A DNA stretch of 64,000 nt from Gammaproteobacteria bacterium (GTDB lineage: Bacteria; Pseudomonadota; Gammaproteobacteria; SURF-13). Below are positions 1-64,000 of the stretch, in pieces. The first letter of the stretch is position 1. Every line of letters starts with the position of its first letter. The notes below the pieces were generated by a model. That model made no database searches. It was not told where the DNA came from and was given only the letters and a program-made list of their open reading frames with translations. Location of the stretch: assembly GCA_003599485.1 (NCBI GenBank), contig QZKM01000027.1:1-64000 (forward strand), in the 5' to 3' direction. The position numbers and the translations under genes were made by a program.

Positions 1-439
1 CCCCCCGCCGCCGCTCGCCTCCGGAAAGACTGAAGCCCGGATTATCGCGCAGGTGGGTAATGTGGAATTCACGCAGTAATTCCTCCAGTTCCTGCTCCTG
101 CTCCCCGGCGCTGAGCTCCGGTCGCAGTTGCAGCACCGCGAGAATGTTCTCCGCCACGGTAAGCTTGCGAAACACCGACGGCTCCTGCGGCAGATAGCCC
201 AGCCCCAGGCGCGCGCGCGCGTGCATGGGGTAGGCGGTGATGTCGAAACCATCCAGGTGGATGGCGCCGCCGTCGGCGGGCACCAGACCCACGATCATGT
301 AAAAACAGGTGGTCTTGCCCGCTCCATTCGGCCCCAGCAGCCCCACCACCTCGCCGCTGCCCACCTCCAGCGACACCGAGTTCACCACCTCGCGCGCCTT
401 GTAGCGCTTGACCAGGCGCGAGGCCGAAAGTTTGCTCAT
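1..439 (-). CDS. lptB: LPS export ABC transporter ATP-binding protein LptB (partial, runs off window start)
   Basis: Reverse-strand reading from the ATG at 437-439 gives ABC ATPase sequence; overlaps the lptA stop (ATGA); gene order kdsD-kdsC-lptC-lptA-lptB. Confidence 0.85.
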   Translation of the reverse strand, partial: MSKLSASRLVKRYKAREVVNSVSLEVGSGEVVGLLGPNGAGKTTCFYMIVGLVPADGGAIHLDGFDITAYPMHARARLGLGYLPQEPSVFRKLTVAENILAVLQLRPELSAGEQEQELEELLREFHITHLRDNPGFSLSGGERRRG

Positions 440-957
440 GGCTTCTTCGCGCCCGACGCGTTCTTGCCCTTGGGCGGAATCACCACCTGCACGCGCTCCT
501 TGCCGGTGGGCGCCTTGGCGGCCTGAACCACGTCGGCGCGCGTGTCGTACTCGATGCGGTTGCCGCTGAACTCGTTGCCCTCATGCCAGAGGTGCGCGCC
601 TTCGTACAAAATCAGCTGCCCGGTGTTGGCGTAATATTCCATACGCCGCGCCCTGGCGCGCATGTCCTCGTCTTTTTTGTCGGGACGCTGCTTGTAGCGC
701 GCCGGATTGCCCTCCGCCACCACCTTTTGCAGTTGTCTATCCGGGGTATAAGCGGTGACGATGTCCGCATCCAGCCGTAGGGTGCCTTGCGTCACCACCA
801 CGTTGCCCCTGTAGATGCTGATACCTTTCTTGTCATCTATCTCCGCGGTATCCGCTTCGATATTGATCGGCTGGTCCTTGTCCGTGGACAACGCCCCGGG
901 CGCGCCCGCCCAGCCGAGCGCGAGCAGCAACAGGGCTGCCTTAAGGCTGCGGCGCAT
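436..957 (-). CDS. lptA: LPS transport periplasmic protein LptA
   Basis: Translation MRRSLKAALLLLALG...DQPINIEADTAEIDDKKGISIYRGNVVVTQGTLRL is typical LptA; start moved to the signal peptide Met at 957. Confidence 0.9.
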   Translation of the reverse strand: MRRSLKAALLLLALGWAGAPGALSTDKDQPINIEADTAEIDDKKGISIYRGNVVVTQGTLRLDADIVTAYTPDRQLQKVVAEGNPARYKQRPDKKDEDMRARARRMEYYANTGQLILYEGAHLWHEGNEFSGNRIEYDTRADVVQAAKAPTGKERVQVVIPPKGKNASGAKKP

Positions 958-1570
958 TGGGCAGGCTGTTTTTTGGTTTTTGTCCGGTGTTGACTTCATA
1001 AGTACCTTTCACTTTGGCAAGCAGCTGTACGCGGCCTTCCTTCAAAAACACCTTCATTCCCACGGCGTGCGTGACGCTGGTCTCACCCACGATGGTCACC
1101 GGCCGGGCCGTCTCGGCATACTCCTCGTCCACCTTGACGTGCAGATCGCGCGTGTCCAGGCGCCACCTGAGCCTGGGCTCCGCCTCGGGGTTTTCGATGC
1201 GCACCGCGTCTTGCAGCCATACGCTGTCGCGGTCCTTGGCCAGCAGGCCGCGTTCCGCCCGCACCTGCCACGGCGGCGCATTCTCCTGAAACACGGTGAG
1301 CAACGGCTGGATGAATTCCGTGCTGCCGTCGTCCGGATAGTGCAGCATGCGTTGCGCGCGCAGGCGGTGCTCAGGTCGTCCGTCCACGCCCATGCCGGTG
1401 GCGACAAAGTCGTCCATGGTGGTGTCCGGCACGTGGCGCCGCGCCGCGCGCCGGTCATCGGGCGGAGCGCTGATGTAAAGCAGCCATTGAGTCAGCAAGG
1501 CCAACAGCCCCAGCGCGGCCAGCCACCCCAACACCCCCCAGCCCTGCCGCTTAAACCAGCCCAACATCAA
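941..1570 (-). CDS. lptC: LPS export system protein LptC
   Basis: Single N-terminal TM, LptC-like length, position between kdsC and lptA. Confidence 0.85.
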   Translation of the reverse strand: MMLGWFKRQGWGVLGWLAALGLLALLTQWLLYISAPPDDRRAARRHVPDTTMDDFVATGMGVDGRPEHRLRAQRMLHYPDDGSTEFIQPLLTVFQENAPPWQVRAERGLLAKDRDSVWLQDAVRIENPEAEPRLRWRLDTRDLHVKVDEEYAETARPVTIVGETSVTHAVGMKVFLKEGRVQLLAKVKGTYEVNTGQKPKNSLPNAPQP

Positions 1571-1582
1571 GGCATGTATAGT

Positions 1583-2104
1583 TTAAAGGTAAACCTTGAA
1601 CTGCCCATCCAGCTTGCCCTGCGCCTGCATGATGAGTTCGCACACGTCGCGCGCCGCGCCGCGCCCGCCGTTGCTCGGCGTCTGCCAGTGGGCGTGGCTT
1701 TTGACCAGGGGATGCGCGTCCTGCACCGCGATGGCGAGCCCCACGCGGCGCAGCACCGGCAAGTCCACCACGTCGTCGCCGACAAACGCGACCTGTTCCA
1801 TGCGCAACTTGAGCCTGGCGATGAGCGCCTCGAACGCGGGCAATTTATCGCGCTGCCCCTGAAACACATGTTCTATCCCCAGGCTCGCCATGCGATGATC
1901 CACCACCCTGGAAGTGCGTCCGGTGATCACCGCGAGCGTCACGCCCGTGGCCTGCAACATCTTCATGCCGTGCCCGTCGCGCGAGTTGAACGCCTTGTAC
2001 TCCTGGCCGTCGTCGGCGAGATACAGGCTGCCGTCGGTCAGCACCCCGTCCACGTCGAACACCACCAATTTGATCTGGGAGGCCTTGTCGAGGATGTCTT
2101 GCAT
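1583..2104 (-). CDS. kdsC: 3-deoxy-D-manno-octulosonate 8-phosphate phosphatase KdsC (HAD)
   Basis: IKLVVFDVDGVLTDGSLYL HAD motif; operon context. Confidence 0.93.
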   Translation of the reverse strand: MQDILDKASQIKLVVFDVDGVLTDGSLYLADDGQEYKAFNSRDGHGMKMLQATGVTLAVITGRTSRVVDHRMASLGIEHVFQGQRDKLPAFEALIARLKLRMEQVAFVGDDVVDLPVLRRVGLAIAVQDAHPLVKSHAHWQTPSNGGRGAARDVCELIMQAQGKLDGQFKVYL

Positions 2105-2190
2105 AGTTACAGTGGCGAGTGGCCAGTAGCGAGTGGCGAGGAAAAATTGGTACCTGGCTACTCGCCACTAGCTACTAGATACTGCCTTAA

Positions 2191-3225
2191 TTAAACCACT
2201 CCCGCGCGCAGCATGTCGTGCATGTTGAAGGCGCCGGCGACTTTGCCTTCCGCGTCCACCACCGGCAGGGCGTTGATCTTGTGTTTCTGCATCAGTTGCA
2301 GCGCCTCCGCGGCGAGCATGCCGGCGTTCACGCGCTTGCAGTTCTTCGTCATCACGTCGGCGACGAGTGTGGCGTGCACGTCCATGCCGTGATCCAGGGT
2401 GCGGCGCAGGTCGCCGTCGGTGAACACCCCGGCGAGACGCCCGTGCGCGTCCACGATCGTGGTCATCCCCAGACCCTTTTTGGTCATCTCCACCAGCGCC
2501 TGACTGAGCTTCACGTCTTCGCGCACCTTGGGGATACGCTCGCCGGTGTGCATGATGTCGTCAATCAACAGCAGCAAACGCCGCCCCAGACGCCCCGCGG
2601 GATGGGAGCGCGCGAAGTCCTGCGCGGTGAAACCGCGCGCCTGCAACAGCGAAACCGCCAGCGCATCGCCCATAACCAGCATGGCGGTAGTGCTGGAGGT
2701 GGGGGCGAGATTGAGCGGACAGGCCTCTTGCTTCACGCTCACGTCTATATGTACATCGGCCATACGCGCCAGCGTGGAGCCGGGGTTGCCGCACAGCGCG
2801 ATGAGCGGCACGCCGAACCGCTTGATGAGCGGCACGATGGTGGTCAGTTCGTCGGTCTCGCCCGAATTGGACAGCGCCAGCACCACGTCCCTGCCGGTAA
2901 TCATGCCAAGATCGCCGTGGCTCGCCTCGGCCGGATGCATGAAGAAGGCCGGGCTGCCAGTGCTGGCCAGCGTGGCCGCGATCTTGCTGCCGATGTGCCC
3001 GGACTTGCCGATGCCGGTAACCACGATGCGTCCTTCGCAGGCGAGCATATGGCGGCAAGCCCGGATAAACGCTTCGCCCACACGCGCGGCGAGCGCGCTC
3101 ACCGCTGCGGCCTCGGTTTCAATCACCGCCAGCGCGAGTTTCTGCAATGCGGCGTCATCGGCCGCAACGGAGGGGGCACTGGAACGTTCCTGTACGGCGT
3201 GCAATGAGGGTTTCTTGTGAGCCAT
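2191..3225 (-). CDS. kdsD: D-arabinose 5-phosphate isomerase KdsD (SIS + CBS domains)
   Basis: GIGKSGHIGSKIAATLASTGSPAFFMHPAEASHGDLGMI SIS motif and C-terminal CBS pair. Confidence 0.93.
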   Translation of the reverse strand: MAHKKPSLHAVQERSSAPSVAADDAALQKLALAVIETEAAAVSALAARVGEAFIRACRHMLACEGRIVVTGIGKSGHIGSKIAATLASTGSPAFFMHPAEASHGDLGMITGRDVVLALSNSGETDELTTIVPLIKRFGVPLIALCGNPGSTLARMADVHIDVSVKQEACPLNLAPTSSTTAMLVMGDALAVSLLQARGFTAQDFARSHPAGRLGRRLLLLIDDIMHTGERIPKVREDVKLSQALVEMTKKGLGMTTIVDAHGRLAGVFTDGDLRRTLDHGMDVHATLVADVMTKNCKRVNAGMLAAEALQLMQKHKINALPVVDAEGKVAGAFNMHDMLRAGVV

Positions 3226-3286
3226 GGTTTAAAGTGTAACGGAATAAAGGCGCGGACAAAACCCCATCTTGCGTTATGATAAGGGA

Positions 3287-3736
3287 ATGCGTTACTGGCT
3301 GATGAAATCCGAACCCGAGGTCTTCGGCATCGAGCATCTGAAACAACGCCGGATTGAGCCGTGGGACGGAGTGAGGAATTACCAGGCGCGCAATTTTTTA
3401 CGCGCAATGCGCGTGGGCGACCGCGCGTTTTTCTATCACTCCAATTGTCCCGCGCCGGGCATTACGGGCATGATGGAAATCGTAAAAAGCGCTTACCCCG
3501 ACGCCACCCAATTTGACCCCACGAGCCCCTATTTCGACCCCAGGAGCGATCCGCAGAATCCGCGCTGGCAGCGTGTGGACGTGCGCTTTGTGCGCGATTT
3601 AAAGCGGCTCGTCAGCCTGCGCGAGATCAAGAACTACCCTGAATTACGCGATCTGCCCCTGGTGCAACGCGGCTCCCGCCTGTCCGTGATGCCGCTCACT
3701 GAACGGCAATGGCGGTTCATTCTCTCCGTGGAATAG
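3287..3736 (+). CDS. EVE domain-containing protein (DUF55/thymocyte nuclear protein-like)
   Basis: MRYWLMKSEPEVFGIEHL...WDGVRNYQARNFLRAMRVGDRAFFYHSN is a typical EVE domain. Confidence 0.9.
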   Translation: MRYWLMKSEPEVFGIEHLKQRRIEPWDGVRNYQARNFLRAMRVGDRAFFYHSNCPAPGITGMMEIVKSAYPDATQFDPTSPYFDPRSDPQNPRWQRVDVRFVRDLKRLVSLREIKNYPELRDLPLVQRGSRLSVMPLTERQWRFILSVE

Positions 3737-3745
3737 ACAGCCGCT

Positions 3746-4003
3746 TCAATGCCAGATGTCACGCCTCGCGCGTTTGCCGTGGAAAACCATTACCAGCACC
3801 CCGGCCAGCAGCGCCAGCACGCCCAACGCCAGCGCCACTCTGGGCATAAGCGCCATGTCGGCCCACAGCATCTGCATATGCTCGACGAAGTGCAGCAATG
3901 AGGACTGCAACAACATTAAAGAATCGGAAATATACAACGCAAGAAAAACGAGCGCCGCGCCGCCGAGCAACAGCACCCAACCCCAGTTCCGTGTGGCAGC
4001 CAT
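3746..4003 (-). CDS. small two-TM hypothetical protein
   Basis: MAATRNWGWVLLLGGAALVFLALYISDSL..., hydrophobic segments; start chosen at 4003. Confidence 0.6.
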   Translation of the reverse strand: MAATRNWGWVLLLGGAALVFLALYISDSLMLLQSSLLHFVEHMQMLWADMALMPRVALALGVLALLAGVLVMVFHGKRARRDIWH

Positions 4004-4082
4004 GGACGCCTCCTTTTTGTGGAGTATTTGAGCAAGGTGTATAACGGAAACCGCGCCATTTGGCAACTGCGCTGTGCGAGCC

Positions 4083-5498
4083 TTACAGCGCCTCCGAAGC
4101 ATAATCCGCCAGGCGCGAGCGTTCGCCGCGGGTGAGCGTCACGTGCCCGCTGTGACGCCAGTTCTTGAAACGGTCCACCACATAGGTAATGCCGGATGTG
4201 GTCTCGGTGAGATACGGCGTGTCTATCTGCGCCACGTTGCCGAGGCACACCACCTTGGCGCCGGGGCCGGCACGCGTGATGAGCGTCTTCATCTGCTTGG
4301 AGGTGAGGTTTTGCGCCTCATCCAGGATGATGAACTTGTTCAAAAATGTGCGCCCGCGCATGAAGTTGAGCGAGCGGATCTTGATCCGGTTGCGCAGCAG
4401 GTCGTTGGTCGCGGCGCGTCCCCAGTCGCCGCCCACGTCGGACTTGGTCAGTACTTCGAGGTTGTCCATCAGCGCGCCCATCCACGGCGTCATCTTTTCT
4501 TCTTCCGTGCCGGGCAGGAAACCGATGTCCTCGCCCACCGGCACGGTGACGCGCGTCATGATGATCTCGCCGTAGCGCTTTTCCTCCAGCACCTGCGCCA
4601 GCCCCGCGGCGAGCGTGAGCAGGGTCTTGCCGCTCCCGGCCACGCCCAGCAGGCTGACAAAATCCACCTCCGGATCCATAAGCAGGTTGAGCGCGAAGTT
4701 CTGCTCGCGGTTCAAGGCATTGATGCCCCACACCGTGTGGCGCGAGCTTTGATAGTCGCGGATCAGTTCAATGGTCGCGCTTTGTCCATCGAGCCGGCGC
4801 ACGATGGCCTCGAAACCGCCGTCGCCCGGGCTGTAGAGAAACTCATTGGGATGCCATTCCTGCACCTGCGGCCCGGTGATTTTGTAAAAGGTGCGCCCGC
4901 TCTCCTTCCACGAGGCCATGTCCTTGCTGTGGCGCTCCCAGAAATCGGCGGGAAGTTCCACGTAACCCTTGAACAGCAGATTGACATCATCCAGCACCTG
5001 GTCGTTGTAGTAGTCCTCGACGTAGATGCCGAGCACCGCCGCCTTGATGCGCAGGTTGATGTCCTTGGAAACCAGTATCACCGCAGCGTCGGGATACTCC
5101 TTCTGCAACGCGAACGCGGTGGCGATGATGTTGTTGTCCGGCTTGTAGCCGGCAAGGCTGTCGTGCGCGCCGCTGAGCAGCGGACGGGTTTGAAAAAACA
5201 ACCGGCCGCGCGCCGCCTCCACGCCCTTGCCGGTATGATTGAACGCGGGCAAGGGCAACCCCTGGTCTATCTCCTCCTTGCTCGCGGCGGCCATCAGATC
5301 GGCAAGGAAGCGGCTCACCTGACGCACGTTGCGCGCCACTTCCGACACGCCCTTCTTGCTCGCGTCCAGCTCCTCCAGCACCACCATGGGGAGATAAATG
5401 TCGTGCTCGTGAAAGCGGAAGATCGCCGTGGGATCGTGCATCAACACGTTGGTGTCGAGCACAAAGATGCGTTTTCCGCTGACCTCTTTTCTGGGCAT
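4083..5498 (-). CDS. PhoH family protein with N-terminal PIN domain
   Basis: N-terminal KRIFVLDTNVLMHDP (PIN), then LLGVAGSGKTLLTLAAGL Walker A and FIILDEAQNLT. Confidence 0.92.
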   Translation of the reverse strand: MPRKEVSGKRIFVLDTNVLMHDPTAIFRFHEHDIYLPMVVLEELDASKKGVSEVARNVRQVSRFLADLMAAASKEEIDQGLPLPAFNHTGKGVEAARGRLFFQTRPLLSGAHDSLAGYKPDNNIIATAFALQKEYPDAAVILVSKDINLRIKAAVLGIYVEDYYNDQVLDDVNLLFKGYVELPADFWERHSKDMASWKESGRTFYKITGPQVQEWHPNEFLYSPGDGGFEAIVRRLDGQSATIELIRDYQSSRHTVWGINALNREQNFALNLLMDPEVDFVSLLGVAGSGKTLLTLAAGLAQVLEEKRYGEIIMTRVTVPVGEDIGFLPGTEEEKMTPWMGALMDNLEVLTKSDVGGDWGRAATNDLLRNRIKIRSLNFMRGRTFLNKFIILDEAQNLTSKQMKTLITRAGPGAKVVCLGNVAQIDTPYLTETTSGITYVVDRFKNWRHSGHVTLTRGERSRLADYASEAL

Positions 5499-5515
5499 AA
5501 ATTCTATTACAGGCG

Positions 5516-5989
5516 CTAATCACCCAGCGCTTTCAACGCCTCCAGCACCTCGTCCACATGCCCGTCCACCTTGACCTTGCGCCACTCTTTGCGCAACACG
5601 CCCTTCTTGTCTATCAAAAACGTGCTGCGCTCGATACCCGTCACCTGTTTGCCGTACATATTTTTTAACTTCATAACATCATACAGCTTGCAGACCTTTT
5701 CATCCTCATCGGAGAGCAGATCGAAGGTGAAGCCCTCCTTGTTCTTGAACAACTCGTGCGACTTCACGCTGTCGCGCGACACCCCCAGCACCACGGCGTT
5801 GAGCTTTTTAAACCCGGCCTGCTCGTCACGGAAATTCTGCCCCTCCAGGGTGCAACCGGGCGTGTTGTCCCTGGGATAAAAATACAACACCACGTTGCCG
5901 CCCTTGAACGCGCTGAGCTTCAAGGTCTTCCCGCCGGTGGCGGGCAATTCAAAATCGGGGGCGGGTTTGCCAATGACCGCCTTACTCAT
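5516..5989 (-). CDS. bcp: thioredoxin-dependent thiol peroxidase (Bcp/PrxQ)
   Basis: YFYPRDNTPGCTLEGQNFRD peroxiredoxin Q motif. Confidence 0.93.
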   Translation of the reverse strand: MSKAVIGKPAPDFELPATGGKTLKLSAFKGGNVVLYFYPRDNTPGCTLEGQNFRDEQAGFKKLNAVVLGVSRDSVKSHELFKNKEGFTFDLLSDEDEKVCKLYDVMKLKNMYGKQVTGIERSTFLIDKKGVLRKEWRKVKVDGHVDEVLEALKALGD

Positions 5990-6021
5990 ACGTCACCTCG
6001 CTCAATCTGTTATCGGCCGCT

Positions 6022-6268
6022 TAAATCCCCCTACCCCCCTTTGCAAAGGGAGACAGAGAAAATCCTACGGAACCTCTGGTTTATTAGAGGGATGTCATTC
6101 CCGCCCCCGATCAGGTCGAGGGCAGGCTCCAGCGGGAATCCAGCAAGCCGTTGAACTTACAGCACTGGATTCCGGGTCTGCGCTTCGCTCCGCCCGGAAT
6201 GACGAAAAAATCAGAGCTTCCCTACTCTTTTGGAGAACCCCCCTTTGCAAAGGGATATGGGGGATTTT
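6022..6268. repeat. composite intergenic repeat: outer ctttgcaaag/ccccc arms around an inner inverted tcattcccg...gaatgacg element
   Basis: aaatccccctacccccctttgcaaagggag (about 6025-6053) and cccccctttgcaaagggatatgggggatttt (about 6237-6267); inner pair gtcattcccg...gggaatccag / actggattccgggt...cggaatgacg (6093-6202). Confidence 0.7.
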
Positions 6269-6813
6269 CATCGCTTCAACGGCTCCAGCACCCCGTCCAG
6301 ATTCAATTCATCGCACAAATTCAAAAACTCCTCGCGCAAACCCGCGATGTGCACATCGGCGGGGACATTCACCGTGATATTCACGTTGAACATGGTGGTA
6401 TCCGAGTGCGTCGAGGTGTAGCTTGCGGTGTACAGGTCTTCGATGTTGATCTGGCGGCTGGCGAAAAACTCCGCCAGGCGGTACAAAATGCCAGGGCGGT
6501 CCACCGTCACCACCTCCACCATGTAGGGCAGCAGATTCCCCTCAGCGGGGCGCGCCTCGGTGCGGCGGCTGGTGAGGGTGAGCTTGAGCTTGTCCTGCAA
6601 CGCGGGCAGCGCCCCCTCCAGCTTGGCGATGCTGTTCCAGTTTCCCGCCACCAGCAGCATCGCGGCAAACTCACTGCCGAGGGCCGCCATGCGGCTGTCG
6701 AGCACGCTGCACCCGCTGTCCAGTATGCCCTGGGCCAGCTCCTTGAACAGCCCTACCCGGTCCTTGCCCAGGGCGCAGATGACAAGCTGGACGTTAATTT
6801 TGTGATTGGTAAT
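6268..6813 (-). CDS. glycine cleavage system transcriptional repressor-like double ACT domain protein (GcvR family)
   Basis: INVQLVICALGKDRVGLFKELAQGILDSGCSVLDSRMAALG...VEVVTVDRPGILYRLAEFFASRQINIEDL; N-terminal ACT sequence extends upstream of the track's GTG start; ATT at 6811-6813 is a possible start. Confidence 0.75.
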   Translation of the reverse strand: MTNHKINVQLVICALGKDRVGLFKELAQGILDSGCSVLDSRMAALGSEFAAMLLVAGNWNSIAKLEGALPALQDKLKLTLTSRRTEARPAEGNLLPYMVEVVTVDRPGILYRLAEFFASRQINIEDLYTASYTSTHSDTTMFNVNITVNVPADVHIAGLREEFLNLCDELNLDGVLEPLKR

Positions 6814-6890
6814 GACAGTCCCCGCGAACTTAAGCCCTACATCCGTAAGGCAACGTTACAGGGGATTATACAAGAATGAAGCGCGAGGCG

Positions 6891-6921
6891 GAAAAAGAAA
6901 GCCCCTCGTGAGAGGGGCTTT
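6891..6921 (-). terminator. Rho-independent terminator downstream of pilA
   Basis: aaagcccctc-gtga-gaggggcttt perfect 10-bp stem; on the minus strand followed by CTTTTTC. Confidence 0.85.
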
Positions 6922-6964
6922 GAGTGGTTGGGCTTACCGCAGTCAGCCCAACGGTGCTTGTTGT

Positions 6965-7002
6965 GATGGGTTACGCTACGCTTCACCCATCCTACGCGCT
7001 AC
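6965..7002. repeat. REP-like element copy a (gatgggttacgctacgcttcacccatcctacgcgctac)
   Basis: GATGGGT/ACCCATC hairpin; same family as the copies flanking the RAYT at 32768-33298. Confidence 0.75.
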
Positions 7003-7024
7003 AGCTTGCAAACTATCTAGTCTA

Positions 7025-7453
7025 TTAACGGCAGTTGCTGGGGCGATATTTGTCCGCCAAGGTACCACCGGTACAGTTCCAGTTGATTTCTTGAGCCGGC
7101 GGAGTACCTGCAACGAGAGCTGCGCCGCCCGAAGTAGGCACTAAGGTCATCGTTCCATTACCTGCAGCTGCAGTGTAAGTGATCGTGATTGTCCCGTCAG
7201 CGCCGACTCCTATCGAGGTAACAGCATCGGTAGCGCTGGGCGCAGTCCATCCCGCCGACAAGCTAGCTGCTCCTGCGGCGGCATTTTCGGCAACCGTAGT
7301 CTTTGCGGAGGCAGCCAAACTAAGTCCTTCAGTTACTCGTGCGCGTACCGTATAGTCCTGATACGCTGGAATCGCCACCGCCGCCAAGATGCCGATGATG
7401 GCGACCACGATCATCAGTTCAATAAGGGTAAAGCCCCGTTGTATTTTGTTCAT
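7025..7453 (-). CDS. pilA: type IV major pilin PilA
   Basis: [44 protein letters not shown]: prepilin cleavage site (G/FTLIE) and N-terminal helix. Confidence 0.95.
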
Positions 7454-7543
7454 GTTGATCTCCTCCGTGGTTTTTAAAGTTTGTCTCGGCCCCCTTTCGA
7501 TACGGCACATGAGGCGAAAGAGACGTTTGACACAATAATTACG

Positions 7544-7558
7544 GCAGAAATCATGCCA
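7544..7558 (-). promoter_or_regulatory. putative sigma-54 (-24/-12) promoter of pilA
   Basis: Minus strand TGGCATGATTTCTGC against consensus TGGCAYG-N4-TTGC; GG and GC elements 12 nt apart; ~90 nt upstream of the pilA ATG. Confidence 0.7.
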
Positions 7559-7685
7559 GTCCGCCGGAATCGGGCCGTGTTATACATATAACTCATTGTT
7601 ATTAAATAAATTTTATTGACAAGCACGTACTGTTTGGCTATCGTCAACGGGATATTCCCAGGTCTTTCCGGCTAAAACAGCTACT

Positions 7686-7712
7686 CATTCAGGTCCAAAT
7701 GTGACCTGAATG
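7686..7712. promoter_or_regulatory. perfect 10-bp inverted repeat upstream of pilA and the phd-PIN operon
   Basis: cattcaggtc-caaatgt-gacctgaatg. Confidence 0.5.
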
Positions 7713-7779
7713 GTCATGTCTCCGGGGGGCTTGATTCATTCCGTTTACTTGCAATGAGAGATACCCATCAAGGCCGCGC

Positions 7780-7817
7780 TTGACACCATTAATATAGCCA
7801 TTTAACATGACTATATT
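7780..7817 (+). promoter_or_regulatory. putative promoter/operator of the Phd-PIN toxin-antitoxin operon
   Basis: TTGACA (7780-7785), 17-bp spacer, TAACAT (7803-7808); AATATAG-N13-CTATATT inverted repeat (7791-7817) spans the -10. Confidence 0.6.
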
Positions 7818-7832
7818 ATGAGGTAGAGATGA

Positions 7833-8060
7833 ATGGCAAAGTTTAATATAGCCGAGGCCAAGGCCCGCTTCTCTGAGCTGGTGCAGAAGACCATGTTGGG
7901 TGAAGAGGTGGTGATTGCCAAGGATAACAAGCCCGTGGTCAAGCTGGTGCCGGTGGAGCGGCTGCGGCTGCGGCGCAAACCTGGCTCAGGAAAAGGCCAG
8001 ATTCTCTACGTGGCGCCGGACTTTGACGCCACCCCGGCAGACTTCAGGGATTACACCTGA
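7833..8060 (+). CDS. type II antitoxin, Phd/YefM family
   Basis: MAKFNIAEAKARFSELVQKTMLGEEVVIAKDNKPVVKLVPV; TGATG overlap with the PIN toxin. Confidence 0.9.
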   Translation: MAKFNIAEAKARFSELVQKTMLGEEVVIAKDNKPVVKLVPVERLRLRRKPGSGKGQILYVAPDFDATPADFRDYT

Positions 8061-8446
8061 TGCGTCTTTTACTCGACACTCACGCGTTTCTCTGGTGGGT
8101 GGAAGATGCACCGGAACTTTCCAGGAAAGCGCGGCAAGCGGTGGCCAATCCCGGCAACGAGTGCTTCCTGAGTCTGGTGAGCTGCTGGGAAATGGCAATC
8201 AAACTGAGCCTTGGTAAACTCAAATTGTCGGGCGTGATTGAGCGCTTCATCCCGGAGCAGCTTTCAATCAATGGATTCCACCGGCTTGAGATCGGCTTTC
8301 GTCACGTAACGCAGGTCGCCTCCCTGCCTTTCCACCACCGTGATCCCTTTGACCGCCTGCTGGTGGCGCAGGCCAGAGAAGAAAAACTGGCAATTGTTTC
8401 AGCCGATGCCGTGTTTCAAAAATACGGCGTGAAGCGAATTTGGTAA
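8060..8446 (+). CDS. type II toxin, PIN domain
   Basis: MRLLLDTHAFLWWVEDAPELS...SCWEMAIK...HHRDPFDRLLVAQA...IVSADAVFQKYGV. Confidence 0.9.
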   Translation: MRLLLDTHAFLWWVEDAPELSRKARQAVANPGNECFLSLVSCWEMAIKLSLGKLKLSGVIERFIPEQLSINGFHRLEIGFRHVTQVASLPFHHRDPFDRLLVAQAREEKLAIVSADAVFQKYGVKRIW

Positions 8447-8462
8447 AACATCGAGGGACTAA

Positions 8463-9482
<1,020 letters not shown>

Positions 9483-9520
9483 AGGTCTTGCGCCTCCAGC
9501 GCCTCTGATTAATCCCTTCG

Positions 9521-9551
9521 TCATTCCCGCGCAGGCGGGAATCCAGTAAAG
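9521..9551. repeat. intergenic repeat (cgtcattcccgcgcaggcgggaatccagta)
   Basis: Short palindrome of the same type as the inner element at 6093-6202. Confidence 0.6.
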
Positions 9552-9584
9552 TATCGGGCTATTTGATTTTCCAGGGTACTCATA

Positions 9585-10433
9585 GTGTCCTCCCTGTTCG
9601 ACTTCACATCCAAACCCGACCGCTACGCGCTGTTGGGGAATCCGGTGGCGCACAGCAAGTCGCCGCTTATCCACGCGGCGTTTGCGCGCCAGCTTGGCCA
9701 CAAAATCGAGTACAGCGCGATACAGGTGGACACCGGCGGCTTCGCGCAGGCGGTGGGCAATTTCGAGGCCGCCGGGGGCAAGGGGGTGAACGTCACCCTG
9801 CCGTTCAAGCAGGAGGCGTATGCGTTGTGCGACGAGTTGAGCGCGCGCGCGCGCCTGGCGCAGGCGGTCAACACCATCCTGTTTAAAGGCGGCGGCAAAC
9901 GCTTCGGCGACAATACCGACGGCGCGGGACTGGTGCGCGATATTGTGCACAATCACCACGGGCGGATAGCCGACCGGCGCGTGCTGCTGCTCGGCGCGGG
10001 CGGCGCGGCGCACGGCACGCTGGGGCCGCTGCTGGAGCAAAAGCCCGCGCGCCTGTTTATCGCCAACCGCACGCCGGACAAGGCGCTGGAGCTTGCGCGC
10101 GCGTTTCAGTCCCTCGGTCCCGCGGAAGGCGGGAGTTACGAGGCGCTGCAAGGACAGCAATTCGATTTCGTCATCAACGCCACCTCGGCCAGCCTGCAAA
10201 ACAGCGTGCCGCCGCTGCCTGACGACGCGCTCGCGCCGGGCGCCTGGTGCTACGATATGATGTACGCCGCCGCACCCACCGCGTTCGTGCGCTGGGGCAA
10301 CACGCACGGTGCGGCCAAATCCGTGGACGGCCTGGGGATGCTGGTGGAACAGGCGGCGGAATCGTTTTATATCTGGCGCGGCGTGCGCCCGGAGACTACG
10401 CCGGTCATTGAATCCTTACGCCGCAGCCTATAA
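9585..10433 (+). CDS. aroE: shikimate dehydrogenase
   Basis: YALLGNPVAHSKSPLIHAAFARQ; GVNVTLPFKQEAY; GTG start. Confidence 0.95.
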   Translation: MSSLFDFTSKPDRYALLGNPVAHSKSPLIHAAFARQLGHKIEYSAIQVDTGGFAQAVGNFEAAGGKGVNVTLPFKQEAYALCDELSARARLAQAVNTILFKGGGKRFGDNTDGAGLVRDIVHNHHGRIADRRVLLLGAGGAAHGTLGPLLEQKPARLFIANRTPDKALELARAFQSLGPAEGGSYEALQGQQFDFVINATSASLQNSVPPLPDDALAPGAWCYDMMYAAAPTAFVRWGNTHGAAKSVDGLGMLVEQAAESFYIWRGVRPETTPVIESLRRSL

Positions 10434-10439
10434 CTATTC

Positions 10440-12482
10440 ATGATGGATAATCCACTTCTTAACAGCACAGGCTTGCCGCGCTTCACGGCAATACGGCCGG
10501 AGCACGTCGAACCGGCGATAGATTTCCTGCTGGCGGACAACCGTGTGCAAATCGGGAAACTTCTGCGTGACACAAGTACGTACACCTGGGACACGCTGAT
10601 TGCGCCTATCGAGGCGCTGGACGAGCGCCTGAACCGCGCCTGGTCGCCGGTGAGCCACTTGAACGCGGTGATGAACTCGGAAAAGCTGCGCGCCGCCTAT
10701 AATGCCTGCCTGCCCAAGCTGAGCGATTACGCCACCTGGATGGGGCAGAACAAACAGCTTTATGAAGCCTATAAACAGATTGCAGAGGGACCGGAATACG
10801 CTCAACTTGGCGGCGCGCAAAAAAAGGTGATAGAAAACGCGCTGCGCGACTTCCACCTCTCCGGCGTGGCGCTTCCCCCGGACCAGCAGGCGCGTTACAA
10901 GGCGATTCAACAGGAACTGTCCGCGCTCACCGCGAAGTTCGAGGAAAACGTGCTCGACGCCACGCAGTCCTGGCGCAAACAGGTGACGGATGGGTCATTG
11001 CTCGCGGGGCTGCCGGACACGGCGCGCGCGCTCGCCAGACAGACGGCCGAACAGAAGAATCTCGCCGGATGGGTATTCACGCTCGATTATCCGTCGTATG
11101 CGCCGGTGCTGAAATACGCGGACAGCCGTGAATTACGGGCTGAGATGTATCAGGCCTACATCACGCGCGCAAGCGACCAGGGACCGCACGCGGGGCGCTG
11201 GGACAACGCGCCGCTGATGGAAAAATTATTGAGCCTGCGCCACGAACTGGCGCAATTGCTGGGCTACCCCCACTTCGCCGCGCTGTCGCTGGCCAAAAAA
11301 ATGGCCAGGAGCGCCATTCAGGTGCTGGACTTCCTGCATGATCTCGCGCGCCGCGCCAAACCGGTGGCGGAGCGCGAACTGCGTGAACTCCAGCGCTTCG
11401 CGCGCGAGCGCCACGGGGCCGGAACCCTGGAGGCCTGGGACGTGGCCTATTACTCGGAAAAACTGCGCCAGCACACCTACGCCGTGTCGCAGGAGGAACT
11501 GCGCCCTTGGTTTCCCCTGCCGCGCGTGCTCACCGGCATGTTTGCGGTGGTCGAGCGCCTGTATGGGCTGAGCATCCATGAGGTCAAAAACGTCGAGGTC
11601 TGGCACGCGGACGTGCGCTTTTTTGAAATCCGGGACGGCGAAAATAATCTGCGCGGACAGTTCTATCTCGACCCGTACGCGCGCGAGCACAAGCGCGGCG
11701 GGGCATGGATGGACGAATGCGTGGCGCGCATGCGCACGCGCGCCGGGGTGCAAACGCCGGTCGCCTATCTCACCTGCAATTTCAGCGCGCCAATTGGCGA
11801 GCAGGCTTCGCTGCTCACCCACGACGAAGTGGTGACGCTGTTTCACGAGTTCGGCCACGGCCTGCACCACATGCTGACGCGCGTGGATCATCTCGGCGTG
11901 TCCGGCATCAACGGCGTGGCCTGGGACGCGGTGGAACTCCCCAGCCAGTTCATGGAAAACTGGTGCTGGGAACGTGAGGCGCTGGACGTGATCTCCGGCC
12001 ACCACCAAACCCATGCGCCGCTGCCGCAGGCGCTGCTGGATAAAATGCTCAAGGCGCGGAATTTCCAGTCCGGCATGCACATGGTGCGCCAGCTTGAGTT
12101 CGCGCTGTTTGATTTCCGTTTGCACCTGGAGTTTGACCCCGGCAAGGGCGCTCAGGTGCGTGAGCTGCTGCAACAAGTGCGCGACGCGGTGGCGGTGGTG
12201 AAGCCCCCGGAGTTCGAGCGCTTCGCCAACAGCTTCACCCACATCTTCGCGGGCGGCTACGCGGCAGGCTATTACAGCTACCTGTGGGCCGAGGTGCTGT
12301 CCTCCGACGCCTACGCCAAGTTCGAGGAGCGCGGCATCTTCGACCAGACTACCGGCGCGGAATTCCTGCACACCGTGCTGGAGCAGGGCGGCGCGCGCGA
12401 CGCGCTGGAGTTGTTCGTCGCCTTCCGCGGGCGCGAGCCGCGGATAGACGCCCTGTTGCGCCATCATGGCCTCGCGGCGTGA
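10440..12482 (+). CDS. prlC: oligopeptidase A (M3 metallopeptidase)
   Basis: [18 protein letters not shown] zinc motif and M3 family architecture. Confidence 0.95.
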
Positions 12483-13255
12483 AGCCGTTTAAAGCCGCCA
12501 CCTGGAACGTCAACTCCCTGCGCGTGCGCCTCCCGCACGTGCTGGCATGGCTGCAAACGGAACAACCCGACATTCTCGCGCTGCAGGAAACCAAACTCAC
12601 GGATGACGATTTCCCGCTGTCCGAAATCCACGACGTGGGGTATCAGGCGGTGTACAGCGGGCAAAAAACCTATAACGGAGTGGCGCTATTGAGCCGCGCC
12701 CGGCCGGGTGAAGTGCAGAACAACATCCCCGGCCTGGAGGACGAGCAGCGCCGTTTTCTCGCGGCGGATTACGACGGCCTGCGTGTCATCAATCTCTACG
12801 TGCCGAACGGGGCGAGTGTGGGTTCGGACAAATATCAGTACAAGCTCGCCTGGCTGGAAAAGGTCAGCACCTACCTCCAGGCGCAATTGGCCGCGCATGA
12901 GCGCCTGCTCGTGCTGGGCGACTTCAACATCGCGCCGCAAGACCTGGATGTGCACGACCCCAAGCTCTGGGAAGGACAGGTGCTGGTGAGCGAGCCGGAG
13001 CGAGCCGCGTTCCGCGCGCTTTTGAACATGGGCTTGGTGGATACGCTGCGCCTGTTTGAGCCGGGCGGCGGAGTTTACACCTGGTGGGACTATCGCGCGG
13101 GCGCGTTCCGGCGCAATCACGGCCTGCGCATAGACCACATCCTGCTCAGCCCCGCGCTGCGCGCGCTGTGCGCGTCCTGCCGCGTGGACAAAGCGCCGCG
13201 CAAGCTGGAGCGTCCTTCCGATCACGCGCCGGTGGTGGCTGAATTCAGTTTGTGA
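12479..13255 (+). CDS. xthA: exodeoxyribonuclease III (AP endonuclease)
   Basis: [52 protein letters not shown] start overlapping the prlC stop. Confidence 0.92.
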
Positions 13256-13650
13256 TGGACGCAGGTTTATATTCTCTGCTGGCCGACGGCGTGCTTATTC
13301 TGCACGCGAGTTACGTGTTATTCGTGATCGGGGGCCAGGCGCTGGTTGTCGCGGGCTGGATCAGGCGTTGGACATGGACGCGCAACCGGTGGTTCCGCTG
13401 GCTGCACCTCGCCGCCATCGGTTTTGTGGTGGCGGAGGCGTGGCTGGGGGTGCGTTGTCCGCTCACGGTGCTGGAAAATGCTCTGCGCGGGCTCGCCGGA
13501 GACACCCGCTACGAGATGAGCTTCATCGGTTACTGGCTGAACCATTTATTGTTTTATGACGCGCCGGAGTGTGCGTTCACCACGATCTACACCCTGTTTG
13601 GCCTGCTGGTGCTCGTCACCCTGGCGCTGTATCCGCCGCGCAGGACTTGA
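13252..13650 (+). CDS. DUF2784 family membrane protein
   Basis: [19 protein letters not shown]...[13 protein letters not shown]...[16 protein letters not shown]. Confidence 0.8.
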
Positions 13651-14521
13651 GCCCCTGTTCCAGCGTGGGGTAGAGCAAGGTGACGCCCAGTTCCTCGCGC
13701 ATGCGCCGGTTGTCCATGCGGCGCGACTCGTTAAGATACGGCACCATGCCCGGGCTCAACTTCATTTGCGCTTCAACCAGAGAAATCTGCGGTGGACGCG
13801 GCAGGCCGTGCGCGTCGGCCACGGCGTTGAAATAATCGGTCATGGTGCTGTGCTCGCCGTCGCACACGTTGTAAATCCCGTTTCCGTGCTCCATGGCGGC
13901 GATACACACCCGCGCCAGATCATCGGCGTGAATGCGGTTGGTATACGGCGCCTGCTCGCGCCGCACCACCGGCTCGGCGCGCCGGATGCGCGCGATGGGC
14001 AGACGCCCCGGTCCGTATATGCCGCCTACGCGCAGTATCACCAGCGGCGCCTGGCTGCGGCGGCTCCAGTCGAGCAAAACATTTTCAGCGGCGAGGCGCG
14101 CCCGGGCACGGGCCGTCTGCGGATTGGGCGGCGTATGTTCCGTGACCCAGCCACCCCGATGATCGCCGTACACGCCGCTGGTGCTGATATAAACCAGCTT
14201 CGCGGGCGCGCCCTGCACGGCCTGCATAAAATGCTCGATGCGCGGGTCATGCGCCGCGCCTTCCGGCGGCGGAGCGAAGTAATACACGCGTGCGCCTGCT
14301 TGTGCGTCGCACGCAGACAGGCGGCGCAGGGATAATCGCGTCAGCGTATCCGCATTATCCAGATTACCCGCCAGCGGGGTAATACCCCGCGCGGCCAGGC
14401 TTGATGCGCCCGCCGGCGTGCGCGCCAGCGCGCTCACGCTGTCGCCGCGCGCGCGATGCAGGGCGGCGACGCGGCGGCCGATGTCGCCGCAACCCGCGAT
14501 GAATACCGGATAATTAAACAA
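13616..14521 (-). CDS. SDR family NAD(P)-dependent oxidoreductase/epimerase (YeeZ-like)
   Basis: VFIAGCGDIGRRVAALHRARGDSVSALARTPAGA; YISTSGVYGDHRGGWVTE. Confidence 0.85.
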   Translation of the reverse strand: MFNYPVFIAGCGDIGRRVAALHRARGDSVSALARTPAGASSLAARGITPLAGNLDNADTLTRLSLRRLSACDAQAGARVYYFAPPPEGAAHDPRIEHFMQAVQGAPAKLVYISTSGVYGDHRGGWVTEHTPPNPQTARARARLAAENVLLDWSRRSQAPLVILRVGGIYGPGRLPIARIRRAEPVVRREQAPYTNRIHADDLARVCIAAMEHGNGIYNVCDGEHSTMTDYFNAVADAHGLPRPPQISLVEAQMKLSPGMVPYLNESRRMDNRRMREELGVTLLYPTLEQGLKSCAADTAPG

Positions 14522-14576
14522 GATTCCTCTCTGGATAAAAAACAGCGATAATAGATAGTTTTACACGCAGCCACTC

Positions 14577-15605
14577 ATGACTTTCAAAGTTCGCCTGCAG
14601 CCCAGCGGCATGGAATTTCACGCCTCGCCGGAGGAGACGGTGCTCGATGCGGCGTTGCGCCAGGGCGTCGTGCTGCCCTACGGTTGCCGCAACGGCGTGT
14701 GCGGCTCGTGCAAGGGCAGACGGATTGCGGGCCGCATTGATTATGGCAGATTCGACACCGCGTTGCTGAACACCACCCTGAGCGAGGCGGAACAGCAGGC
14801 GGGTTTCATGCTGCTTTGCCAGGCGCACGCGGCGGGCGACCTGGTTATAGAGGCGCGCACGGTGAACGCCGCCTGCGGCATCCAGCCCAGGATATTGCCG
14901 TGCCGCGTGGCGCGGCTGGAGCGCTTGTCCGAAGACGTGATGCGCGTGCAACTCAAGCTGCCCGCCACGGAACGCCTGCAATTTCTCGCCGGACAATACA
15001 TAGATTTTCTGCTGCCCGAAGGCAGGCGGCGCAGCTTCTCCATCGCCAACGCGCCGCACGCGGATGAATTCATCGAGCTGCACATCAAGCACGTCGAGGG
15101 CGGGCGCTTTACCGGCGACGTATTTTCCGGACTCAGAGAAAAGGCCCTGCTGCGCCTTGAAGGTCCACTGGGAAACTTTTACCTGCGCAAGGACTCCACC
15201 CGCCCGGTCATCTTTATCGCGGGCGGCACCGGCTTCGGCCCGATCAAGGGCATGATTGAGCACGCCCTGGCCGAGGGCGTCACCCGCCCCATGCATCTTT
15301 ACTGGAGTGCGCGCAGCGAACGCGACCTGTATCTCGATCATTTGCCGCGCGCCTGGCAGGCGCAACATCGCCATGTACGCTACACGCCGGTGCTGTCGCA
15401 GCCGCAGGCGCACTGGCCGGGAAAAACGGGTTATGCGGCAGCCGCGGTGATGGAGGATTTTCCTGACCTCAGCGGCCATGAGGTGTACGCCAGCGGCCCG
15501 CCCGCCATGGTACGCGACGCGCAGGCGTCCCTGCTCAAACAGGGCCTGGCGCTGGAAAATTTCTATTCCGATCCTTTCGAATTCAACGAAAAGCCCGCGC
15601 CGTAA
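14577..15605 (+). CDS. 2Fe-2S ferredoxin-NAD(P)H reductase (CDP-6-deoxy-delta-3,4-glucoseen reductase-like)
   Basis: YGCRNGVCGSCKGRR 2Fe-2S motif; RRSFSIANAPH; FIAGGTGFGPIKGMIEHAL. Confidence 0.88.
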   Translation: MTFKVRLQPSGMEFHASPEETVLDAALRQGVVLPYGCRNGVCGSCKGRRIAGRIDYGRFDTALLNTTLSEAEQQAGFMLLCQAHAAGDLVIEARTVNAACGIQPRILPCRVARLERLSEDVMRVQLKLPATERLQFLAGQYIDFLLPEGRRRSFSIANAPHADEFIELHIKHVEGGRFTGDVFSGLREKALLRLEGPLGNFYLRKDSTRPVIFIAGGTGFGPIKGMIEHALAEGVTRPMHLYWSARSERDLYLDHLPRAWQAQHRHVRYTPVLSQPQAHWPGKTGYAAAAVMEDFPDLSGHEVYASGPPAMVRDAQASLLKQGLALENFYSDPFEFNEKPAP

Positions 15606-15611
15606 TTATTT

Positions 15612-15759
15612 ATACATAGCGACATAAATCGTAGCGAGCGGGTTTGAGGCGGGGGCGGTGGAGCGCAGCGACCGGAGCCTACATAGAAGTAGGTGAGGAT
15701 CGCGAGCACCGCACGCACCCGCATCAAAACCGCGCAGTAGATTTAGGTCGCTATGTGTA
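15612..15759. repeat. ~150-bp long imperfect palindrome (repeat/MITE-like) overlapping the hemD stop codon
   Basis: Outer arms ACATAGCGAC (15614-15623)/GTCGCTATGT (15747-15756); centre cctac-atagaa-gtagg (15678-15693). Confidence 0.8.
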
Positions 15760-16551
15760 CCTGCGCCGCACGGCCTGCACTACCGCCTCCGCCAAGGCCT
15801 CGTCGCCGGCGAGCTGCGCCACCGTCACCGATTTAAAACCCAGGGCGCGCGCGTCTTCGGCGATGCGCGCGCTCAACACGACGAGCGGCAGGGCGCGCAG
15901 CCGCTGTGCGCCTTCCTTGCCCGCCATCTCCAGCAAATTGCGCACGGCCTCGCTGCTGGTGGCGGTCACCACCTGCACCTTGTTCTGACGCAGTTCTTCA
16001 AGCAGGGCGCTCACGTCCGCCTGCGGCTTGGTGCGCCTGTACACCTCGGCGTACTCCACGCGGGCGCCGCGCTCGCGCAAGGCTTGCGCCAACAACTCGC
16101 GTCCGCCCGCACCGCGGAAGATCACGATGTTCTTTCCATGCACCTCCCGCATCTCCGGCAACGCAAGCAGCGCCTCGCTGTTAAAGCCCTGCGCCGGGAT
16201 GAGGTCGGCGTGTATGCCGAATTCCTGCAATTGCCTGGCGGTGCTGTTTCCCACCACCGCCAGTTGCAAGTGGGCGGGCAGCGGGCGCCGCGCCAGGATC
16301 AACGACAGCGCCTTGTCCACCGCGTTGGCGCTGATGAAGATGGCGATATCGAATTCGTCCAGCCGGTCAACGAGATCGAGCAGCGCGGGGCTTTCCTCGG
16401 CGGCCACGATCTCCAGCACCGGAAACAACAGCGCCCGTCCGCCCTGCTCCTCGATCAGTTCGCACAACTCCGCGGCCTGCTGCGCGGGGCGCGTCACCAA
16501 CACGCCCACCCCCTTGAGCGACTGCGCCCTAGCCTTCGGCGAAGCGTTCAT
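15751..16551 (-). CDS. hemD: uroporphyrinogen-III synthase
   Basis: [35 protein letters not shown]; overlaps hemC 3' end. Confidence 0.92.
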
Positions 16552-17476
16552 CCGCATACACATCGCGCAGTATCGCGCGCGCGCCACGCGCCAGCAGATC
16601 GTCGGCCAGCGCAACGCCGAGACGCCCGGCCTGTTCCGGCGCGCCGCTGATTTCGCCGCGCACCACCTCGCTGCCGTCGGGGCGTGCGACCAGCCCGCGC
16701 AGAAAAAGTTTTCCGTCCTTGAATTCGGCGTGGCCGGCTATCGGCACCTGGCACCCGCCCTGCAGGCGATGGTTCATGGCGCGCTCCGCCGTCACCCTGA
16801 TTTGGGTCTCGGCGTGATTCATCACCCGGATCAGGTCATGCACGCGCGCATCATCGCTGCGGCACTCGATGCCGATGGCGCCCTGGCCGATGGCGGGCAG
16901 ACTCACGCCGGTGGGAAGAAATTGCGTGATGCGTTTTGCAAAGCCGAGGCGCAACAAGCCGGCGGCGGCGAGGATGACGGCGTCGAATTCGCCTTCATCC
17001 AGTTTTCTCAAACGGGTGTTCACGTTGCCGCGCAGGCTGGTGATGTTGAGATCAGGGCGGCGCTCATACAATTGGCACTGGCGGCGCATGCTGGAGGTGC
17101 CGACGCGTGCGCCTTTGGGCAAATCGTCCAGCGTCGCGTACCGGCTGGAAACAAACGCATCGCGCGGGTCTTCGCGCACGCCGATCACCGGCAGGTGCAA
17201 ACCCGGGGGAAATTCCACCGGCACGTCCTTCATGGAGTGCACCGCGATGTCGGCCTGGCCGTTCAGCAATCCCTCTTCCAGCTCCTTGACGAACAAGCCC
17301 TTGCCGCCCACCTTGGCGAGCGGAGTATCCAGCACCCGGTCGCCCTGGGTGCTCATGCGCACCAGTTCGACAGCGAGGCCGGGATGCGTCTTTTGCAACT
17401 CCTGTTTCACATGCTCGGCCTGCCACAAGGCGAGCGGGCTTTTTCGGGTGGCGATGCGTAACGGCAACGAGGACAT
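16529..17476 (-). CDS. hemC: hydroxymethylbilane synthase
   Basis: [45 protein letters not shown]. Confidence 0.95.
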
Positions 17477-17553
17477 GGCTGCTTGAACCGAAAATCGAGA
17501 CGCTAATGTTAAGACCAAGCTCGCGGATAAGCAAATGGGCGTCCAAATATTCG

Positions 17554-18288
17554 TTACGGCAAGTCGTGCAGCTTTCTGCGCACCTCGCTCGCGTGGCGGC
17601 GGCTGATCTCGATCAGTTCCTCCGTCCCGCGCAGCCGGATGTGCCAACTGTCCCGTGCGCCCTTTTCCATCCCGGCCACGAACGCGCACGCCACCAAGGC
17701 GTTGCGGTGGACGCGCAGAAAACGCGCGCCGAACTCCTGCTCCAGCGACTTGAGTGGCTCTTCAATCAGCACCTCACCCCCTGCATAGGCGGCGGTGACG
17801 TATTTCTGATCCGCCCTGAAATAACGTATCTCGTCCACCGGAATGAGACTGATCTTGCCGTGCGCATGCACGCTGAGATGGGTGCGCGCGTGCGGCATCC
17901 CGGCGTTCTGGCGCAGGCGTTCGAGTTGCGCCCGGTTGGGTTGACGCGACTTGGCGAGCGCCGCGCGCAAGCGTTCCGCGCGCACCGGCTTCAACAGATA
18001 ATCCACGGCGCCGGCTTCAAAGGCGTCCAGCGCGTGGTCATCATACGCGGTGGTAAAGATCACCGCCGGCGGCTGCTCCAGACCCGACAGGTGACGCGCC
18101 GCTTCCAGCCCATCCATGCCGGGCATGCGGATGTCCATCAGCACCACGTCGGGCTGGTGCTCGTTGTACTTCAGCAACGCCTGCCTGCCGTCCTCCGCTT
18201 CGTCCACCACTTGGGCCTCGGTCTCCGCCAGCAAGCCGCGCAGCCTGGCGCGCGCCAAGGGCTCGTCGTCCACGATCAGTATCTTCAT
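17554..18288 (-). CDS. algR: LytTR-family response regulator (AlgR-like)
   Basis: [20 protein letters not shown] receiver plus C-terminal LytTR domain; algZ-algR-hemC-hemD synteny. Confidence 0.9.
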
Positions 18289-19340
18289 GTCCCGGCCCTT
18301 TGATAAGGAAAGCGCAGCCGCACCCGGTAGCGCGGGGCATCTCCACCTTCTTCTTCGATCAACAATTCACCGCTCGAACCATAATAGCCCTGCAACCGCT
18401 CACGCAGATTTTCCACCGCCATGCGGTTGCCGCGTGTGTGGACGCGCCCCGGTACCGGCGCCAGCGGATTTTCTACGGTAATGCTTACCCTGCCCTGCCC
18501 GTATTCACCGCACACCGTGACGGCGCCGCCCTGCGGCAGCGGCTCGATGCCGTGATAGACGGCGTTTTCCAGCAGCGGTTGCAGGCTCAAGCGCGGCAGC
18601 AGGGCATCCTGCGGCACACCGTCCAGATTCCACTCCACCGTCAAGCGCTCCCCCAGGCGTAATTTTTCCATGCTCACATATTTATGCGCCAACTCCAGTT
18701 CCTCAGCCAGGGTCACGCGGTCACGCGCGTCGGACAGGCTGCCGCGGAACAAATCGGCCAGGTTCTCCACCGCGGTTTCGGCCAGCTCAGGGCGGCTACG
18801 TGTAAGGCTGGCGATGGTATTCATGCTGTTGAAGAAAAAATGCGGGCGCATACGCGATTGCAGGGCCTGGATGCGCGCTGCGGCCTCGGACTCGACATGG
18901 CTTTTCCACTGGTGCTGCACGTAAAAATAACGCAGCGCCAGCGCGCTCACGATGGCGCTCACGCCCAGATTGCGCAGCAGAAAATCTCCGTACCAGCCCG
19001 GAGGCAGGGTTACGCCGAGCAGGTCACTCTGCAACAGCCGGTAGGCCGCTTCACTCAGCAAGGCGGTCACCGCCAGCAATAACACATAACTCACCGCGGC
19101 GGCCTGGCTGTTGGAGAGTTTTTTGAGCCAGCGCCGCCCGATGCACAGCGCCGCGCCGCTCACCAGCGCCACCCACTGCACGAACAGCGAGATCACGCCG
19201 AGATCGCTCCAGCGGTCGGCGCTTTGCAGCGCGCCGAGGGCCAGCACCAGGGCCAGCAGTTCGGCCATCACCAGCAGGGTCAGTACCCGGCGCAGTCCGC
19301 AGAAGTCCGGCAGGAATAATTTATCACCGCCCGTATTCAT
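18285..19340 (-). CDS. algZ: LytS-type sensor histidine kinase (AlgZ-like)
   Basis: RMRPHFFFNSMNTIASLTRSRPELAETAVENLADLFR; LSLQPLLENAVYHGIEP; start refined to MNTGGDKLFLPDF at 19340. Confidence 0.88.
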   Translation of the reverse strand: MNTGGDKLFLPDFCGLRRVLTLLVMAELLALVLALGALQSADRWSDLGVISLFVQWVALVSGAALCIGRRWLKKLSNSQAAAVSYVLLLAVTALLSEAAYRLLQSDLLGVTLPPGWYGDFLLRNLGVSAIVSALALRYFYVQHQWKSHVESEAAARIQALQSRMRPHFFFNSMNTIASLTRSRPELAETAVENLADLFRGSLSDARDRVTLAEELELAHKYVSMEKLRLGERLTVEWNLDGVPQDALLPRLSLQPLLENAVYHGIEPLPQGGAVTVCGEYGQGRVSITVENPLAPVPGRVHTRGNRMAVENLRERLQGYYGSSGELLIEEEGGDAPRYRVRLRFPYQRAGT

Positions 19341-19443
19341 GTCCTTCCTCGAATGGCGTTGACACCATAGCATAGCAAGCCGCCGGAAAAACAGTCCGCC
19401 AGCGTCGCCCTGTTCTGCGACATAGTCTATACTTATTAGCCTC

Positions 19444-20838
19444 ATGGCCGGAAAAATGAACAAGGACAAACCCTGGGCGGGCCGCTTCACGCAGCAGACC
19501 GACGCGCTGGTGGAGCGTTTTACCGCCTCCGTCGCCTTTGACCGCCGCCTGTACAAGCACGACATCCTGGGCTCCATCGCGCACGCGCGGATGCTGGCGC
19601 ACGTGGGCGTGTTGAGCGAGGCCGAATGCGCCGCCATCGTGGCCGGATTACAGGACATCGAGCACGATATTGAAACCGGCAAGTTTGACTGGTCGGTGGC
19701 GCTGGAAGACGTGCACATGAACATCGAGGCGCGTCTCATCGAGCGCATCGGCGAAGCGGGCAAGAAACTGCATACCGGGCGCTCGCGCAACGACCAGGTC
19801 GCCACCGATCTGCGCCTGTATCTGCGCGACGCGATAGACGCGATCCTCCAGCAAATAAAAGACCTGCAAACGGTGCTGCTCGACATCGCCGGGCGCGAGG
19901 CCGAGACCATCCTGCCCGGCTTCACCCACCTGCAAGTCGCGCAGCCTGTGACCTTCGGTCATCACATGCTGGCCTGGTTTGAGATGCTGGAGCGCGACCG
20001 CGCGCGCTTCAAGGACTGCCGCAAGCGCGTTAACGTCATGCCGCTCGGCGCGGCGGCGCTGGCCGGCGCCAGCTATCCGATAGACCGCGCCTATACAGCA
20101 GAACTGCTGGGCTTTGACGCGCCCGCGGAAAACTCGCTCGATGCGGTGAGCGACCGCGACTTCGCCGTCGAATTCACCGCGGCGGCGGCGCTGCTGATGA
20201 CGCATCTGTCGCGTTTTTCCGAAGAACTGATCTTGTGGTCCTCGGCGCAATTTGATTTCGTGGACCTGGGCGACGCCTTCTGCACCGGCTCCTCCATCAT
20301 GCCGCAGAAAAAAAACCCGGACGTGCCGGAGCTGGTGCGCGGCAAGAGCGGACGCGTCACCGGTCATCTCATGGCCTTGCTCACGCTCATGAAGGCGCAG
20401 CCGCTCGCCTACAACAAGGACAACCAGGAAGACAAGGAGCCGGTATTTGACACCGTGGACACGGTGCAGGATTCGCTGCGCGTGTACACCGCGATGCTGG
20501 GCGCGATGCAGCTTAAACGCGAGCGCATGTTGCACGCCGCCGCGAGCGGTTTTGCCACCGCCACCGACCTCGCCGACTATCTCACCAAAAATGGCGTGCC
20601 GTTCCGCGACGCGCATGAAATCGTAGGTAAGATCGTGCGTCACGCCATTGAAACCAGGCGTGAACTCACTGAGCTTACTCTCGATGAACTGCATGGTTTC
20701 TCTGCGGCCATAAAACAGGATGTATTTGACATCCTTGAACCGCAGGGATCAGTGGCGGCGCGCAATCACCTGGGCGGCACCGCACCCGCGCAAGTGCGGG
20801 CAGCCATTGCGCGCGCAAAAGAGCAGCTTGCACACTGA
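19444..20838 (+). CDS. argH: argininosuccinate lyase
   Basis: [24 protein letters not shown] signature. Confidence 0.96.
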
Positions 20839-20856
20839 GAACAGGGAGATACCGCA

Positions 20857-21486
20857 ATGAAGCGCCTGTCCGTGTTGCTGGCTCTAATTGCCCTGGGCAT
20901 GAGTTTATCCGCGCACGCCGGAAAACTGTATAAATGGGTGGACGAAAAAGGCCAGGTGCACTACGGCGACAGCATCCCGCCGGAATACGCGGAGCAGGGA
21001 CGCTCCGAACTGAACAAGCAGGGCATGACCGTCAAGAAGACGGACGCCGCGAAAACGCCGGAGCAATTGGCGGAGGAAGAACGGCAGCAGCAATTAAAGG
21101 CCGAGGAAAAGAAACGCGCCGAGGAGCAGGCAGCTTACGACCACACCCTGCTGCGCACTTATTTCAGCGAGGACGACATCCTGCGCTCGCGCGACCAGAA
21201 GCTGGCTGCGCTGGACATCACCCTCAGCATCATGCAGGGTAATCTCAGCATGGTCACCAGGCAACTCGCTGATCTCAACAAACGCGCCGAGGCGCTGCAA
21301 GGCGCGGGCAAGCCGCTGCCGGAAAAGCTGCAAAAAGACATCGGCGCGCTGGAGACCCGGCGGCAACAGTATCAGGACTTCATCCAGGCCAAACAGGCCG
21401 AGCAGGACAATATCAGGGAAAGGGCCGAGGCGGAGTTAAAACGCTATCGTGAAATCAGGGCCGGGCGGCAGACGGTGAAGCCTTAA
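20857..21486 (+). CDS. DUF4124 domain-containing protein
   Basis: Signal peptide then GKLYKWVDEKGQVHYGDSIPPEYA, followed by coiled coil. Confidence 0.85.
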   Translation: MKRLSVLLALIALGMSLSAHAGKLYKWVDEKGQVHYGDSIPPEYAEQGRSELNKQGMTVKKTDAAKTPEQLAEEERQQQLKAEEKKRAEEQAAYDHTLLRTYFSEDDILRSRDQKLAALDITLSIMQGNLSMVTRQLADLNKRAEALQGAGKPLPEKLQKDIGALETRRQQYQDFIQAKQAEQDNIRERAEAELKRYREIRAGRQTVKP

Positions 21487-21764
21487 CCATTCCCGCGGCC
21501 GCCTTCCATCAGCTCAGCGGCGGCGACTTTTCCGCCTTCGTCCAGGCGCAGGCGAAACTGCCCCCAGCACGGCACGCGGCCGGCCTCGCAGCCTGAACCT
21601 TCCATTATCACTTCATCGAAGCGCACGTCGCATACCACCTCCTCGCCCCGTTGTTGCATGACGTCGAGCTTGAGGCTTTCCGGCGCGGGCCAGCCACCCT
21701 GCGTGCAGAGTTCGGCGAGGCGCGGCGTGCGCTGGAAGAATTCCGTCAATTCTGTTTTGTCCAC
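21483..21764 (-). CDS. small conserved hypothetical protein
   Basis: 93-aa ORF between argB and the DUF4124 gene; no family recognised. Confidence 0.6.
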   Translation of the reverse strand: MDKTELTEFFQRTPRLAELCTQGGWPAPESLKLDVMQQRGEEVVCDVRFDEVIMEGSGCEAGRVPCWGQFRLRLDEGGKVAAAELMEGGRGNG

Positions 21765-21769
21765 GGATA

Positions 21770-24038
<2,269 letters not shown>

Positions 24039-24057
24039 TGTCATTCTTTTTATCTTG

Positions 24058-24513
24058 TCACTGTCTTCCCGAATGCCCGAATCCGCCCGCGCCGCGTTGA
24101 GTCTCGTTGAATTCACTCACCACTTCGAACTGCGCGCGCACTATGGGGAGCAGCACCATCTGCGCGATGCGCTCGCCGATCTCGATGGTGAACGGGGCCC
24201 GGCCGCGGTTCCAGCACGAAACAAAGACTTGACCCTGATAGTCCGAATCTATCAAGCCGACCAGATTGCCGAGCACGATGCCATGCTTGTGACCCAGGCC
24301 GGAGCGCGGCAGCAGCACCGCGGCCAGCGCGTGATCGGCGATGTGAATCGCCATGCCGGTGGGAATCAACTGCGTCTCGCCCGGCGCGAGGGTGAGCGGT
24401 TTATCGAGACAGGCGCGCAAATCCAGTCCGGCGGAGCCTTCCGTGGCGTAATGCGGCAAGGGAATCTCCCTGCCCAGACGCGGGTCGAGTATCTTAAGCT
24501 GGATTTTTTGCAT
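24058..24513 (-). CDS. dut: dUTP diphosphatase
   Basis: [53 protein letters not shown]. Confidence 0.95.
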
Positions 24514-25702
24514 GAAACCGTTCAGCCACGACGCTGACGAGTTCGCGCGCCAGGCGCGGCTTGGGTGCGCGCGGCAGATGTTTGCGCCCGCCTTCCCAGA
24601 ACAGTTCGATCTCATTCTCATCGCCGTCAAATCCCGTGCCGGCGCGATCCACCCGGTTGGCCGCCACCATATCCAGTTTTTTGGCGCGCCGCTTGGCCTC
24701 GGCGTTCTGCTCCAGGTTTTCCGTCTCGGCGGCGAAGCCCACGGTGAACGGCGCGCGCGCCAGGGCGCTCACGCTCTCCAGAATATCGGCATTGCGCGTG
24801 AGCGCGAGATCAAGCTTTTCCCTGCCTTTCTTCATCTTCTGTTGCGCCGGTTCCAGCGCGCGGTAGTCCGCCACCGCCGCCGCCGCGATGAAGATATCGC
24901 TCTCCCCCGCGTGCGCCAGCACCGCCTGCCGCATCTCTTCGGCGCTCACCACGTCCACGCGCGCGACGCGTTCCGGCGTGGCGAGGCTCACCGGCCCGCT
25001 CACCAGGGTGACGCGCGCGCCGGCCTCGACGGCGGCCTCGGCGATGGCGTAGCCCATCTTGCCGGAACTGCGGTTGCTGATATAACGCACCGGGTCCAGC
25101 GCCTCGCGCGTGGGACCCGCGCTCACCAGCACGCGAGCGCCGCTCAATACGTTGCTCTCAAACAGTTGCGCGGCAAGCGCGGCAATATCCAGCGGCTCCA
25201 GCATGCGCCCCGGCCCGGTTTCGCCGCAGGCCTGTGAGCCTTCGGCGGGGCCGAACAGACGTATACCGCGCGTTTCCAAAATAGATTTATTCGCCTGGGT
25301 CGCCGCGTTGAGCCACATCTGCTGGTTCATGGCGGGCGCAAGCGCGATGGGCGCGGTGGTGGCCAAACACAAGGTGCTGAGCAGATCATCGGCGCGTCCG
25401 TGCGCCAGCCTGGCCATGAAATCGGCGCTCGCCGGCGCGACCAGCACCGCATCCGCCCAGCGCGCCAGCTCGATGTGCCCCATCGCCGCTTCGGCGTTGG
25501 CGTCGAACAGTTCCAGACGCACCGCGTGGCCGGACAGGGCCTGCAAGGTAAGCGGGGTAATGAACCCGGTGGCGCCGCGCGTCATCACCACGCGCACCCC
25601 GGCGCCCGCCTCGCGCAACCGGCGCGTGAGGTCGGCGCTCTTGTAGGCGGCGATGCCGCCCGTGACGCCGAGCAGAATGCGCTTGTTGGCCAAAGATTTC
25701 AT
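24494..25702 (-). CDS. coaBC: bifunctional phosphopantothenoylcysteine decarboxylase/phosphopantothenate synthase
   Basis: [60 protein letters not shown]. Confidence 0.95.
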
Positions 25703-25789
25703 GGTAGGATAAATTTTACCCTAATCAAGCGCTTAACGGGGGAGCCAATTTCAGGTTCCGTCTACGGCAAGCCGCGAGGTAGAAAAATC

Positions 25790-26464
25790 ATGCCTATCAC
25801 CGACTGGCCCGCGGAGGAACGGCCGCGCGAGAAATTGCTCTCGCGCGGCCCCGCCGCGCTGTCCGATGCGGAGTTGCTCGCCATCTTCCTGCGCACCGGG
25901 ATGCGCGGCAAGAGCGCGGTGGACCTCGCGCGCGAACTGCTTACCCGCTTCGGCACGCTGCGTACTTTACTGGAGGCCGGGCGCGCAGACTTCTGCGAAT
26001 CGCCGGGCCTGGGTGACGCCAAGTACGCACAACTTCAGGCGGTGCTGGAGATGGCGCGCCGCCATTTGCTGGAGAAGCTCACGCGCGACAGTGCGCTGTC
26101 CAATGTGGAAGACACGCGCGCCTACCTCACCGCCTGCCTGCGCGCTTATCGGCACGAGGTGTTCGGATGTTTGTTTCTCGACAACCGGCACCGGGTGATC
26201 GCCTTCGAGGAGTTGTTTCGCGGCACGCTGGACGGCGCCAGCGTGCATCCGCGCGAGGTGGTGAAACGGGCGCTGGCGCACAACGCGGCGGCGCTCATCT
26301 TCGCGCACAACCACCCTTCCGGCGTATCCGAACCGAGCCGCGCCGACGAACAGATCACCCTGCGCCTGAAGGAGGCCCTGGCGCTGGTGGAGGTCCGCGT
26401 GCTGGATCACTTCATCATCGGCGATGGGCGCGCCGTATCCCTCGCCGAGCGCGGCATGCTGTAA
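25790..26464 (+). CDS. radC: DNA repair protein RadC (JAB domain)
   Basis: [53 protein letters not shown]. Confidence 0.94.
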
Positions 26465-26475
26465 GGCTGCACACC

Positions 26476-26504
26476 TTGTGACAGCCAGGGTTTTTTACTA
26501 TAAT
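26476..26504 (+). promoter_or_regulatory. sigma-70 promoter for rpmB-rpmG
   Basis: TTGTGA, 17-bp spacer, TATAAT (26499-26504). Confidence 0.6.
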
Positions 26505-26538
26505 GGGGGGCTAAATCACGCTTTCAGGGATTTTCGTC

Positions 26539-26775
26539 ATGTCCAGAGTATGCCAAGTAACCGGTAAGCGCCCCATGGCGGGCCATAACGTGTCGCACGC
26601 CAACAACAAGACCAAGCGCCGCTTCCTGCCCAACCTGCGCAGCCACCGTTTCTGGGTGGAGAGCGAAAAGCGCTTCGTGCGCCTGCGCGTCACCACCCGC
26701 GGCATGCGCACCATAGACAAGCTCGGCATCGAGCAGGTGCTCGCCGACATGCGCGCCCGCGGCGAGCAGGTCTAG
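26539..26775 (+). CDS. rpmB: 50S ribosomal protein L28
   Basis: [33 protein letters not shown]. Confidence 0.97.
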
Positions 26776-26786
26776 GAGACTAAATC

Positions 26787-26942
26787 ATGCGTGAAAAAAT
26801 CAAGATGGTCTCCAGCGCCGACACCGGCCACTACTACACCACCATGAAGAACAAGCGCAACACGCCGGACAAGCTGGAGCGCAAGAAATTCGATCCGGTG
26901 GTGCGCAAGCACGTGATCTACAAGGAGTCCAAGATCAAGTAG
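26787..26942 (+). CDS. rpmG: 50S ribosomal protein L33 (51 aa; not in the ORF track)
   Basis: [51 protein letters not shown]. Confidence 0.96.
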
Positions 26943-27003
26943 TCCGCGTTGCACCCTCTCCCCGGCCCCCCTGGCAGGGGGAGGGGATTTGGAAATAGGT
27001 ACC

Positions 27004-27039
27004 ACAATAAAAAACCCGCCAATGGCGGGTTTTTTATTG
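27004..27039. terminator. Rho-independent terminator (bidirectional) after rpmG
   Basis: caataaaaaacccgccaatggcgggttttttattg: cccgcc/ggcggg stem flanked by A- and T-tracts. Confidence 0.88.
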
Positions 27040-27058
27040 TCCGGTGTGAAGGCCGGGG

Positions 27059-28234
27059 TCAGGCCGGTTGCAACGAATAGCCGCGCAGCCTTCCTGCGAA
27101 CTCCTGCAAGGCCTTGATGCCGCTCGCCTCGGCCTGTTTGCACCACTCCTGCAGGGCGTGCAGCAGATGCTCGTGGGTGGCGGCGGAACGCTGCCAAATC
27201 TGCTGCAGGCGCTGCTTGTATTCATACACCGTATGCAGCGCCTGGCTGTGGCTCAGGGCATGGGCCAGCGTGTGTTTCGCGTCCTCGTTCAGAAGCGACT
27301 CCTCGCGCTTGAGCAGGATGCGCGTGCGCTTGAGCATCAGGCGCTTGGCGCCCTCCGCCAGGCGCAGCTCTTCTTCATGCACGCGCTCCAGCACGTGTTC
27401 CGCGTAGTGCGCCATCACGCGCAGGCGGTGCGCCACCACGGCCTTGACCGTGTCCATATCCAGCCCCGTCTTGTGCGCCACGATGTGCGGCTCCATGGCC
27501 ACTTTCTTCACCCGCGCCAATCCCATGATTTCCATGGTGCGGATGTACAGCCAGCCGATGTCGAATTCCCACCACTTGGAGGAAAGCTTGGCCGAACTGC
27601 CGAAGGCGTGGTGGTTGTTGTGCAACTCCTCGCCGCCGATGAGTATGCCCCACGGCACGATATTCCTCGATGCGTCCGCGCACTCATAGTTGCGGTAACC
27701 CCACCAGTGGCCGATGCCGTTGATGACGCCCGCGGCGAAAAGCGGTATCCAGGCCATTTGCACCGCCCAGATGGTGAGGCCGGCCGCGCCGAACAGCACC
27801 AGATCAATAACCAGCATCAGGCGTATGCCCCATGCAGTGTAGGGCACGTAGAAATTGCGCTCCAGCCAGTCGTCCGGGGTGTTGTGGCCGTAGTTGTCCA
27901 GGGTATCCTGATTTTTCGCCTCGGCGCGGTAAAGTTCAGTACCAGTCCACAATACTTTTTTGATGCCCGCGACCTGGGGGCTGTGAGGGTCGTCCGGGGT
28001 CTCCACCTTGGCGTGATGCTTGCGGTGTATCGCCACCCACTCCTTGGTGACCATGCCCGTGGTCAGCCAGAGCCAGAAGCGGAAGAAGTGGCTGGGGATG
28101 GGATGCAGGTCCAGGCCGCGATGGGTCTGGTGACGGTGCAGATAAATGGTCACGCCGGCGATGGTGATGTGGGTAAGAATCAGCGCCGCCGCGACATAGC
28201 CCCAGAAGGAGAGATTTAATAAACCGTCAATCAT
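27059..28234 (-). CDS. acyl-CoA desaturase/fatty acid desaturase
   Basis: Histidine boxes HRHQTHRGLD, HRKHHAKVE, HNNHHAF; membrane segments. Confidence 0.9.
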   Translation of the reverse strand: MIDGLLNLSFWGYVAAALILTHITIAGVTIYLHRHQTHRGLDLHPIPSHFFRFWLWLTTGMVTKEWVAIHRKHHAKVETPDDPHSPQVAGIKKVLWTGTELYRAEAKNQDTLDNYGHNTPDDWLERNFYVPYTAWGIRLMLVIDLVLFGAAGLTIWAVQMAWIPLFAAGVINGIGHWWGYRNYECADASRNIVPWGILIGGEELHNNHHAFGSSAKLSSKWWEFDIGWLYIRTMEIMGLARVKKVAMEPHIVAHKTGLDMDTVKAVVAHRLRVMAHYAEHVLERVHEEELRLAEGAKRLMLKRTRILLKREESLLNEDAKHTLAHALSHSQALHTVYEYKQRLQQIWQRSAATHEHLLHALQEWCKQAEASGIKALQEFAGRLRGYSLQPA

Positions 28235-28440
28235 GGATACCTCACATTAATGAATATCACGTTGATATATGGCCCCTACTATAGTGGAATCAAGCCCGCC
28301 CGTCTATCAGCGGGGGCGCGAAACTTTACCCCAGCCTGTACAAAATAGTGCAAGATGCCTGCCAAATCAAGGTAATTGACCAGTTTTAGCGTATTTTTCA
28401 GCGGAATTTGTCCTTGCTGGCCTGGTCCCGCTGCCACAAC

Positions 28441-29085
28441 TCACAGAACGCCGTAACGCGCGCGGTAGGCGCGTATGGCTTCAAGATGGGGCTGCACCTC
28501 CGGCTTTTGCGCCGCATAACTCAGCAGCGTGTCGAGCTTGACGATACTCAACACCGGCATCGCGTAATTCCGCTGCACCTCCTGCACCGCGGACAAATCG
28601 CCTTTCCCACGCTCCTGCCGGTCCAGCGCGATCAATACGCCCGCGGGCTCAGCGCCCGTCTGCCGGATGATCTGCACCGACTCGGCGACCGAGGCGCCCG
28701 CGCTGATCACGTCGTCCACGATCAGCACCCGCCCCGCGAGCGGCGCGCCGACGATCACCCCGCCCTCACCGTGGCGCTTCACCTCCTTGCGGTTGAAGGC
28801 ATAAGGCGCGTCGCGCCCGTGGTGATCGGCGAGCGCGATGCCGAGCGCCGCCACCAGCGGGATGCCCTTATAGGCCGGGCCGAACAGCATGTCGTAGGCC
28901 ACGCCGGAGTCCACCAGCGCGCTGGCGTAATAGCGCCCCAGGCGGGCGAGGCTCGCGCCGCTGTTGAACAGGCCGCTGTTGAAGAAATACGGGCTCACCC
29001 GCCCTGATTTAAGCGTGAACTCGCCGAATCTGAGCACGCCGATGCGCAAAGTGAAATCAAGAAATTCGCGTTGGTAGTCTTGCAT
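28441..29085 (-). CDS. pyrE: orotate phosphoribosyltransferase
   Basis: [36 protein letters not shown] motif. Confidence 0.95.
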
Positions 29086-29096
29086 GATTGCAATTG

Positions 29097-30374
29097 TCAG
29101 ATGATCAAGGCGTGCAGTATACCCAATATGGCGCAGGCGGCGAGCACCGGAATAACGCCCGCGTTAAAACGCGCAAGCGCGAGGAAGGCGGCGATGCTCA
29201 CCAGCACCGGAAACACATCGAGGCCCGCGGCATAACCCTGCGGCCAGAACACGTTATAGGCAAAAAACAGCGCGAGATTGAGAATCACGCCCACCACGGC
29301 GGCGGTGATGGCGGAAAGCGGCGCGGTGAACTTGAGCGCGTGGCGCGTGGCCTCGACCAGCGGCGCGCCCACCAGGATGAACAGGAATGAGGGCAGGAAG
29401 GTAAACCAGGTCGCCACCAGTCCGCCCGCAAGACCCGCGAGCGCCAGGGCATCCGGGCCGAACACCTGCTTGGTCCAGGCGCCGACGAATCCCACATAGG
29501 TGACTACCATGATGAGCGGCCCCGGCGTGGTCTCGCCGAGCGCGAGGCCGTCCATCATCTGCCCAGTGCTGAGCCACTGGTAATGCTCCACCGCGCCCTG
29601 ATGCACGTACGGCAACACCGCGTAGGCCCCGCCGAAGGTGAGCAGCGCCACCTTGGTGAAAAACCAGCCCATTTGCGTGAGCGCGCCGTCCCAGCCGTAA
29701 CGGCCATAGAGCAGCGCCATCATGGCGATCCAAAGCGCCGCCCCCGCCGCGGCAAAACTCAGCGCATGCGCGAGCCTGAAACGCGCGTGTTCCGGCGGCG
29801 CCGTGTGATCGTCAATCAACGCCTGGCTGTGGCCCGCACCGGGCGCGCCATGCTGATTGGCGGAAGAAAACAGCGCGGGGCGGAATCGTCCGGCGAGATA
29901 GCCTGCGAGACCCGCGCCTGCGATGATGTAGGGAAACGGAACGTTGAACACAAAAATGGCCGCGAACGCCCCCGCGGCCACCGCCCACAGCAGGGCATTC
30001 TTGAGCGCGCGCCTGCCGATGCGATACGCGGCGAACAACACGATGGCCGTAACGGCCGGCTTGATTCCGTAAAAAATCCCCGCCACCAGCGGCACACCGC
30101 CAAATACCAGATACACCCAGGTCAGGCCGAGCAGCACGAACAGCGACGGCAGGATAAACAGCACGCCCGCCAGGATGCCGCCCCTGACGCCGTGCAGCAG
30201 CCAGCCGATATAGGTCGCAAGCTGCTGCGCCTCCGGGCCGGGCAGCATCATGCAATAATTGAGCGCGTGCAAAAAGCGCCGCTCCGAAATCCAGCGCCGC
30301 CGCTCCACCAGCTCCTCATGCATCAGGCTGATTTGCGCCACCGGCCCGCCGAAGCTGATGCAGCCGAGCTTCAA
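29097..30374 (-). CDS. chrA: chromate transporter ChrA family (true 5' end uncertain)
   Basis: [62 protein letters not shown]; family-like sequence SLKTALLYW continues upstream of the TTG at 30374 without a canonical start. Confidence 0.88.
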
Positions 30375-30462
30375 CCAATACAGCAGCGCTGTTTTGAGTG
30401 AAACGTGTGAAAGGGTATGCGTTGCACGAGTGGCGGTTATGGGCTGTCTCCCGAAAAATCGC

Positions 30463-30873
30463 TCAGACCCAACTGATTTTTACGGCATTCTCTATCTGTT
30501 TAAACTCCTTGTCACCCGTGACCAAGTCTGCTTTATGTTCCTTGGCCAACGCCGCGGCGAAACAATCAGCAAAGGACATACGATTATTGGCTTTGAATGT
30601 TCCAGCGACACGCGCCAACTGCCAGTCGGCGTCCACAAATTCGATGCCAAGCAGTCTCAGCCCGTCTACTGCCTTGTCCGCTTCGGTTTCGGATACCTCT
30701 CGCGCGAGGATGTACCAAACCTCTCCGGCGTTTACGACCGACATGAGCAGCGGTATGCCATGCTCATGGGCATCGCCGATCATATCTGCCACTTTCTGGC
30801 CCGAGCTTTCGTCCTCCAGATAGGCCAGCACCGCCCATGAGTCGAGGACCAGCGCCTTGGGTTTGCGTGACAC
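30463..30873 (-). CDS. vapC: type II toxin VapC (PIN domain)
   Basis: ALVLDSWAVLAYLEDESSGQKVADMI...MSFADCFAAALAKEHKADLVTGDKEFKQIE. Confidence 0.9.
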   Translation of the reverse strand: MSRKPKALVLDSWAVLAYLEDESSGQKVADMIGDAHEHGIPLLMSVVNAGEVWYILAREVSETEADKAVDGLRLLGIEFVDADWQLARVAGTFKANNRMSFADCFAAALAKEHKADLVTGDKEFKQIENAVKISWV

Positions 30874-31104
30874 TTACAATTCCTTCTCGCGCTTTTTTTC
30901 CGCCGCCAGCGCCTTGAGCAGCCCCTTGCCCTTGTATTTTCCCCGCATGCTCTGGATATACTCATGGGTAATCGGGGTGAGAACAATCTTGTGCGTCTGC
31001 TCGTCCACGTCAATCTGGATTCTTGTCCCTTCCTTCATTCCAAGCCTTCTCCGCACTTTTGACGGGATCACGATCTGCCCCTTGACGGTCAGGTAGGTTT
31101 CCAT
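30874..31104 (-). CDS. vapB: type II antitoxin, AbrB/SpoVT (VapB) family
   Basis: METYLTVKGQIVIPSKVRRRLGMKEGTRIQID; immediately upstream of vapC. Confidence 0.9.
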   Translation of the reverse strand: METYLTVKGQIVIPSKVRRRLGMKEGTRIQIDVDEQTHKIVLTPITHEYIQSMRGKYKGKGLLKALAAEKKREKEL

Positions 31105-31128
31105 GGCGACACCCTCTATTTCTGACAT

Positions 31129-31148
31129 TAATGGAATTTATACCATTA
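31129..31148. promoter_or_regulatory. putative VapB operator palindrome
   Basis: TAATGG-N8-CCATTA inverted repeat 25 bp upstream of the vapB ATG, in AT-rich DNA. Confidence 0.55.
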
Positions 31149-31264
31149 TTTAAAATGTAAGTCAACATTTATATTTCTTACTTTTTTATAAGGTGGGCAT
31201 ACTGATGGCCCGCGCATGCAGCCGGCGGGGTGCGCCGCGGCGCAATTTCAGGTAGGCTGCGCGC

Positions 31265-32041
31265 ATGCGCATCATCACCCTCAACGTCAACGGCATCCGC
31301 TCCGCGGCCAGCAAGGGGTTTTTCCCGTGGATGCTGAAGCAAAAACCCGACGTGGTCTGCCTGCAGGAGACCAAGGCGCAGGAGCATCAACTGACCGACA
31401 GCGCGCTGCGCCCGGACGGCTACCATTCCTGTTTCCACGACGCGGTGAAAAAGGGCTACAGCGGCGTGGCGCTGTACTGCAAGCATACGCCGGACAAGAT
31501 CATCATGGGACTGGGCTGGCCGGATTTCGACGCCGAGGGGCGTTATATCGAGGCGCGCTTTGGAAACCTGAGCGTGGTATCGTTGTACCTCCCTTCCGGC
31601 TCATCGGGACCGGAGCGGCAGGCGGTGAAATTTGATTTCATGGAGCGCTTGGCGCCGGTGCTGAAAAAAATGCGCCGCAGCAAACGCGAATACATCCTGT
31701 GCGGCGACTGGAACATCGCGCATAAAAACATTGATCTCAAGAACTGGCGCGGGAATCAAAAGAACTCCGGCTTTCTGCCCGAAGAGCGCGCGTGGATGGA
31801 TCAACTATTCGGCAAGCTCGGCTTCGTGGATGCGTTCCGCGTGGTGAATCAGGAGCCGGAGCAATACACCTGGTGGTCGAACCGCGGTCAGGCGTGGGCT
31901 AAAAACGTGGGCTGGCGCATTGACTATCATGTCATCACGCCGGGCCTCGCGGATAAAGTGAAATCGGCTTCGATTTATAAAGCGCAGCGCTTCTCCGATC
32001 ACGCGCCGTTGACGATGGACTATGATTATACTTTGTCGTGA
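31265..32041 (+). CDS. exodeoxyribonuclease III (second paralogue in this window)
   Basis: MRIITLNVNGIRSAASKGFFPWMLKQKPDVVCLQETKAQ; WRIDYHVITPGLA; FSDHAPL. Confidence 0.93.
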   Translation: MRIITLNVNGIRSAASKGFFPWMLKQKPDVVCLQETKAQEHQLTDSALRPDGYHSCFHDAVKKGYSGVALYCKHTPDKIIMGLGWPDFDAEGRYIEARFGNLSVVSLYLPSGSSGPERQAVKFDFMERLAPVLKKMRRSKREYILCGDWNIAHKNIDLKNWRGNQKNSGFLPEERAWMDQLFGKLGFVDAFRVVNQEPEQYTWWSNRGQAWAKNVGWRIDYHVITPGLADKVKSASIYKAQRFSDHAPLTMDYDYTLS

Positions 32042-32137
32042 TGAGTTACTTGAGAAACTGATGGGTTGCGATTAAGCTCAATCCATCCTAACACAGTACA
32101 CGGCCGCCCAAGAACAATGCAACTAAAGAATGAGGGA

Positions 32138-32166
32138 AGGGGCCGAGGGTAGCCTCGACCCCTTTT
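32138..32166. terminator. Rho-independent terminator downstream of the second ExoIII gene
   Basis: aggggccgagg-gtag-cctcgaccccttttg stem-loop with T-tract. Confidence 0.8.
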
Positions 32167-32183
32167 GTCGCAGTGCTACAGAA

Positions 32184-32357
32184 CTATTTTGCCTCGTATA
32201 CTGGTGCAGTATAAGACTGCTTAACAAGCTGAATGCCTGATTCACAGTCTTGCTTGTTGGCATATCCCTCGCCGGAATCAGCTATAGTCCTATTGTTAGC
32301 AGCCAGTAGACGCCAGCGCCAATAGCCCTGTACATCTTTATACACATAATATTTCAA
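32184..32357 (-). CDS. DUF1508/YegP-like small protein (57 aa; not in the ORF track)
   Basis: Reverse-strand reading (TTG start, AGGAG upstream): MKYYVYKDVQGYWRWRLLAANNRTIADSGEGYANKQDCESGIQLVKQSYTAPVYEAK*, matching the YegP/DUF1508 pattern. Confidence 0.82.
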   Translation of the reverse strand: MKYYVYKDVQGYWRWRLLAANNRTIADSGEGYANKQDCESGIQLVKQSYTAPVYEAK

Positions 32358-32370
32358 AAGGATTTCTCCT

Positions 32371-32598
32371 ATGAACTTTGGTTACAAAACATATCTTTTT
32401 AGCTACCACCATGACGGTGCGCAGTGGAACTTTGAAATTCCGGCCAAAGATGCAGAAGACGCGAAGACGAGATTAGCCAAGTTAGTTTACGCGAAGCTCG
32501 ATGGTGAGCTTATAGCGAAGCTTCCAGCTACAGTCGGTTTCTTCGGGTGGTTCCTTACCCTTTTAAGGAATCTCATTAAGATACGGCCTCCCGCCTAA
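32371..32598 (+). CDS. small hypothetical protein (75 aa)
   Basis: MNFGYKTYLFSYHHDGAQWNFEIPAKDAEDAKTRLAKLVYAKLDGELIAKLPAT; SD-like AAGGA upstream. Confidence 0.65.
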   Translation: MNFGYKTYLFSYHHDGAQWNFEIPAKDAEDAKTRLAKLVYAKLDGELIAKLPATVGFFGWFLTLLRNLIKIRPPA

Positions 32599-32696
32599 CA
32601 CAACATAATGTGTGCGGTTAACTAAATTATACCATATATTGTGTCAATACAGAATGACAGGGCTGCCCCCTAAATAGGAAGGCGATTTTAGCCAAC

Positions 32697-32752
32697 GTAG
32701 GATGGGTGGAGCATGCGTAGGATGGGTGAAGCGTAAGCGCAACCCATCATCA
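32697..32752 (+). repeat. REP-like element copy b (tandem gtaggatgggtg; left of RAYT)
   Basis: gtaggatgggtggagcatgcgtaggatgggtgaagcgtaagcgcaacccatcatc. Confidence 0.8.
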
Positions 32753-32767
32753 ATGCCGCAATAAGAC

Positions 32768-33298
32768 ATGACCAATTACCGACGCCACTTTGTACCCGGT
32801 GGGAGCTATTTCTTTACCGTCGCTCTGGCGGATCGCTCGGCAACGCTATTGACGGATCACATTGATGTGCTGCGAAAGGCCTTTCAACGCATTCGGAGAG
32901 AGCTGCCGTTCAACATTGAGGCCATGGTGGTGTTACCTGACCACTTGCACTGTGTTTGGACGCTGCCGCCTGAAACGGCTGACTTCTCCACCCGTTGGAA
33001 AAGGATAAAAGCAGAGTTTTCGCATGCCCTGCCCGCCGGGGAGCAGCGCTCGGCTAGCCGGATGAAAAAAGGCGAACGCGGCATCTGGCAGCGGCGGTTT
33101 TGGGAACATGCGTTACAAGATGAACTGGATTGGCAGAGGTATGTGGATTACGTCCATTACAATCCGGTAAAACACGGATATATGAAGCGGGTCGCGCAAT
33201 GGCCGTATTCGACCTTTCGCCGTTATGTGAAGCTCGGGCTTTACCCGCTGGAGTGGGGCGGTGCGGGGGCGGATGACGGTGACGAATTTGGGGAATAA
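32768..33298 (+). CDS. REP-associated tyrosine transposase (RAYT, Y1_Tnp/TnpA_REP)
   Basis: MTNYRRHFVPGGSYFFTVALADR...MVVLPDHLHCVWTLP (HxH)...WQRYVDYVHYNPVKHGYMKRVAQWPYSTFRRYV; flanked by REP-like repeats. Confidence 0.93.
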   Translation: MTNYRRHFVPGGSYFFTVALADRSATLLTDHIDVLRKAFQRIRRELPFNIEAMVVLPDHLHCVWTLPPETADFSTRWKRIKAEFSHALPAGEQRSASRMKKGERGIWQRRFWEHALQDELDWQRYVDYVHYNPVKHGYMKRVAQWPYSTFRRYVKLGLYPLEWGGAGADDGDEFGE

Positions 33299-33338
33299 TG
33301 GGTTACGCTTGCGTTCCACCCATCCTACCCGCTACGCA
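33297..33338 (-). repeat. REP-like element copy c (right of RAYT, inverted relative to copy b)
   Basis: aatgggttacgcttgcgttccacccatcctacccgctacgc, reverse complement of the copy b consensus. Confidence 0.8.
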
Positions 33339-33341
33339 GGC

Positions 33342-33382
33342 ATATAGGCTATTTTCTGATACTATCGTTGTGCCTATATAAT
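33342..33382 (+). promoter_or_regulatory. putative promoter with inverted-repeat operator upstream of the HNH cassette
   Basis: ATATAGGC (33342-33349)/GCCTATAT (33372-33379) perfect 8-bp IR; exact TATAAT at 33377-33382 overlaps the right arm. Confidence 0.5.
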
Positions 33383-33434
33383 TAGGGAAGTGGCAAAGTT
33401 GATCGTTTCGCGCCTACAAGATAAGGACCGCTTC

Positions 33435-34256
33435 ATGACAACTGTTTCCCCAATTCCACCAAACGCCCTCTCAAGTTCTGGTAACTGGACAAAAGAACAA
33501 TTGAAGTTGGCTTTCCACTATTACTGCCAAACACCTTTCGGTAAGCTCCATAGCCGTAATCCAGAAATAATCGAGCTGGCATCATTGATTGGCCGCACTC
33601 CGTCGGCGCTTGCTATGAAGCTAGTCAACTTTGCCAGCTTAGACCCATCCATCACCAGCACTGGACGAAAGGGACTGAAAGGTGCATCCAATCTGGATCG
33701 TGAAATATGGGATGAGTTTCACGCTGATTGGGATCGGTTGGCCGTTGAGTGCGAGAAACTTCGTCAGCATCTTATCCAAGATCACGCCCCGACAAAAGAT
33801 GCCTCAGTCGAGGTGAATGACGATATCGCCATTGAGAATTTCACCGGAGAAACCCGACAAGTTTTCATTGAGCAGAGAATTAAACAAGCATTCTTCCGTC
33901 GCGCCGTATTGAGTAGTTACCGGGGGCGTTGTTGTATCTCTGGCGTGTCGGAGACCAGGTTGTTGGTTGCCAGCCATATCGTGCCCTGGAGCAAAGACAA
34001 AGCCAATCGACTCAACCCAAGCAACGGTCTATGCTTGTCGGCAATACATGATAAGGCTTTCGATACAGGGCTTATCACTTTGTCGGATGATCTTCGAGTT
34101 ATCCTTTCCGACGAGCTTCGCAGACGCGACGAGGTCTTTATAAAGAATGTATTTCTGCCTATCGAAAATCAAATGATCGAGGCGCCAGAACGATTCGCGC
34201 CGAGCATTGAGTTCTTGTCATACCACAGAAATCACGTCTTCGTCGGAAGGCAATAA
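33435..34256 (+). CDS. HNH endonuclease domain protein
   Basis: RRAVLSSYRGRCCISGVSETRLLVASHIVPWSKDKANRLNPSNGLCLSAIHDKAFDTGLITL: C-terminal HNH fold; start chosen at ATG 33435 (GTG at 33390 also possible). Confidence 0.85.
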   Translation: MTTVSPIPPNALSSSGNWTKEQLKLAFHYYCQTPFGKLHSRNPEIIELASLIGRTPSALAMKLVNFASLDPSITSTGRKGLKGASNLDREIWDEFHADWDRLAVECEKLRQHLIQDHAPTKDASVEVNDDIAIENFTGETRQVFIEQRIKQAFFRRAVLSSYRGRCCISGVSETRLLVASHIVPWSKDKANRLNPSNGLCLSAIHDKAFDTGLITLSDDLRVILSDELRRRDEVFIKNVFLPIENQMIEAPERFAPSIEFLSYHRNHVFVGRQ

Positions 34257-34258
34257 TC

Positions 34259-34630
34259 ATGAGGAATAGCTTCTCAGTCTTCGAGTATCTCTATCGCGAT
34301 GGTGGTAACTACAAGTCGCGTGGTTTTCTCTTATTGCATGGCACGTCATCGGAAGATGATGTAACTGCTTTGCGAGATTACCTTGATTCTAGGGAGTTCT
34401 TTGTCGCAGAGCAGGTTGGTATTCCTGTGTTGTATCAAGCTCTATGGGACCTGAGTGGTGGCCCAACCGAAGACGATCATGCATATCATGAATTTGTAGA
34501 TTTGCGTCCCGCGACAAAAGAAGAGGCGGTATCATTGCTGTTATGGGGCGATGTATCACATTTACTAGGAGCCTTTCGTAAAGCAAGTAAGCGCTGGAGT
34601 TGCGCGTTGTCACCGCACTGCTATTTATGA
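34259..34630 (+). CDS. uncharacterised protein (123 aa), likely cotranscribed with the HNH gene
   Basis: ATG 2 bp after the HNH stop; MRNSFSVFEYLYRDGGNYKSRGFLLLHGTSSEDD...FVAEQVGIPVLYQALWDLSGGPTEDDHAYHEF. Confidence 0.7.
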   Translation: MRNSFSVFEYLYRDGGNYKSRGFLLLHGTSSEDDVTALRDYLDSREFFVAEQVGIPVLYQALWDLSGGPTEDDHAYHEFVDLRPATKEEAVSLLLWGDVSHLLGAFRKASKRWSCALSPHCYL

Positions 34631-34701
34631 AAAAATTAGCCAATAGTGTTTTCGGAGATGCCTGCAAGGATGCATGGCATGGTGCCATACCTTAGAGGAC
34701 A

Positions 34702-35031
34702 ATGATCGTGACAAACAAACCTGCGGCAGAGACTAGATATTGCATTTACATTGATACCCTCCTTGAAGGGCAGCGCCCGGTAGAATGGGACGATCAAGGT
34801 AATCCATTTGTATATTCAACACTACTGGATGCGCAACGCGTCATTGCCGAGGACATAATTGAACGTATCCAACAGTTTCTCGATGGCGAAAGAGATTTCG
34901 ATGATGCTATGACGGTAGAGGAATATATTGTTGAGGTTAATGTGCACCCTGATGGCATTGTTTGTGATGAGGGCGGACAGTGTTTTGGTCGAAGCGTGGG
35001 AACGCAGGAGAGTCACGGCCTTCTAGAATGA
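34702..35031 (+). CDS. uncharacterised protein (109 aa)
   Basis: TRYCIYIDTLLEGQRPVEWDDQGNPFVYSTLLDAQRVIAEDIIERIQQFLDGERDFDDAMTVEEYIVEVNV. Confidence 0.65.
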   Translation: MIVTNKPAAETRYCIYIDTLLEGQRPVEWDDQGNPFVYSTLLDAQRVIAEDIIERIQQFLDGERDFDDAMTVEEYIVEVNVHPDGIVCDEGGQCFGRSVGTQESHGLLE

Positions 35032-35199
35032 TGAGTGGGGGCCAAACGATGGGCACACAACTAGGTGAAGGAACTCGATCTGTTCCTGCGGAGGAAGCCA
35101 GACGCAAGGCACAGGCATTATTACTGTGAGTTATGCGTTTCATCCAGCCGAAGAGGCTCTAATTAACCTATCAATTCAATACCAGAAAATCAGTGATCG

Positions 35200-35232
35200 C
35201 AGGATGCGTGAAGTGAAGCGTGGCCCATCATC
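35200..35232. repeat. degenerate REP-like element copy d
   Basis: caggatgcgtgaagtgaagcgtggcccatcatc resembles copy b. Confidence 0.45.
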
Positions 35233-35248
35233 AGGCCGGCAGGCATGC

Positions 35249-35283
35249 GCCCTCACCCTGCCCTCTCCCAGAGGGAGAGGGTT
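35249..35283. repeat. short palindromic intergenic repeat
   Basis: ccctcaccctgccctctcccagagggagagggttt: ccctctccc/gggagaggg-type stem. Confidence 0.55.
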
Positions 35284-35301
35284 TACAACAACTCTTAAAA
35301 A

Positions 35302-36606
35302 ATGACGCCTAAAGACTATCTCACCATCTTCACCAACCGCCGCGTGGGTGTGGTGCTGCTCCTTGGGTTTTCCTCCGGGCTGCCGCTGGCGCTCACCGGC
35401 GGGACGTTGCAGGCGTGGATGACGACGGCGGGGGTGGATTTGAAAACCATCGGCATCTTCACGCTGGTGGGCTTGCCTTACACGATAAAGTTCCTGTGGG
35501 CGCCGCTCATGGACCGGTTTGTGCCGCCGTGGCTGGGGCGGCGGCGTGGCTGGATGGTCACCACGCAGCTTGCGCTCATGCTGGGCATCGCGGCGATGGG
35601 GCTTTCTTCGCCGCAGCACGCGCTGTGGGCGCTGGCGGCGCTCGCCCTGTTCGTCGCCTTCACCTCCGCTTCGCAGGACGTTGCCCTCGACGCCTACCGG
35701 GCCGACGTGCTGCGTCCGGCGGAACGCGGCGCGGGTGCGGCGGTGTCGGTGATGGGTTATCGCATCGCCATGCTGGCGTCGGGCGCGGGCGCGTTGATTC
35801 TCGCCGACCATTTCGGCTGGCAGACCACGTATCTCATTCTGGCGGGCTTGATGATGATCGGCGTGATCGCCACGCTGCTCGGCCCGGAGCCGGACGGGCG
35901 CATCATTCCGCCGCGCACCCTGCAGGAGGCGGTGACCGGGCCGATAAAAGCCTTCGTTTCGCTGCACTCTCTCGCGGGGGCGTTGTGGATACTGCTGCTG
36001 ATCGTGCTGTACAAATTCGGCGACGCCTTCGCGGGCACGTTGAGCACCGCCTTTCTGCTGCGCGGCGTGGGCTTTTCCCTGAGCGAGGTGGGCGCAGTCA
36101 ACAAGGGGCTGGGGTTGCTGGCGCTGATTCTGGGCGCGCTGTTTGGCGGCGCGCTGTTGCCGAAACTCGGGCTCTACCGCGCCTTGATGCTGTTCGGCGT
36201 GCTGCAGGCGGTTTCCAACCTGAGCTTCATGCTGCTGGCGTGGGCGGGAAAGAGTTACGCGCTGCTCGTCGCCGCCGTGGTGTTCGAGCAGGTAAGCGGC
36301 GGCATGGGCACGGCGGCGTTTGTGGCGTTGCTCATGGCGCTGTGCGACCACCGTTACACGGCGATGCAGTTTGCGCTGTTTTCCGCGCTGGCCGCGTTCG
36401 GCCGGCAATATCTCGGCCCGCCCGCGGGGCTGCTGGCCGACGAGCTGGGCTGGGTGATTTTTTTCTTCCTCACCGCGCTTGCGGCGCTGCCGGGATTGTG
36501 GCTGCTGTGGAGGATGCGCGCGCGCATCAGCGGTCTGGAGGGCGGCACCCCGGTCAATCCGGACGGCGCCGGAAACGGTACAGCGCAATCTCGCCCAGCA
36601 GATTAG
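35302..36606 (+). CDS. ampG: MFS transporter, AmpG-like muropeptide permease
   Basis: VVLLLGFSSGLPLALTGGTLQAWMTTAGVDLKTIGIFTLVGLPYTIKFLWAPLMDRF. Confidence 0.9.
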   Translation: MTPKDYLTIFTNRRVGVVLLLGFSSGLPLALTGGTLQAWMTTAGVDLKTIGIFTLVGLPYTIKFLWAPLMDRFVPPWLGRRRGWMVTTQLALMLGIAAMGLSSPQHALWALAALALFVAFTSASQDVALDAYRADVLRPAERGAGAAVSVMGYRIAMLASGAGALILADHFGWQTTYLILAGLMMIGVIATLLGPEPDGRIIPPRTLQEAVTGPIKAFVSLHSLAGALWILLLIVLYKFGDAFAGTLSTAFLLRGVGFSLSEVGAVNKGLGLLALILGALFGGALLPKLGLYRALMLFGVLQAVSNLSFMLLAWAGKSYALLVAAVVFEQVSGGMGTAAFVALLMALCDHRYTAMQFALFSALAAFGRQYLGPPAGLLADELGWVIFFFLTALAALPGLWLLWRMRARISGLEGGTPVNPDGAGNGTAQSRPAD

Positions 36607-37162
36607 GCAGCAGCGTCATTCCCAGGCTGGTGCGGTGCGCCTGGTCCACCACCGTGCGTTGCAGAATCACGATGTCTTTTTTCGCGCACAGGTTTTCAAA
36701 ATCCCTGAGCGTGCACAGATGGATGTTGGGCGTGTTGTACCAGTCGTTAGGCAGGTTGCGCGATACCGGCATGCGCCCGCCAAGTGCGATTTGCAGACGA
36801 TTTTGCCAGTAACCGAAATTGGGGAAGCTGACGATGCCCTCGCTGCCCACGTGCAGCATTTCATCCAGCAGCCGCTCCGGGTAACGCACCGCCTGCAGGG
36901 TGAGCGACAGGATCACGTAGTCAAACGAATCCGCGTCGAAATAACCCGACAGGCCGGCGTCGAGGTCGCTCTGAATCACGTTCACCTTGTTCTCGACGCA
37001 TTTCTGGATTTTATCCTCGTCCAGCTCCAGGCCGTAGCCGGTGACTTCGCGCGTCGCATTGAGGTAGGACAACAGCGCGCCGTCGCCGCAGCCGAGATCG
37101 AGCACGCGGCTGTGGGGCGCGATCCACTCGCTGATGATCTCAAGATCGGGACGCAGGGCCAT
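36554..37162 (-). CDS. metW: methionine biosynthesis protein MetW
   Basis: [52 protein letters not shown]; overlaps metX. Confidence 0.94.
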   Translation of the reverse strand: MALRPDLEIISEWIAPHSRVLDLGCGDGALLSYLNATREVTGYGLELDEDKIQKCVENKVNVIQSDLDAGLSGYFDADSFDYVILSLTLQAVRYPERLLDEMLHVGSEGIVSFPNFGYWQNRLQIALGGRMPVSRNLPNDWYNTPNIHLCTLRDFENLCAKKDIVILQRTVVDQAHRTSLGMTLLPNLLGEIALYRFRRRPD

Positions 37163-38310
37163 TACACGCCCGCCTCCGCGGCCACGCGCTCCATGTAGGC
37201 GCGCAGCAGCGCCTGGTAGCGCGGATTGGGTATGAGAAAGGCGTCATGCCCTTCGTGCGAGGCGATCTCGGCGTAGCTCACGTCGTGGTCGTTATCCAGC
37301 AGCGCACGCACGATCTCGCGCGAGCGCACGGGCGGGAAGCGCCAGTCGCTGGTGAAGGCCAGCACCAGAAATCCCGCCTGGGCGTTTTTCAGCGCCGCCG
37401 CCAGATCATGATCGAAATCGGCGGCGGGATCAAAATAATCCAGCGCCTTGGTCATCAGCAAATAGGTATTGGCGTCGAAGCGCTCGACAAACGACTGGCC
37501 CTGATAGCGCAGATAGCTCTCGACCTGGAATTCCACGTCAAAGCCGAAACCGAGCTTGCCTTCGCGCAACTCGCGCCCGAACTTGGCGCGCATCGCGTCG
37601 TCGGAAAGATAGGTGATGTGGCCGAGCATGCGCGCCAGCATCAGCCCGCGGCGCGGCGTGACGTTGTGTTCATAATAATGGCCGGCGTGAAACTCGGGGT
37701 CGGACATGATGGCCTGGCGCGCGACCTCGTTGAATGCGATGTTCTGCGCGGAAAGCTTGCTTGCCGCGGCGATCACCAGCGCGTGGCGCAGTCCGTCAGG
37801 ATAATCCATCGCCCACTGCAGGCTCTGCATCCCGCCCAGGCTTCCGCCTATCACCGCCGCCCACTGCGTGATGCCGAGCGCATCGCCCAGGCGCTTCTGG
37901 CTCCGCACCCAGTCGCGCACCGTGATGATGGGGAAGTCCGGGCCGTAAGGTTTGCCGGTGGCGGGATTCACGCTCACCGGCCCGGTGGAGCCCTTGCAGC
38001 CGCCAAGATTGTTCAGCGACACCACAAAGAAGCGCCGGGTATCAAACGGCTTGCCGGGACCGATGCAGGAGTCCCACCAGCCCGGTTTTTTGTCCTGCGG
38101 CGTATGATAGCCCGCGGCGTGATGATCGCCGGACAGCGCGTGACAGATCAACAGCGCGTTGGAACGCGCCGCGTTCAGCTCGCCGTAGGTTTCGTAGACC
38201 AGATCGTAGCTCTCCAGCGTGCGCCCGCAATCAAGCGCCAGCGGTTCGCTGAAGCGCAGCGTTCGCGGCGTGACCAAGCCGACGGAGTCAGCGGGGAGAT
38301 TTGCAGGCAT
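37162..38310 (-). CDS. metX: homoserine O-acyltransferase MetX
   Basis: [46 protein letters not shown]. Confidence 0.94.
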
Positions 38311-38349
38311 TTCGTGCAGTGCTGTAAAAGACTTGTGCGTGCGCCAGGC

Positions 38350-38616
38350 TTACGCCGCCTTTCTCCGCTTCATCACCTGATCCAGATCGTAGGTGGCCTG
38401 AAGATTCATCCACACCTTGGCTGACGTGCCCAGCACCTTGGCCAAATCCAGAGCCGCCTCCGCGGTAACGCCCCGCTTGCCCTTAATCAGTTCGTTCAAT
38501 CGTGCACGTGTCCAGCCCAGCCTTTTCGCAAAGGCGACCTGGGTCACTCCACCCGGAATGAGAAACTCCTCCAGCAGAATCTCCCCCGGATGAAACGGAT
38601 TTTTTGGTTGACGCAT
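38350..38616 (-). CDS. higA: HigA family antitoxin (HTH)
   Basis: MRQPKNPFHPGEILLEEFLIPGGVTQVAFAKRLGWTRARLNELIKGKRGVTAEAALDLAKVLGTSAKVWMNLQATYDL. Confidence 0.93.
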   Translation of the reverse strand: MRQPKNPFHPGEILLEEFLIPGGVTQVAFAKRLGWTRARLNELIKGKRGVTAEAALDLAKVLGTSAKVWMNLQATYDLDQVMKRRKAA

Positions 38617-38639
38617 AATAGTTACCTCTCCATCGAGCT

Positions 38640-38930
38640 TCAATGGTAATCAACAACCTGTACATCGCAGGCATTACCCTCCTGCCACCTGAAAACCACC
38701 CGCCACTGATCGTTGATACGAATAGAATAGTAACCCTTCAACTTGCCTTTTAATAGTTCAAGCCGGTTACCGGGCGGAACCCGCAAATCCAGTAAATCGT
38801 CGGCATCATGCAGATAGAGCAGCTTTCTGCGCGCCGCGCGCTTTACGTCGGGTGGAAATGACAGCGCCTCCTTGCTGCGCCGGTCCAGGAACAGGTCCTG
38901 CGCAAGCTTGTTCCCGAAGCCCACAATCAT
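38640..38930 (-). CDS. higB: HigB/RelE-type toxin
   Basis: MIVGFGNKLAQDLFLDRRSKEALSFPPDVKRAARRKLLYLHDADDLLDLRVPPGNRLELLKGKLKGYYSIRINDQWRVVFRW. Confidence 0.93.
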   Translation of the reverse strand: MIVGFGNKLAQDLFLDRRSKEALSFPPDVKRAARRKLLYLHDADDLLDLRVPPGNRLELLKGKLKGYYSIRINDQWRVVFRWQEGNACDVQVVDYH

Positions 38931-38933
38931 ATA

Positions 38934-38950
38934 TTATCGAAACTCGATAA
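38934..38950. promoter_or_regulatory. putative HigA operator palindrome
   Basis: TTATCGA-AAC-TCGATAA, perfect 7-bp arms, 3 bp upstream of the higB ATG. Confidence 0.7.
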
Positions 38951-38973
38951 CACCAGCAAATCACCGGCTGCCT

Positions 38974-40644
38974 TTATCCTGTGAGCTTCTTGTATTTCAG
39001 CCGGTGCGGCTGGTCGGCCTCTATTCCCAGGCGGCGCTTGCGGTCGGCTTCGTAGTCGGCGTAGTTGCCTTCGAACCAGGTGACCACGCCCTCGCCCTCG
39101 AAGGCCAGCATGTGGGTGGCGATGCGGTCCAGGAACCAGCGGTCGTGCGAGATCACCACCACGCAGCCGGCGAAATCCAACAGCGCCTCTTCCAGCGCGC
39201 GCAGGGTTTCCACGTCGAGATCGTTGGTCGGCTCGTCGAGCAGCAGCACGTTGCCGCCGCTCTTGAGCAGCTTGGCGAGGTGCAGGCGGTTGCGCTCGCC
39301 GCCGGATAAATCCTTCACCAGCTTTTGCTGATCACTGCCCTTGAAGTTGAAGCGCCCCAGGTAGGCGCGCGAGGGCATCTCGAACTTGCCCACGGTAATC
39401 ATGTCGAGGCCGCCGGAGAGTTCCTGCCACACGGTTTTGCCGCCGTCCAGCGCGTCGCGCGACTGATCCACGTAGGCCAGTTGCACCGTCTCGCCGATGC
39501 GCAGCGTGCCGCCGTCCGGCTTTTCCTGCCCCACCAGCATGCGGAACAAGGTGGTCTTGCCCGCGCCGTTGGGGCCGATCACGCCCACGATGCCGCCGCG
39601 CGGCAGATTGAAGCTCAAGCCGTCAATCAATACCCGTTCGCCGAACGATTTGCGCAGAGCATCCGCCTCGATGACCAAATCGCCCAAACGCGGCCCGGGC
39701 GGAATGTAGATATCCTTGGTTTCGTTGCGCTTCTGCACGTCCTGCGCGGCAAGTTCGTCGAACGCCGCGAGGCGCGCCTTGCTCTTGGCGTGGCGCCCCT
39801 TGGGATTGCTGCGCACCCATTCCAGTTCCGCCTTCATGGCGCGCTGACGCGCGGTCTCCTGCTTTTCCTCGACCTCCAGGCGTTTTTCCTTTTGTTCCAG
39901 CCACGAAGAATAGTTGCCCTGCCAGGGGATGCCGTGGCCGCGATCCAGCTCCAGTATCCAGCCCGCGACGTTATCGAGAAAATAGCGGTCGTGGGTGACT
40001 GCGATGACGGTGCCGGGATACTCGTGCAGAAAACGCTCCAGCCACGCGACTGACTCGGCGTCGAGGTGGTTGGTCGGCTCGTCCAGCAGCAGCATGTCGG
40101 GCTTGGACAGCAACAGCCTGCACAGCGCCACGCGCCGCTTCTCGCCGCCGGAGAGCTTGTTCACCCCGGTCTCCCACGGTGGCAGGCGCAGCGCGTCGGC
40201 GGCCACCTCCAGGGTGCGATCCAGTTCCCACGCGCCCGCCGCGTCAATCTTTTCCTGCAACTGCGCCTGCTCTTCGAGCAGCGCGTTCATTTCATCGTCG
40301 CCCATCGGCTCGGCGAAGCGCATGCTCACCTCGTCGAAGCGTTTGAGCAGCGCCCTGGTCTCGGCCACCGCCTCCTCCACGTTGCCGCGCACGTCCTTTT
40401 CCGGATCGAGCTGCGGCTCCTGCGCCAGCAAACCGATGCGGATGCCAGGCTGCGGGCGCGCCTCGCCGATGTAGTCCTTGTCCACGCCCGCCATGATGCG
40501 CAGCAGCGTGGATTTGCCGGAGCCGTTCAAGCCCAGCACGCCGATCTTGGCGCCGGGAAAAAACGAGAGCGAGATGTCTTTCAGGATTTCGCGTTTCGGC
40601 GGCACCACCTTGCCGACGCGGTTCATGGTGTAGATGTATTGCAT
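38974..40644 (-). CDS. ettA: energy-dependent translational throttle protein EttA (ABC-F)
   Basis: [57 protein letters not shown]. Confidence 0.96.
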
Positions 40645-40717
40645 AGAGGCGGTTGCGAGCGGCTGGTTGCCAGTGGTAAAGCAACTATGATACTGGATAT
40701 TCGCCTTTGATTGCTTG

Positions 40718-41293
40718 CTACATGGCGCCTGCTATTGGTTTCTCCAGACGCAGCGCCGGGGCGTGGTCTTCGTAGTAACCGGCGATCTGACGCACGAGAT
40801 TAAAGCCCGCCTTTTGATACAGGCGCAAGGCGGGGGCGTTAGTGGCGCGCACTTCAAGGCTCAGGCACCCTCGCCCGCGCAGCGCAGCGGCCCGTTCGGC
40901 GTGTTTGAGCAGCGCGCGTGCGATGCCGCGGCCTTGATAACGGGGATGAACCACGAGGGAATAGAGCCGCGCCTGGGCTGAATTGCGCCGGTAGAGCAGC
41001 ACGGCGTCGCCCGCCACACACCCCGCCGCTTCATACACCCACACCTCGGCGCTGGCCCGGTGCAGCAGGCGGCGCAGGCTGGTCCGCGACAGGCGGTCGC
41101 CGGGGAAGTGGCGCTCCAGAGCGACCAGGGCGTCGAGATCGGTGAGCAGCGCGGCGCGTATTTCCGCGCCGTGCCTGTCTGCGCGCGAACACGCACAGGC
41201 AGACGCATTACTCTGTAGCCCTGCGCCGCCGGACGGCGCGGAGGTGGATTCAGCCTTGAGCACTGTAACGGCTGAGGGTGAACTTTTCGCCAA
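40718..41293 (-). CDS. GNAT family N-acetyltransferase (RimI-like)
   Basis: [31 protein letters not shown]...[19 protein letters not shown]; start uncertain. Confidence 0.85.
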
Positions 41294-42410
41294 ACAGCGC
41301 CGGGCGGTAGCTCATCTTCACCTTGCGCAGGTTTTCCAAGCCCAGATCGTCACCGACGTTGATGAAGGTGCAGTCGCGGTAGGTCTTGGCGAATTCGCGG
41401 AACAGGTACTGCGCCGATCCCTGAATGGTGAAGTTGGTTTTTTCCACCAGCACGCTCGCTACATTTGCGGTGATGCGCTCGCCGAAGGTGAAGCCTTCGA
41501 TGCGCCCGCCGATGACGAGGCACAGGCCGTCCAATTGCAGATAGTCGTAGTGCTCCAGCGCGCGGTTGATGGCGGTGCGCTCCAGTTCGGCGGTGCACAG
41601 GAAATCGGGTATCTCCTGCGCGGGCAGATATTTGATGCGTTCCTGCAGCCAGCGGTTGACGAGGTCGCGGATGCCGTCCCAGTGCTCGCGCCCGACCGGC
41701 TCCATGCGGTGACCGGGATAGCTGCGCCGGAACTGGTTGATCTCGTTGCGCTTGGTCTTGTAGGCGTTGCCCTTGAGCTCGATCAGGTCGGAGGTGGTGT
41801 AGATGTAATCCGGCAGCGCGCGCTCCACCAGCCAGTCATGGGTCACGGCGGGGAACGGGATGTCCTGATCCAGATTCAGCGCCTGGAGAAAATCGCGGTA
41901 CACGAACTCGACCCTGCCGAGCCAGGGCGTGGCGTTGTAGCCGTCCATGATCTCGAAGCAGGCGGTGAGCGCGCCGGGTTGATCCTGCGGCGCGCCGAGC
42001 GGCGGCAGCAGCATGGTGAGCCCGTCGCCGGTCAGGCTGAACAGGCAGAAGCAGTCTTCAATGATCTGGTAAAAGCCGCTCTTCTGGGTCAGCCAGATGA
42101 TGTTGTTGGCGAAGGTGTAATCGGAGAGCGGGACTTGAGCGCGGCGCTGATAGGCTTCGAACAGCGGTTTGACGTCGGCGGTGAACGGGTAAAGCTTGTG
42201 GCCTTCTATGGCGAGGTAGCGGTTGGGGAAACTTTTATTGACATGCAGCGTCAGGTTTTCAACGGCGGGGGAAGGTCTTTCCCATCGGAGATGATGACTG
42301 GATGACTGGCTACTACCGGGAGGTTCTTCAAGCGTGCGTAACATAAAGGGGGTAAGGCTCCTGTGTGATTTAGGTGGCGCTAATAGACCAAAATAAAGCC
42401 CGCCTGTCAA
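41250..42410 (-). CDS. DUF2156 (phosphatidylglycerol lysyltransferase-like GNAT) protein
   Basis: SDYTFANNIIWLTQKSGFYQIIEDCFCLFSLTGDGLTMLLPPLG; VEKTNFTIQGSAQYLFREFAKTY; N-terminal start uncertain. Confidence 0.82.
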   Translation of the reverse strand: MTGGLYFGLLAPPKSHRSLTPFMLRTLEEPPGSSQSSSHHLRWERPSPAVENLTLHVNKSFPNRYLAIEGHKLYPFTADVKPLFEAYQRRAQVPLSDYTFANNIIWLTQKSGFYQIIEDCFCLFSLTGDGLTMLLPPLGAPQDQPGALTACFEIMDGYNATPWLGRVEFVYRDFLQALNLDQDIPFPAVTHDWLVERALPDYIYTTSDLIELKGNAYKTKRNEINQFRRSYPGHRMEPVGREHWDGIRDLVNRWLQERIKYLPAQEIPDFLCTAELERTAINRALEHYDYLQLDGLCLVIGGRIEGFTFGERITANVASVLVEKTNFTIQGSAQYLFREFAKTYRDCTFINVGDDLGLENLRKVKMSYRPALFGEKFTLSRYSAQG

Positions 42411-42426
42411 CGACTATTTATGATTT

Positions 42427-42455
42427 CGCCCGCGCGGATTTACTCCGCGCGGGCG
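42427..42455. terminator. 12-bp perfect GC hairpin in the divergent DUF2156/HDAC intergenic region
   Basis: CGCCCGCGCGGA-TTTAC-TCCGCGCGGGCG; lies upstream of both genes, so terminator function is only one possibility. Confidence 0.4.
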
Positions 42456-42634
42456 ACCAAAGGGGGTGAGGTGCAACGCACCGAACAGGTTTGCAAGGGA
42501 TGCAAACCCTGGGCTTGCAAGCGAAGCAGGATGCGAGAGTGCAGCAAGGCTGCGCCACTCCCCTTTGGGAACCCCATTGCTGGAGAGTCCGCGCCAATGC
42601 CGCGGAGAGATATTCAAGGGTGGTAAACTGATTT

Positions 42635-43591
42635 GTGATGAATCAGGTATGCGTATATATCGGCGCGGCGCTGGCGCGTTACGGCTTCGGCCACGGCCAC
42701 CCGTTCGGCCCGGACCGGATGGATGCGTTTTGGGATGAAGCGCAGCGGCTGGGGCTGGACCGGCGCGTCAGCGTGTGCGCGCCGGTGCAGGCGGCCCAGG
42801 AAGAGATCGAGCGCTTTCACACCCGCGAGTATGTGGAGCGCGTCAAGCTGCACTCGCAAACCGGCCAAGGCTATCTCGACTACGGCGACACGCCCGCATT
42901 TCCCGGCGTGTACGAAGCGGCGGCCACCGTAACCGGCTCCGCGCTCGACGCCATGCGCCGTATCATGCGCGGAGAATGCCGGCGCGCCTTCGTGCCCATC
43001 GCGGGCCTGCACCACGCGCGGCGCGACACGGCGGCGGGCTTTTGCGTGTTCAACGACTGCGGCGTGGTGATCGAGAGCCTGCGCGCGGAGTTCGGCGTAA
43101 AGCGCATCGCCTACGTGGACATAGACGCGCACCACGGCGATGGCGTGTTCTACGCCTATCAGGATGATCCGCAGGTGTTCATCGCCGACCTGCATGAAGA
43201 CGGGCGCTATTTATACCCCGGCACCGGCGCGGCGCACGAGCGCGGCACGGGCGCCGCCGTGGGCACCAAGCTTAATATACCGCTGCCGCCGGGCGCGACC
43301 GATCAGGATTTTATTGCCGCCTGGCCGCGCGTGGAGCATTTCCTGCGCGACGCGCGTCCGGAGTTCATCCTTTTGCAATGCGGCGCGGACAGCCTGGCCG
43401 ATGATCCCATCACTCACCTGCGCTACAGCCGCGAAGCGCACCGCCACGCCGCCGCGAGCCTGTGTGCGATTGCTGACGAATGTTGCGCGGGACGCCTGCT
43501 CGCCCTCGGCGGCGGCGGTTACAACCGGGCCAATCTGTCGTCCGCGTGGACAGCGGTGGTGCAAGCCTTGGTGGAATGCCAGCCGTTATGA
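42635..43591 (+). CDS. histone deacetylase family/acetoin utilisation protein
   Basis: IAGLHHARRDTAAGFCVFNDCGVVIESL; RIAYVDIDAHHGDGVFYAYQDD; LALGGGGYN. Confidence 0.93.
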   Translation: MMNQVCVYIGAALARYGFGHGHPFGPDRMDAFWDEAQRLGLDRRVSVCAPVQAAQEEIERFHTREYVERVKLHSQTGQGYLDYGDTPAFPGVYEAAATVTGSALDAMRRIMRGECRRAFVPIAGLHHARRDTAAGFCVFNDCGVVIESLRAEFGVKRIAYVDIDAHHGDGVFYAYQDDPQVFIADLHEDGRYLYPGTGAAHERGTGAAVGTKLNIPLPPGATDQDFIAAWPRVEHFLRDARPEFILLQCGADSLADDPITHLRYSREAHRHAAASLCAIADECCAGRLLALGGGGYNRANLSSAWTAVVQALVECQPL

Positions 43592-44074
43592 AGCAATGCT
43601 CACCTTCTGCATCACCACCGGCTCGATGGGCTTGTCGCCGCGGTCACGCGCCACGCAGGCGATGGCGTCCACCACCTCCTGGCCTTCAGTGACGCGCCCG
43701 AAGATGGTGTAGTTGGGCGGCAGCGGGTAGTCCGCGTGCATGATGAAAAACTGCGAACGGTTGGTGTCCGGCCCGGCGTTGGCCATCGCCACCGTACCAG
43801 CCTTATAGCCGTGCTGGTAGAGTTCAGATGTTGCGGCGATCTCATCGGCAAAGCGCCCGCCCCAGGCCGAGTCGCCGCCACGCCCGGTGCCGGTGGGGTC
43901 GCCGCCCTGGATCATGAAGCCCTTGATGACGCGGTGAAAGATCACGCCGTCGTAATAGCCGCGCCCGGCGAGGGTGATGAAGTTTTCCGTGGTCCTGGGC
44001 GCGTCCGTCTCCAGCAACTCAAACCGGATGGTTCCCTTATTGGTTTCAATTACCGCGCTGCGCGATGATTTCAC
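43586..44074 (-). CDS. ppiB: peptidyl-prolyl cis-trans isomerase (cyclophilin)
   Basis: VIFHRVIKGFMIQGGDPTGTGRGG; ANAGPDTNRSQFFI. Confidence 0.94.
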   Translation of the reverse strand: MKSSRSAVIETNKGTIRFELLETDAPRTTENFITLAGRGYYDGVIFHRVIKGFMIQGGDPTGTGRGGDSAWGGRFADEIAATSELYQHGYKAGTVAMANAGPDTNRSQFFIMHADYPLPPNYTIFGRVTEGQEVVDAIACVARDRGDKPIEPVVMQKVSIAS

Positions 44075-44286
44075 TCTTGCCGCTCCGCACCCGCCTTATG
44101 GCTGTTCAAGGCCTTGAAGAAACACCACAGCAGCGAGACCAGCCAATACAACAGGCTCCAGCCCACACCCGCCGCCATCATGAGCGCAGGACTGAAGCTA
44201 AACCAGGTCAGGATCAGCACGATGATGAGCGAGACGATCCAGGCGGGAATGCGGTTTTGCAGGCACACGTACAGGCGTTGCATCAT
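44071..44286 (-). CDS. small two-TM hypothetical protein
   Basis: 71-aa hydrophobic ORF overlapping the ppiB start. Confidence 0.6.
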   Translation of the reverse strand: MMQRLYVCLQNRIPAWIVSLIIVLILTWFSFSPALMMAAGVGWSLLYWLVSLLWCFFKALNSHKAGAERQE

Positions 44287-44433
44287 GGGTCACTCCTTGG
44301 CCGGTTATATGGCCGCCGTTTTAGTCCGGTTCAGTGTAGCGCAAGCATTTCTTTTCCGCACTAAAATCACCGCCGGGCCGCGAAACAGCGGGTGAAATCG
44401 GCTATCATTAGGGTTTTTACTTCAGGGAAAGCC

Positions 44434-45690
44434 ATGTTCAGCAAAAGCATGAAAATCGCCGGCTTCGACGACGAGTTGTGGAACGCCATGCAGGCGGAAA
44501 GCCGGCGTCAGGAGGAACACATCGAACTCATCGCATCGGAAAATTACGCCAGCCCCAGGGTGCTGGAGGCGCAGGGCTCGGTGCTCACCAATAAATACGC
44601 CGAAGGCTACCCCGGCAAGCGCTACTACGGCGGCTGCGAACACGTGGACGTGGCCGAGCAGCTTGCCATCACGCGCGTGAAAAAACTGTTCGGCGCGGAT
44701 TATGCCAACGTGCAGCCGCACTCCGGCTCGCAGGCCAACGCCGCGGTATACATGGCGCTGCTCAACCCGGGCGACACCATCCTGGGGATGAGCCTCGCGC
44801 ACGGCGGGCACCTCACGCACGGGGCCAAGGTGAATTTTTCCGGCAAAATTTACAACGCCGTGCAGTACGGTCTCGACCCCGCCACGGGCGAGATTGATTA
44901 CGGTCAGGTTGAAAGGCTCGCGCTGGAACACAAACCCAAGATGGTCGTGGCGGGTTTTTCCGCCTATTCGCGCGTGGTGGACTGGCAACGCTTCCGCGCC
45001 ATCGCGGACAAGGTAGGCGCCTATTTATTCGTGGACATCGCGCATCCCGCGGGGCTCATCGCGGCGGGCGTGTACCCCAGTCCGGTGAATATCGCGGACA
45101 TCACCACCTCCACCACCCACAAGACGCTGCGCGGCCCGCGCGGCGGCATCATCTTGGCGCGCGCCAATCCGGACATCGAGAAAAAACTCAACTCCATCGT
45201 GTTCCCCGGCATCCAGGGCGGGCCGCTGATGCACGTGATCGCCGCCAAGGCGGTGGCCTTCAAGGAGGCGCTGGCCCCGGAGTTCAAGGCCTATCAGCAA
45301 CAGGTGCTCGACAACGCGCGCGCCATGGCCAAGACCGTGATCGAGCGCGGCTATAACGTGGTCTCCGGCGGCACCGACAATCATTTATTCCTGGTGGACC
45401 TGGTGAGCAAAAATCTCACCGGCAAGGACGCCGAGGCGGCGCTCGGCAAGGCGAACATCACGGTGAACAAAAACGCCGTGCCCAACGATCCGCAGTCGCC
45501 GTTTGTCACCAGCGGCATCCGCATCGGCACCCCGGCCATCACCACGCGCGGTTTTAACGAAAATGACGCGCGTCTGCTCGCGGGCTGGATCTGCGACGTG
45601 CTGGACAACATCGCGGATGAAAAGGTGATCGCGCGCGTCAAGCAACAGGCGCTCGACATCTGCCACCGCCTGCCGGTGTATGGCAACTAA
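44434..45690 (+). CDS. glyA: serine hydroxymethyltransferase
   Basis: [46 protein letters not shown]. Confidence 0.97.
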
Positions 45691-45715
45691 CCACCCTTAA
45701 ACGGAAGACGCATCC

Positions 45716-46222
45716 ATGCGCTGCCCCTTTTGCGGAGCCGAAGACACCAAGGTAGTGGACTCGCGCCTGGCGAGCGAAGGCAGCCAGGTGCGCCGCCGCC
45801 GCGAGTGTCTGGTGTGCGGCGAGCGCTACACCACCTTCGAGTCCGCTGAACTTACCATGCCGCGCATCATCAAGCGCGACGGCAGCCGGGTCAATTTTGA
45901 TGAAGACAAGCTGCGCGGCGGCATGATGCGCGCCCTGGAGAAACGCCCGGTGGCGAGCGACCAGATCGAGGCCGCCGTGCAGCGCCTCAAGCAGCGCCTG
46001 CGCGCCAGCGGCGAGCGCGAACTGCCTTCGCGCACCCTGGGCGAGTGGGTGATGGACGAGCTGCGGGCGCTGGATGAAGTCGCCTACGTGCGCTTCGCCT
46101 CGGTGTACCGCAGCTTCCAGGACGTGCGCGCCTTCCGCGAAGAGATCGAGCGCCTGGAAAACCGGCCCGCCGCAGAGGCCAAAAATCAACTCCCGCTGAT
46201 TACCGAAGTTTCCAAAAAATGA
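45716..46222 (+). CDS. nrdR: transcriptional repressor NrdR
   Basis: [42 protein letters not shown]. Confidence 0.97.
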
Positions 46223-47319
46223 CGGCGCAGGATCACGCCTGCATGGCGCACGCCCTGCGACTGGCGGCGCGCGGCTTGTACACGGCGCACCCGAATCCGC
46301 GCGTCGGCTGCGTCATCGTGCAGGGCGGCGAGATCGTGGGAGAAGGCTGGCACCAGCGCACCGGCGAGGCGCACGCGGAAATCCACGCATTAAATGAAGC
46401 CGGTGAGCGCGCGCGCGGCGCGACGGCGTACGTCACGCTGGAGCCCTGCTGCCATCACGGCCGCACCCCGCCCTGCACCGAAGCGCTCATCCAGGCGGGC
46501 GTGGCGCGCGTGGTGACGGCCATGCTTGACCCCAATCCGAAAGTAGCGGGCCACGGGTTACAGCAGTTAAGCGCGGCAGGCATCAGTGTAGAACACGGCC
46601 TCATGCAGGCCGAGGCCGAGAAGCTGAATCGCGGCTTTGTCACGCGCATGCAATCGGGCCGCCCGTTCGTGCGCGTGAAGCTGGCCATGACGCTGGACGG
46701 ACGCACCGCGGCGGCCGATGGCGAGAGCAGGTGGATCAGCGGCGAGGCGGCGCGGGCCGATGTGCAGCGCCTGCGCGCCGAGAGCGGCGCGATTCTGACC
46801 GGCATCAATACCGTGCTGCACGATGATCCGCTGCTCACCGTGCGCCTGCCGGAGCTCGATGAGGCGGAAGGCAAGCCGCCGCTGCGCGTGGTGCTGGATT
46901 CGCGCCTGCGCTTCCCGCCCAACGCGCGCATGCTCACCCGGCCGGGACACACCCTGGTCATCACCGGCGCGCTGGGTATGGTAGAAAAAAATCATCTGGC
47001 CGCGGCCGAGGTCATCACGCTCGCCGGGCCGAAGGGGAAGGTGGATCTCTACGCCGCGCTGCATCATCTCTCCGCGCGGCATGAGATCAACGACGTGCTG
47101 GTCGAGGCCGGGCCGGTTTTAAGCGGCGCACTGGTCGAGGCACAGCTTGTGGATGAGTTCATTATTTATCTCGCGCCTGCGCTGCTCGGCGATAACGCGC
47201 GCGGCCTGCTGCACTTGCCCGCGTTGCAACACCTGGCGCAGCGCGTCGCGCTCGACATCCTCGATCTGCGCGCGATTGGCCGGGACTGGCGCATCACGGC
47301 CAAACCGCTGTATACCTGA
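46219..47319 (+). CDS. ribD: bifunctional riboflavin deaminase/reductase RibD
   Basis: [40 protein letters not shown]. Confidence 0.95.
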
Positions 47320-47368
47320 CGTCTGGCCACTCTGGTGTTTACCCGCTAAGATGAACTCTTAATGTCCC

Positions 47369-47962
47369 ATGTTCACCGGCATTATTCAGTCTGTAGGCGC
47401 CATCGCCGAGCTGCAACGCAAAGGCGCGGACACGCGTGCGCGCATTGCAACCGGCGGCCTTGATCTGTCCAGTATACGCGTGGGCGACAGCATCGCGGTT
47501 TCAGGCGTGTGTCTTACCGTGACGGAACATGACGCGAAAAGTTTTGCCGTGGACATCTCGGCGGAGACGCTGCGCTGTACCACGTTTTCCTCGCTCGCCG
47601 CGGGTGCGCGCGTCAATCTGGAGCCGGCGCTCGCCGCGGGCGCGCCGCTGGGCGGCCATTTCGTCACCGGGCACGTGGACGGCGTGGGGCGCGTGCTGGA
47701 CTGCCGGCCTGAAGGCGCATCGCGGCGAGTGAGCATCGAGGTTCCTCATGCGCTGGCGAAATACATCGCTGCGAAAGGCTCCCTCTGCGTGGACGGCGTG
47801 AGCCTCACTGTGAATGAGATCAATGGCAATGCCTGCACCGTCAATCTCATTCCACACACCCTGCAACACACCACGCTGGGCGCGCTGGCCGCGGGCGCGC
47901 AGGTCAACCTGGAAGTGGACATCATCGCGCGTTATCTGGAGAGGCTGCACGCATGCCGCTGA
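47369..47962 (+). CDS. ribE: riboflavin synthase alpha subunit
   Basis: MFTGIIQSVGAIAEL; GDSIAVSGVCLTV; GHFVTGHVDGVG. Confidence 0.95.
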   Translation: MFTGIIQSVGAIAELQRKGADTRARIATGGLDLSSIRVGDSIAVSGVCLTVTEHDAKSFAVDISAETLRCTTFSSLAAGARVNLEPALAAGAPLGGHFVTGHVDGVGRVLDCRPEGASRRVSIEVPHALAKYIAAKGSLCVDGVSLTVNEINGNACTVNLIPHTLQHTTLGALAAGAQVNLEVDIIARYLERLHACR

Positions 47963-49050
47963 ACACCATTGAAGACATCATCGCCGACATCCGCGCCGGC
48001 AAAATGGTCATCCTGATGGACGACGAGGGGCGCGAGAACGAGGGCGATCTCATCATGGCCGCGATCCACGTGCGCCCGGAGGACATCAACTTCATGGCGC
48101 GCTACGGGCGCGGCCTGATCTGCCTCACGCTCACGCGCGAGCGCTGCGCCGCGCTGCGCCTGCCGCTCATGGTAAGCGACAATTACACCCAGCACGGCAC
48201 CAATTTCACCCTCTCCATCGAGGCCGCGCGCGGCGTGAGCACCGGCATCTCGGCGCAGGATCGCGCGCGCACCATCCGCGCCGCGGTGGCCCCGAACGCC
48301 CAACCCTCCGACCTGGTGCAACCCGGCCACATCTTCCCGCTCATGGCGCAGCCGGGCGGGGTGCTGACGCGCGCCGGCCACACCGAGGCGGCGTGCGACC
48401 TCGCCTATCTCGCGGGGCTGGAACCAGCGGGCGTGATCGTGGAAATCCTGAATGAGGACGGCAGCATGGCGCGCCGCGCCGATCTGGAAAAATTCGCGCG
48501 CGAACACGGCCTCAAGATCGGCACCATCGCCGACCTGATCCGTTATCGCGTGCAGTCCGAAAAAACCGTGCAGCGCGTATCCGATACGCGGGTGCAGACC
48601 GGCAGCGGCGAGTTCAGGCTGGTGACCTATCGTGATACCATGGATAACGAACTGCACCTTGCCCTGGTGCGCGGCGTGATTGAGAAGGACAAGCCGGCGC
48701 CGGTGCGCGTGCACCTGCCCACCACCTGCGATGCGCTGGGCATGCTGCGCGCCGATGGCAACTGGACCCTGCACAGCGCGCTGCAATATATTGCAGCGCA
48801 GAATCACGGCGTGGTGGTCGTGCTGCGCCGGCCCGAAACCCCGGATGAGCTGTTGCAACGCCTGGAGCAGCGCGGCGCAGCGCACGAGGCCGCGGAGGAC
48901 ATCCGCACCTATGGCGTGGGCGCGCAGATTCTCGCCGACCTCGGCGTGCGCAAGATGCGCGTGTTGAGCGCGCCCAAGAAAATACACGCGCTTTCGGGGT
49001 TTGATCTTGAAATCGTGGAATACCTGACTCCGCCGCAGGCGGGAAAATAA
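47953..49050 (+). CDS. ribBA: 3,4-dihydroxy-2-butanone 4-phosphate synthase/GTP cyclohydrolase II-like
   Basis: MVILMDDEGRENEGDLIMAAIHV; C-terminal RibA-like domain. Confidence 0.94.
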   Translation: MPLNTIEDIIADIRAGKMVILMDDEGRENEGDLIMAAIHVRPEDINFMARYGRGLICLTLTRERCAALRLPLMVSDNYTQHGTNFTLSIEAARGVSTGISAQDRARTIRAAVAPNAQPSDLVQPGHIFPLMAQPGGVLTRAGHTEAACDLAYLAGLEPAGVIVEILNEDGSMARRADLEKFAREHGLKIGTIADLIRYRVQSEKTVQRVSDTRVQTGSGEFRLVTYRDTMDNELHLALVRGVIEKDKPAPVRVHLPTTCDALGMLRADGNWTLHSALQYIAAQNHGVVVVLRRPETPDELLQRLEQRGAAHEAAEDIRTYGVGAQILADLGVRKMRVLSAPKKIHALSGFDLEIVEYLTPPQAGK

Positions 49051-49063
49051 TCCGTAGCCACCC

Positions 49064-49591
49064 ATGAATAAGTCCAAACCCGCAAAAATTGATTTCACCC
49101 TGCGCGATGTGCGCCTCGCCATCATCGCGGCGCGCTTCAACGCCGACATCGTGGAAGGCCTGTTAAACGGGGCGCTGGACGCGCTACAGCGCCACGGCGT
49201 GACGCGGCGGCAGATCCGCGTGGTGCGCGTGCCGGGCGCGTTCGAGATACCGCTGGCGGCCAAACTTTTAAGCGGCGTCGAGGGCGGCTATGACGCGCTC
49301 ATCGCGCTCGGCGCGGTGGTGCGCGGCGAAACGCCGCACTTTGAATATGTGTGCGGCGCCTGCACCCAGGGCCTGCTGCAAACCGGCTGGTGGCTCAACA
49401 TGCCGGTCGGCTTCGGCGTGCTGACCGTGAACACCACGCGTCAGGCCGCCGCGCGCGCACGGCCCGGCGCCAACAACAAAGGCGCCGAGGCGGCCCTCGC
49501 CGCGCTGGAGATGATTCAACTCAAGCGCGAACTCGGCGCTCCGCCTGCCAAACCCCGCCGCAGGATACGCGCAAAACGCGGTGCGGCATGA
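49064..49591 (+). CDS. ribH: 6,7-dimethyl-8-ribityllumazine synthase
   Basis: RLAIIAARFNADIVEGLLNGALDAL; VPGAFEIPLAAKLL; GAVVRGETPHFEYVC. Confidence 0.94.
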   Translation: MNKSKPAKIDFTLRDVRLAIIAARFNADIVEGLLNGALDALQRHGVTRRQIRVVRVPGAFEIPLAAKLLSGVEGGYDALIALGAVVRGETPHFEYVCGACTQGLLQTGWWLNMPVGFGVLTVNTTRQAAARARPGANNKGAEAALAALEMIQLKRELGAPPAKPRRRIRAKRGAA

Positions 49592-50013
49592 GCCGCGCCC
49601 GCAGCCGCGCGCGGCAGCTTGCGTTGCAAGCGCTGTATCAGTGGCACGTCACGCGCCAGGACAGCGCCGAGATCAGCGCGCAGTTTGCCGCGGAGCAGGA
49701 CTTGCGCCAGGCCGAAGTGGAATATTTTCAGGAACTGCTGAAAAACATCGCGCTGCATCACGCGGAGCTTGACGCGCTGTACGCCCCGCTGCTGGACCGC
49801 CCGCTTGATGAAGTGGACCCGGTGGAGTGCGCCATCCTGCGTATCGGCGCCTATGAGCTGCAACATCGCCCGGACATCCCGTATCGCGTGGTCATCAACG
49901 AGGCGCTGGAACTCGCCAAGCTGTTCGGCAGCGCGCACAGCCACAAATACATCAACGGCATCCTGGACAAACTCGCGCGCCAATTGCGCGCGGCGGAACT
50001 CGCCGGGCCCTGA
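49588..50013 (+). CDS. nusB: transcription antitermination factor NusB
   Basis: MSRARSRARQLALQALYQWHVTRQD; IPYRVVINEALELAKLFGSAHSHKYINGILDKLA. Confidence 0.95.
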   Translation: MSRARSRARQLALQALYQWHVTRQDSAEISAQFAAEQDLRQAEVEYFQELLKNIALHHAELDALYAPLLDRPLDEVDPVECAILRIGAYELQHRPDIPYRVVINEALELAKLFGSAHSHKYINGILDKLARQLRAAELAGP

Positions 50014-50015
50014 AC

Positions 50016-50969
50016 ATGGACGAGTTTGCGCTGATCAAGCGCTATTTCACGCGCCGCACGCCGCGCTCACCGCACGTCGTCCTCGGCATCGGCGACGACG
50101 CGGCCGTGCTCGATATTCCCGCTGGCATGCAGCTTGCCGTATCCGTGGATACGCTGGTTTCAGGCGTGCATTTTCCAACCAGCACCGAACCTTACGACAT
50201 CGGCTACAAAGCGCTGGCGGTGAATTTAAGCGACATGGCGGCGATGGGCGCGGAACCCTTCGCCGCCACGCTCGCGCTCACCCTGCCGCAGGCGGATGAA
50301 GCCTGGCTGCAACGCTTCAGCGGCGGCTTTTTCGATCTCGCCGCGCGCTACCACGTCCAGCTCATCGGCGGCGACACCACGTGCGGCCCGCTTTCCATCA
50401 CGGTGCAAATTCACGGCCTGTTGCCGCAGGGCGCGGCGCTGCTGCGCAGCGGCGCACGCCCGGATGACGCGATTTACGTCACCGGCACGCTGGGCGATGC
50501 GGGCCTGGGGCTGCTTGCCGCGCAAAACAAGATGACATTACCCGATCCGCAGCGCGCGCTGGACAAACTCAATCGCCCCGAGCCGCGCGTGCTGGAAGGC
50601 ATGGCGCTGCGCGGCATCGCCGGCAGCGCAATAGACGTTTCCGACGGCCTCCTGGCCGACCTCGGCCACATCCTCAAGGCAAGCGGCGCGGGCGCGCGGC
50701 TCAACCTGGACGCGCTGCCGCTCTCGCCCGATGTGCGCGCCTGCGACGAGGAACAAGCTCACGCGATTGCGCTCAGCGCTGGAGATGATTACGAACTCTG
50801 CTTCACCGTTCCATCTTCTAAAGAAGCGGCGCTCAAGCGCGCGTTTGAAACATTCTCCTGCGCCTGCACGCGCGTGGGGGTGATAGAACGCGAACCCGGT
50901 TTGCGCTGCGTGCGCGCCGATGGCTCGCTTTATGTACCCAAAGCTTCCGGCTATGACCACTTCAGGTAA
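50016..50969 (+). CDS. thiL: thiamine-phosphate kinase
   Basis: MDEFALIKRYFTRR; LGIGDDAAVLDIPAGMQLAVSVDTLVSGVHF. Confidence 0.95.
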   Translation: MDEFALIKRYFTRRTPRSPHVVLGIGDDAAVLDIPAGMQLAVSVDTLVSGVHFPTSTEPYDIGYKALAVNLSDMAAMGAEPFAATLALTLPQADEAWLQRFSGGFFDLAARYHVQLIGGDTTCGPLSITVQIHGLLPQGAALLRSGARPDDAIYVTGTLGDAGLGLLAAQNKMTLPDPQRALDKLNRPEPRVLEGMALRGIAGSAIDVSDGLLADLGHILKASGAGARLNLDALPLSPDVRACDEEQAHAIALSAGDDYELCFTVPSSKEAALKRAFETFSCACTRVGVIEREPGLRCVRADGSLYVPKASGYDHFR

Positions 50970-51453
50970 AAGGCCCAAGCTCCCCGCCCACGCGTGGCGT
51001 AATCCGGTGCACTGGCTGGCCTTTGGTCTCGGCCTCGGCGCGCTGCCTTACGCGCCCGGCACCTTCGGCACCCTGCTTGGCGTGGCGTTGTACCTCGCCA
51101 TGCAGTCTTTGCCGCTGTGGCAGTATCTCGCGCTGACCTCGCTGCTGTTCGTGACCGGCATCGCACTCTGCGCCAGCGCCGCGCGCGCGCTCGGTGTGCG
51201 CGACCATCCCGGCATCGTGTGGGACGAAGCGGTGGGCTATCTCATCACCATGTTTGCCGCCCCTCCGGGCTGGGCCTGGATGCTGGCGGGCTTCATCCTG
51301 TTCCGTCTGTTTGACATCTGGAAGCCGTGGCCGGTACGCCTGTGCGATCAAAAAATTCACGGCGGCTTCGGCATCATGCTGGACGATGCGCTGGCCGCCC
51401 TTTATTCCATGTTAGTATTGCACTCCGGTTATTTTTTATATGGACAAATTTGA
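50953..51453 (+). CDS. pgpA: phosphatidylglycerophosphatase A
   Basis: HWLAFGLGLGALPYAPGTFGTLLGVALYL; HPGIVWDEAVGYLITM; IHGGFGIMLDDALAALYSM. Confidence 0.94.
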   Translation: MTTSGKRPKLPAHAWRNPVHWLAFGLGLGALPYAPGTFGTLLGVALYLAMQSLPLWQYLALTSLLFVTGIALCASAARALGVRDHPGIVWDEAVGYLITMFAAPPGWAWMLAGFILFRLFDIWKPWPVRLCDQKIHGGFGIMLDDALAALYSMLVLHSGYFLYGQI

Positions 51454-52300
51454 AAAACTGCGCGACATGGAATCGTTCAGCGATGACATGTTCAATCGTA
51501 TCTTTGGATTCCAGCAGAAGCTGCATCCGGCGTGGAATACCACATTATCCTTCGACCAGCGCATCCAGGATTTGCCGTTGCATTATCTGGTATTCAGCAA
51601 CCCTGATCGTGATCCCAAACAGTTCGGCTCCACGGTTGCGCCGTATTACCCGCTGCGCGGCGAGATGCGCACGCTGGCGCACTATATTAAACAGGTGGCG
51701 CAAAATCCCGTGGTGTGCGATCTGCACCCCGGCAACGGCTTCACCGGCAGCCTGCTGGCGCGCGAGGGCGTAAAGGTGATCGGCGTGCGTGACGCGCAGG
51801 CCAAGCCAAACCAGATCAAGGACTTTTACGACGGCGCCTGTTATGAAATGCGTGAGGCGCGCATCGAGCAGATTGGTTTTGCGTTTGACGTGGCGCTCTC
51901 CTCCTGGATGCCCGCGGGCGAAAACTTCACGCCGCAAATACTCCGGTACACACCCAAACTCATCATCTTTATCCACACTGACCACGTGGACGAAACCACT
52001 CACATCCCCCAGACCGGCACGCCTGAGGCGTTCCGTGACTTGCCGGCGCGCTACCAATTAATCGCCGAGTGGAGCATCACGCGCCCGCAAGACATGTTCC
52101 ACGAAATCTGGCCGGACTTGAGTCAAAATATCGAAGAAACGCGCCGGGTAAAAATCTACGCCGACGCACCGTTTCATCACCTGGCAGCTCCAGGCGACGA
52201 ATTGGGCGGTGAAAAATACCCGTGGGAGAATGAACTGGACATGATTCTGCTGGCGCTGGAGGCCAAGACCCACTTGCGCGCCATGGGGCATCAGCTATAG
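51440..52300 (+). CDS. uncharacterised conserved-looking protein with SAM-methyltransferase-like region
   Basis: PVVCDLHPGNGFTGSLLAREGVKVIGVRDAQ resembles a Rossmann motif I/II; 286 aa, overlaps the pgpA end. Confidence 0.7.
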   Translation: MDKFEKLRDMESFSDDMFNRIFGFQQKLHPAWNTTLSFDQRIQDLPLHYLVFSNPDRDPKQFGSTVAPYYPLRGEMRTLAHYIKQVAQNPVVCDLHPGNGFTGSLLAREGVKVIGVRDAQAKPNQIKDFYDGACYEMREARIEQIGFAFDVALSSWMPAGENFTPQILRYTPKLIIFIHTDHVDETTHIPQTGTPEAFRDLPARYQLIAEWSITRPQDMFHEIWPDLSQNIEETRRVKIYADAPFHHLAAPGDELGGEKYPWENELDMILLALEAKTHLRAMGHQL

Positions 52301-53128
52301 AAAGCGCATGGACAGGTCAACGGCGCGCACGTTTTTTGTAAGGTCGCCCACGGAGATAAAATCCACCCCGGTTTCCGCGATGGCGCGGACGTTTTCCAGC
52401 GTCACGCCGCCGGAGACTTCCAGCAGGGCGCGCTTACCGGTTTCACGCACCGCGACGTTCAGATCGGGCAGGATGAAATTGTCGAGCAGGATGCGTTGGG
52501 CGCCCGCATGCAGCGCCTCATCCAACTCAACCAGATTACGCACCTCGACCTCAACCAGACTATCCGGTGGCGCGGAAATCTGCGCCGCGCGCAGCGCGGC
52601 GGTCAACGAGCCTGCGGCGCGGATGTGGTTTTCCTTGATTAGAATTCCGTCGTAGAGGCCCATGCGGTGATTGTGGCCGCCGCCGCAACTGACCGCGTAT
52701 TTTTGCGCGCGGCGCAGGCCGGGCAGGGTCTTGCGCGTGTCCAGCACTTTAACGCCCGTGCCGCGCACCGCATCCGCATAACAGCGCGCCAGCGTCGCCG
52801 TGCCGGACAAGGTCTGCAAAAAATTCAGCGCCGTGCGCTCGCCGCTGAGCAGGGCGCGCGCCGGGCCCTGCACCGTGCACACGACCTGATCCGGCGCTAT
52901 GGCCTCACCGTCCGCCGCGCGCCAGGCCACCCTCGCCGCCGCATCCAGTTCACGAAATACGGCGTCAAACCACGCCGCGCCGCACAGCACCGCCGCCTCG
53001 CGGCTGACGACCTCCGCCCTGGCTGAAGCGCCGGGCGAGATGAGCGCCGCGGTAAGATCACCCGCGCCGATATCCTCGGCCAGCGCGCGGCGCACGTCTT
53101 CAAGAATAGTTGGCGCAGGCGGCAACAT
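52295..53128 (-). CDS. nadC: nicotinate-nucleotide pyrophosphorylase (quinolinate phosphoribosyltransferase)
   Basis: LNFLQTLSGTATLARCYADAV; DTRKTLPGLRRAQKYAVSCGGGHNHRMGLYDGILIKENHI. Confidence 0.96.
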   Translation of the reverse strand: MLPPAPTILEDVRRALAEDIGAGDLTAALISPGASARAEVVSREAAVLCGAAWFDAVFRELDAAARVAWRAADGEAIAPDQVVCTVQGPARALLSGERTALNFLQTLSGTATLARCYADAVRGTGVKVLDTRKTLPGLRRAQKYAVSCGGGHNHRMGLYDGILIKENHIRAAGSLTAALRAAQISAPPDSLVEVEVRNLVELDEALHAGAQRILLDNFILPDLNVAVRETGKRALLEVSGGVTLENVRAIAETGVDFISVGDLTKNVRAVDLSMRFL

Positions 53129-53215
53129 GCGCCTAGGGTAAGGTCAAACCATAAAAAAGACCAGTCTGGCCTCCCGTGACGCTGCACCGGGTAGCGGCGG
53201 ATGCAGTGAGCGCCG

Positions 53216-54949
53216 CTATCTGCTCTTTTCCAAGGCGGATTTCAACACCGACGCCACGTGGCCGTTGGTCTGTTCCGCCTCCTTCATGTGTTCCAGCAAC
53301 GCCTGCACGCCGGCCTGTACGCCTTTTTCGCACAAACCCAACAGCTCTTTATCACTGGGCAACTTCCCGGACTGAAACTTTTCCTGTTTTGCGGTCAACA
53401 AGGTGTGCAACACGCCGCCGATCATGAACTCATCCAGCATCTTGAGACCGTTCACCGGCACCTTGATGCGGCGCGGGTCAAGCAATTCCTGGAACGGGAA
53501 TTTTCTGATAAACAGCGGCCACCAGAGCCGCACATTGCATTGCCCGGCGTAGTTCCCCAGCACGTTGATCGCGTGATGTCCGATGACCCAGATCGGCATA
53601 TGGATATGCAGGTCGGCCACGAGCGGGAAGCGGAACAGGCTGCCCCACAAGGCGCGCCCCGCCATGCATTGCAGTTTGGCGGGCGGCGCCAGCCAGATCG
53701 CCACGTTGCGGTAGTAGTTCTTGATGCGCTCCAGATAGGCCTGGCCGGAAGGCGTATCGTTGAAGCCGTTGTACTTGCGCGCGTCGCTGGAACCGAACAG
53801 ACTGGAGCGACCGGTGAGGTTCACGTCGAACCAGTGGTGCCAGGTTGAGTCGGTAATCACGCGCCCCACGTTCACGCAGTGACCGTTGTAGGCGCCTATG
53901 GCGCCGAACTCCTTGCCGTTGGCCTGCCCTTTGGTGACGTCGCTGGTGTTGGTGTGATCGTTCTGCACCCGCGCCCAGGCGATGATCTCCGGTGACAAGG
54001 GACTGCCTGATAAATCGGGGTATTCACGCGCGCTGTAGGCGTTGAAGGTCAAGGTATCGGTGAGCGCGGACGGCGTCACCACCTCGCCCTCGTGCGGATG
54101 ATCGGGCAGGATAGTGATCGGTCCGTCGGTGCCGCACAGCACCGGGTGCGGCGAGCGTGACCAGAAGTACGGCCAGTGCCAGTGCAGCGGGTGCAGGTGG
54201 AAATGCGCGCAGTGGTGATGATAATACCAGCGCAACCGGATGTTCATGGGGATGTCGTCGGACTCGTCGTCGAAGCTGTACTGCGCCGACTCGTCCGTGC
54301 CCATGGTGCCGGGGTCGTCATGCCCTTTGCGGTTGGTATCATGCCGGTCCGGCCCGGAGCCCGGCGGCACGCCATCGGCGACACGCCACTTGCGCATGTT
54401 GCGCACGCGCGGAATGCGGTAGCACAACGCCTCGCCGAGATTGTAATGATCGCCCATCGCCAGCACACCGCCGCCTCTATCCATCCAGCGGAACAGGACT
54501 TCCAGTTCGGCGTCGGTCAGCGATACAGGCGGGCTGCCGGCCACGCTGGTACCGCTGTTGAAGCCGTAAAACCAGACTTCATCGTAGTCGTCAATGTTGA
54601 AGCCGGCCTGGGTGAAGGAAAAATTTTCGTGGTGCGGGCCATACAGGGCAAAGGCGGGGTCCGCCGCGGCCGGCTTAAATAGATCGGTCTGGCGGTGCGC
54701 GCGCGTGATGTCGAACTTCACCCACCATTCAGGATTGAGACGCAGCGTATCCAGCACCGTGCTCAAGCCGAAGTAAGAGTGGTTAAATGAAACCTGATAA
54801 TCCACCAGCATCAGGATTTTCACGCGACAGGGCTTGAGAAAGATCGGAAAATCGAGCAGCCCCGCATCTATCAGGGCGAAACGTTCGCGTTGTATGTTTT
54901 TCACGACGGCCAGATCAGTAAGACTCGGATTTTTATTTTTGTTAGCCAT
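53216..54949 (-). CDS. orphan uncharacterised protein (~577 aa), N-terminal ThuA/GATase-like region, His/Trp-rich segment
   Basis: MANKNKNPSLTDLAVVKNIQRERF...VKILMLVDYQVSFNHSYFGLSTVLDTL...DDYDEVWFYGFNSG...LFRWMDRGGGVLAMGDHYNLGEAL; RWYYHHHCAHFHLHPLHWHWPYFW; AGGAG SD upstream of ATG 54949. Confidence 0.75.
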   Translation of the reverse strand: MANKNKNPSLTDLAVVKNIQRERFALIDAGLLDFPIFLKPCRVKILMLVDYQVSFNHSYFGLSTVLDTLRLNPEWWVKFDITRAHRQTDLFKPAAADPAFALYGPHHENFSFTQAGFNIDDYDEVWFYGFNSGTSVAGSPPVSLTDAELEVLFRWMDRGGGVLAMGDHYNLGEALCYRIPRVRNMRKWRVADGVPPGSGPDRHDTNRKGHDDPGTMGTDESAQYSFDDESDDIPMNIRLRWYYHHHCAHFHLHPLHWHWPYFWSRSPHPVLCGTDGPITILPDHPHEGEVVTPSALTDTLTFNAYSAREYPDLSGSPLSPEIIAWARVQNDHTNTSDVTKGQANGKEFGAIGAYNGHCVNVGRVITDSTWHHWFDVNLTGRSSLFGSSDARKYNGFNDTPSGQAYLERIKNYYRNVAIWLAPPAKLQCMAGRALWGSLFRFPLVADLHIHMPIWVIGHHAINVLGNYAGQCNVRLWWPLFIRKFPFQELLDPRRIKVPVNGLKMLDEFMIGGVLHTLLTAKQEKFQSGKLPSDKELLGLCEKGVQAGVQALLEHMKEAEQTNGHVASVLKSALEKSR

Positions 54950-55041
54950 ATTGATGATCTCCTGTAACGATTGGTATCTAACGGATTTTTTACATATAGA
55001 TCGTACAGCCATATTTAGTTTACAGAACCATAATTTTTTCC

Positions 55042-55063
55042 ATATACCTATAAGGAGGTATAT
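55042..55063. promoter_or_regulatory. palindrome in the intergenic region upstream of the orphan His-rich gene
   Basis: ATATACCT-ATAAGG-AGGTATAT perfect 8-bp arms, ~93 bp upstream of the ATG, AT-rich surroundings. Confidence 0.6.
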
Positions 55064-55099
55064 TGCGCTTGTCAAAAATCCGGCGCATTCCAAAAAATT

Positions 55100-56071
55100 T
55101 TACTGATGCGCCTGCGCAGCGCGCGTCAGACGGTCGCGCACCGCGAGCCAGGCCTCATCTTCCGGCACGGCTTCGAGCAACAGCACGTCGTACCGGGCGG
55201 CATCGGCCGCGCGCAGCGTGGCGTATAAGTCGTGGGCGTAGGACACCGGATCGGAAGACAGAAAATAATAGTGCGCCGGAATGATTTCCATGCGTTGAGT
55301 GCAGGCAATCACCGCCACGCGTTTGTTTTGCGCCAGCAGCGCGCGGATTTGCTGCTCCAGATTTTCACGCGCGGCGATGCAGAGAGGTGTGCTGGGCGCA
55401 TAATGCGCGGCCAGCAGGCCGGGGGCGCGCAGGCGTTTTTCTTCCACGCCGCCGAGCCCGACGGCGACGCCGAGCGCGGCGCTCAACTGCGGTGGGGAGA
55501 TGGCGCCGGGACGTAAAATCACCGGCTGCGCATCGAGCAAACTGACGATGGTGGACTCCAGTCCCACGCGGCATGGACCGCCGTCCAGTATCATGTCCAC
55601 CTCCTCGCCCAATTCGTCACGCACGTGTTGCGCGGTGGTAGGACTGACATGGCCGAAGCGGTTGGCCGAAGGCGCGGCGACGGCGCCGCCGAATTGTTGC
55701 AGCAGCGCCAGGGCCACCGGATGGCCCGGCACGCGCAGGCCCACGCTGTCCTGCCCTCCGGTGATGCTGTCCGGGACGATGCGCGCGCGTTTTAAAATCA
55801 GGGTGAGCGGCCCGGGCCAGAATTTTTCCGCGAGCCGATACGCCGCGTCCGGAATATCACGCGCCCATCTCTCAAGATAAGAGGCATCCGGCAAATGTAC
55901 GATGAGCGGGTGGTCCGGAGGGCGCCGCTTGATGGCGAAGATGCGCGCGACCGCCCTGGGATTGAGCGCGTCCGCGCCCAGGCCGTAAACCGTTTCGGTG
56001 GGAAACGCCACGACCAGGCCGGCGCGCAGGCACCCGGCGGCGCGCGCGATATCCTCGCGCATTGCTGTCAT
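55100..56071 (-). CDS. tsaC: L-threonylcarbamoyladenylate synthase (Sua5/YrdC)
   Basis: GLVVAFPTETVYGLGADALNPRAVARIFAIKRRPPDHPLIVHL; C-terminal Sua5 domain. Confidence 0.95.
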   Translation of the reverse strand: MTAMREDIARAAGCLRAGLVVAFPTETVYGLGADALNPRAVARIFAIKRRPPDHPLIVHLPDASYLERWARDIPDAAYRLAEKFWPGPLTLILKRARIVPDSITGGQDSVGLRVPGHPVALALLQQFGGAVAAPSANRFGHVSPTTAQHVRDELGEEVDMILDGGPCRVGLESTIVSLLDAQPVILRPGAISPPQLSAALGVAVGLGGVEEKRLRAPGLLAAHYAPSTPLCIAARENLEQQIRALLAQNKRVAVIACTQRMEIIPAHYYFLSSDPVSYAHDLYATLRAADAARYDVLLLEAVPEDEAWLAVRDRLTRAAQAHQ

Positions 56072-56949
56072 CCGGCCAGCAGGCGCAGCGCCTGCTGGTA
56101 TCTTTCCGCCGTGGCGCGCACCACCTCCGGCGGCAGTTCCGGCGCGGGAGGCTGCTTGTTCCAGCCGATGCTCTCCAGATAATCGCGCACGTATTGTTTG
56201 TCGAAGCTGGGCGGATTCGTGCCTGGCTCATAACTCGATGTGGCCCAGAAACGCGAGGAGTCGGGGGTGAGCACCTCGTCCATCAAGGTGAGCTCGCCCC
56301 GCTCATCTGTCCCGAACTCGAACTTGGTGTCGGCGATGATGATGCCGCGCTCGGAGGCGTACTTCATGGACTCCAGATACAGAGTCAGGCTCATGACTTC
56401 CACTTCGCGCGCCCGTTCATCTCCAAGCAGGTGTTCCATTTGCCGCAGGGACATCGGCTCATCGTGCTCGCCGGGGCCGCCCTTGGTAGTGGGGGTGAAC
56501 AACGCCTCCGGTATCCATTCGGCCTGCTGCATGTCCGGAGGCATGCGCATGCCGCCCACCGTGCCCTTTTCCCGGTACTCTTTCCACGCGGAACCGGCGA
56601 GAAAGCCGCGCACCACGGCTTCCACCGGCAGCGCCTTGAGCTTGCGCACCACCACGGCGCGGCCCGCAACCTGCGCGCGCTCATCATCGGTCTTCACCAC
56701 CTCTTCCGGAGCTATCGCGGTGAGATGATTGGGCATGATATAGGCGAGCCGCTCGAACCAGAAGTTGGACAGGGCGTTCAGCACCTTGCCCTTGCCGGGA
56801 ATAGGCGTGGGCAGCACCACGTCGAAGGCCGAGATGCGGTCCGTGGTAACGATGAGCAGATGCCGCTCATCCACCGTATACAGATCGCGCACCTTGCCGC
56901 GCGCGCGCAGGGGAAGGCTTTGGATAGTAGAGTGATACAGGGTGTCCAT
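56068..56949 (-). CDS. purC: phosphoribosylaminoimidazole-succinocarboxamide synthase
   Basis: ARGKVRDLYTVDERHLLIVTTDRISAFDVVLPTPIPGKGKVL; VEAVVRGFLAGSAWKEY. Confidence 0.96.
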   Translation of the reverse strand: MDTLYHSTIQSLPLRARGKVRDLYTVDERHLLIVTTDRISAFDVVLPTPIPGKGKVLNALSNFWFERLAYIMPNHLTAIAPEEVVKTDDERAQVAGRAVVVRKLKALPVEAVVRGFLAGSAWKEYREKGTVGGMRMPPDMQQAEWIPEALFTPTTKGGPGEHDEPMSLRQMEHLLGDERAREVEVMSLTLYLESMKYASERGIIIADTKFEFGTDERGELTLMDEVLTPDSSRFWATSSYEPGTNPPSFDKQYVRDYLESIGWNKQPPAPELPPEVVRATAERYQQALRLLAG

Positions 56950-56971
56950 AGTTTAAGTTGATAATTACCGT

Positions 56972-58948
56972 TTATCCTCGCATCAGCGCTATCTCTGCGC
57001 GCTCCAGCGCGCGCGGCGCGCCGTACAGCACCAGCACGTCGCCCTCCTGCAGGCGCATGTCGAGGCTGGGCGCCACGCCGCGGATGCCACGCCGCCGCAC
57101 TGCCGTCACCATCACGCCGAACTGCTCCAGTTGCAGTTCGCGCAAGGTGCGTTCCACCGCATGATCGCGCTCGGACAGCGTCACGGTGTGCAATTGTTCG
57201 CGCGCGGCTTCCGCCTGCGCGCCCGCGCGCTCTTCGCCGGGGAAAAATCCGCGCAGCAAGCGGTAGCGGTCATTGTGTGCCTCACGGATACGGCGGAACA
57301 CCTTGGACATGGGCACGCCGAGGATGAGCAAGAGGTGCGACGACAGCATCAGGCTCGCCTCCAGCGTTTCCGGCACCACCTCGGTCGCGCCCGCCGCCTG
57401 CAGACGCTCCAGTTCCGCGTCGTCGCGCGTGCGCACCAGCACCGGCAGTTCGGGACGCAGGCGGCGCACCTGCGCCAGTATCTTGAGGCTCGCCGCCAGG
57501 TCATTAAAGCTGATAATCAATGCGCGTGCCTTGTCCAGCCCCGCCGCTTCCAGAATCGCGCGCCGCGCCGAGTCACCGTAACTCACCGGGTCGCCCGCCT
57601 CGCGCGCCTCGCGCACGCGCAGCGGGTCGAGATCGAGCGCGATGAAATCAAATCCTTCCTGTTCCAGAAAGCGCCCTATGTTCTGCCCCACGCGTCCATA
57701 GCCGCAGATGATGATGTGATTCTCCATGCCTCCGCGCGTAACGCTCACCTCTTCCTGCATCTGCGTCAGGCTGTTGCCGTAACTCAGCGCAAAAACACGC
57801 TTTGCGATCCAGCCGTTGTAACGGATCAGCAACGGCGCCAGCGCCATGCTGAGCAACACCGCGGCCAGCACGATCTGTCCCGCCTGGCCGCCGATCAGTT
57901 TGTGATCGAGCGCCAGCGACAACAGCACAAAGCCGAATTCACCCCCCTGCGCCAGCACCAGCCCGGCGCGCAGCGCCACGCCCTGCTGCGCGCCGGATAG
58001 GCGCGCGAGCAGCAGGACGAGCAGCGCCTTGAACACCACCAGCGCGCCGAGCAGCAGCACGACCCAGTGCCACAGCGCCGGCAGCGCGGCGAGATCGAGG
58101 CGCATGCCCACGGTGATGAAAAACAGGCCGAGCAGCACATCCTGGAACGGCCGGATGTCGGCCTCCACCTGGTGGCGGAATTCACTTTCGGAGAGCATCA
58201 TGCCGGCGAGAAACGCGCCCAGCGCGAGCGACAGCCCGGCCTGTTGCGTGCTCCAGGCGGCGGTGAGAATCACCAGCAGCACCGCAAGCATGAACAGCTC
58301 CGGCGACTGGCCGGCGGCGATGGCGCGAAACAGCGGACGCAGCAGCCAGTGGCCCGCGGCGAGCAGCGCCGCCGTCACCAGGATGCCCTTGATGAGCGCC
58401 ATCAGCAGCGATTGCGCCACCGCGCCCTCGATGCCGCCCGCCAAGGCCGGGATCACGATTAAAAACGGGATGACCGCCAGGTCCTGGAACAGCACCACGC
58501 CCATGGCCAGCCGTCCGTGCCGGGTGGCGAGCTCGAACTGGTCGGCAAGCTGCTTGCTCACGATGGCGGTGGACGACATGGCGAGCAAGCCGCCCACCGC
58601 GAATGCGCCCGCCGGGCTCATGCCCAGCGCCCACGCCAGCCCCGCGCCGGCCACGGTGCTGATCAGCACCTGCGCCGCCCCCAGTCCGAACACCACGCCC
58701 CTCATGCGCAGCATGCGCGCCAGGGAAAACTCCAGTCCGATGCTGAACATCAAAAACACCACGCCGAACTCGGCCAGCGCGCGCGTGTCGTCTCCGGCGT
58801 CAAAGCCCGCGATGTGCAACTGCCCCACCAGCACGCCGACGGACAAATAGCCGAGGATGGTAGGCAGGTTGAAACGCCGGAACAGCGCCACCACCAGCAC
58901 CGCCACGGCGAGCAGTATCAGTATCTGAACGAAGAGTCCTGGGACCAT
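56972..58948 (-). CDS. monovalent cation:proton antiporter-2 (Kef-type, CPA2) with RCK/TrkA domains
   Basis: LGYLSVGVLVGQLHIAG; ENHIIICGYGRVGQNIGRFLEQEGFDFIALDLD. Confidence 0.92.
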   Translation of the reverse strand: MVPGLFVQILILLAVAVLVVALFRRFNLPTILGYLSVGVLVGQLHIAGFDAGDDTRALAEFGVVFLMFSIGLEFSLARMLRMRGVVFGLGAAQVLISTVAGAGLAWALGMSPAGAFAVGGLLAMSSTAIVSKQLADQFELATRHGRLAMGVVLFQDLAVIPFLIVIPALAGGIEGAVAQSLLMALIKGILVTAALLAAGHWLLRPLFRAIAAGQSPELFMLAVLLVILTAAWSTQQAGLSLALGAFLAGMMLSESEFRHQVEADIRPFQDVLLGLFFITVGMRLDLAALPALWHWVVLLLGALVVFKALLVLLLARLSGAQQGVALRAGLVLAQGGEFGFVLLSLALDHKLIGGQAGQIVLAAVLLSMALAPLLIRYNGWIAKRVFALSYGNSLTQMQEEVSVTRGGMENHIIICGYGRVGQNIGRFLEQEGFDFIALDLDPLRVREAREAGDPVSYGDSARRAILEAAGLDKARALIISFNDLAASLKILAQVRRLRPELPVLVRTRDDAELERLQAAGATEVVPETLEASLMLSSHLLLILGVPMSKVFRRIREAHNDRYRLLRGFFPGEERAGAQAEAAREQLHTVTLSERDHAVERTLRELQLEQFGVMVTAVRRRGIRGVAPSLDMRLQEGDVLVLYGAPRALERAEIALMRG

Positions 58949-58978
58949 GACGCCATAATGCATTAAGATAGGAGGTGG

Positions 58979-59554
58979 ATGCAAAACCCTATATCTGCAG
59001 GCGCGAGGATGGAGATACAAAACGGCTGGCTCACGGGCGTGCGCCGCGTCGTCTCACCCAACCGCGACGCGCGCCCGGCGGACGCGGCGATAGACCTGCT
59101 GGTGATACACGGCATCAGCCTGCCGCCCGGCGAGTTCGGAGGCCCGCACATCGAGGCGCTGTTCACCAACACGCTCAACCCCGCCGCCCACCCTTATTTC
59201 GCCAAGGCGTGCGCGGCGCCCGTGTCGTCCCACGTGCTGATCCGGCGCGGCGGCGAGCTGATCCAGTTTGTGCCGTTTCACCAACGCGCCTGGCACGCGG
59301 GGGCATCCTGCTTCGAAAACCGCGCGCGTTGCAACGATTTCTCCATCGGCGTCGAGATGGAAGGCGCGGACGATCTGCCCTATGAGGACGCGCAATACCG
59401 GGCGCTGGCCGAGGTCGCGCGCGCCCTGATGCGCCGCTATCCCGGCATCACGCCTGAGCGTATCGTGGGCCATTCGGATATCGCGCCGGAGCGCAAGACC
59501 GACCCCGGGCCGCACTTTGACTGGCCGCGCCTGCGCGCGCTGATAGCAAGTTAA
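58979..59554 (+). CDS. ampD: 1,6-anhydro-N-acetylmuramyl-L-alanine amidase AmpD
   Basis: IDLLVIHGISLPPGEFGGPHIEALFTN; IGVEMEGADDLPYEDAQYRALAEV; GHSDIAPERKTDPGPHFDW. Confidence 0.96.
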   Translation: MQNPISAGARMEIQNGWLTGVRRVVSPNRDARPADAAIDLLVIHGISLPPGEFGGPHIEALFTNTLNPAAHPYFAKACAAPVSSHVLIRRGGELIQFVPFHQRAWHAGASCFENRARCNDFSIGVEMEGADDLPYEDAQYRALAEVARALMRRYPGITPERIVGHSDIAPERKTDPGPHFDWPRLRALIAS

Positions 59555-59630
59555 AAAGCCCATACGGGCTTGGTGAGAACACCCGTCATCCTGTACACTT
59601 TAGCATTGTGGAATTGAAACAGGACTCCCC

Positions 59631-60512
59631 ATGAACCTGCTTGTCATCCTGTTCGCGTTAGGCGCGGACAAACTGTTCCCCGGCATCCAGGGCGCGCGGC
59701 GCTACGGCTGGCTCACGGATTTCGGCAACTGGCTGCGCGAGAACCTGCCCAACGTGAGACTGGGCGCGGGCTACGTGCTGCTCGCCATCGGCATTCCTGC
59801 GTTTGCGGTGGGCTTGGCGTATTGGCTGCTGGATCACACCCACATGCTGCTCGGCTTCGCCTTCAGCGTCGCGGTATTGCTGTATTGCCTCGGCCCCAAG
59901 AACCTGGACGACCAGATCCAGGCTTACCTGAAGGCGCGCGAGGCCGGAGAAACGGAGCGCGCGCACCAGGCCGCCACCGAGATACTGCATGAGGACATCC
60001 CGGTCACCCATTTTGAAATCTCACGCGCGGTGATCGAATCCATCCTGTTGCAGGCCAATGAACGGCTGTTCGGCACGCTGCTGTGGTTCATGCTGCTGGG
60101 GCCGCTGGGCGCGCTGCTGTACCGGCTCGCCGCCGTGCTGAAAAGCGAGACGCGCACCGAGCGCACCACCAGCGATTTCGCCCGCGCCGCGCGCCGCCTG
60201 TACGCTATCCTCAACTGGCCGGCGGCGCGCCTGGTGGCGCTCGGCTACGCCGTAATCGGCAGTTTCGTGGACGCCTTGACCGAATGGCGCCACGCCGCCG
60301 CCGAGTGGCGCGAGGACTGGGAAGAATTCAACGCCAAACTCCTGGTGGCCAGCGGCCTGGGCGCGCTGCAGATCGAAAACGGCGTCGCGCTGGAAAGCGA
60401 CATGGAGATTCACCAGATCAAAACCGCGCAGGCGCTGGTGTGGCGCTCCCTGGTCGTCTGGCTGGTGATTATCGCCCTGCTCACCCTGGCCGGCTGGTCC
60501 GGGTTCCGCTGA
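59631..60512 (+). CDS. ampE: regulatory signalling modulator protein AmpE
   Basis: CobD/AmpE-like membrane protein: FALGADKLFPGIQGARRYGWLTDF...YCLGPKNLDDQIQAYLKA; adjacent to ampD. Confidence 0.9.
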   Translation: MNLLVILFALGADKLFPGIQGARRYGWLTDFGNWLRENLPNVRLGAGYVLLAIGIPAFAVGLAYWLLDHTHMLLGFAFSVAVLLYCLGPKNLDDQIQAYLKAREAGETERAHQAATEILHEDIPVTHFEISRAVIESILLQANERLFGTLLWFMLLGPLGALLYRLAAVLKSETRTERTTSDFARAARRLYAILNWPAARLVALGYAVIGSFVDALTEWRHAAAEWREDWEEFNAKLLVASGLGALQIENGVALESDMEIHQIKTAQALVWRSLVVWLVIIALLTLAGWSGFR

Positions 60513-60547
60513 TTACGTTCGCACGCAAAAGCCTTCCTTACTGAAAA

Positions 60548-61903
60548 ATGGCTGACCCTGCTCGTTTCCACCTCGCGCCGGCGTGGAACAGCGCAAGTCT
60601 CGCCACGATCATCGAGGATGCGCTCAAGGCCGCGCGCGCGCAGGGGGCGGGGGCGGCCGAGGCCGCGGTAAGCGCCGACAGCGGACTGTCGGTCACGGTG
60701 CGCATGGGCGAGGTGGAGACCGTCGAGCACCAGCGCGACAAGGGCCTCAGCGTGACGGTGTATTTCGGCCGACGCCAGGGCTCGGCCAGCAGCACCGATT
60801 TCAGCGCCAAGGCGATACAGGACACGGTGCGCGCGGCCTGCAACATCGCGCGCTTCACCGCCGAGGATGAGTGCGCGGGCCTGGCCGACGCCGAACGGAT
60901 GGCGCGCGAGGCTCCCGATCTCGATTTGCATTACCCGTGGCCGCTCAGCGCGGAACAGGCCATCGCCCTGGCGCGCGAGGCGGAAGACGCAGGCATGGCC
61001 TGCGACAAGCGCATCACCAACTCGGAGGGCGCGAGCGTGGCGAGCCACGACGGCGTGCATGCCTATGGCAATACGCACGGTTTTCTCGGCAGCTATGCGA
61101 GCAGCCGCCACAGCGTGAGCTGCACCCTAATCGGCCAGGAAGGCGACAGCCTGCAACGCGATTACTGGTACAGCGTGGCGCGCGATCCGCGTGACCTGGA
61201 AGCGCCCGTTGCCATAGGCCGGCGCGCCGCCAGGCGCACCGTGCGCCGCCTGCATGCGCGGCGCCTGTCCACGCGCACCGCGCCGGTGCTGTTCGAGGCG
61301 CAAGCCGCCACCGGCCTGCTCGGCCATCTAGTGGGCGCGGTGCGCGGCGCGAGCCTGTATCGCAAGGCTTCGTTCCTGCTCGATCACCTCGGCAAGCAAA
61401 TCTTCCCCGCCTTTGTGCACCTGCACGAACAGCCGCACTTGAAAAAGGCCCTGGGCAGCGCGCCGTTCGACAATGAGGGTGTGGCGACGCGCGCGCGCGA
61501 CCTGGTGACGGGTGGTGTGCTGCAGGGCTATGTACTGGACAGCTACTCCGCGCGCAAGCTTGGCATGCAGACCACCGGCAACGCGGGCGGCGTGCACAAC
61601 CTGTGCATGGACCCCGGCCAGCATGATCTCCCCGGCCTGCTGCGCCTGATGGACACCGGCCTCCTGGTGACCGAGCTGCTGGGCTATGGCGTGAACATCG
61701 TCACCGGCGACTACTCGCGCGGCGCGGCGGGCTTCTGGGTGGAGCGCGGCGAGATCCAATATCCGGTGGAAGAAATCACCATCGCCGGAAACCTGCGCGA
61801 CATGTTTCTGCGCCTCAGCGCAGCGGGCGCGGACATCGAAACGCGCGGCAACATCCGCACCGGTTCGATCTTGATAGAAAGCATGACCATCGCGGGTGAA
61901 TAA
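60548..61903 (+). CDS. pmbA: metalloprotease PmbA
   Basis: NSEGASVASHDGVHAYGNTHGFLGSYASSRHSVSC; DSYSARKLGMQTTGNAGGVHNL; ADIETRGNIRTGSILIE. Confidence 0.95.
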   Translation: MADPARFHLAPAWNSASLATIIEDALKAARAQGAGAAEAAVSADSGLSVTVRMGEVETVEHQRDKGLSVTVYFGRRQGSASSTDFSAKAIQDTVRAACNIARFTAEDECAGLADAERMAREAPDLDLHYPWPLSAEQAIALAREAEDAGMACDKRITNSEGASVASHDGVHAYGNTHGFLGSYASSRHSVSCTLIGQEGDSLQRDYWYSVARDPRDLEAPVAIGRRAARRTVRRLHARRLSTRTAPVLFEAQAATGLLGHLVGAVRGASLYRKASFLLDHLGKQIFPAFVHLHEQPHLKKALGSAPFDNEGVATRARDLVTGGVLQGYVLDSYSARKLGMQTTGNAGGVHNLCMDPGQHDLPGLLRLMDTGLLVTELLGYGVNIVTGDYSRGAAGFWVERGEIQYPVEEITIAGNLRDMFLRLSAAGADIETRGNIRTGSILIESMTIAGE

Positions 61904-61973
61904 TGCCCGGATTTGACGTCCGAACCGGTCTCAGCGATACTTATAATGTTTCACGCCGCCTGCAAAAACAATA

Positions 61974-62804
61974 ATGGATCAGACGCCGGTAACAGAACAG
62001 CGCGAGCCTGTGGTGCAGATCCGCGGGCTCACCTTCAGGCGCGGCGCGCGCGTGATCTTCGACAACGTTGACCTCGACATCGAGCGCGGCAGGATCACCG
62101 CCATCATGGGGCCAAGCGGCACCGGCAAGACCACCCTGCTGCGCCTGATCGGCGGCCAGTTGCGCCCGGACGCGGGCAGCATCAAAGTGTTCGGCCAGGA
62201 GGTCGGCAAGCTGTCGCGGCGCGAACTGTTTGAGTTGCGCAAGCGCATCGGCATGTTGTTTCAAAGCGGCGCGCTGCTCACCGACCTCACCGTGTTCGAC
62301 AACGTGGCCTTCCCGCTGCGCGAGCACACCGGCCTGCCCGAACGCATGATCCGCGACCTGGTGCTGATCAAGCTTGAAGCCGTCGGCCTGCGCGGAGCGC
62401 GCGGCCTCATGCCGAGCGAACTCTCCGGCGGCATGGCCCGGCGCGTGGCGCTCGCCCGCGCCATCGCGTTGGATCCGATGATGATCCTCTACGACGAACC
62501 GTTCACCGGCCAGGACCCGATCTCCATGGGCACGCTGGCGCAGTTGATTCACGCCCTGAACGGCACCTTGAGCCTCACCAGCGTCGTGGTGTCGCACGAC
62601 GTGCACGAAACCTCCCTCATAGCCGATTACATCTACGTGATGTCCGGCGGCAAGCTCATCGGAGAGGGCAGCCCGCAGACGCTCGCTCAATCGGACTCAC
62701 CCTGGGTGCGCCAGTTCATGGACGGCCTGCCCGATGGTCCGGTGCCGTTCCATTATCCGGCGCCGGCCTACGGCGACGACCTGCTGAGTAACGACGATGC
62801 TTGA
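61974..62804 (+). CDS. mlaF: phospholipid ABC transporter ATP-binding protein MlaF
   Basis: [51 protein letters not shown]. Confidence 0.93.
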
Positions 62805-63573
62805 CGCCGTACAAAACCTGGGCCGCTGGGCGCTCAACATCCTTGAGCGCGCCGGACGCGCCACGCTGTTTCTGATTCTGACGCTGCGCGGCCTCCCGCC
62901 CATCCTCGCGCGTCCGCTGCTGGTGATACAGCAGATGCACGCAGTGGGCGTAAGATCGCTGCTCATCATCGTGGTGTCCGGCCTGTTCGTCGGCATGGTG
63001 CTTGGCTTGCAGGGCTACAATACCCTGGTGGATTTCGGCGCCGAGCAGACGCTCGGTGTGATGGTGGCCCTGGCCCTGGTGCGCGAGCTGGGGCCGGTGA
63101 TCTCGGCGTTGCTGTTCGCCGGGCGCGCCTGCTCCGCGCTCACCGCCGAGATCGGCCTGATGAAGGCCACCGAGCAGCTCTCCGCCATGGAGATGATGGC
63201 CACCGATCCGCTTTCGCGCGTGATCGCGCCGCGCCTGCTGGCGGGCTTTCTCGCCCTGCCGCTGCTGGCCGCGATCTTCAGCGCGATAGGCGTGCTGGGC
63301 GGCTATTTCGTGGGCGTAGGCCTGCTGGGCGTGGATGACGGCGCGTTCTGGTCGCAGATGCAGGCCAAGGTGGATCCGGACGATATTTATAACGGCATCA
63401 TCAAGAGTGTGGCGTTCGGCTTCGTGACGACGTGGATCGCCGTGTTCCAGGGCTATGACGCTACCCCCACCTCGGAGGGCGTGAGCCGCGCCACCACTTA
63501 TACCGTGGTGCACGGTTCGCTCGCGGTGCTGGGGCTGGATTTTGTATTAACCTCATTCATGTTTGGAGATTGA
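62797..63573 (+). CDS. mlaE: lipid asymmetry maintenance ABC transporter permease MlaE
   Basis: [71 protein letters not shown]. Confidence 0.95.
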
Positions 63574-63574
63574 A

Positions 63575-64000
63575 ATGATTAAAACCAAAACCGTGGAGGT
63601 CACCGTCGGCCTGTTCGTGATCCTGGGTTTCGCGGCGCTGTTTTATCTCGCCATGCAGGTAAGCAACCTGAGCGCCTTCGGCATCAGCCGCATGGACGGC
63701 TACAGCGTGACGGCGCATTTTGAAAACGTCGGCAGCCTCAAGGTGGGCGCACCAGTAACCATCGCCGGGGTGCGCGTGGGGCGCGTCACCGCCATCGGCA
63801 TAGACCACAAGACGCAGGAAGCGGCCGTGCAGCTCACCATTTCCTCCGAGCACAACGATATCCCGCTCGATACCACCGCGAGCATTCTCACCTCCGGCCT
63901 GCTGGGCGAGCAGTACGTGGGGCTGGAACCGGGCGGCGACGAAAAGGTCTTAAAGGAGGGTGATGAAATCAAGCTCACCCAGTCGGCTCTGGTGCTGGAA
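63575..64000 (+). CDS. mlaD: outer membrane lipid asymmetry maintenance protein MlaD (partial, runs off window end)
   Basis: MIKTKTVEVTVGLFVILGFAALFYLAMQVSNLSAF...VTAHFENVGSLKVGAPVTIAGVRVGRV MCE domain. Confidence 0.93.
   Translation, partial: MIKTKTVEVTVGLFVILGFAALFYLAMQVSNLSAFGISRMDGYSVTAHFENVGSLKVGAPVTIAGVRVGRVTAIGIDHKTQEAAVQLTISSEHNDIPLDTTASILTSGLLGEQYVGLEPGGDEKVLKEGDEIKLTQSALVLE

Follow-up and report, generated by a model that had tools for sequence, protein, structure and literature searches.

Between nadC and tsaC the window, as the whole stretch of 64,000 nucleotides analysed is called here, carries a single gene for a 577-residue protein. The locus raises the question of what this protein is and how its gene came to stand at this site. 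The single gene, the AGGAG site, the low-GC leader and the palindrome described in an earlier note on this DNA are all present (Table 1), and the N-terminal and His/Trp/Cys-rich peptides quoted there occur in the translation letter for letter. Upstream of the gene the sequence reads ACAGGAG-N9-ATG, with AGGAG 9 nt from the start codon. The flanking genes, nadC (52295-53128) and tsaC (55100-56071), lie on the same strand, and the names that they had been given fit their sequences.

Table 1. Coordinates of the gene, its protein features and its surroundings in the window
Feature	Position	Strand	Basis and remarks
Gene for the 577-aa protein, ATG start, stop TAG	53216..54949	-	Translation and 57-row family alignment
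AGGAG ribosome binding site in ACAGGAGATCATCAATATG	54958..54964 (approximate)	-	Sequence
Core alpha/beta domain, predicted ThuA/GATase-like fold, residues 41-421	53687..54829	-	AlphaFold2 model (pTM 0.90) and Foldseek
Elbow motif GGVLAMGDHYNLG, residues 160-172, invariant D167 and H168	54434..54472	-	57 members; aligns with the ThuA GGGIVAVH elbow
His/Trp/Cys-rich insertion (HHHC...HWHW), residues ~243-258	54176..54223	-	Clade-specific; family alignment
LPDHPHEG, residues 281-288	54086..54109	-	LPDHxHEG invariant in 57/57 full-size members; PAHPHEG in the minimal branch versus PDHPHEG here
GRVITDSTWHHW, residues 362-373, invariant H371 and H372	53831..53866	-	At the place of ThuA GRVFYxxxGH, by eye; hhalign did not recover this
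C-terminal helical region, residues 422-577, variable	53219..53686	-	AlphaFold2 model and comparison with the minimal branch, which lacks it
Leader of 33% GC (150 bp)	54950..55099	-	Composition; window 62% GC
Perfect palindrome ATATACCT-N6-AGGTATAT	55042..55063	.	Sequence; absent upstream of homologues; function unproven
Presence/absence block of ~1.92 kb (1,921 bp), tsaC-nadC	53169..55089	.	Flank alignment with G001 contig C157

A bacterial family and its invariant residues

The window protein has no match in Pfam or NCBIfam and none by sequence in the PDB. This is in agreement with the earlier note, in which no named family was recognised, and no strong match to an annotated family was found. 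Nor did the PDB give a match, by sequence or by profile, when the family was searched together with the window protein, and Pfam, NCBIfam, PADLOC and PHROGs returned nothing credible for the protein and 46 relatives. In PADLOC-DB there is no match for the window protein, and among the 47 members there are two matches, each of a single member and at chance level. A library of viral structures contained no match at E < 0.2. Searches for literature on this protein family found nothing.

Two distant relatives were found in genome searches. A pattern derived from an alignment of three sequences was then scanned against 85,462 species genomes, yielding 56 loci in Bacteroidota, Actinomycetota, Pseudomonadota, Acidobacteriota, Myxococcota, Gemmatimonadota, Ignavibacteriota and Cyanobacteriota; because the scan required two short motifs, this number is a lower bound. 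Within a sample of Gammaproteobacteria, a family member is carried by 7 of 369 genomes. There is also a second, minimal branch of proteins about 295 residues long and about 25% identical. Its genes occur on plasmids from Trichormus, Nostoc, Sphingobium, Lichenicola, Variovorax and Sphingomonas, and two more chromosomes of the phylum also carry members. Its proteins, which come from plasmids and from Alphaproteobacteria, are annotated as hypothetical (for example WP_011316748.1, from plasmid C of Trichormus variabilis), and the three that were searched have no Pfam match either.

The 577-residue protein almost certainly belongs to a real, unnamed bacterial family that is rare and patchily distributed. 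The family extends over at least eight phyla and has no model in the searched releases of Pfam, NCBIfam, PADLOC and PHROGs; once it has a name, many "hypothetical proteins" could be annotated. The minimal branch provides a compact protein for structure determination and assay.

Twenty positions are invariant in all 57 full-size members: M156, G161, D167, H168, G172, R181, D231, H268, L281, P282, D283, H284, H286, E287, G288, G362, H371, H372, N377 and N415. Six of these are His, three are Asp and one is Glu. The minimal branch consists of a single domain, homologous to the core of the larger proteins and having the same invariant His, Asp, Glu and Asn residues. It keeps D167, H168, H268, H284, H286, E287, G288, H371, H372, N377 and N415, has Ala in place of D283 and lacks R181.

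The unusual richness in His pointed out earlier is confirmed, with 8 His in 30 residues of the window protein, whereas the median for the family in the corresponding segment is 0. The stretch is an insertion of 12-14 residues that the window protein shares with two homologues, L044 (64% identity) and L046 (62%), and that the remaining 54 members lack. In this three-member clade the loop has 8-11 His and a conserved HHHC, and the run ends in HW-x-W or HWYW. Pairwise identity among the three is 67-75% in the insertion and 69-75% in the core. The AlphaFold2 pLDDT is below 50 at residues 248-262, in the region of the insertion. The earlier note had also considered that the stretch might be disordered and not conserved. 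The low pLDDT and the absence from most of the family bear this out, but the stretch is conserved in the two nearest homologues. Judged from the family alignment, the insertion is an elaboration of one clade and not the candidate active site.

Fold of the core and the candidate active site

The AlphaFold2 model of the window protein has a pLDDT of 87.8 and a pTM of 0.90. Upon comparison with the PDB using Foldseek, the top match was the ThuA-like protein 4jqs (E 0.05, probability 0.80), with IFT52, the glutaminase domain of CTP synthase and other amidotransferases lower down the list. The matches were clearer for a modelled relative of 384 residues (L063, pTM 0.80). These include 8aa2_G (E 3.6e-6), the ThuA-like 1t0b (1.7e-4) and 4jqs (1.5e-3), with a probability of 1.00 for ThuA-like proteins, as well as the IFT52 N-terminus (1.4e-4 to 1e-3, TM up to 0.66) and GH42 beta-galactosidases. 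The chain 8aa2_G is the levan-binding protein of a Bacteroides utilisome, and the C-terminal domain of this protein has been described as similar to the ThuA-like 1T0B (PMC7618045). No solved relative with a bound metal was found.

The models make it very probable that the core has a ThuA/class I glutamine amidotransferase-like fold, a fold class that by Foldseek is common to the family and the ThuA-like proteins (PF06283; PDB 1t0b, 4jqs, 4e5v). When the family profile was compared with 12 PF06283 domains in hhalign, the GGGV strand and the elbow were aligned with a two-residue shift, at single-pair E values of 0.005-0.014, which are weak. By eye, the His of the ThuA motif GRVxxxxxGH falls at H371. 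A full register of the ThuA motifs, including an HP block and a DE block, also looks good by eye; it was not reproduced by hhalign and is not relied on here.

The family differs from ThuA-like proteins in having GDH at the elbow instead of a single His, and it adds the LPDHPHEG block and the C-terminal helical region. The window protein has no match to the ThuA model (PF06283) even at E 10, and the 47 members have none at E 0.1. The ThuA/amidotransferase-like N-terminus proposed in the earlier note therefore stands as a fold, through 1t0b and 4jqs, but the protein lies outside the curated cut-off of Pfam ThuA and lacks the amidotransferase Cys. With its clan relatives, the class I glutamine amidotransferases and DJ-1/PfpI, the family has in common the alpha/beta fold and a conserved elbow after the GGG strand. 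Asp-His is present at this elbow in 57 of 57 members, whereas none has the catalytic Cys of the class I glutamine amidotransferases. A Pfam match to DJ-1_PfpI was found neither for the window protein and its 46 relatives nor for three minimal-branch proteins. The N-terminal domains of IFT52 and OST48 (GIFT-type) are related by the fold match to IFT52 given above and by weak Pfam matches of two members to OST48_N (E 0.007). These domains are eukaryotic and are not known to be catalytic.

The best-known enzymes of the ThuA/amidotransferase fold rest on Cys. In the present family, conservation points to D167-H168, H268, D283-H284-x-H286-E287 and H371-H372, and not to the His-rich stretch, as a candidate active site. 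The invariant His, Asp and Glu residues make a metal-dependent enzyme plausible, and the residues of this candidate site, which are present family-wide, appear to be better support for metal dependence than the His-rich stretch.

The site, its neighbours and the leader

In a second genome of the same genus (G001) tsaC is followed directly by nadC, with 9 bp in place of the 1,921 bp found here. The sequences to either side of this point match, and the TsaC proteins of the two genomes share 86% identity. The empty site represents presence in one genome and absence in the other, the gene having been either gained here or lost there. Gain in the window lineage is the simpler reading, because every carrier of the His-rich clade is the only one in its own family sample and because the clade joins Alpha- and Gammaproteobacteria, where errors in the binning of metagenome-assembled genomes are possible. 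The other two carriers are 1 of 41 and 1 of 7 genomes in their family samples. The family of the window genome has one intact copy and, in G004, a decayed C-terminal fragment at a different place. The suggestion that the gene was possibly acquired is supported by the empty site in the sister genome and by the very patchy distribution. The GC3 of the gene is equal to that of the flanking genes, showing that any acquisition was not recent by composition. Upstream of the decayed fragment, a small Cys-rich protein and a DoxX-like gene are encoded (L008, 5176-7110).

Family members also occur next to phage genes and on plasmids. A contig from IMG/VR (L009) has a truncated member at 1-1083 and, at 2874-5766 on the other strand, the major head and portal genes of a phage; this member is either phage cargo or the flank of a prophage. 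Four loci of the minimal branch (L107, L119, L120, L121) are plasmid-borne among stress genes, with many transposases nearby. The plasmid neighbours of this branch include OsmC, Dps, GroEL, DJ-1/PfpI, zwf, gnd, Zn-alcohol dehydrogenase and UvrA, and these genes suggest a stress or detoxification role for that branch. By analogy, we infer that the window gene might have a similar role; it has no stress-type neighbours itself. Literature searches for a stress island matching the plasmid neighbours found nothing.

No operon partner is conserved across the family, and most members stand alone among unrelated genes. Four distant members (L059, L062, L064, L065) adjoin TPR-CHAT genes, and ECF sigma genes are situated upstream of L059 and L065; these loci may represent a protease-linked signalling module. 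Downstream of the Runella member come two trypsin-like genes; the latter of the two matches the NARROW LEAF 1 N-terminal domain (L011, 9798-11824). Next to a subtilase that has a PKD domain there is a member of 1205 residues, extended by a long additional C-terminal region (L100, 4883-11026). Peptidase neighbours as a general rule were rejected, because they are found at a minority of loci only. In unrelated bacteria, a full-size member (L055) and a minimal one (L117) are each directly downstream of what reads as clpS-clpA.

The palindrome in the leader has a TTGACA box just upstream of it on the minus strand. The arrangement TTGACA-N17-TATAGG is visible in the leader by eye only, and a sigma-70 consensus scan on the strand of the gene found no promoter. 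With up to 3 mismatches allowed, the palindrome has no second copy in the window; a search of the 1.69 Mb assembly allowing up to 2 mismatches found none either. Perfect 8-bp inverted repeats with a spacer of 3-10 nt have 34 placements, partly redundant or overlapping, in 64 kb. The chance of such a palindrome in a 150-bp leader of equal composition is estimated to be about 4-8%, so that by itself the palindrome is weak evidence. It was not found in the upstream regions of the ten homologues tested, including the two loop-bearing relatives. With no second copy in the genome and none upstream of these ten, its role as the operator of a regulon was rejected. The dedicated regulation proposed in the earlier note did not find support, and an operator specific to the gene is possible but unproven, since the genome has the palindrome once only and the homologues lack it upstream.

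A possible function and its alternatives

The protein is probably a metal-dependent ThuA-fold enzyme of a new family, encoded by a mobile one-gene cargo; the probability of this explanation as a whole is put at roughly 50%. The enzyme would be cytoplasmic, its ThuA/class I glutamine amidotransferase-like core lacking the Cys nucleophile of the amidotransferases. The residues of the candidate site would be expected to bind one or two metal ions, and the bound metal would activate water, by which a small molecule is hydrolysed or otherwise modified. In the clade of the window protein, the His/Trp/Cys-rich loop, adjacent in sequence to the site, might capture metal or cover the site. From the pattern of conserved residues, the odds that the window protein performs metal-dependent catalysis appear to be about even. 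Because the site in the same genus is empty, the clade carriers stand alone, one member lies beside phage genes and others lie on plasmids, the gene may be a cargo that moves between bacteria, probably useful to its host in a particular niche, for example through stress tolerance or detoxification. A more far-reaching scheme is offered tentatively: a family of mobile metalloenzymes in which an Asp-His/DHxHE/HH metal centre replaces Cys, a His/Trp/Cys lid in one clade loads or guards the metal, and the gene is portable cargo for stress or detoxification on phages, plasmids and chromosomal sites. Should the metal centre prove real, the ThuA/amidotransferase fold would gain a new chemistry.

The same core might instead belong to a non-enzymatic protein that binds a sugar or other ligand, the conserved residues being structural or ligand-binding and having no part in catalysis. 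The closest fold matches do include non-enzymes, the levan-binding 8aa2_G and IFT52. However, six invariant His together with Asp and Glu, maintained across phyla and in a branch that is about 25% identical, exceed what ligand binding usually needs, and a pure binding protein seems rather unlikely. A metal storage or chelating protein, in which the loop is the functional part, the core a scaffold and the palindrome a metal-responsive operator, would explain why 8-11 His and the HHHC are kept in all three members of the clade. It is quite improbable, given that 54 members have no such loop while the core residues are invariant, and that the unique palindrome is absent upstream of both loop-bearing relatives.

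The protease genes described above are what would be expected if the protein acted in a protease-linked conflict or stress response, as effector or as target, and were activated through cleavage by a CHAT, trypsin-like or subtilisin-like protease. Four members adjoin TPR-CHAT genes, with ECF sigma genes nearby in two cases, and the Runella and 1205-residue members have trypsin-like and subtilase neighbours. Such a neighbour is lacking in most members, among them the window gene and its two nearest relatives, and there is no PADLOC match, making this explanation very doubtful. As regards the origin of the gene, both losses and transfers are compatible with the family tree. A gene of an old lineage, inherited vertically and lost from most relatives without involvement of mobile elements, would have the GC3 of its neighbours and could leave a decayed fragment in a genome of the same family, as observed. 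Such a history is nevertheless not very probable in view of the empty site in the sister species, the single occurrences in three distant families and the family copies on phage and plasmids.

Two further features of the window are of minor interest. A 286-codon reading frame at 51440-52300, after pgpA, reads as methyltransferase-type and has no clear identity. At 27004-27040 there is a 17-bp perfect stem with runs of A and T on both sides, which is likely to be a bidirectional terminator.
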